The notes under the pieces were generated by a model, which was not told the DNA's origin, did not search any database, and was given only the letters and a program-made list of their open reading frames with translations. The position numbers were made by a program, and so were the translations under genes. Shown here piece after piece: positions 1 through 28,075 of a stretch of DNA of 28,075 bases (positions are counted from its first letter, which is position 1; every line of letters begins with the position of its first letter). The DNA lies in IMG/VR virus record IMGVR_UViG_3300035523_000143, positions 1 to 28,075 of that record; one strand, written 5' to 3'. This DNA comes from a virus.

Positions 1-39
1 ATGGACACGAGGTTAACGGCCTTGAGAAAGGAGAAACGC

Positions 40-564
40 GTGGAGACCGCGATGCAGATGCAGAAAGAGATTGAGGCGCTGAGCCGGATGACAGTCGGCC
101 AACTCCGCCAGAAGTACCTGGAGGTGTTCGGCGAGGAGTCCCGCTCGAACCACAAACAGTTCCTGTTTCGGAGGATCGCCTGGCGCATCCAGGCGCTGGC
201 CGAGGGCGGCCTGTCCGAGCGTGCCCGCCGCCGCGCGCTGGAGATTGCGAACGACGCCGACCTGCGCATCCGGGCGCCCCGGACCATGTTTGGGCAGGAT
301 CCTACGCTGAATCCGAAGTTGAGCGTCACGCGCAAGGTGGCCGGCGACCTCGACGCGAGGCTCCCACCGCACGGCTCCTTCCTGGAGCGCGAGTACAAGG
401 GCCGCCGGATCATCGTGAAGGTCCTGGTGGACGGATTCGCGTTCGAAGGTCGGACCTATCGGTCCCTCAGCGCCATCGCCCGCGAGGTCACCGGCACCAA
501 GTGGAACGGCTTCCTCTTTTTCAACCTGTCGCCAACCCAGGAGGCCGCCGATGGCAAGAAATAG
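40..564 (+). CDS. DUF2924 family protein next to the recombinase
   Basis: Protein of 174 aa matching the DUF2924 pattern: an N-terminal helical part (EIEALSRMTVGQLRQKY, FLFRRIAWRIQALAEGG) and a C-terminal part with RxIxVxVLxDGFxFEGRxYxSLSAIAxxxTGTxWNGxLFF. This family is usually found directly upstream of large serine recombinases on mobile elements. Its function is unproven, and an accessory DNA-binding or directionality role is only a guess. The reading frame is open from base 1, but the GTG at 40 is the better start because AAAGGAG lies 6 bases before it. The ATG at base 1 has no visible context in this window. The gene end overlaps the recombinase start by 14 bases, so the two are probably translated together. 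The last residues are charged and poorly conserved. Confidence 0.85.
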   Translation: METAMQMQKEIEALSRMTVGQLRQKYLEVFGEESRSNHKQFLFRRIAWRIQALAEGGLSERARRRALEIANDADLRIRAPRTMFGQDPTLNPKLSVTRKVAGDLDARLPPHGSFLEREYKGRRIIVKVLVDGFAFEGRTYRSLSAIAREVTGTKWNGFLFFNLSPTQEAADGKK

Positions 565-2131
565 TGCCCCGCGGGCGACCGCCAACGGGTCGAACGAGAC
601 GCCCGCCACGAAAGTACTTCGCTGCGCGATCTACACGCGCAAATCCACCGAGGAGGGACTCCAGCAGGACTTCAACTCACTGGATGCGCAGCGCGAAGCG
701 GCAGAGGCGTTCATCGCCAGCCAGAAACGCGAGGGATGGCAGGTCGTCGCTGACCACTTCGACGACGGCGGCTACAGCGGCGCCAACATGGACCGTCCCG
801 CTCTCAAGCGGCTTCTGGCTGCCGTCGATGCCCGCTCGGTGGACTGCGTGGTGGTCTACAAGGTCGACCGGCTCAGCCGCTCCCTGATGGACTTCGCAAG
901 GATCGTCGAGGTGTTCGATCAGAACGGCGTAAGCTTCGTCTCCGTCACGCAGCAGTTCAACACGACGACGTCCATCGGCCGCCTGACGCTGAACATCCTT
1001 CTCTCGTTCGCCCAGTTTGAACGCGAGATCATCTCCGAGCGCACCCGCGACAAAATGTCGGCGGCGCGCCGCAAGGGCAAGTGGATCGGTGGCCATCCGG
1101 TGCTGGGCTACGACATCGATTCGAAGGGTGGCCGGCTCATCGTCAATCCGGAGGAGGCAGAGCAGGTTCGAACGATCTTTGGTCTTTACCTGGAACTCCG
1201 GTCCTTGCTGCCGCTCCTGCAGGAGGCCGACCGGCGCGGCCTACGGACAAAGCGGTGGACGACGGTGGACGGCAAGGTCCGGGGCGGCGAGCGCATCGCG
1301 AAGGGAACGATGCACGGCATCCTCACCAACGCCATCTACACCGGAATGGTCGAACACAAGGGCTGCCTGTACCCGGGCGAGCACGAGCGGATTATCGACC
1401 AGATCACGTGGGATCGGGTTCACGAGAACCTTCGACGGAACAGTGGCGACAACGGGGCCAGCCTGAAGAACAAGTTCGGCGCCCTGCTGAAAGGCCTGCT
1501 GTTCTGCATCCCCTGCGGGACGCCAATGATCCACACCTACACGATGCGGAACTCCAAACGGTACCGCTACTACGTCTGCTACAACGCGCAACAGAAGGGT
1601 TGGAGGAGCTGCGAGACGAAATCCGTGCCGGCGCAGGCGATCGAATCCGCGGTCCTCGACAGCATCCGCCGTATTGGGACCGACCCCAAACTGGCCGACG
1701 CCGTCGCCGCCGAAGCCCTCGCGGAGGTGGCGCGCAAACGCCGGGAGGTCGATCAGCAGTCGGAAACCCATCGGCGAGGCCTCCGGCAACTCAACCAGAA
1801 CCTCGCGCGGGAAGCAGCGGACACCAGCGTGGACACCGGCGCACGGTTCGAGCGGATGGCAGCGCTACAACGGGAGATCGAGAGCACTGAGCGCCGCCTG
1901 GCGGAGCTCACCACCGAGCGCACTGAACTCGACAGGGACCACATCAACGCCAACGACCTCCACCGCACACTGGCCGAGTTCGACGCCATCTGGTCGTCGC
2001 TGACCACCAAAGAGCAGGAGCAGATGGTCCATCTGCTGGTCGCCAAGGTCGGCTACGAGGGGCGAACCGGCAAGGTCACCGTCAATTTCAGCAACCAAGG
2101 AGCGAAGGAACTATGCCAAGGAAAGAGCTGA
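551..2131 (+). CDS. Large serine recombinase / integrase
   Basis: Large serine integrase (526 aa) that would join attP and attB through a covalent serine-DNA intermediate. The N-terminal resolvase domain (about 23-170) shows the YTRKS motif with nucleophile Ser32, YSGANMDRP (Arg82), the YKVDRLSR active-site motif (104-110), and the QFEREIISERT helix (155-165). A recombinase domain follows (IGGHPVLGYD onward), then a zinc ribbon with Cys319, Cys322, Cys343 and Cys354, then a long charged coiled coil (about 390-460), as in phiC31/Bxb1-type integrases. The ATG at 551 has AGGAGG 6 bases upstream, inside the DUF2924 gene. It is full length with no visible lesion, so the element may be integration-competent. 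The attachment sites are not in view. Confidence 0.95.
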   Translation: MARNSAPRATANGSNETPATKVLRCAIYTRKSTEEGLQQDFNSLDAQREAAEAFIASQKREGWQVVADHFDDGGYSGANMDRPALKRLLAAVDARSVDCVVVYKVDRLSRSLMDFARIVEVFDQNGVSFVSVTQQFNTTTSIGRLTLNILLSFAQFEREIISERTRDKMSAARRKGKWIGGHPVLGYDIDSKGGRLIVNPEEAEQVRTIFGLYLELRSLLPLLQEADRRGLRTKRWTTVDGKVRGGERIAKGTMHGILTNAIYTGMVEHKGCLYPGEHERIIDQITWDRVHENLRRNSGDNGASLKNKFGALLKGLLFCIPCGTPMIHTYTMRNSKRYRYYVCYNAQQKGWRSCETKSVPAQAIESAVLDSIRRIGTDPKLADAVAAEALAEVARKRREVDQQSETHRRGLRQLNQNLAREAADTSVDTGARFERMAALQREIESTERRLAELTTERTELDRDHINANDLHRTLAEFDAIWSSLTTKEQEQMVHLLVAKVGYEGRTGKVTVNFSNQGAKELCQGKS

Positions 2132-2553
2132 TATGTCCCTGTGAGTCCGCAGCCCAAGTCGAGGTGACCATCTCGATTCGCAAAAGGCCCCGTAGCGCCA
2201 CCGCCGAGGAGCTCGCAGTGCGGCCGGAAGCCAGCCACCGAATTCCCAGGATCGCGCGGCTGATGGCAATGGCTATCAAGTTCCAGGACTTGGTCGATCG
2301 CGGCCAGGTCCGCGACTATGCCGATCTCGCTAGCCTGGGGTCTGTGACTAGGGCGCGCGTAACGCAGATCATGAATCTCTTGCTGCTGGCACCCCAAATA
2401 CAGGAGATCTTGTTGTTCCACCTTCAATCCGGAGAGTATATCCACCACAGAGAAATTTGCGAGCGCGACCTAAGGAGCATAGCGTCAATGCCGTCCTGGA
2501 CCGACCAGATCGGATCGTTCGAAAGACGGTTCATTCAAGCTGGGCACGCGTAG
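2113..2553 (+). CDS. Small ParB/HTH-like protein linked to the recombinase
   Basis: Protein of 146 aa overlapping the recombinase end by 19 bases, with AAGGA just upstream of the ATG. The central stretch RIARLMAMAIKFQDLVDRGQVRDYADLASLGSVTRARVTQIMNLLLLAP (residues about 46-95) reads as helix-turn-helix DNA binding, like the HTH of ParB/KorB-type proteins. Residues after that (IQEILLFHLQSGEYIHHREI) are also typical of this recombinase-linked protein. It is probably a DNA-binding partner of the recombinase, acting as an architectural or directionality factor. No experimental role is known to me. It is followed by only 34 bases before the convergent end of the restriction endonuclease gene, and I see no clear terminator hairpin there. 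Confidence 0.8.
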   Translation: MPRKELICPCESAAQVEVTISIRKRPRSATAEELAVRPEASHRIPRIARLMAMAIKFQDLVDRGQVRDYADLASLGSVTRARVTQIMNLLLLAPQIQEILLFHLQSGEYIHHREICERDLRSIASMPSWTDQIGSFERRFIQAGHA

Positions 2554-2587
2554 CCCCGTGGACGGTGCCTTACTCAAAGCACACGCA

Positions 2588-3433
2588 TCACTGTGCCAGG
2601 GCAAGCATCGTTTGCCACGCAGCCGCAGCTTGCGCCATGGAATCAACCTGAAACACTGCGTCGACTGCCCTTTCTGGGGTATTCAGCACTGTAGTGATGG
2701 AGTGGGTCGCGACGGTACGAAGTGCTAATTGATCCTGCGGACCGCAAGTTGGCGTGATAGCAAAGTACCGGATTCCCAGTGGATTTAGGACCCATAACCG
2801 CGTTTGCATGTGGCGGTAGAGGGCCTTCATCAAGCTACCTTCGTGGGGCAACTGAAGACGCCTGTCAGGCCGAAGTGAAGCCTTAACTCCGGCATAGCCT
2901 ATGATGCCTTCGAAGGTGCAGGCATTTATGAAGGCGAGGTATTGGTTCCTTAGTATTTCAAGAGCCTGCTCGTTGACTTCTTCGATCGGCTCCAGGAGTT
3001 GGACGGCTTGAGGTAGCTGTGTGACGTCCAAGATCACGAAATCCGGATTCGATGTGATCAACTCAACATCAACCTCCTGTACTTTCGCGCGAAGGTCCTG
3101 CACGAAAGCGTACAGCTCCGGCGAATAGAGGCTAGTGACGTCGAAGCTGTCGACATTGGGTAGCGGCAATGCCACTCCAAGCTGGGGATTCGCCGCATGT
3201 AGGTTCCTAGCTGCGATGCCCACTAGCCATTCATACCAGTCGCCGCGAGCGCGCGCGAGGGTCCCCGAATTGACGTCCGGGTTAACCTGCCTTAAGGCCT
3301 CGTCAAATTCATTAAAAAGCGCAACGAACGACTGATCGGGCGCCGGCAGAGCCCCATTCAGAAGCGTCACAAAGGAGGACGGGATGTTGAGTTTGCCGTT
3401 TAGCTGCCCGTAGGGAGCTGGAAAAGTGCCCAT
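2588..3433 (-). CDS. Type II restriction endonuclease, Cfr10I/Bse634I family (predicted R^CCGGY)
   Basis: Restriction endonuclease of 281 aa; Cfr10I is about 285 aa. Several blocks match the Cfr10I/Bse634I family as I know it: GDWYEWLVGI (64-73), DSFDVTSLY (95-103), LITSNPDF (126-133), then VKASLRPDRRLQLPHEGSLM (183-202), followed by KALYRHMQTR, WVLNP.GIRY and TVATHSIT. The catalytic set is PD (Asp131), Lys184 and Glu198. The Lys-to-Glu spacing of 14 equals that between Lys190 and Glu204 of Cfr10I. R188-P-D190-R191 is the CCGG-reading motif shared by this enzyme group. The predicted target is RCCGGY, with tetramer action as in the family. ATG 3433 was chosen (TTG 3436 is adjacent); no clear ribosome site is visible. 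It is last in the minus-strand operon, 72 bases after the glycosylase gene. All key residues are present, so it is probably active. Confidence 0.9.
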   Translation of the reverse strand: MGTFPAPYGQLNGKLNIPSSFVTLLNGALPAPDQSFVALFNEFDEALRQVNPDVNSGTLARARGDWYEWLVGIAARNLHAANPQLGVALPLPNVDSFDVTSLYSPELYAFVQDLRAKVQEVDVELITSNPDFVILDVTQLPQAVQLLEPIEEVNEQALEILRNQYLAFINACTFEGIIGYAGVKASLRPDRRLQLPHEGSLMKALYRHMQTRLWVLNPLGIRYFAITPTCGPQDQLALRTVATHSITTVLNTPERAVDAVFQVDSMAQAAAAWQTMLALAQ

Positions 3434-3505
3434 CAAGAAACGCTATCACGGGGCCACTCGCTGCACAATGCTGGTTGGCTCGGGACATCGACACGGCTCA
3501 CGAGC

Positions 3506-4225
3506 TCATCCAGCTGATCGGTTCGTCCTCGCAGATCCGTAGGAACAACACGTTACTACGGGACACGTTCCGCACCTTGGATTCCCAGCAAGGCAGAAGG
3601 TCGCACCGAGATCGAGAATAGCCCAGTTCACGTTTCTCGCAGCCGCAGCGCGAGACCCAGTGACGGCGCCGGCCAGTTTCCAAATTGCCGGACAACGCCT
3701 CGGTTCATAGCGGGTCGCGGCAGCACCAAATATTCGCTGGATGATGCGCGCTACGTTGGTGTCGACCACAGGCGCGGCCTTGGCGAACGAGACGCAAAGC
3801 AGTGAGTTAGCAGTATAAGGCCCCACGCCAGGGAGCTGCAGCAAGCCCTCGTACGTAGTAGGAATCCTTCCGGTCGGGGATTCTTGAATCGCCGCCCCAA
3901 GGGCTTTCAGTTGCCGTGCCCGTTGGTCAGACAGACCAAGAGGCTGCAGCAGAGCGCGGAGGGAACCTAGTCTGGCTTGAGAAAGGGTCTCAGGGTTGGA
4001 GTACCTGGCCAGGAAAACAGGCAGGAATCTTTCAACAACTGGCGCGGTAGTTTTCTTCAGGAGAACCTCGGCGATCAGGACCACGTAGGCACTCGTGTCG
4101 CGTCGCCAATAGAAGGTTCTGCCGGCTGTTCTAAACCATCGGAGCAGACGCCGCCGGACAGCAGCCGCCTTTGCCCGGAGCACTGGATCGAGTTCGCTAT
4201 TGGCCAAAGGCGATTCTCGCGCCAT
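3506..4225 (-). CDS. HhH-GPD DNA glycosylase, MIG-type T:G mismatch repair (predicted)
   Basis: Base-excision glycosylase of the Nth/MutY superfamily, 239 aa. It shows the helix-hairpin-helix LPGVGPYTAN (131-140), the catalytic aspartate in VVDTNVARI (Asp155), and a 4Fe-4S motif C211-x6-C218-x2-C221-x5-C227. The residue after GVGx is Tyr137. EndoIII has lysine here and MutY serine. The MIG thymine glycosylase of Methanothermobacter, encoded next to a 5mC methyltransferase, has tyrosine. I infer that it removes T from T:G mismatches formed when the neighbouring methyltransferase's 5mC deaminates, a role Vsr plays elsewhere. The longer open frame continues upstream to 4477, but similarity begins only after Met 4225, which overlaps the preceding gene end by 29 bases. 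Confidence 0.85.
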   Translation of the reverse strand: MARESPLANSELDPVLRAKAAAVRRRLLRWFRTAGRTFYWRRDTSAYVVLIAEVLLKKTTAPVVERFLPVFLARYSNPETLSQARLGSLRALLQPLGLSDQRARQLKALGAAIQESPTGRIPTTYEGLLQLPGVGPYTANSLLCVSFAKAAPVVDTNVARIIQRIFGAAATRYEPRRCPAIWKLAGAVTGSRAAAARNVNWAILDLGATFCLAGNPRCGTCPVVTCCSYGSARTNRSAG

Positions 4226-4952
4226 CCGAAAACCGCACAACAACGACGGGACCGCCGATGGTGAGAGTCTCCTCTTCCGAACGCGGGTCGAACCGCCGCA
4301 CCCGGGCTGCGGCTTCTTCAGCACTCGGGACCTTGACGAACGGAATGAGTTCGATGGTTTCACCGTTTGGGTTCGGGTGCTGGGCGAGAAGAGCCAGCAC
4401 GTGCTCAGAGGAAACCAGGTACCCCGTGCCACCGGCGAGAGGCTTCGGCTGGGCGCCCTGGAACACCAAGGTCGCAAACTCGCTCGCCCTGCTTAGGTGC
4501 GAGGTGAGAATGAGGAGGCTTATCTGCTTCTGATTCGCAATGATCTTCGCATCCGCGAGGGTGGCATTGGCCATCTTCACTGTGTAGGGCTCGGCCTTCT
4601 TCAGCGTTCCCAACTCGTGGGTCTGCCTCCCCAGCCAGACCAGATGCTTTCGTTCGTCCAGCTTCATCCATTCGACATCGGGCAGGTTGGCCAGGAGTGT
4701 TTCGGGTTGGTTCCTGCTCGATCCACTGCCGCCAAGGATACTGTCGACGTGAACCGGCATGTTCAGCGTCAAGCGGTCGGCGACGCGCCGCAGTTCAGCC
4801 AGAGGCCGGGTCTTGACCTCGCCCGATATGGTCTTGAGCTTGATGTACTCATCGTCGACTTCCGCAACGCGAATATCGCTCCGGCCAGAGATCGAGTGCA
4901 GTTGCCGGCCCTCCATCTGCTTCAGGGAAGACCGGACTTGGTTCCAATCCAT
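4197..4952 (-). CDS. Unknown protein embedded in the R-M/MORC operon
   Basis: Protein of 251 aa that I do not recognise. The N-terminal 70 residues alternate strand-like segments (GRQLHSISGRSDIRVAEVDD, YIKLKTISGEVKTRPLAELRRVAD), suggesting a small beta-barrel or wHTH-like nucleic-acid or peptide-binding fold. The middle (about 100-185) has LVWLGRQTHELGTLKKAEPY and ISLLILTSHLSRASEFATLVFQG. The C-terminus is beta-rich. There is no signal peptide, membrane segment, Walker motif or obvious nuclease motif. ATG 4952 lies 2 bases after the helicase stop codon and the gene end overlaps the glycosylase start, so it is firmly part of the operon and is expected to work with helicase and ATPase. A specificity or adaptor subunit is possible but unproven. 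Confidence 0.8.
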   Translation of the reverse strand: MDWNQVRSSLKQMEGRQLHSISGRSDIRVAEVDDEYIKLKTISGEVKTRPLAELRRVADRLTLNMPVHVDSILGGSGSSRNQPETLLANLPDVEWMKLDERKHLVWLGRQTHELGTLKKAEPYTVKMANATLADAKIIANQKQISLLILTSHLSRASEFATLVFQGAQPKPLAGGTGYLVSSEHVLALLAQHPNPNGETIELIPFVKVPSAEEAAARVRRFDPRSEEETLTIGGPVVVVRFSDGARIAFGQ

Positions 4953-4954
4953 GT

Positions 4955-6667
4955 CTATAATCTATCCGAAAGCGTCGGCGGAAACTTCAACACGTGGTCG
5001 TCTTCACCAGCCGACTCGATCGCGGCCACATCTTCAAGCCACTCCCGTAAGAACGACTCGGCCTTCTTGTCCTCGCCTCCGAGATTCATGAATCGGACCT
5101 TGCTGCCGATGCTGACGTACTGCGGACCCTCCTGCAGCTTGTTCTGAAGGTCCAGTCCCGCAGCAAAACGGCGAACATCTGAGACGAAGTCGAGAACGAT
5201 CACCTTGTCTTTTCCGGATGCGATCCTCAGCCCACGTCCCAGCTGCTGCACAAAAATCCGGCGGCTGTGCGTCACCCTTTGGAAAACGACGATGTTCACG
5301 TCAGGAAGGTCGATTCCTTCATTGAGAAGATCCACTGCGCACAAGACGCCAATATGCCCATCGTGGAAATCAGCGAGGATTTTCGATCGCTGCGCGTGAC
5401 TGAGTCGCGGAGCGCCCGGACTGCCTGCATACAGAGCCTCCGCACGAGTGAACCCCAACCCGTTCACGCGGTCGCGCATCGTGATCGCGTGGTCGATGTT
5501 GCCGCAGAATACGATGGCGCGCGCGTGAGGGATTTCGTACCACGTATCCTTGAGCTTCTGAACTACTGCGTCATCCCATTCCTGGATGAAGATCGTTCTG
5601 TTGAGGCCCCGCGGCGTGAGATGATGCGCGCGGTTGAGCTCCTGCCAGTTGATGTTGTCAACGTGCATTCGGTAGTCGACATTTGACAGCCACCCCATCT
5701 TGAGGCCTTGCACGATATCTACACAAGAAACCGGCTCGCCGAAGAGCGAGTGGATGCTCGTTCCGTCTGGACGCCAAGGAGTTGCGGTCATCCCGATCAG
5801 GAAGGGACCATCTGGCGTCCCGCTCCGAATGGCCGCCAGAACCGCGCGGTACTCGGCACTTCCTGCATGGTGGCATTCGTCCACGATCACTAGCTCGACA
5901 GGCAAGTCGAGCCTTCCAGCCACCTGAAGCTTCGAGGCGACTGAATCAATGCATGCGAAGGTCAATGTTGCATCTGGATCGGGGGTCTCATAACCGTTCC
6001 AGACTCCGGTGATCTCGGATTTGTCTAGACAAGGCCAAAACGCCCGCTCCAATTGATAAACAAGATCGTTGGTATGCGCCAGCACGAGCGCGCGCATGCC
6101 CGGGTGGGCAGCTCTCATTCGCCGGTACGACTCCGCTGCGACGAAGGTCTTACCCAAACCGGTTGCCATAACAACCAGTGCAGCACGGTGTTTGCCCTGT
6201 AGCGAAGCACTAACAATCGACGCGATCGCGCTCTCCTGATAGGGGCGTGGCTGTCTTGTTGTAAGGGACTGTGCTGGCAGTCTTTCCCATTTCTTGGACA
6301 GCGTGTTACGATCCCAGAGTTGAAGTGGAGTGCCCGCAGCCATCAGCAGTGACTGTTGTGTTCGCGCCTGATCGGTGAAGCCGAGGTTTGTCGCAACCAC
6401 TGGGACGTCCGCGCGGTAGACATGGGCGGCCCGGATGGTCTCATCCAAGACTTCGACCCCGATACTCGCCGCCCGGCGGCGCTTCACTTGAACGAGCCAC
6501 CGCTTCTCGTTCCTATGAGCCAAGATGTCTGCACCCTCGTCACCACTCTGCCCTAACAGCCGGACCCCAGTAAACCCTTCGCTCATCAGCAGCCTGCCAA
6601 CGGATCTCTCTAGGTACTGCCAGCTGCAATTCGCCAGAACGTCGTTCGATAGGAAGCCGCGGTGCAT
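4955..6667 (-). CDS. SF2 DEAD/DEAH-type helicase with N-terminal Mrr-like nuclease domain
   Basis: Fusion protein of 570 aa. Residues about 15-115 form a restriction-endonuclease (Mrr_cat) domain: helix YLERSVGRLLMSEGFTGVRLLG, then GDEGADIL with Asp47 and WLVQVKR with Gln60 and Lys62, i.e. a complete D..QxK set of the PD-(D/E)xK fold. Residues about 138-530 form an SF2 helicase: ATGLGKT (168-174), DECHH (263-267), GMTATPWR (292-299), and QQLGRGLR motif VI (474-481). It probably translocates on duplex DNA and cleaves it. ATG 6667 lies 4 bases after the stop of the ATPase gene. The open frame upstream is an overlap with that gene and is not similar to the family. Such helicase-nucleases are known genomic partners of prokaryotic MORC ATPases. 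Confidence 0.92.
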   Translation of the reverse strand: MHRGFLSNDVLANCSWQYLERSVGRLLMSEGFTGVRLLGQSGDEGADILAHRNEKRWLVQVKRRRAASIGVEVLDETIRAAHVYRADVPVVATNLGFTDQARTQQSLLMAAGTPLQLWDRNTLSKKWERLPAQSLTTRQPRPYQESAIASIVSASLQGKHRAALVVMATGLGKTFVAAESYRRMRAAHPGMRALVLAHTNDLVYQLERAFWPCLDKSEITGVWNGYETPDPDATLTFACIDSVASKLQVAGRLDLPVELVIVDECHHAGSAEYRAVLAAIRSGTPDGPFLIGMTATPWRPDGTSIHSLFGEPVSCVDIVQGLKMGWLSNVDYRMHVDNINWQELNRAHHLTPRGLNRTIFIQEWDDAVVQKLKDTWYEIPHARAIVFCGNIDHAITMRDRVNGLGFTRAEALYAGSPGAPRLSHAQRSKILADFHDGHIGVLCAVDLLNEGIDLPDVNIVVFQRVTHSRRIFVQQLGRGLRIASGKDKVIVLDFVSDVRRFAAGLDLQNKLQEGPQYVSIGSKVRFMNLGGEDKKAESFLREWLEDVAAIESAGEDDHVLKFPPTLSDRL

Positions 6668-6671
6668 CCCT

Positions 6672-9215
6672 TTAGAGCCCCGGCCGCAGATTCCGGAAGA
6701 GCAGGTGCAATGTTCGCTCGACACGAACAATGTAGCCCGGATCAGATTGCCTCGTGTCCAGGAAGCCCACCACATCGTCCAGCAAGTTCCGATACCTGGC
6801 GAGGACAACTCCCTGAATCTGTCCTACCGTGGCGGGGTCCTCTACCGGTAGCTTCTGGTAAGAGTCCGCCCAGAAGCATCCGTCAAAAAAGCGCTCCGGG
6901 AATTTCTCGACCACCAGCGCGACCAAACGATGTTCCAGAAATGTCAGGTACTTGCCGGACTTGATCAGATCTGGTAGCTGGCTGGCGTCAACGCCGTTCT
7001 GAACTATCGTACGGACCAGAGATCCTTGATCCGGTGCCGGCAGTATTCGATAAAACTCATCTGCGGCACCGTCCATCAGTTCAGGAAGGTTTTCTCTGAG
7101 GGTCTCAAAGAACTCCTCCGCCCGCTTTCGAGTCCGGTCTGGATTGATTGAAAGTCGATCCCTCCAGTAGTTCGATGAAATGCGCCAGGACAAAGCAGGC
7201 AGCGACCAGAGATGAGCTTTGTCGCCACTCATGAACCGTGCGTTCGCGTCCTGAAGAAGCCGTGCCGCCTCCATGCAAATCACATGCTCTGGCCTGACTT
7301 GATACTCACTAAACAGCGGGTGCGACGGATCGATGAATACTTTCAAGCCCTGATCGCGGTGTACGACGGCGGGCAACGCGGTCCCGTCTCTTACCAGACT
7401 GATACCTGGCTTCAGTGTGTAGACGTTGATATCCATCGGGGGACAAGTCGCGTTGTCCGGAAGCGGAATCGAGAATGCCGCAATCGAGAGGTCGTCGTCC
7501 TTGTTCGAGCTCTGACTCAGGAAATCGAGACTCAGGGGGTTGACCTCGCCAAGTGGGCGCCCGCAATTCAGGCACGATTGCGAGGACTGTGGATTTTCAC
7601 GGCTGCAGTAAGAACATCTCCACCGTCCCTGCTGGCGAACGTCTTGAGACTGGCCGCACTTCGGGCAGACCACCGCCGAGCGGGGCATCTCAGCGGCGCA
7701 GTCGGCGTCTATACAGGCCTTCCCAACAAATACGTGATCACACCCGGGGCAAGACTCTGTGCTCGCCAGGCACTGGAACCCGCATTCAGGGCACTCTTTC
7801 AGTTCTGTGGCTGGCTTATTGTCAGACTGTTCAACAAGCTTCCACCATTCGCTGTCGTCGTAAAACCCTGGCTCCTTGCGTCTGAACTTCTCGAGGTACT
7901 CGGCCTCCTTTTCTCTGCTGATGCGCTTCGGACGGTCCTCCCCGGCCTCCCAATAGCCCATGTAGACATCGCGAGTTCCGACGTCGCGTACACGACGGTA
8001 TCCCTGGTAAAGGGCATAGACCGGAGATTCGTTCTTCGGCTCCCCAGCCTCAGCAGCAACCTTTGGTTGCAGTGAGCTTTCGCCGCGGAGGAAGGTGATG
8101 GCCCTCGTCCATTCCGGACTTGTTCTTTGGAAGTCCTGTTTCAGGAAATCTGTCGGCACATGATCAAGATGTACTTCCCCGACGATCCGGCCAAATGGGC
8201 TGTCAATCGGGTAGTCCTTGATCTGCCGGCCGCGAGCATCAGTCCAAGAAAAGAAGGCTTCTTTCTCCAGAATGCGGATTGCTCTTCCATTCCGGATGAG
8301 GTCAATTCCGTAATGGTTTGCATCATCGTATCGTTGGATCCCGACCCAGCCCTTGATCCGCTCTTGAACCGTTCGGGAAGCCGTATTCTTGCCGCACTGG
8401 GGGCAACCACTCCCGTCCACGAGGGTAAAACACTGAGCGCACCGAACCTGGGAGGCAAGCACCCTGTCAAAGCGCATAACGGCGGCGATGTTGCCGAAGT
8501 CGCGATGAGTCACAAACCGGCGATCAGACCAGATGCAGTGCTCGAATGGATCGACGATATCGTCGCCGACGAAGATCCGGACCACGCCATCCCGAAGCAA
8601 CGTCGAATACCGCCGGCCCAGCTGATCGCGAATCTCGTTTTGACCCAATCTGACCAGCTTCTCGGCAAACCCGGCATTCGGGTTGCCCGACGGCCACCAT
8701 TGCTTGACCTCCACCAGGGTTCCATGGAAGTTTGGAGGATCCTTCGGGGAGATCCGGACCGGAACGTCGTATGTCCGTCTCTGTACCATCTCCTCAAGGT
8801 CGATCTCGACTGTGAGCATCTCCGCACTGTCCTGCTTAGCCGTCTTGAAAACGGTTTTGCGGGCTAGCTTGCCAGTTGAGATATTGAAGCCCATCCCAAA
8901 AAGACCCAGCCTGTCGAATGGGTTGTTTGAGCTGAAGCCCGCACGAAGAGCGTTCTGCGCTTCGTCAAGGGTGAGACCAGGGCCGTTGTCCAGAACCGCA
9001 ATCGATCCGCGTCCTCGCGAAACCTCAGCCACTTTCGGCAGGTATACGGTTACCGTATTGTTTTCCGAGCCCTGCTGCCGGAATTCACTCGACGCAAACG
9101 AGTCGATGCTGTTGTCGATCAACTCGCACAACGCGTCCAAGGGGCGCATCGGATTGCGAGTGATTGCCAGCAGAATCCGGGGATCAGGCTGGAGATTGAT
9201 TCTTTCCGCAGGCAC
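6672..9215 (-). CDS. MORC/paraMORC-like GHKL ATPase with multiple zinc ribbons
   Basis: ATPase of 847 aa. The GHKL fold shows the N box ELIDNSID (31-38, Mg-binding Asn35), VLDNGPG (74-80) and the lid GLFGMGF (104-110). There is no histidine-kinase H box. A DNA-topology or clamp role like MutL/MORC is expected. A zinc ribbon (Cys259, 262, 271, 274) is inserted in the S5-like part. A zinc array follows: Cys475/478/489/492, Cys501/506/517/520, and W532-x-C534-x2-C537-x3-N541-x6-C548-x2-C551, an exact RanBP2-type finger. The C-terminal 280 residues are helical and unassigned. The start is GTG 9215 with AGGAGG 9 bases upstream; it overlaps the methyltransferase end by 32 bases. The frame before it is not family-like. 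MORC relatives are known from R-M gene neighbourhoods. Confidence 0.88.
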   Translation of the reverse strand: MPAERINLQPDPRILLAITRNPMRPLDALCELIDNSIDSFASSEFRQQGSENNTVTVYLPKVAEVSRGRGSIAVLDNGPGLTLDEAQNALRAGFSSNNPFDRLGLFGMGFNISTGKLARKTVFKTAKQDSAEMLTVEIDLEEMVQRRTYDVPVRISPKDPPNFHGTLVEVKQWWPSGNPNAGFAEKLVRLGQNEIRDQLGRRYSTLLRDGVVRIFVGDDIVDPFEHCIWSDRRFVTHRDFGNIAAVMRFDRVLASQVRCAQCFTLVDGSGCPQCGKNTASRTVQERIKGWVGIQRYDDANHYGIDLIRNGRAIRILEKEAFFSWTDARGRQIKDYPIDSPFGRIVGEVHLDHVPTDFLKQDFQRTSPEWTRAITFLRGESSLQPKVAAEAGEPKNESPVYALYQGYRRVRDVGTRDVYMGYWEAGEDRPKRISREKEAEYLEKFRRKEPGFYDDSEWWKLVEQSDNKPATELKECPECGFQCLASTESCPGCDHVFVGKACIDADCAAEMPRSAVVCPKCGQSQDVRQQGRWRCSYCSRENPQSSQSCLNCGRPLGEVNPLSLDFLSQSSNKDDDLSIAAFSIPLPDNATCPPMDINVYTLKPGISLVRDGTALPAVVHRDQGLKVFIDPSHPLFSEYQVRPEHVICMEAARLLQDANARFMSGDKAHLWSLPALSWRISSNYWRDRLSINPDRTRKRAEEFFETLRENLPELMDGAADEFYRILPAPDQGSLVRTIVQNGVDASQLPDLIKSGKYLTFLEHRLVALVVEKFPERFFDGCFWADSYQKLPVEDPATVGQIQGVVLARYRNLLDDVVGFLDTRQSDPGYIVRVERTLHLLFRNLRPGL

Positions 9216-10512
9216 TGGCCTTAACCTCCTCCTCGCCGGGGCGGATCGGAGTTCCGGCGCCCAGTATGAACTGTCTGAGTGAGTGACCGACCGCTGCCGC
9301 GAGCTGGACAGGTACTCCATTTCCGATGAGCTTGAATTTGAATGACAGCGGCATCTCCGACGGGAGTGCATAGCCGTCAGGCACCGTTTGAATTCTCATC
9401 GCTTCTCGAACCGTCAAGCGTCGGGGCTGCGCCGGATGTAGATGTACCTCATTGTTGCCATAGGCTGCTGTGGGACTGTACCGGAAGCGGTGCAATCTTT
9501 TGAAGGATTTTCGGGAATCATCACCTTCCGCGATAACCGTGAACTTGTCGCTCTTGGGCGCGAAGCCTTCTCGCCCGTTCGGAAGACTGGCCGTAGCTTC
9601 GACGTCAAGTATGAGCGGAGCCAGACAAAGTTGCTCCGGCAAACCGCCCGGCATCGCGGGCTCAGCACCAAACGGTGACGTGGAAGGCCACGGAAAGCGC
9701 TTCTTCGCACCTCCGAAAGCTGGATCCTCTGGCCAAGGGAACCACCCGCGAGCGCGCTTGTCGATGCGCAGTCGATAGATCGCCCGGATCAACTCACGAC
9801 GGACGCCGACGATGAAGACACGCTCGCGATCCTGCGGAACGCCGAGTTCAAGTGCGTTAAGCACCCGGAGATCAACCGCGTAGCCCGTCTCCTCAAGCTT
9901 CCACAATTCCTGATCGAGGAATTCCCGGTGGGCTCGTGTGCTGATCAACCCCTTTACGTTCTCGATCAAGAAGAATGAGGGTTGGAGTTCACAAATCCGC
10001 TCGATGAACACTTGGGTGAGTTGACCGCGGTTGCCGGCGAATCCACGATTCTTGCCGCCAACCGAGAAATCAGGGCACGGGGGCCCGCCGATCATGCCGA
10101 AGTGGTCTCCCCTCTTCAACGTCCCAAGCGCTTCACGCCGGATTGCCGCTGGCCCTTTCTTTCGAATGTCCTCCCGGCAACTGATGGTCGGAGCGGCGCC
10201 TCGAATACTCTGGCTGGCAAACAAGGTCTCCATTCCATTGTCGTGCGCATCACAGAAGGCCTTCTGGACTTCAAGACTCCACACCACGGGGAAGCCGGCC
10301 CTGGTCATTCCCAGATCCAAGAAGCCACCTCCAGTGAAGAGCGAAATCAACGGAGGGGTGCCGTCGATGGGAATAAAGGAACGCGTTCTGACGTCGGCGA
10401 GACTGCTTGCTCCGTTGCGGAGCACGATCCTAGGAGTATCCATAGCAGGGTCACGGTACCTCAAAAACAACTGAGACGGGTGCTCCGGTGCGTCGATTTC
10501 CCGGATGCTCAT
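9184..10512 (-). CDS. DNA (cytosine-5) methyltransferase
   Basis: C5-cytosine methyltransferase (442 aa from this start) transferring methyl from S-adenosylmethionine to cytosine. It shows motif I as LFTGGGFLDLG (58-68), motif IV GGPPCPDFS with catalytic Cys146, motif VI ENV (184-186), motif VIII QDRER (227-231), motif IX RRLTVREAMRIQTVPDGY, and motif X GNGVP. The target-recognition region lies around 250-350. As partner of the Cfr10I-like enzyme it should modify RCCGGY, though that cannot be read from the sequence. The ATG at 10512 has AGGAG 5 bases upstream and is preferred. ATG 10554, whose first base is also the first base of the TAA stop of the preceding gene, and ATG 10530 are alternatives that add a poorly conserved tail. 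Confidence 0.95.
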   Translation of the reverse strand: MSIREIDAPEHPSQLFLRYRDPAMDTPRIVLRNGASSLADVRTRSFIPIDGTPPLISLFTGGGFLDLGMTRAGFPVVWSLEVQKAFCDAHDNGMETLFASQSIRGAAPTISCREDIRKKGPAAIRREALGTLKRGDHFGMIGGPPCPDFSVGGKNRGFAGNRGQLTQVFIERICELQPSFFLIENVKGLISTRAHREFLDQELWKLEETGYAVDLRVLNALELGVPQDRERVFIVGVRRELIRAIYRLRIDKRARGWFPWPEDPAFGGAKKRFPWPSTSPFGAEPAMPGGLPEQLCLAPLILDVEATASLPNGREGFAPKSDKFTVIAEGDDSRKSFKRLHRFRYSPTAAYGNNEVHLHPAQPRRLTVREAMRIQTVPDGYALPSEMPLSFKFKLIGNGVPVQLAAAVGHSLRQFILGAGTPIRPGEEEVKASACGKNQSPA

Positions 10513-10553
10513 CGAGTCTCCTGTTGCCATTGAGTCGGCCTTTCCTCCCTGCA

Positions 10554-10778
10554 TTAGCGCACATCAAACGGGAGCTTCGGCCCCCCTGACGCTTCTTCGA
10601 TGAAGCGATCAATCGCCTGCCTAATCAGCCAGGCAACACTCACCTTGTACTTGGTCGCAAGTTCTTGCAGCACTTCCCTTTGGGACACCGTCAGGGTTGC
10701 CGTGATCCGGGATGGCCGCTCGGCGGCACCTCCGTTCGCTTCGCCTACGGCGCTCATCGCAGAATCGCGTTCCTGCAT
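10554..10778 (-). CDS. Ribbon-helix-helix regulator heading the R-M operon
   Basis: Protein of 74 aa with a ribbon-helix-helix fold: strand RITATLTVS, helix QREVLQELATKYKV, and helix VAWLIRQAIDRFIEEA. It is CopG/MetJ-like and would bind DNA as a dimer through the beta strand. It is the first gene of the minus-strand operon, and its stop touches the first possible methyltransferase start (TAATG). By position it is the likely autoregulator, replacing the C-protein of other R-M systems. Three direct repeats with 10-bp period overlap its start region and are plausible operators. GTG 10781 is an alternative start directly before ATG 10778. Confidence 0.8.
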   Translation of the reverse strand: MQERDSAMSAVGEANGGAAERPSRITATLTVSQREVLQELATKYKVSVAWLIRQAIDRFIEEASGGPKLPFDVR

Positions 10779-10799
10779 CACAGTGCATCATACCGCATC
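10775..10799 (-). promoter_or_regulatory. Three GATGC direct repeats at exact 10-bp period (candidate RHH operator)
   Basis: On the minus strand GATGC occurs at 10799-10795, 10789-10785 and 10779-10775, one helical turn apart, spanning the start codon of the RHH gene. Between them lies TATGAT (10792-10787), a fair -10 box that would give an almost leaderless transcript; no convincing -35 box is visible. RHH repressors commonly bind tandem short repeats, so this is a likely autoregulatory operator. Confidence 0.45.
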
Positions 10800-10834
10800 G
10801 TGACGATGAAGGGTATCCCCACGGGACGACGCAA
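10778..10834 (-). CDS. Possible 18-codon leader ORF upstream of the RHH regulator
   Basis: A TTG at 10834 follows AAGGAGGA with about 9 bases spacing, the strongest ribosome-site-like sequence before the operon. The frame encodes 18 residues (starts MRRPVGIPF) and stops with a TGA that shares one base with the ATG of the RHH gene (TGATG). That is the layout of a coupled leader peptide. It is too short to judge by composition. The Shine-Dalgarno-like sequence may be coincidental, and a -10-like box downstream could make the RHH transcript start later than this ORF. Confidence 0.3.
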   Translation of the reverse strand: MRRPVGIPFIVTMRYDAL

Positions 10835-10878
10835 GTGAACGATCCTCCTTCTACTAAATCGGCTGGCGCGCTGAAAAG

Positions 10879-10906
10879 TTTTGCTTTTTGTTCGCCATGA
10901 TACAAT
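10879..10906 (+). promoter_or_regulatory. Candidate promoter for the rightward early genes
   Basis: TACAAT (10901-10906) is a good -10 box. TTTTGC at 10879-10884 is a weak -35 box with 16-base spacing. It lies in an A/T-rich stretch unlike its surroundings and about 100 bases before ATG 11004. The direction fits the plus-strand operon. Confidence 0.4.
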
Positions 10907-11003
10907 TAAAGGTACAGTTGCGCTCCAGGCCGCCCGCCTGACGTTGTTTCGACGGGGTTCGACCTGCCGCTACAGACTACGTATCTCCTTGAGGTGTCTG
11001 AAG

Positions 11004-12164
11004 ATGGCGTTCAAACTCAAGTGTTTTTCTCATCCGGACGTGCTGAAGCAATTTCAGCCCGAGATCTTGATCCGGCTCCTGGAAACCTCCCGACTTTTCT
11101 TTGAGATGAAGGGCTTCGCGATCCCGGCACCGGAGGCCGGCGATCTCGACTACCTCGCTCTCGCGGGCATCCTTGCGGAGCCGGACGAGGATATGCCGGC
11201 CGACCTGGTCGAGGCACTGCATCTCATCAGCGAACTGGGGACCGACGAGTACTTTGACGATCTGCTCCAGCTCGCCGCAGAGGCCGACCTTGAGGTGACG
11301 GACGAGATGACCGCTTCGGATCTCGCGGCTCGGATCTGGCTACAGGACCCGCAGTTGTTGGAGCGCAGGGACCGTGAGGGGCTGTTTGATCGCCGCAAGT
11401 CCTTCGACAGTTTCCGCGCGTCCGATCCGGAGCTCGCCATCTCCGTCCATGAACTCCCCGCCGACCTTACCGGGCTGGAAACCGAGCTGGGCATCTACTT
11501 CAAGGAGAAGAAAAAGGGGAAGGGTTGCCGCGTTATTCCGAGATATGCGCCAGCGGAGGTTCGCTTCCTCGTGCAGCATGGGCAGCCGTGCCGCCGCGAA
11601 CCAAGCCGAAAAGGGGCGCAATCGACATGCACATTCTTCCGGCCGGAGAGGACTGATGTTGTCGTCCTCGATCTCACCCATCGCGAGTTGCGGATGAACG
11701 CGGCCAGTGCACCGGATCTGCGGAAGTACCGCGAGCTATTCGGTCAGCACCTATTCGGCAATCCCCAAACCTTCGTCTACGCCGAGAAGTACACGCTGGA
11801 ACCCCTGCGCGCCCATGGTGAGGATTCGCTCCGATGCCGTGATGTTGAGGGAGTGGACTCAGTCCGCGTGACGCAGATGGACTTCGACTTCGGGGGCGCC
11901 TTCGAAAACGTGGTGACGGAGCGGGCGCACGATGTGTTCAAGGCGATGGCGCTCCGACGTGCTGGCATCCCGGCGGAGCCAGTCATCCGCAAGGCAGTGT
12001 TCAAGGTAAAACTACAGGGAGAAAAGAAGCCGCGCACGGTGTCGGTGAGAGCGGGCAACAAGGCCGGGTACCAGCGCGGCGAGGAGTCCACCATCGTGGA
12101 AAACTGGCTGCGGGCACGCGGATTCATCTTGCTGGGCACAAAGGCGTATGCGGAGGCTGCCTAA
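11004..12164 (+). CDS. Unknown protein, first gene of the early operon
   Basis: Protein of 386 aa that I cannot assign to a family. It begins MAFKLKCFSHPDVLKQFQPE, and the first 170 residues are acidic and helical, with ASDLAARIWLQDPQLLERRDREGLFDRRKSF suggesting a domain boundary. The remainder is mixed alpha/beta, with TDVVVLDLTHRELRMN and a basic end (KAGYQRGEESTIVENWLRARGFIL). There are no transmembrane segments or nucleotide-binding motifs. ATG 11004 is preceded by GAGGTG at 8 bases. The open frame upstream to 10881 would run into the promoter. The gene overlaps the next one by 17 bases. As first early gene it could be a replication or regulatory factor, but nothing in the sequence proves this. 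Confidence 0.8.
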   Translation: MAFKLKCFSHPDVLKQFQPEILIRLLETSRLFFEMKGFAIPAPEAGDLDYLALAGILAEPDEDMPADLVEALHLISELGTDEYFDDLLQLAAEADLEVTDEMTASDLAARIWLQDPQLLERRDREGLFDRRKSFDSFRASDPELAISVHELPADLTGLETELGIYFKEKKKGKGCRVIPRYAPAEVRFLVQHGQPCRREPSRKGAQSTCTFFRPERTDVVVLDLTHRELRMNAASAPDLRKYRELFGQHLFGNPQTFVYAEKYTLEPLRAHGEDSLRCRDVEGVDSVRVTQMDFDFGGAFENVVTERAHDVFKAMALRRAGIPAEPVIRKAVFKVKLQGEKKPRTVSVRAGNKAGYQRGEESTIVENWLRARGFILLGTKAYAEAA

Positions 12165-13071
12165 GCTCTGGCGGAGCCTGGAGCGGATCACCGGGCTCCT
12201 GGCGGTGCCTGCCGTGTGGGAGACGGAGTGCGGTGAAGATTTCGGCTTCCTGCGCCCTCATCTCCGGCCGACCGAGATGGTAGGGACGCTGTATCCGTGC
12301 CCGCACCACTTTGGCGAGTGTCCCCGCAAGATCGTCGACTATGGCGATGGGGAGTTCGCGGCGATCTGTCGTGACCCGTATAAGTCCTGCGACAGGATTC
12401 CGCTGGCCCCGCGCGACGCCCTTCTTCACGACCTGGACCTCGCCTCATTCTTGAAGCCCGTTCTGCAGGCCGCCTCTATCCGCCCGGAGCCTCCAAAGCC
12501 GCGCGCACCGGGTACATGGAGTCTGGGACTGGCCGGAAGATCGAGTTCGCTCGCGCCGGCGTTCCTCGTCGTCGCTCATAGCGGTGCGGCGTTCGAGGCT
12601 TCGGTGCGTGACCTGCTGCTCGACGTCTCCGGGCAGTTCCTGCTGGTGGTCCCCACGAACAGGTACCGTAGCGCCGAAGTCCAGGAGAGGATCCAGGCAA
12701 GTAGCTGCAGCTACCTCTGTCTGGAGGAGATGGTTGGCGTGGACGAGAGCGGAGCGTTCCGCCTGCTGGAAACCGCCGACTCAACCACGACGGCACCTGA
12801 CTTGGCGACACCCGACCGTGCAACCGACCGTTCAGTTGGAAGCGAGGCCGCCGTTGCAGCAGTCCGCGACTACATCGCCGCAAAGGCATTGACGTTGACG
12901 ATGTTCGGTAATCAGTTCGACACTACCGACCGGACGCTTCGCCGGTTTCTGAAGGACGGCAAGATGAGGCGCGCCAATTTTGAGGCCATGGCCGACAGCA
13001 TCGGCGTCTCCTCGGAACAGCTGCTTCGGGGCGAATTGCCTGCATCCATCAGGCGCACCGCGCGTCGCTAA
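12148..13071 (+). CDS. Unknown protein with Cys/His cluster and C-terminal helical domain
   Basis: Protein of 307 aa, family not recognised. The N-terminal part carries a putative metal-binding cluster (YPCPHHFGECPRK at about 49-61, then ICRDPYKSC at about 73-81). The middle has LAPAFLVVAHSG and QFLLVVPTNRY, which look like the strands of an alpha/beta domain. The last 70 residues (AVRDYIAAKALTLTMFGNQ, DRTLRRFLKDGKMRRANFEAMADSIGVS) resemble a helix-turn-helix of the XRE or transposon type. ATG 12148 overlaps the previous gene end, with AAAGG close upstream; other internal starts are possible. The pair with the upstream gene looks co-translated. Confidence 0.75.
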   Translation: MRRLPKLWRSLERITGLLAVPAVWETECGEDFGFLRPHLRPTEMVGTLYPCPHHFGECPRKIVDYGDGEFAAICRDPYKSCDRIPLAPRDALLHDLDLASFLKPVLQAASIRPEPPKPRAPGTWSLGLAGRSSSLAPAFLVVAHSGAAFEASVRDLLLDVSGQFLLVVPTNRYRSAEVQERIQASSCSYLCLEEMVGVDESGAFRLLETADSTTTAPDLATPDRATDRSVGSEAAVAAVRDYIAAKALTLTMFGNQFDTTDRTLRRFLKDGKMRRANFEAMADSIGVSSEQLLRGELPASIRRTARR

Positions 13072-13075
13072 ACTG

Positions 13076-13102
13076 TCCGGATTTCTTCCGGATCTCTTCC
13101 GC
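13076..13102. repeat. 11-bp tandem repeat TCCGGATYTCT
   Basis: TCCGGATTTCT (13076-13086) is followed at once by TCCGGATCTCT (13087-13097) and by TCCGC. TCCGGA is itself palindromic. It lies in the 111-base gap before the excisionase-like gene, so an operator role is possible. It is too short to exclude chance. Confidence 0.4.
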
Positions 13103-13182
13103 GTAAGTTCGTATTAGAAAAAAGCCGTCTCGGGCATTCTCGATTCAGAGGCTGCGGGAAACACACCGCAGCAAGCATCGAG

Positions 13183-13398
13183 ATGAAGCCCAACACACAA
13201 CAGCGACTCCTAAACGAACACGAGGTGGCAGACTCCTGCTCGATCAGTGTTCTGACGCTGCGGAAGTGGCGCACCCAGAGGCGCGGTCCGCAGTTCGTGA
13301 AGATCGGCGCACTGGTCCGGTACCGCCCCGAGGATGTGGACGCCTGGATTGCCTCGCAGGGGTCGGCAAAGGCTGACCTTCCGGAGGTGGCGCGATGA
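13183..13398 (+). CDS. Excisionase/AlpA-like MerR-type HTH protein
   Basis: Small DNA-binding protein (71 aa) with the HTH_17/excisionase pattern: LLNEHEVADSCSISVLTLRKWRTQRRGPQFVKIGALVRYRPEDVDAWIAS. This is a winged helix of the MerR type, used by phage Xis and AlpA-like regulators. With a large serine integrase present, it may be a directionality factor or an early-gene regulator. It starts after a 111-base gap with tandem repeats, and no strong ribosome site is visible. Its stop overlaps the next ATG (ATGA). Confidence 0.8.
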   Translation: MKPNTQQRLLNEHEVADSCSISVLTLRKWRTQRRGPQFVKIGALVRYRPEDVDAWIASQGSAKADLPEVAR

Positions 13399-13730
13399 CC
13401 TCGCCTGTCACCACCCAGGACCTGCTGGCATCAGAGGTGAACTTCCTCACCGCAATTCAGCGGCTCGGCTTCGGCAGATTTGAGTACCTGCAGATCCGCG
13501 GCGGCGAGTTGGTTCTCACCCCCTGGCCCGTCACCGTGCGCGATATCAAGTTCGCTGCGGCGCAGAACACCGGCAAACCGTCCGAGCCCAACTCTGAGCT
13601 GCGGCCGCAGGTCGCCGAGTTCTTCGCCTACGTCCGGGACGTCGATGCTGGCGAAATCCGCGAGCTCGACGTGCGGCACGGGTTGCCCTTCTCCATGGAG
13701 ATCGAGCTCCAGGGAGGCCGCCGTGGTTGA
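13395..13730 (+). CDS. Unknown small protein
   Basis: Protein of 111 aa of unknown function. LTAIQRLGFGRFEYLQIRGGELVL (about 18-41) looks like a compact beta-containing fold, and VRDIKFAAAQNTGKP follows. The C-terminal part (PQVAEFFAYVRDVDAGEIRELDVRHGLPFSMEI) is well structured. It is coupled to the preceding HTH gene (ATGA overlap) and to the following sigma-like gene (8-base overlap). It could be an anti-sigma or adaptor protein by position, but no motif supports this. Confidence 0.75.
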   Translation: MTSPVTTQDLLASEVNFLTAIQRLGFGRFEYLQIRGGELVLTPWPVTVRDIKFAAAQNTGKPSEPNSELRPQVAEFFAYVRDVDAGEIRELDVRHGLPFSMEIELQGGRRG

Positions 13731-14241
13731 TCTCGCGCTTGACCAAGCACTCTCTGTAGTCCAGGATCTCGCCGGGCGAAAGGCGAACGCTTTTGTTCGC
13801 CGCTGCGGGCTGGGCGCCGATGAGCGGGAGGATGTCCAGAGCCAGCTTGCCCTGACCTTCCTGGTTCGCTGGCCCAAGTTCGACGGCGACAAGGCGTCGG
13901 TCCGGACGTTTGCTTCCAGGGTGATGGATAAGGAGCTGACGTCCATCCTGCGATACCGCCTGGCGGAAGGGCGGCGGCCGCAAGATCTGCCCACGCGGGA
14001 TCCGGGCCCGAACCCCGCATACATTCGACACTTCCGCATCGACCATGAACGCGTGCTGGCACCGTTGCCGGCCCCAATCCAGGCAACTGCTGTTGCTCTT
14101 TCGATGGCGTCGACCGTCGAAGCCGCGGAGGCGCTCGGTTGTTCCCGGCAGATGATCAGCCGGCGGAAGCAGCAGATCCGCGAAGCGTTCCTTTCCGCCG
14201 GCATCGGACCCAACTACTTCATGGCGGGGGGCACGCGATGA
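13723..14241 (+). CDS. Phage-encoded sigma-70-like factor
   Basis: Protein of 172 aa resembling small sigma-70 family members. Residues about 22-75 resemble region 2 (CGLGADEREDVQSQLALTFLVRWPKFDGDKASVRTFASRVMDKELTSILRYRLAEGR), with the DEREDVxQ-like segment and the aromatic FxxRVMxxEL helix. A C-terminal helix-turn-helix (TVEAAEALGCSRQMISRRKQQIREAFLSAGI) fits region 4. It would bind core RNA polymerase and direct phage promoters. GTG 13723 follows GGGAGG by 5 bases and overlaps the upstream gene. The stop overlaps the next ATG (ATGA). The longer open frame upstream is a shadow of the preceding gene. Confidence 0.75.
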   Translation: MVDLALDQALSVVQDLAGRKANAFVRRCGLGADEREDVQSQLALTFLVRWPKFDGDKASVRTFASRVMDKELTSILRYRLAEGRRPQDLPTRDPGPNPAYIRHFRIDHERVLAPLPAPIQATAVALSMASTVEAAEALGCSRQMISRRKQQIREAFLSAGIGPNYFMAGGTR

Positions 14242-15248
14242 GTTGCCCTCTCCTGACCTCCACCTACTCCATGTGGTCGCTGTTCCGGAATTGTCGGAAG
14301 GCGTGCGAGTACCGCTACCAGATCGGCCTGGTTCCCCGTGACAAGGACCCGAATCTTAATTTCGGCTCGCTGATGCACGAGTGCCTGCAAATCTGGCACG
14401 GGACCGACGACATCACCGCTGTCCTCGCTTTCATCGACCGGGCTTGTGCGGCCAGAGTTTCTGACGATGGTGTCCGCCGGGACTGGCATCTCGCCAGGGC
14501 GATGATGACGGGCTACGCCGCGCGATACCCGCAGGAAGAGTTCACGGTGGTGGCGCTCGAGAAGAACTTCGAGGGCCCAATCGTCAACCCCGACACCGGC
14601 GCCGCTTCCCGAAGCTTCGTGCTTGCCGGCAAGGTCGACGGCATCGTTCGAGTTGGCGAGGACCACTACATCCTCGAACACAAGACCGCCGCGACGATTG
14701 ACGCGGATTACCTGGAGCGGCTCTGGACGGATTTCCAGATCGCCATCTACTCCTTTTACGTCGAGCAGGCGCTTGGTATCCCGATCACCGGCGTCATCTA
14801 CAACGTTCTGGGCAAGGCGCGGCTTCAGCAGAGCAAGGGCGAAACCGAGGAGGAGTACCAGACCCGGCGCGCCGAGCTGCTTGAGAAGTCGAAGACGGGC
14901 AAGACCACGGCTAAGCGCAAGCTCCCGGAGTCGGATGAAGAATTCCAGGAGCGGCTGGCCGCGAAGTACCTCGATCCGGAGATGTTCCACCGCGAGATGC
15001 TCTATCTGTCGCGGGACCGTTTCGACGTATTGCGGGCGGAGCTCTGGGAACTCACGCAGGCGTTCCTAGATGCTCGTAGGCGGAAGGTCTTCTACCAGAA
15101 CACCGCATTCTGCTTCCACCACAACCGGCCCTGCGCATACTTCCCCATCTGCCGCTCTAACGGCAATCCGAACGTGATCGAGAACTTCTACACCATTGCC
15201 GCGCCGCACGAAGAACTCCGCGCGCCGGCCACTGACCCCGTTTTCTGA
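14238..15248 (+). CDS. PD-(D/E)XK nuclease, Cas4/RecB-type with predicted Fe-S cluster
   Basis: Nuclease of 336 aa. The RecB/Cas4 motif set is complete: MHECLQ (His48), GKVDGI (Asp134), ILEHKT (Glu147, Lys149) and QIAIYSFY (Gln167, Tyr171). Cysteines near the start (Cys19 or Cys23) and Cys292, Cys299 and Cys305 near the end have the one-plus-three arrangement that holds a 4Fe-4S cluster in Cas4, AddB and Dna2. It is probably a 5'-3' exonuclease for recombination, paired with the Sak4-like ATPase next to it. The start overlaps the sigma gene stop (ATGA). No CRISPR genes or arrays are nearby, so a CRISPR role is unlikely here. Confidence 0.85.
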   Translation: MSCPLLTSTYSMWSLFRNCRKACEYRYQIGLVPRDKDPNLNFGSLMHECLQIWHGTDDITAVLAFIDRACAARVSDDGVRRDWHLARAMMTGYAARYPQEEFTVVALEKNFEGPIVNPDTGAASRSFVLAGKVDGIVRVGEDHYILEHKTAATIDADYLERLWTDFQIAIYSFYVEQALGIPITGVIYNVLGKARLQQSKGETEEEYQTRRAELLEKSKTGKTTAKRKLPESDEEFQERLAAKYLDPEMFHREMLYLSRDRFDVLRAELWELTQAFLDARRRKVFYQNTAFCFHHNRPCAYFPICRSNGNPNVIENFYTIAAPHEELRAPATDPVF

Positions 15249-15259
15249 AAGGACAGACG

Positions 15260-16027
15260 ATGCCACTACTCCCAACAACCAAAACCCCCTCAAAGAACAG
15301 CCTGGCTGACCTGACCGTGCTGGTCTACGGCCAGACCAAGATCGGCAAAACGACACTGTGCTCTCAGGCGGATGGCGCCTTGTTTCTGGCCACCGAGCCT
15401 GGGCTGAACGCGCTGGACGTGTACCAGGCACCCATCCTCAATTGGGACGATCTGCTCAACGCCTGCGCCGAGATCAGCGAAGGGAACCATCCCTTCAAAA
15501 CGGTGATCATCGACACGATCGACAACGCCTACAAGTTCTGCACGGACTATGTGCTGAAGAAGTTCAAGATCGAGCACGAGTCCGACCTCGGCTATGGCAA
15601 GGGTTACGCCCTCATCAACAACGAATTCCAGCGGGTGCTGACGAAGCTCGCTTTCCTGCCCTGCGGTCTGTTCCTGATCTCCCACGCGAAGGAGATGGAG
15701 ATGGACTCGCGGACCGGCAAGTACACGCGCGTGGTCCCGACGCTGCCGGACAAGGCCCGCAAGATCGTCCTGGGCATGGCCGACATGGTGCTGTTCTGCG
15801 ATCTGGAGGTCCAGGCTGGCGGCGATGGCGAGCCGCGCGCGCGGCGTGTGATCCGCACCAAGCCGAGCCTGTACTACGAGGCAGGCGACCGCACGGGGCG
15901 GTTGCCGGAGACGCTCGACCTCGACTTTTCCAGTTTCCTCGAAGCCTTCAACGCGGCAACCGCCGCGAAGTCCGCAGCCAAGCCGGTCCCCGCGGGCAAG
16001 CCCGCTCCGGCGGCGGCCAGCAAGTAG
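15260..16027 (+). CDS. Sak4-like RecA-fold ATPase (AAA_24)
   Basis: Phage nucleotide-binding protein (255 aa) with Walker A GQTKIGKTT (24-32) and Walker B TVIIDTID (81-88), then QRVLTKLAFLPCGLFLISHAKEME, typical of the AAA_24 / Sak4 group. Members of this group act in single-strand annealing or replication with a nearby SSB. The tail from about 225 is rich in Ala, Pro and Lys. AAAGGA lies before the ATG. The gene sits between the Cas4-type nuclease and the DUF669 protein, an arrangement common in phage recombination modules. Confidence 0.88.
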   Translation: MPLLPTTKTPSKNSLADLTVLVYGQTKIGKTTLCSQADGALFLATEPGLNALDVYQAPILNWDDLLNACAEISEGNHPFKTVIIDTIDNAYKFCTDYVLKKFKIEHESDLGYGKGYALINNEFQRVLTKLAFLPCGLFLISHAKEMEMDSRTGKYTRVVPTLPDKARKIVLGMADMVLFCDLEVQAGGDGEPRARRVIRTKPSLYYEAGDRTGRLPETLDLDFSSFLEAFNAATAAKSAAKPVPAGKPAPAAASK

Positions 16028-16054
16028 TCAATCCGAACAACAAGGAGAACACCC

Positions 16055-16510
16055 ATGGGTAAGCAATCGATCGATTTGGCGCAGTTCGACGACGGTTTCC
16101 AGAACGAAGCAACCGAAGAACGGGGCGACTTTGAAAGCGTCCCGGATGGCAAGTATCAGGTGGCCGTCGAGAAGGTGGAGTTGACCCAGGCCTCGACCGG
16201 CAACCCGATGCTGAAGTGGACGCTGCGCATCCTGGCGCCGCGCTTTGCCAATCGGTTCCTGTGGCGCAATAGTGTCTTCACCCACAACACGCTCAAGTAC
16301 GTCAAGACCGACCTGCATATGTGCGGACTCGACCTCGAAAAGCTGTCGGAGTTGCCGAAGCACCTGGACAGATTGCTCGACGTGAAGTTGGAGGTCACCA
16401 AGAAGACCAAAGGCGACAACGAGAATCTCTACTTCAACCGCCGCATCGAGACCGCCGCCAGTGCGAATCGCTACCAGCGGGAGGCGGGAGATGCCCTCGT
16501 TCCGTTCTGA
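16055..16510 (+). CDS. DUF669 protein (SSB-like)
   Basis: Protein of 151 aa matching DUF669: IDLAQFDDGFQ, then VPDGKYQVAVEKVELTQASTGNPMLKWTLRIL (about 28-60), and LxDVKLEVTKKTKGDNENLYFNRRI. Members are small, probably OB-fold-containing phage proteins encoded next to a Sak4-like ATPase, suspected to bind single-stranded DNA. AAGGAG lies just before the ATG. The stop lies 20 bases inside the next gene. Confidence 0.88.
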   Translation: MGKQSIDLAQFDDGFQNEATEERGDFESVPDGKYQVAVEKVELTQASTGNPMLKWTLRILAPRFANRFLWRNSVFTHNTLKYVKTDLHMCGLDLEKLSELPKHLDRLLDVKLEVTKKTKGDNENLYFNRRIETAASANRYQREAGDALVPF

Positions 16511-16961
16511 CTCCGCGCCGGTGACCATTATCGTCGATACGCGGGAGCAGGAGCCCTACGGATTCAATCCCCAGCTGGTGACATCGGTGCGCCGGGCATT
16601 GCCGGCTGGGGACTACTCCGTGGCGGGATTGGAGCAGACGGTTGCCGTGGAGCGCAAGACCCTCGACGACTTCGTCGGAACCGTCATCCGGGCGCGTGGA
16701 CGGTTCTATCGCGAACTCCGCCGTCTCGGGGGCTACGCGCGGGCGTGCGTCGTCGTCGAGGCGGACCTGGCGGATGTGCTTGCCGGGCGCTATCGCGGCG
16801 ACGCGCACCCCCAGTCGGTTCTCGGCAGTGCGCTGTCGATTGCAGTCGACTTCGGCATTCCGGTCTTCTTCTGCTCCAACCGGCAAATCGCCTGCCGGTT
16901 CGTTGAGGGCTACCTGTTGCGCGCCGCAGACAGGAGGACGCATTGGCAAAACCTGCCGTGA
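16491..16961 (+). CDS. ERCC4-domain nuclease
   Basis: Nuclease of 156 aa with the XPF/ERCC4 signature: VDTREQEPY (Asp, Arg, Glu around 15-21), LPAGDYSVAGLE and VAVERKTLDDF (ERKxxxD motif, about 53-61), followed by LRRLGGYARACVVVEADL. The ERCC4 fold cuts branched or flap DNA, so it would resolve phage recombination or replication intermediates. GGGAGG lies 6 bases before ATG 16491. Overlaps with both neighbours (20 and 19 bases) indicate translational coupling. Confidence 0.9.
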   Translation: MPSFRSDSAPVTIIVDTREQEPYGFNPQLVTSVRRALPAGDYSVAGLEQTVAVERKTLDDFVGTVIRARGRFYRELRRLGGYARACVVVEADLADVLAGRYRGDAHPQSVLGSALSIAVDFGIPVFFCSNRQIACRFVEGYLLRAADRRTHWQNLP

Positions 16962-19135
16962 ATCAGGAATCATCGACAGTTCGTGGCGTCGTTCAGGCGA
17001 TCTTCCACGCCGGGGCCAACTTCTCCGCTGGACGGCTCCGGACTGACGACGGGGAGTCCGTCCGCTTCGCCGGAAAGGTGTTTGTTCGGGAGAACGATCC
17101 CGTCTCACTCCGCGGGCGATGGGAGGATCATCCGAAGTACGGTCGGCAGTTCTCGGTTGACTGGCTGGACGCGCAGGTTGAACTTGATCCAGCCGGCCTC
17201 GCCAACTACTTGGCGAATCATCCCGACATCACGGGAATCGGGCCAGTAAAGGCCAAACTCATCGCGGATGCCTTCGGCCGCAAGTTCGACGAGATAATCC
17301 GCCACACCCCGAGGGCAGTGGCGACCGTCGCGAAGGTCCCCATGGATGCGGTTCAGAACCTCCAGAGGATCTGGATCGAGACCAGCGGTGTGAACGCCGC
17401 CATGACCTACCTCGCGTCGTATGGACTGACTCACTTTCAGGTCACCACGCTGGTGGAGAAGTTCGAGAACCACGTGGTGCCCATGCTGCAGGAGGATCCT
17501 TACATCCTAATCAGTGAGGTGCCGGGCTTCGGCTTCAAGCGGGTCGACAAGATCGCCCGCCGTCTGGGCACGCCAAAGGAACTCCCTTCACGGCTGCAGG
17601 CAGGGATCCGATTCACAATCCAGTCTGCGCTGGACGATGGGGACTGCTGGGTCGAGTACGAGGATCTGCTCGATAGAGCCAACGCGCTGCTGGTGCTGGA
17701 CAACCTCGACAGCCGGGAACTCATCGAGCGTCAACTTGAGGTTCTGATCGGCGCGAAGCAACTTGTGTGCTGCCCGTATGACCGACTAGTTGTGGCGGAT
17801 CCGATGATCCACGAGATGGAGGAGTTCCTTGCCGGCGTGTTCCGCAAGGCGTGGGCGCGGAATCCCAACGGAACAGATGTTATCCCCGGGCATGTCTACT
17901 TCAACGGACCCCTGAACGAAGATCAGCGGGCCGCCGCCACGAACGCATTCAAGTTCTCTATCTCACTCATGACCGGCGGCGCGGGCAGTGGCAAGACGTT
18001 TACGATCGACTCTCTAATCGCCGCGTGCGAGGACCTGGGACTCAGCTACGAATTGGCGGCGCCAACCGGCAAGGCGGCGAAGCGCCTCGAGCAATCGGTG
18101 AAGCGACCAGCAAAGACCGTGCACCGGCTTCTGGTTTTCAACGGCCACACGTTCGCGAAGGGCCCCGACGACAAGCTCGAAGCGGATTTCCTTGTTGTCG
18201 ACGAAGTATCGATGGTGGATGTCCCCCTGATGTACCGCCTGTTTCGGGCGCTCGATCTGAACCGTACCGCCGTGCTGCTCGTCGGCGACCACAACCAGTT
18301 GCCGCCGGTTGGGCCGGGCAACGTGCTTCGGGACCTCGTCCAGTCCAACGCCATTCCCACCACTGTTCTGAGGAAGATCATCCGGCAAGCCGGTGTCCTG
18401 AAGGAAAACTCCACCGCAATCCTCGACGGTGAAGTCCGGCCCACCTGTGACGAGAAGGTCGACGGCTACCGCCCGTGGTACGTCGTCAACAACTTCACGG
18501 ACCGTGAGCACGTGCGGTTATTCCTGGAGAAGTTGTTCCACGAAGTGCTCGCCGAACGCCTTGGCTTTGACCTGCTCCAGGATGTGCAGGTGTTGACGCC
18601 CATCCACAAAGGGCCTCTCGGCACTGTCGAGATCAACATCATCCTGCAGCGGCTAATCCAGAAGAAGCTCTTCGGCGTCGACGCGCCCGACGTGGAACCC
18701 GGGCGGCGGCCGGAGTTTCTGCCTGGCGACAAGGTGATCCAGACCAAGAACGACTACGACCTCGGCGTGATGAACGGCGCAGTCGGGTACATCGTAGCGA
18801 ACCACCCCAAAGACGGCATGACGGTAGATTTCGAAGGCCATCTGGTCGAGATCCCGAGGGACAGCGCCAAGGAGTACAACATTCAGCTCGCCTACGCGAC
18901 CTCGATCCACAAGATGCAAGGCTCCGAGTTTCCGTGCGCCATCGTGATCACGCACAAGTCGCACTCCTTCATGCACCACCGGAATTTGCTCTACACGGCG
19001 GTGACGCGGGCACAGAAGTCGGTCATCATGCTCGGCGACCACTGGGGCATTGAGAACTGCGCGAAGAAGCAGCAGGTCGACAAACGGAACACGTTCCTTT
19101 CTTTCCTTCTGCACGACGCGCGGAGGCAGGAATGA
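16943..19135 (+). CDS. RecD2-like SF1B DNA helicase
   Basis: Helicase of 730 aa. The N-terminal part has an OB-like region and helix-hairpin-helix repeats (ITGIGPVKAKLIADAFG, PGFGFKRVDKIARRLG) as in RecD2. The motor has Walker A GGAGSGKT (345-352), APTGKAAKRL (373-382), DEVSMVD (420-426), GDHNQLPPVGPG (448-459), then YATSIHKMQGSEF and YTAVTRAQK near the C-terminus (UvrD_C_2). It is a 5'-3' helicase with no RecBC partner here. The start is TTG 16943 with AGGAGG 5 bases upstream. No ATG or GTG fits as well. It overlaps the ERCC4 gene by 19 bases and the primase gene by 4. Confidence 0.93.
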   Translation: MAKPAVNQESSTVRGVVQAIFHAGANFSAGRLRTDDGESVRFAGKVFVRENDPVSLRGRWEDHPKYGRQFSVDWLDAQVELDPAGLANYLANHPDITGIGPVKAKLIADAFGRKFDEIIRHTPRAVATVAKVPMDAVQNLQRIWIETSGVNAAMTYLASYGLTHFQVTTLVEKFENHVVPMLQEDPYILISEVPGFGFKRVDKIARRLGTPKELPSRLQAGIRFTIQSALDDGDCWVEYEDLLDRANALLVLDNLDSRELIERQLEVLIGAKQLVCCPYDRLVVADPMIHEMEEFLAGVFRKAWARNPNGTDVIPGHVYFNGPLNEDQRAAATNAFKFSISLMTGGAGSGKTFTIDSLIAACEDLGLSYELAAPTGKAAKRLEQSVKRPAKTVHRLLVFNGHTFAKGPDDKLEADFLVVDEVSMVDVPLMYRLFRALDLNRTAVLLVGDHNQLPPVGPGNVLRDLVQSNAIPTTVLRKIIRQAGVLKENSTAILDGEVRPTCDEKVDGYRPWYVVNNFTDREHVRLFLEKLFHEVLAERLGFDLLQDVQVLTPIHKGPLGTVEINIILQRLIQKKLFGVDAPDVEPGRRPEFLPGDKVIQTKNDYDLGVMNGAVGYIVANHPKDGMTVDFEGHLVEIPRDSAKEYNIQLAYATSIHKMQGSEFPCAIVITHKSHSFMHHRNLLYTAVTRAQKSVIMLGDHWGIENCAKKQQVDKRNTFLSFLLHDARRQE

Positions 19136-21579
19136 AGGCTGCGGATTTCAATTCCTCCGAGGTCGCGAGCTATTACCGGACTCGATTCCCGGACCTGAAG
19201 CAGGCGGGACCGGAGTGGCGCGGGCCATGCCCCGTTCATCAAGGTGACGACGCGAACTTCGCGGTGAACCCTGAGAACGGGCTGGCCTACTGCCACTCGC
19301 AGTGTGGCCGGGGCTGGAGCATCCTGCAGCTGGAACAGGAGGTATCCGGGCGCCCCTGGAAAGAGTGCCGTCAGGAGATCAACTCCATCGTGGGGCGGCC
19401 GATCCGCGGGCCAGCGAAGTTGAGAGAGGTCGCCACCTACGACTACACCGATGCAACCGGTGAGTTCCTGTTCCAGGTCGTGCGATACGAGCCGAAGACT
19501 TTTCGCCAGCGGCGGCGTGTCGTCAAGATGGACGGAACCAGTGCCGGGATCTCTTGGGAATACAACATCAAGGGCATCAGCCGGGTGTTGTATCGCTTGC
19601 CCAAGGTGGCGGCCGCCGACCAGGTGCTGGTCGTCGAGGGTGAGAAGGATGTCGAGAGCCTGGAGCAGCTCGGGTTCGTCGCTACCTGCAATCCGGGAGG
19701 GGCATGCAACCACGCTGGCAAGTGGCTCAAGAACTACACGGAGAGCCTTGAGGGCAAGCGCGTTGCCATCCTTCCGGACAATGACACGCCCGGGCAGAAG
19801 CACGCCGATATCGTCGTCCAGGCAATCCGCCATCGCGTCAAAGAACTGCGGATCGTACGAGTCCCTGTCGGCAAGGACGCGTCAGATTGGATTGCAGGCG
19901 GCGGCACGCGGGAAGCAATCGGAGAGGCGATCTTGCAGGCCGCAGTCATCGCCGGCTGGGAAGTAGCGAATGACGGCAGCACCGCGAGCACGCCGCCGGG
20001 ATCGAGTCCAAGTCCGGCAGTGCCGGCCATCCCTCAGGTCCAGGTCAACGATCGCCCGTTTCGAACAATTTGCCAGGACGGGTTCGACGCGCTGAAATCA
20101 TCCAATACCCCACCGCAGCTATTCGTCCGTGCCTGCCGCATCGCGTGCATTGAAGCCACCGAACTGGGGCGGCCCTTCATCGCCGACTGTGACGAGACAA
20201 AGCTTCGCCATTATCTGGCACAGGCTGCCGATTTCTATGAACTGTCCGCACGCGGTGTCCGCAAAGAGGTCCCTCCTCCGTTGGACGTCGCCAAGAACAT
20301 CCAGGCACGGAACCCCGCCAGTTGGGGATTCCCTGTGCTCGAGGCCGTCGTTGAAGCGCCAACGCTGCGTCCTGACGGCACGGTACTCGCGCAGCCCGGA
20401 TACGATGCGGCCAGCCGCTTGTATCTCGTGCCGTCCCCCGGGCTGGAGGACATCGACGTACCCGAGCAACCCTGCAGGGACCACGTGGAAGTCGCCCTCG
20501 ACGTCATCCGCGACGCCATCGGCGACTTTCCCTTCGTCGATCAATCGAGCTATGCAAACGCCGTCGGCGCGATGGTGACGTCGGTCTGCCGCCACATCAT
20601 CAGTGGGCCCGTACCGCTGGCTCTGTTCGACGCGACGACCCAGGGGACGGGCAAGACGCTGCTGGCCGAGGTGATCGCCATTATCCTGACCGGGCGCGCC
20701 GCGGAGCTGAGTTCGGCCCCGAACGATCCCGAGGAGTGGCGCAAGCAACTCACCAGCATCCTGATCGAGGCGCCGCCACTGGTGATCCTCGACAACGTGA
20801 CCACAACCCTGGATTCGGGCGACCTGGCCAAGGTGATCACTGGCGAAATGCATCGGGATCGCGTGCTCGGCAAGTCGCAGACCGTCTCCGTGCCAGTGCG
20901 ATGCTCCTGGATCGCCACTGGCAACAACCTGCAACTCGGCGGTGATATGGCCCGGCGGTGCTACTGGATTCGGATGGACGCCGGCTGCTCCGATCCCTTC
21001 CGGCGCACTGGATTCAAGCACGATCGTCTGAAGGATTACCTCCTCGAACACCGGCGGGATCTGCTCATCGCCATGCTGACGCTGGCGCGGGCATGGTTTG
21101 CAGCGGGACAGCCCAAGTCCGCCGTTCCACCCGTCGGCAGTTTCGAGCGATGGACCGAGGTGGTTGCCGGCATCCTCGAATACGCCAGGGTCGAAGGCTT
21201 CCTGGCCAACAGCGAACGGCTGTTTGAGCAATCCGATATTGAACGAACCGACTGGGAGACCTTCCTCGAGGCAATCGAGGATGCGTTCCAGGGGGCGGCC
21301 TTCACCATCGCCGAGCTTTGGGAACGGCTCAACGAGAAAACCTACGAGGAACTGGTCCGGCAGTCCGTCATCACGGACCGCGCCGAGGAACTGCGCAACG
21401 CGCTTCCCATCGACTTGACCCGCTGGATGGATCGCGAGGGGCAGTTCAAGCAGCGGCTCGGCGTTGCCTTCAACTCGCGCCGGGGACGTCGGTTTGGAAA
21501 ACGTCAGATGCGCGTCGAGCGGTCCAGTGGGGATGCCCACGGGAAGGTCGCGCGATGGAAAGTGGTGGCCGATGCGTAG
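19132..21579 (+). CDS. CHC2-TOPRIM primase fused to an ATPase/helicase
   Basis: Protein of 815 aa that should open the origin and make primers. It has a CHC2-type zinc finger (Cys33-x2-His36 ... Cys54-x3-Cys58), then a TOPRIM domain with EGEKD (169-173), DND (216-218) and DASDW. A Pro/Ser-rich linker lies around 283-305. A P-loop domain follows with ATTQGTGKT (501-509), ILDNVTTTLDSG, and a sensor-like segment SWIATGNNLQLGGDMARRCYWIRMD, as in phage D5-like or plasmid DnaB-independent helicases. ATG 19132 overlaps the RecD2 stop (ATGA). The C-terminus is basic. No DNA polymerase gene is nearby, so a host polymerase is presumably used. Confidence 0.9.
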   Translation: MKAADFNSSEVASYYRTRFPDLKQAGPEWRGPCPVHQGDDANFAVNPENGLAYCHSQCGRGWSILQLEQEVSGRPWKECRQEINSIVGRPIRGPAKLREVATYDYTDATGEFLFQVVRYEPKTFRQRRRVVKMDGTSAGISWEYNIKGISRVLYRLPKVAAADQVLVVEGEKDVESLEQLGFVATCNPGGACNHAGKWLKNYTESLEGKRVAILPDNDTPGQKHADIVVQAIRHRVKELRIVRVPVGKDASDWIAGGGTREAIGEAILQAAVIAGWEVANDGSTASTPPGSSPSPAVPAIPQVQVNDRPFRTICQDGFDALKSSNTPPQLFVRACRIACIEATELGRPFIADCDETKLRHYLAQAADFYELSARGVRKEVPPPLDVAKNIQARNPASWGFPVLEAVVEAPTLRPDGTVLAQPGYDAASRLYLVPSPGLEDIDVPEQPCRDHVEVALDVIRDAIGDFPFVDQSSYANAVGAMVTSVCRHIISGPVPLALFDATTQGTGKTLLAEVIAIILTGRAAELSSAPNDPEEWRKQLTSILIEAPPLVILDNVTTTLDSGDLAKVITGEMHRDRVLGKSQTVSVPVRCSWIATGNNLQLGGDMARRCYWIRMDAGCSDPFRRTGFKHDRLKDYLLEHRRDLLIAMLTLARAWFAAGQPKSAVPPVGSFERWTEVVAGILEYARVEGFLANSERLFEQSDIERTDWETFLEAIEDAFQGAAFTIAELWERLNEKTYEELVRQSVITDRAEELRNALPIDLTRWMDREGQFKQRLGVAFNSRRGRRFGKRQMRVERSSGDAHGKVARWKVVADA

Positions 21580-21584
21580 CCTGA

Positions 21585-21890
21585 GTCCCCGCCGGTCCCC
21601 GCACTTTTGCGGGGACTCCGGAATCGAGTCCCCGCAGGTTAAGTGTTTGGTGCTGATGCGGTTACGGAGTTTTGCGGGGACTTGCGGGGACTCTTTTCTC
21701 CCCTCGCGCATATGGGAATTACACCCATCACATTGTGCATCGCGCGTGTTACGCGCACAGACGTATAGGCGGGCACCCTATAAAGGTCCCCGCAAGTCCC
21801 CGCAAGTAGCGGTAACCCAATGATCCAGATGACGTTAGCTTGCGGGGACTCGTCGAAATCAGTCCCCGCAGAGTCCCCGCAAGTCCCCGC
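21585..21890. repeat. Array of twelve GTCCCCGC copies on both strands (candidate origin/iterons)
   Basis: The octamer GTCCCCGC occurs on the plus strand at 21585, 21595, 21628, 21786, 21796, 21862, 21873 and 21883, and on the minus strand at 21609, 21674, 21684 and 21842 (left-end positions). Several copies are exactly 10 bp apart; the fuller unit is AGTCCCCGCA. They flank a central part (21692-21785) with palindromic pieces and less GC. The array follows the primase/helicase gene and overlaps no certain coding sequence. Iteron-like spacing beside a replication protein gene suggests an origin; an operator cluster is the alternative. Confidence 0.8.
21595..21616. terminator. Perfect 9-bp inverted repeat with 4-base loop
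   Basis: Two opposed repeat copies form a perfect hairpin: stem GTCCCCGCA, loop CTTT, stem TGCGGGGAC. It lies 15 bases after the primase/helicase stop. There is no T tract after it, so it is a weak candidate as an intrinsic terminator. It may instead be part of the repeat array's protein-binding layout. Confidence 0.35.
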
Positions 21891-21912
21891 AGATTGTAGG
21901 GCTCTTGGGACA

Positions 21913-22551
21913 TTGTGGGTGTCGACGGACCTGAGGGTTTGGCTACCGTCCGATCCCAGCTTCATCGCGCGTGACTGCCAGATCAACGACCGCTGTTACC
22001 GGCGGATCGATCCGGACTACTTCGCCTGGCTAAGGCTCCGGGTGCATGCCGTAAAGAATGCTGTCGATGCCGATCGCGTCTCCAAGGACTCCTTCGACGA
22101 GTTGCGATTGCGGTTCAACGCCATGCAGGAGCAGGCAATCGCGATCTTCGGCCCTGAAACGCTGCTCGATGCAATCCGCCGTCTCGATCTCGACGGATAT
22201 CGCCCACCGCTGCCCGAGGAATGGGAGCCGACAAGGACTCCGGCTGTGCCCGTTCAACGCCGCGTTGAATCCGAACGCCTGGCGCGTGCCCGGGTGCTGG
22301 TTGATGCGATTCGAGACCAAGCTCTCGCGCTTGACTGGTCGGAGAGCCGGTTGTACGCGTGTGATGGATACGGCCACCATCCCATCCGGGCTGACTATGG
22401 GCTCGTCTGCTACATCGGTGCCGATCAGCGGATTGGCGAGGTCACCCGGCAGTCCATCGAGTTGATCGGTCCGCCTCCGAGGGAAACGCGCACGCACTTC
22501 TACAACCCCGACGTCGAGCAGCCGTGGATCAGGAGATCAACTTCGGGGTAG
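21913..22551 (+). CDS. Unknown protein after the repeat array
   Basis: Protein of about 212 aa from TTG 21913. The frame is open from ATG 21820, but the added residues simply translate the GTCCCCGC repeats, so a start after them (TTG 21913 or GTG 21919) is more likely. No convincing ribosome site is present. Features are helical: DPDYFAWLRLRVHAVKNAVD, EQAIAIFGPETLLDAIRRL and VESERLARARVLVDAIRDQALALDWSE, then a beta-rich end (DYGLVCYIGADQRIGEVTRQSIELI). The family is not recognised. As neighbour of the array it could be a binding protein for it, but no DNA-binding motif is clear. It is convergent with the next gene, with a gap of 3 bases. Confidence 0.65.
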   Translation: MWVSTDLRVWLPSDPSFIARDCQINDRCYRRIDPDYFAWLRLRVHAVKNAVDADRVSKDSFDELRLRFNAMQEQAIAIFGPETLLDAIRRLDLDGYRPPLPEEWEPTRTPAVPVQRRVESERLARARVLVDAIRDQALALDWSESRLYACDGYGHHPIRADYGLVCYIGADQRIGEVTRQSIELIGPPPRETRTHFYNPDVEQPWIRRSTSG

Positions 22552-22554
22552 AAG

Positions 22555-23673
22555 TCACGCTTCCAGTGCAGTAATGACTTGTTTAATAACCGCTCGCCTA
22601 TGGCGCTCGGTTTGCCACTGCCGATGATACAGGTCAGCCAACACCGCGAAAGTCTTCAAATTCGTCGATGTCGCGCGCTTTTGCGTCTCCTCGAAAGTCG
22701 CTCGACGCATATCACCAGAGTCTCGTTCGCCGATTGCGAGGCGTAAGACTCGTGCGGTCTCCAGTCGTTGTTCTCGAGGAACCTGATTGCGTTCAACGAA
22801 TTCCTTCACCTTCATCAAGTCTTCGACACTGGCACGCAAACTCGCATCTTGGTCCATGTACCAATCGACAAAGTGTTCAGCTTCGAAAGCCTGAAGGCAA
22901 CAGCGATCGAGTTCTGCAGCGAGTGCTGAGTCTCCGGATCCAGCGACATTCTCAAGCATCCAGAGGGCGTGGGGGAGCGTATCGGCTGTTGTCAGATTTA
23001 GCTGCACCATCTCTCGGCCGATTCGATCAACTACCCGACGATTCATTTTCATTTCATCGTGAGGAACGCCCATAGCTGGACCATCCAAGAGCGTCAGGTA
23101 TTCCAACTCAGAATCCTTGCGTCGCACAACCCGGACTGCGGAATCGGTCACATTCGACAGAGCGACAGAATCGATTAACGCCCCCGGAACGACCTTGTTA
23201 GGTTCAACACCCGGCAACAGGTCAACACCCACTGATCGATATGCATCCACGACAAGCTGCGAACAGAACAAAGCGGATCCCGAATCCGGTCCCTTGACCG
23301 GCAGCGGAGACGCAAGGGCTCCTTTCACCGAGTACGCGCGACCGTAGAACGACTCGGCATAATCGGCGACACTCAGCCCAAACGAATCGACATGACTGAT
23401 GCCTGGCTTCAAACGCAAGACAGCCAGCGACTCGATGGTAGGAGAACACGTCATGCTAACCAGCGCCCGAGTAATTCCCGTCGGCTGGGCCTCGATCAAC
23501 ATATCCGGTCGGGTACAGATGGCCGCATGGCTGAAAGGAGACCTTGTCACGGTACGAATAGTCCAGCTGGTCCAGCGGTCGCCGGTGGTAAGGACGATAT
23601 CACCTTCAAACACCTTGCCCGGATCGAGCACATAGAGCGCGTCATCGTTTTCGATTAAAGTCATTCGGTTCAT
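22555..23673 (-). CDS. YiiX-like permuted NlpC/P60 papain-fold enzyme (moron)
   Basis: Protein of 372 aa. The first 165 residues show the circularly permuted NlpC/P60 (YiiX/YebB-like, LRAT-related) motifs: GDIVLTTGDRW, SPFSHAAIC with His49, MLIEAQPTGI with Glu61, and SALFCSQLVVDAYRSVGV with catalytic Cys137. Members are thiol hydrolases acting on amide or ester bonds, often of unknown substrate. The C-terminal 200 residues are helical and unassigned. There is no signal peptide. It is the only minus-strand gene inside the phage operons and is probably an accessory 'moron' expressed in the lysogen. ATG 23673 is preferred, with ATG 23664 possible. A role in defence, toxicity or host alteration is open. 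Confidence 0.75.
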   Translation of the reverse strand: MNRMTLIENDDALYVLDPGKVFEGDIVLTTGDRWTSWTIRTVTRSPFSHAAICTRPDMLIEAQPTGITRALVSMTCSPTIESLAVLRLKPGISHVDSFGLSVADYAESFYGRAYSVKGALASPLPVKGPDSGSALFCSQLVVDAYRSVGVDLLPGVEPNKVVPGALIDSVALSNVTDSAVRVVRRKDSELEYLTLLDGPAMGVPHDEMKMNRRVVDRIGREMVQLNLTTADTLPHALWMLENVAGSGDSALAAELDRCCLQAFEAEHFVDWYMDQDASLRASVEDLMKVKEFVERNQVPREQRLETARVLRLAIGERDSGDMRRATFEETQKRATSTNLKTFAVLADLYHRQWQTERHRRAVIKQVITALEA

Positions 23674-23725
23674 TCTCGCAATAGGACGGCTTTCGAATCC
23701 AGCCACCAGAAACCAGTTGGAGAGG

Positions 23726-23755
23726 TTTACGCTTTTCGTGTTCCTCGCGTATATT
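23726..23755 (+). promoter_or_regulatory. Candidate promoter for the small genes before the terminase
   Basis: TTTACG (23726-23731) and TATATT (23750-23755) with an 18-base spacer read like a sigma-70 promoter. They lie in an A/T-rich pocket about 130 bases before ATG 23886, just upstream (in the opposite direction) of the permuted NlpC/P60 gene. It could serve the late plus-strand genes. Confidence 0.35.
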
Positions 23756-23885
23756 TACATTGAAGGCGCAGTTCGACAGGCGAGCGCTGGGCGCACCCTC
23801 CAAAGGACTTCCCCACAAGTAGCATCGAGAGACGGGACTCTCATAAAACTCCTTCCCTTCCTTGACGTACCCGAAGTGTGCCCAA

Positions 23886-24221
23886 ATGCAGCGTGACGAG
23901 CAAATCCCCTACTACGCCCCCGATGGAAGGTCGCTGGGCTTCCGCTCAGTCGATGCGGCAAAGCGCCTGATCGAAGGCGGCTTCGTGAAGCCATCGTTCG
24001 GACGCAAGGGTCATCTGAAGGCCATCTGGCTGCAGCGGGAGGACGGTAGCAGCCCGGTTGAAACGCATGCCCGCGCCGGCACACGGTACAGCTTCATCGA
24101 AAACCTCGATGCCGGCCGTTGCTGGAAACTCCGCCGGTTGGATCGTCGCGACGAGCACGGCGTGTTCGTGAGCACTCGCGGCGTGTTCCTCCAGGTCGTG
24201 ACGGACTGCCTCACGTCATGA
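23886..24221 (+). CDS. Unknown small basic protein
   Basis: Protein of 111 aa. It begins MQRDEQIPYYAPDGRSLGFRSVDAAKRLIEGGFVKPSFGRKGHLKAIWLQ, then has RYSFIENLDAGRCWKLRRLDRRDE. The compact start (YYAPDGRSLGFRSVDAAKRLIEGG) recurs in phage hypotheticals as I recall, but I cannot name a family. No metal, nuclease or membrane motif is seen. ATG 23886 was preferred over a TTG at 23862. Neither has a strong ribosome site. Its stop overlaps an ATG (ATGA) of a following small frame. Confidence 0.6.
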   Translation: MQRDEQIPYYAPDGRSLGFRSVDAAKRLIEGGFVKPSFGRKGHLKAIWLQREDGSSPVETHARAGTRYSFIENLDAGRCWKLRRLDRRDEHGVFVSTRGVFLQVVTDCLTS

Positions 24222-24394
24222 AATGGCGGCGGGCGAAGAACGCCGGGCGGTTCATCGCATGGCGGCGAGGGGCGTTCCGAGTTGCGAAAGTGACCGTACC
24301 TTCCACAGGCAATCAGCGGTCCATTGATCCCCCGTTGGGTCCTCCCTCGCCGAGAACAGCGGCGGGTAGAAGGATGGCACGCTTTGGCCACTGA
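24218..24394 (+). CDS. Possible small basic protein, ATGA-coupled
   Basis: Frame of 58 codons whose ATG overlaps the previous stop (ATGA). It has a strongly basic start (MKWRRAKNAGRFIAWRRGAFRVAKV) and a Pro/Arg-rich end. The coupling favours a real gene, but the composition is also what random GC-rich DNA gives, and no family is recognised. Confidence 0.35.
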   Translation: MKWRRAKNAGRFIAWRRGAFRVAKVTVPSTGNQRSIDPPLGPPSPRTAAGRRMARFGH

Positions 24395-24407
24395 AACGCG
24401 AAAAATA

Positions 24408-24437
24408 GTGGTCCACAGTGGTCAACGCAGGTCAACA
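24408..24437. repeat. Three 10-bp repeats (GTGGTCMAC-like) before the small terminase
   Basis: GTGGTCCACA, GTGGTCAACG and CAGGTCAACA follow each other without gaps, so GGTCMAC recurs every 10 bp. They end 8 bases before GTG 24446, covering the ribosome-site region of the terminase gene. They may be an operator or a terminase-binding (cos/pac-like) element, as Nu1-type proteins bind repeats near their own genes. Confidence 0.5.
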
Positions 24438-24445
24438 GGAGCAGC

Positions 24446-24967
24446 GTGAGCCAGACACCGGGCCTGATGACCCAGGCCGAGTACGCCCGCCACCGGAACG
24501 TCAACCGCTCCTACATTAACCGGTTGGCAAAGCGCGGCATCCTCGTGCTGCGCGGGCGGCTGGTCGACGTGGCTGCCAGCGACGCGGTGCTCGACGACAA
24601 GCCGATCGATGTCGAGCCACACGAGTCGGCGCCAGGACCGCAATCGCGGCCGGCCCAGGAATCGCTTGGCGGCCCGGCTGGTTCGAGTTTCGCTCAGGCA
24701 CGCACCGCCGAGATGGTGTTCCGTGCGCGGCTGCGGAAGCTGGAGTTCGAGACCAAAAGCGGGAAGTTCCTGCCGTCCGATGACGTCAAGGTGAAGTGGT
24801 ACACGATGGCGCGGCAGATCCGGGACAAGCTGCTGGCGTTGCCGGCGAAGTTGGCTCCGCAGTTGGCGGCGCTGAGTGAGGCGCGGGAGATTCGCGATCT
24901 GCTCGATGCTGAGATCGTCGCGATTCTGAAGTCGCTTCAAGAGGAGATCCGTTATCAGCGTTCTTGA
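24446..24967 (+). CDS. Terminase small subunit, Nu1-like
   Basis: Protein of 173 aa. The N-terminus is a winged-helix HTH of the Nu1 type: LMTQAEYARHRNVNRSYINRLAKRGILVLRGRLVDVAASDAVLDD (about 7-51). A linker follows, and a helical C-terminus: AEMVFRARLRKLEFETKSGKFLP, DDVKVKWYTMARQIRDKLLALPAKLAPQLA and REIRDLLDAEIVAILKSLQEEI. It would recognise the packaging site and hand DNA to the large subunit. GTG 24446 has AGGAG 4 bases upstream. It overlaps the proposed start of the large subunit. Confidence 0.85.
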   Translation: MSQTPGLMTQAEYARHRNVNRSYINRLAKRGILVLRGRLVDVAASDAVLDDKPIDVEPHESAPGPQSRPAQESLGGPAGSSFAQARTAEMVFRARLRKLEFETKSGKFLPSDDVKVKWYTMARQIRDKLLALPAKLAPQLAALSEAREIRDLLDAEIVAILKSLQEEIRYQRS

Positions 24968-26807
24968 AGAATGCGTCGATCAGCTGGTCGCCGCCTTCGA
25001 GCCTCCTCCTCGGCAGACCGTCTCGGAGTGGGCAGATCGGAACCGCCGCTTGTCGCCGGAGGCCTCGGCCGAGGCCGGTGAGTGGCGGACCGACCGGGCG
25101 CCCTACCAGAAGGCGCTCCTCGACGCGCTGACTCCGAACAGCCCGTACGAGCGGGTCGTGTTCATGTCGTCGAGCCAGGTCGGCAAGACCGAGTGCCTCA
25201 ACTCGTTCGTCGGCTACGTGATCGATCAGGATCCGGGCCCAGTGCTGGTGGTGCAGCCGCGCGTGGAAGACGGCGAGTCCTGGAGCAAGGACCGCCTGGC
25301 TCCGATGCTGCGGGACACGCCGTGCCTGCGTGGAAAGGTGGCAGACGTCCGCAGCCGGGACTCGAACAACCGGATCCTGCACAAGCGGTTTCAGGGCGGC
25401 AGCATCACGATCGCTGGAGCGAACAGCCCGGCAGGACTGGCGATGCGGCCGATCCGGTACGTGCTGCTCGACGAGGTGGATCGGTACCCGCCGTCAGCGG
25501 GAACCGAAGGCGATCCGATCAGCCTGGCGGTCAAGCGTTCGACGACTTGGTGGAACCGGAAGATCCTGTTGGTCTCGACGCCGACCGTCAAGGGCGCCAG
25601 CCGGATCGAGTCCTGGTGGCTGCGCAGCAACCAGTCGAGTTACTGGGTTCCGTGCCCGGAGTGCCATGGCTTCCAGGTGTTGGTCTGGCCGAACCTGATC
25701 TGGCCGAAGGACCACCCGGAAGAGGCGAAGTATCGATGCGTGCATTGCGAGCGGCTGTTTGAGTCGTACCGCAAGCCGTGGATGTTGGCGCACGGCGAAT
25801 GGCGCTCGGCGAATCCGAAGTCGAAGATCGCCGGCTTCTGGATCAACCAGTTGTACTCGGCCTGGAAGGAATGGCCGGAGACAGCGATCGAGGGAGTGGA
25901 GGCTCGGCACGGTGGTCCGGAGACCTGGCGCGCGTTCATCAACACCGCGCTCGGCGAACTGTGGGACGACGAGGCGGAGACGAGCGTCGACATCGCGACG
26001 CTCCTGGCGCGGCGAGAGGATTACGGGCCGCGGCTCCCCGCGGGCGTTTGCCTGCTGACCGCTGGCGTGGACGTGCAGGTCGATCGCGCCGAGGTGGAAT
26101 TGGTTGGCTGGGGCAAGGGTGAAGAGTCGTGGTCGGTTGAGTACCGGGTGTTTCCGGGCGACCCGAGCGCACCGGAGTTGTGGCGGGCGCTGGATGAGTA
26201 TCTCGGTCGGCAGTGGTTGCACGAGTATGGCATCTTGCTTCCAATCGCGGCTGCCGGGATCGACTCGGGCTTCCACACCCAGCAGGTTTATGACTTCTGC
26301 CGTGTCCGGTATCACCGGCGAATCTTCGCGCTGAAGGGTAAGGCCGGGCATCTCCCCGTGTGGCCGAAGAAGCCGACGCGGAACACGATCAACCGGACGC
26401 CCATGTGGATCGTCGGCGTCGATAGCGCCAAGAGCGTCATCTACGGGCGCCTGAAGATCGAGCAGCCGTCGACGGGCTACTGCCACTTCCCGGCGGAGCG
26501 CACGCGCGAGTGGTTTGAACAACTGCTCTCCGAAACGCTCGTGACCTCATATTCGCGAGGCGTGCCAGTGCGTGAGTGGAGGCCGAAGAAAGGTGTGCGG
26601 ACGGAAGTGTTGGACGCGCGGGTGTATGCCTACGCCGCGCTCTGCGGGTTGGTCTCGATGGGGCTGCGCGTGGACATGGAAGCGGAGCGCGTCGCGGCAC
26701 TGCGCCCGACAGGCGACGCCGGCGTGCGCGCCGAAGGCGGCAATCGCGGATCCGGCCGGACAGTCTTGAGAAGCCGGTGGCTCGATTCCGGGCGCCCGGG
26801 TTTGTGA
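24954..26807 (+). CDS. Terminase large subunit, GpA family
   Basis: DNA-packaging ATPase/nuclease (617 codons from this start). The family N-terminus PPPRQTVSEWADRNRRLSPE is in frame before the first usual start codon (TTG 25050). No ATG, GTG or TTG exists between the in-frame stop at 24927 and 25050. ATC at 24954, with GAGGAG 7 bases before it, would restore it, so a rare start is proposed; TTG 25050 is the fallback. Numbered from 24954: Walker A SSQVGKT (73-79), Walker B VLLDEVD (170-176), zinc-like Cys234/237/262/265, then GVDVQVD and GIDSGF nuclease motifs. It is the lambda-GpA type, which goes with cos or headful packaging. Confidence 0.9.
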   Translation: MSVLEECVDQLVAAFEPPPRQTVSEWADRNRRLSPEASAEAGEWRTDRAPYQKALLDALTPNSPYERVVFMSSSQVGKTECLNSFVGYVIDQDPGPVLVVQPRVEDGESWSKDRLAPMLRDTPCLRGKVADVRSRDSNNRILHKRFQGGSITIAGANSPAGLAMRPIRYVLLDEVDRYPPSAGTEGDPISLAVKRSTTWWNRKILLVSTPTVKGASRIESWWLRSNQSSYWVPCPECHGFQVLVWPNLIWPKDHPEEAKYRCVHCERLFESYRKPWMLAHGEWRSANPKSKIAGFWINQLYSAWKEWPETAIEGVEARHGGPETWRAFINTALGELWDDEAETSVDIATLLARREDYGPRLPAGVCLLTAGVDVQVDRAEVELVGWGKGEESWSVEYRVFPGDPSAPELWRALDEYLGRQWLHEYGILLPIAAAGIDSGFHTQQVYDFCRVRYHRRIFALKGKAGHLPVWPKKPTRNTINRTPMWIVGVDSAKSVIYGRLKIEQPSTGYCHFPAERTREWFEQLLSETLVTSYSRGVPVREWRPKKGVRTEVLDARVYAYAALCGLVSMGLRVDMEAERVAALRPTGDAGVRAEGGNRGSGRTVLRSRWLDSGRPGL

Positions 26808-26820
26808 GCGGAGGTTCTTT

Positions 26821-27180
26821 GTGGCTGATTCAGCATCGTTGCAGGCGCGGTCGTTTGGAAAGATCGCGGTGCCAACTCCCGGCACCCCGGTACGCTTGAC
26901 GTCGGACCAGGCGCTGCGCGTGAGCCGCCTGCGATTCGCTCCACTGATTGGCGAAGTCGGGCGCGTCTTCGTGGGCGTGGCCGGCATGAACAGGGCCAAC
27001 GGAACCGGCGTCATCAAGGAGTTCTGGCCAACTGGCGCAGGCGGCGGCGTCGCGGACGAGTTGGTCATCGACTCGCCTGCTGGCGAGCTGCGGCCCGCCG
27101 ACTATTACATCGACGCCAACACGGCCGGCGAGGGTTTGATCGTTGCCTACTGGATCTGGGTCCCATCCTTCAACAGCTAA
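26821..27180 (+). CDS. Small unknown protein after the terminase
   Basis: Protein of 119 aa. GTG 26821 has GGAGG 5 bases upstream. The sequence is beta-rich and Gly-rich (RLRFAPLIGEVGRVFVGVAGMNRANGTGVIKEFWPTGAGGGVADELVI, then EGLIVAYWIWVPSF), with no cysteines and no signal. By position between the large terminase and later head genes it could be a minor capsid or decoration-like protein. That is a positional guess only. Confidence 0.7.
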   Translation: MADSASLQARSFGKIAVPTPGTPVRLTSDQALRVSRLRFAPLIGEVGRVFVGVAGMNRANGTGVIKEFWPTGAGGGVADELVIDSPAGELRPADYYIDANTAGEGLIVAYWIWVPSFNS

Positions 27181-27184
27181 TCCC

Positions 27185-28075
27185 GTGGCGCTTTCGATGG
27201 TGAACCGTATCGAGTTGTGGCCCGTGGAGCGGCTGGTCCCTTACGAACGGAACGCGCGGACGCACTCCGAGACGCAGGTTGCGCAGATCGCGGCGAGCAT
27301 TGTGGAGTTCGGGTTCAACGCTCCGATCCTGGTGGATTCGAATGCCGGAATCATCGCCGGCCACGGGCGGCTGATGGCGGCTCGCAAGCTGGGCTTGGCT
27401 GAGGTCCCGGTCATCGTCCTAAACCATCTGAGCGAAACGCAGAAGCGCGCCTACATCATCGCGGACAACAAGCTCACAGAGTTGGGCGGCTGGGATGCGG
27501 AGGTGCTGAGCCTGGAACTGAAGGACCTGCAGGGCGCTGAGTTTGATCTTGATCTGCTCGGCTTCAGCGACCGGGAGATCGAGGCTCTGATCGGTGAGAC
27601 AGCGCCGGACCAGGAGGCCAGAGACGCCGGCGAAGACGCGGTGCCAGAGGCGCCTGCCGAGCCCATCACGCGGCCCGGCGACATCTGGGTCATCGGGCGG
27701 CACCGACTCGTTTGCGGCGACTGCCGGGAACTCTCGACGGTGGCGCGACTGCTGGACGGGGCGAAGGCGAGCCTGGTGATCACCTCACCTCCGTATGCGA
27801 CGCAGCGGGAGTACGACCCGGCGAGCGGTTTCAAACCAGTGGCGCCGGAGGACTACGTGGAGTGGTACCGCGCGGTGGCCGCGACCATAGCGGCCGTGCT
27901 TGCGCCAGATGGCTCCTACCTCCTGAACATCAAGGAGCACGCCGCGGATGGCGAACGCCACCTGTACGTGAAGGACTTGGTCATTGCCCACAAACGGCAG
28001 TGGGGCTGGCGGTTCGTGGATGAGTTCTGCTGGCGCAAGACCGACAACGGTGTGCCGGGTGGCTGGGGCAACCGC
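27185..28075 (+). CDS. ParB-domain DNA methyltransferase (3' end outside window)
   Basis: Partial gene; 297 codons are visible with no stop. Residues about 8-100 form a ParB/Srx-type domain (VERLVPYERNARTHSETQVAQIAASIVEFGFNAPILVD, GIIAGHGR at 55-62, DNKLTELGGWD). Residues from about 165 form an N4/N6 methyltransferase of the phage beta type: GDIWVIGRHRLVCGDCRE, then TSPPYA (Ser201-Pro-Pro-Tyr204), then the AdoMet-binding part LAPDGSYLLNIKEH. ParB-Mtase fusions are common in phages and modify phage DNA, probably against host restriction. Start GTG 27185 (or ATG 27197) has no strong ribosome site. It is independent of the 5mC methyltransferase. Confidence 0.9.
   Translation, partial: MALSMVNRIELWPVERLVPYERNARTHSETQVAQIAASIVEFGFNAPILVDSNAGIIAGHGRLMAARKLGLAEVPVIVLNHLSETQKRAYIIADNKLTELGGWDAEVLSLELKDLQGAEFDLDLLGFSDREIEALIGETAPDQEARDAGEDAVPEAPAEPITRPGDIWVIGRHRLVCGDCRELSTVARLLDGAKASLVITSPPYATQREYDPASGFKPVAPEDYVEWYRAVAATIAAVLAPDGSYLLNIKEHAADGERHLYVKDLVIAHKRQWGWRFVDEFCWRKTDNGVPGGWGNR

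What the first reader, a model, noticed from the sequence alone, without database searches (positions are those of the whole stretch)
2588..10778. Seven-gene operon joining a Cfr10I-type R-M pair, a T:G glycosylase, a MORC-like ATPase and an Mrr-helicase
Seen: seven genes on one strand, most overlapping or 2-4 bases apart, in the order RHH regulator, 5mC methyltransferase, GHKL ATPase, Mrr-SF2 helicase, unknown protein, HhH-GPD glycosylase, Cfr10I-like endonuclease. Known: MORC/paraMORC ATPases have been linked by comparative genomics to restriction-modification operons with helicases and nucleases. Inference: this is a composite defence system in which DNA could be attacked both by the RCCGGY endonuclease and by an ATP-driven ATPase/helicase-nuclease that loops or scans DNA. 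The full set, including repair glycosylase and regulator, on a phage-like element is unusual and may be undescribed as a unit.
Basis: partly seen in the sequence, partly recalled or inferred. Interest (0 to 1): 0.88.

Follow-up and report, generated by a model that had tools for sequence, protein, structure and literature searches.

The report
MORC–helicase restriction operon with nuclease-less reader
A phage-borne bacterial defence operon joins a DNA methyltransferase to an ATP-driven nuclease machine, and the small unknown gene beside the machine looks like a restriction enzyme that has lost its scissors and now only points the machine at its target; this is a testable new arrangement of a known but poorly understood kind of system.

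Summary
The seven-gene operon is real (window 10781→2588, minus strand): RHH regulator, C5 methyltransferase, MORC-type GHKL ATPase, Mrr-nuclease/SF2 helicase, a 251-aa unknown protein, a MIG-like HhH-GPD glycosylase and a Cfr10I-family endonuclease, on a temperate-phage fragment. I surveyed 100 loci chosen only by their MORC gene. The ATPase–helicase pair is the invariant core (adjacent in 89 of 93; Mrr catalytic residues kept in 90 of 92 helicases). A C5 methyltransferase is nearby in 90. Vsr (59) or the glycosylase (8) fills the repair slot. Cfr10I is an occasional add-on (5 of 15 loci with the unknown gene, 0 of 86 others). The full seven-gene set was seen only here. The new element is the gene directly after the helicase. 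In three unrelated families it derives from a type II restriction enzyme without its nuclease: catalytic residues lost in two families, nuclease domain absent in the third, which is the window's own. In each, the neighbouring methyltransferase belongs to the type that partners the live enzyme elsewhere. Best explanation: a dead restriction enzyme acts as target reader for an ATP-dependent MORC/Mrr-helicase restriction machine. New variant; mechanism inferred.

The parts
10554..10781 (-). RHH (CopG-like) regulator, 75 aa, GTG start
   Evidence: PF01402 1.3e-5; also first gene in L007 and L008
9184..10554 (-). C5-cytosine DNA methyltransferase, 456 aa
   Evidence: PF00145 9e-53; motifs PPCP, ENVKG, QDRERV, GNGVP; orthologous group with conserved target-recognition region in UNK loci
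6672..9215 (-). MORC-type GHKL ATPase with CxxC zinc-ribbon motifs, 847 aa
   Evidence: HATPase_c_3 1.2e-11; nearest PDB human MORC3/MORC4; S5 motif GIDLIRNGRAI, motif I ELIDNSID
4955..6667 (-). Mrr-nuclease + SF2 helicase, 570 aa
   Evidence: Mrr_cat 9.7e-20, ResIII 2.8e-29; D47...Q60xK62 conserved in 90 of 92 helicases, ATGLGKT, DECH
4197..4952 (-). UNK / slot-3 protein, 251 aa: N-terminal restriction-enzyme module (1-122) plus C-terminal VOC-like domain (143-251), no nuclease; proposed target reader
   Evidence: PADLOC REase_II PDLC03534 2.6e-7; BLASTP to L007 REase-like ORF 3e-8; conserved HVDSVLGGSGSSRNQPET block; AF2 pLDDT 85.8, VOC match Z 9.4
3506..4225 (-). HhH-GPD glycosylase, MIG (T:G mismatch) type, 239 aa, 4Fe-4S
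   Evidence: 1kea 5.2e-36; LPGVGPYTA, PVVDTN, C-x6-C-x2-C-x5-C; takes the place of Vsr
2588..3436 (-). Cfr10I/Bse634I-family type II endonuclease, 282 aa, accessory
   Evidence: PF07832 2.9e-50, 1cfr 3.1e-56; SNPD...KASLRPDRRLQLPHEG; exchangeable

Best explanation
The operon is an ATP-dependent restriction-modification system of the MORC class with an optional type II enzyme attached. The methyltransferase marks host DNA at one site. The unknown (slot-3) protein is the target reader: it carries the recognition module of a type II restriction enzyme without a nuclease and finds the same site when unmethylated. It hands the DNA to the MORC clamp ATPase and the Mrr-helicase, which loop or translocate and cut. 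The glycosylase repairs T:G mismatches left when the methyltransferase's 5mC deaminates (the role Vsr plays in most relatives). The RHH protein regulates. The Cfr10I enzyme adds a conventional cut, probably at a site protected by the same methyltransferase. Shown: gene content, order, co-inheritance, intact motifs, loss of catalytic residues or nuclease domain in three slot-3 families, and matching methyltransferases. Inferred: restriction activity, reading by slot 3, complex formation, order of events, identity of the site.
For: Core: helicase directly after MORC in 89/93 loci, C5 MTase near in 90/100; Mrr D/QxK invariant in 90/92 helicases; MTase, MORC, helicase and UNK distances match (Mantel r 0.95-0.98); purifying selection (dN/dS 0.05-0.09 for these four genes against L007). 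Slot 3 as nuclease-less restriction enzyme: (a) in L052/53/54/56/63 it is an MvaI/BcnI-family protein (34-42% to the best annotated plasmid REases), and the PDYKGIELK catalytic motif of three live relatives is lost in all five; (b) in L016/18/19/24 it is a full-length relative of the live REase L016:16400 and Acinetobacter L113, and PD...EFK is lost in all four; (c) UNK shares the N-terminal module of REase PDLC03534 but has a VOC-like domain instead of the nuclease. Specificity match: among 106 MTases, the partner of a live MvaI-like enzyme (L115) is closest to those of dead-MvaI loci (70, 67, 63, 48%; next 29%); partners of L114 and L116 are closest, after each other, to L063; the partner of L113 hits all eight MTases of family (b) first; the partner of the live PDLC03534 enzyme (L011) is closest to UNK-locus MTases. 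Slot 3 starts within 20 bases of the helicase stop in 77/85.
Against: No experiment. The UNK N-terminal fold has no confident PDB match, so DNA binding is inferred from its place in a restriction enzyme. The VOC-like domain could mean ligand or modified-base sensing. Loci in one family share ancestry, so the MTase matches are few independent events.
Confidence: 0.5

Rival explanations
1. The Cfr10I endonuclease is the effector, and MORC, helicase and UNK only help it by looping DNA between its two required sites (the Iyer 2008 looping idea, close to the first reader's).
For: Cfr10I-family enzymes act as tetramers on two sites (PMC4081073); Cfr10I occurs only beside the UNK version of the core (5/15 against 0/86, p=3.8e-5).
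Against: Most loci lack Cfr10I, including the 93%-identical sister L007; the helicase keeps its own nuclease residues in 90/92; no live MvaI-like enzyme was seen in the dead-MvaI loci.
Confidence: 0.15
2. Two independent systems packed together: an ordinary Cfr10I-type R-M (RHH, MTase, glycosylase, REase) and a separate MORC-helicase defence module.
For: The Cfr10I gene is separated by 69 bases and replaced in L007; modules in other loci are on opposite strands (L017).
Against: MTase, MORC, helicase and UNK co-inherit (r 0.95-0.98) and overlap or abut physically; matched MTases.
Confidence: 0.15
3. A mismatch-repair-like system: MORC as MutL analogue, helicase as UvrD analogue and slot 3 as site reader, repairing deaminated methylation sites together with Vsr or glycosylase.
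For: MORC and MutL are related (PMC2292703); 66 of 100 loci carry Vsr or the glycosylase nearby.
Against: 34 loci have neither repair gene in the flank held; patchy distribution, location on phages and plasmids and the Mrr nuclease fit restriction better.
Confidence: 0.1
4. UNK reads modified phage DNA (type IV-like) or senses a small molecule through its VOC-like domain, rather than reading an unmethylated site.
For: C-terminal VOC fold, Z 9.4.
Against: The N-terminal module is that of a type II enzyme paired with C5 MTases; the dead-MvaI and 373-aa slot-3 families align along their length with restriction enzymes that show no such domain.
Confidence: 0.1

Closest known systems
MORC R-M operons with Rad25-like helicase fused to an RE-fold nuclease (Iyer, Abhiman, Aravind 2008, PMC2292703)
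   Same: MORC ATPase with the GhXhhpXXRhl S5 motif, SF2 helicase with N-terminal RE-fold nuclease, C5 methyltransferase, mobile location
   Different: That paper predicts looping and names no reader for this helicase type. Here a nuclease-less restriction-enzyme derivative follows the helicase, the repair gene is a MIG-like glycosylase rather than Vsr, and a Cfr10I enzyme is attached
CglI / NgoAVII (PMC4267653, PMC5737866)
   Same: DNA methyltransferase, separate SF2 ATPase and separate site-reading R protein; ATP-driven cutting
mzaABCDE and Z1/PD-(D/E)XK/C5-methyltransferase systems (PMC9523054 and Gao 2020 as cited there)
   Same: MORC-associated, C5 methyltransferase, helicase-like ATPase, nuclease
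   Different: No Z1, DUF4420 or AIPR protein hit here
Cfr10I/Bse634I type IIF endonucleases
   Same: Family, active-site spacing and RPDRR motif
   Different: An accessory to a MORC core rather than a stand-alone pair
MIG.Mth mismatch glycosylase (1kea)
   Same: Tyr in LPGVGxYT, catalytic Asp, 4Fe-4S cysteines
   Different: Carried in a MORC operon where Vsr usually sits

Membership tests
MORC-type R-M operon (Iyer 2008, helicase type 1) | GHKL ATPase with the MORC-specific S5 motif GhXhhpXXRhl | tested here: met
   GIDLIRNGRAI at residue 303; nearest PDB human MORC3/4
MORC-type R-M operon (Iyer 2008, helicase type 1) | Adjacent SF2 helicase fused to an RE-fold nuclease | tested here: met
   Mrr_cat + ResIII, 4-base gap
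MORC-type R-M operon (Iyer 2008, helicase type 1) | DNA methylase in the operon | tested here: met
   PF00145 9e-53
MORC-type R-M operon (Iyer 2008, helicase type 1) | Vsr endonuclease (frequent, not defining) | tested here: not met
   No Vsr among the seven genes; HhH-GPD instead
MORC-type R-M operon (Iyer 2008, helicase type 1) | Restriction activity depending on the MORC ATPase | not testable with these tools
   needs experiment
Cfr10I/Bse634I endonuclease | Family match and active-site residues (PD...K...E, RPDRR) | tested here: met
Cfr10I/Bse634I endonuclease | Cuts R/CCGGY | not testable with these tools
   specificity inferred from family only
MIG-type T:G mismatch glycosylase | Nearest relative MIG, Tyr in LPGVGxYT, catalytic Asp, FeS cysteines | tested here: met
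   activity not tested
mza / Z1 systems | Z1 helicase, DUF4420 nuclease, AIPR | tested here: not met
   no such hits for any operon protein
CglI/NgoAVII | PLD-B3 R protein and Z1-containing ATPase | tested here: not met
   no such Pfam hits
Druantia | DruE with partner Dru proteins | tested here: not met
   only the MTase resembles DruM2
VOC superfamily (UNK residues 143-251) | paired beta-alpha-beta-beta-beta fold | tested here: met
   Z 9.4, 2.5 A over 101 residues to 4lqb_B; Foldseek best E 3.1e-5; enzymatic metal site not assessed

The most novel reading that the evidence does not exclude
MORC/Mrr-helicase restriction systems take their specificity from dead restriction enzymes: a type II R-M pair is captured, its endonuclease loses the nuclease and becomes an S-subunit-like reader that directs the ATP-driven MORC/helicase nuclease to the sites its old methyltransferase protects. 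This happened several times with unrelated enzymes (MvaI/BcnI type, the 373-aa type, the UNK/PDLC03534 type) and would be a distinct class of ATP-dependent restriction.
Probability: 0.42. Interest if true: 0.85.

Novelty: new variant of a known kind. Interest (0 to 1): 0.7.

Why it matters
Bacterial MORC ATPases have been placed in restriction operons since 2008, but how such systems recognise a target was open. The dead-enzyme pattern gives a concrete, testable reader. It suggests what site each system reads (that of the live relative's methyltransferase), separates reader, motor and nuclease-helicase onto distinct proteins, and may bear on how eukaryotic MORC proteins are steered to DNA.

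Tried and rejected
UNK and X3 slot-3 families as one family: no profile similarity. An early alignment of UNK with X3 proteins was spurious. UNK in PDB by sequence: none. UNK N-terminal domain alone by structure: only weak small-barrel matches, Z 6.5 at best, inconclusive. MORC in phage records of INPHARED: none; UNK in plasmids: none. UNK outside MORC loci: in draws of 299 and 396 genomes of two phyla only the seed genome of each matched, so the family is rare. RCCGGY avoidance in the window: none, 78 found against 50 expected. X3 and actinobacterial slot-3 proteins as restriction-enzyme relatives: nothing found. My strict MORC-motif and Mrr regexes missed many relatives; the Mrr one was replaced by alignment columns. 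Literature searches for a nuclease-dead restriction enzyme as reader in a MORC or helicase system found none in the papers held.
Full report
WHAT IS THERE. The operon is confirmed. Seven intact genes run 10781 to 2588 on the minus strand with gaps or overlaps of -32 to +4 bases up to the glycosylase and a 69-base gap before the endonuclease. Family scans give RHH, C5 methyltransferase, HATPase_c_3, Mrr_cat plus ResIII, no Pfam family for the 251-aa protein, HhH-GPD, and Cfr10I/Bse634I. The ATPase has the S5 motif that defines MORCs (GIDLIRNGRAI; definition in PMC2292703) and its nearest solved relatives are human MORC3 and MORC4. The glycosylase is nearest to MIG.Mth, 1kea, the endonuclease to Cfr10I, 1cfr. 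The catalytic motifs checked are intact. The surroundings are a temperate-phage fragment: serine integrase, Sak4-like protein, primase, small and large terminase, ParB.

SURVEY. Loci were fetched by the MORC protein alone, giving 100 distinct loci from many phyla, plasmids and viral contigs. The helicase follows MORC directly in 89 of 93 loci with enough sequence and a C5 methyltransferase is near in 90 of 100. The Mrr residues D47 and Q60xK62 are kept in 90 of 92 helicases, as are the helicase motifs. Vsr is near in 59 loci, the glycosylase in 8, both in one. The Cfr10I family is near 5 of 15 loci that carry UNK (window included) and none of 86 others.

SISTER LOCUS. L007/L088, on another viral contig, is 93% identical over 6.7 kb from the RHH gene to the end of UNK, while the phage backbones are only 74-75% identical. 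Identity falls within UNK, the glycosylases are clearly diverged, and Cfr10I is absent. In its place is an ORF of the REase family PDLC03534 whose nuclease motif EVEH(S/T), kept in four plasmid relatives and in L011, reads QICCG. A protein with a weak Mrr match follows. The four core genes are under purifying selection between the two (dN/dS 0.05-0.09).

THE UNKNOWN GENE. In 15 loci the gene after the helicase is UNK. MTase, MORC, helicase and UNK distances agree at r = 0.95-0.98 over 12 loci. Its near-invariant block HVDSVLGGSGSSRNQPET lies in an N-terminal module shared with the type II enzyme family PDLC03534, with stand-alone 122-132-residue proteins in L007, L009, L020 and L022, and with one larger candidate defence protein. 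In PDLC03534 enzymes the C-terminal part is a portable nuclease domain: plasmid enzymes match only residues of about 181-345. UNK lacks it and has instead a domain predicted with a VOC fold (AF2 pLDDT 85.8; Z 9.4). The N-terminal module alone models well (pLDDT 93) but has no confident structural match.

SLOT 3 IN GENERAL. Across 85 loci the gene after the helicase falls into several unrelated families (38, 14, 13, 5, 4, 3, 3 loci and singletons; the last groups include displaced methyltransferase or Vsr genes) and starts within 20 bases of the helicase stop in 77. Two further families are restriction enzymes with dead active sites. In L052, L053, L054, L056 and L063 the protein is MvaI/BcnI-like: plasmid relatives are annotated as MvaI/BcnI family endonucleases and the nearest solved structure is R.MvaI. 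The motif PDYKGIELK of three live relatives is replaced in all five (for example KPNYRGIVVN, KAQYKGIVIT), and the N-terminal extension is missing. In L016, L018, L019 and L024 the protein is a relative of a second ORF in L016 and of an ORF next to a C5 methyltransferase in Acinetobacter sp. NEB 394. Those two have PD...EFK; the four slot-3 proteins have lost it while keeping the rest. That these motifs are catalytic is my reading from PD-(D/E)xK enzymes and from the alignment with MvaI; 'live' means motif intact, not assayed.

SPECIFICITY TEST. If slot 3 reads the site that the local methyltransferase protects, its methyltransferase should belong with the partners of the live enzyme. Among 106 methyltransferases, the partner of the live MvaI-like enzyme L115 is closest to those of L053 (70%), L054 (67%), L052 (63%) and L056 (48%), next best 29%; recognition regions agree where they could be cut out. 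The partners of L114 and L116 are closest, after each other, to L063. The partner of the live enzyme L113, a double methyltransferase, finds all eight methyltransferases of L016/18/19/24 first. The partner of the live PDLC03534 enzyme in L011 is closest to methyltransferases of UNK loci and truncated L023. This was a prediction that could have failed. The loci within a family are related, so it counts a few events, not dozens.

HOW IT MOST LIKELY WORKS. Methyltransferase marks the site; slot 3 reads it when unmarked; MORC clamps or loops and the Mrr-helicase moves and cuts; glycosylase or Vsr mends deaminated 5mC; an accessory type II enzyme may add direct cutting. Activity, binding and complex formation are inferred. 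Rivals are listed in their field.

NOVELTY. MORC operons with helicase, C5 methyltransferase and Vsr are known (PMC2292703); related Z1 systems are described in PMC9523054. I found no description of a nuclease-dead restriction enzyme as the third core component, or of the glycosylase and Cfr10I variant, in the papers held; papers outside that library were not searched. I file it as a new variant of a known kind.

Noticed in passing
L012:14084-20504 and L013:14221-20493: In two Paenibacillus genomes the MTase-MORC-helicase-UNK operon runs straight into DruF-like and DruE-like genes, so a MORC R-M core and a Druantia-like system appear joined.
   Followed up: partly
L020:7162-7530 (-), L022:7258-7629 (-), L009:8282-8677, L007:13740-14138 (-): Stand-alone 122-132 aa proteins made only of the UNK N-terminal module, three of them on the opposite strand near the operon; possible regulators or decoys.
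   Followed up: partly
L022:17655-19370 (-): A 571-aa candidate defence protein (PADLOC PDC-M26A) also begins with the UNK/REase N-terminal module, so the module moves between systems.
   Followed up: no
L010, L011, L012, L013, L022: These UNK loci carry a second C5 methyltransferase of another subgroup near the core one.
   Followed up: no
window 2588-10781 against L088: The operon core is 93% identical to the copy on another viral contig while the phage backbones are 74-75% identical, so the defence cargo moves separately from the phages.
   Followed up: partly
L117-L120: Plasmid 'type II restriction endonucleases' with the EVEH nuclease domain show no methyltransferase within the ~2 kb flanks fetched; three of the four lie beside heavy-metal or copper genes; possibly solitary or modification-dependent enzymes.
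   Followed up: no
L089-L102: 14 further viral contigs carry MORC-like ATPases, most with the helicase and X3-type third gene, so prophage carriage recurs.
   Followed up: partly
window 10881-13068 (+): Two adjacent plus-strand genes beside the operon (427 and 307 aa) without any PHROG match; an apparent homologue of the first lies inverted in L007.
   Followed up: no
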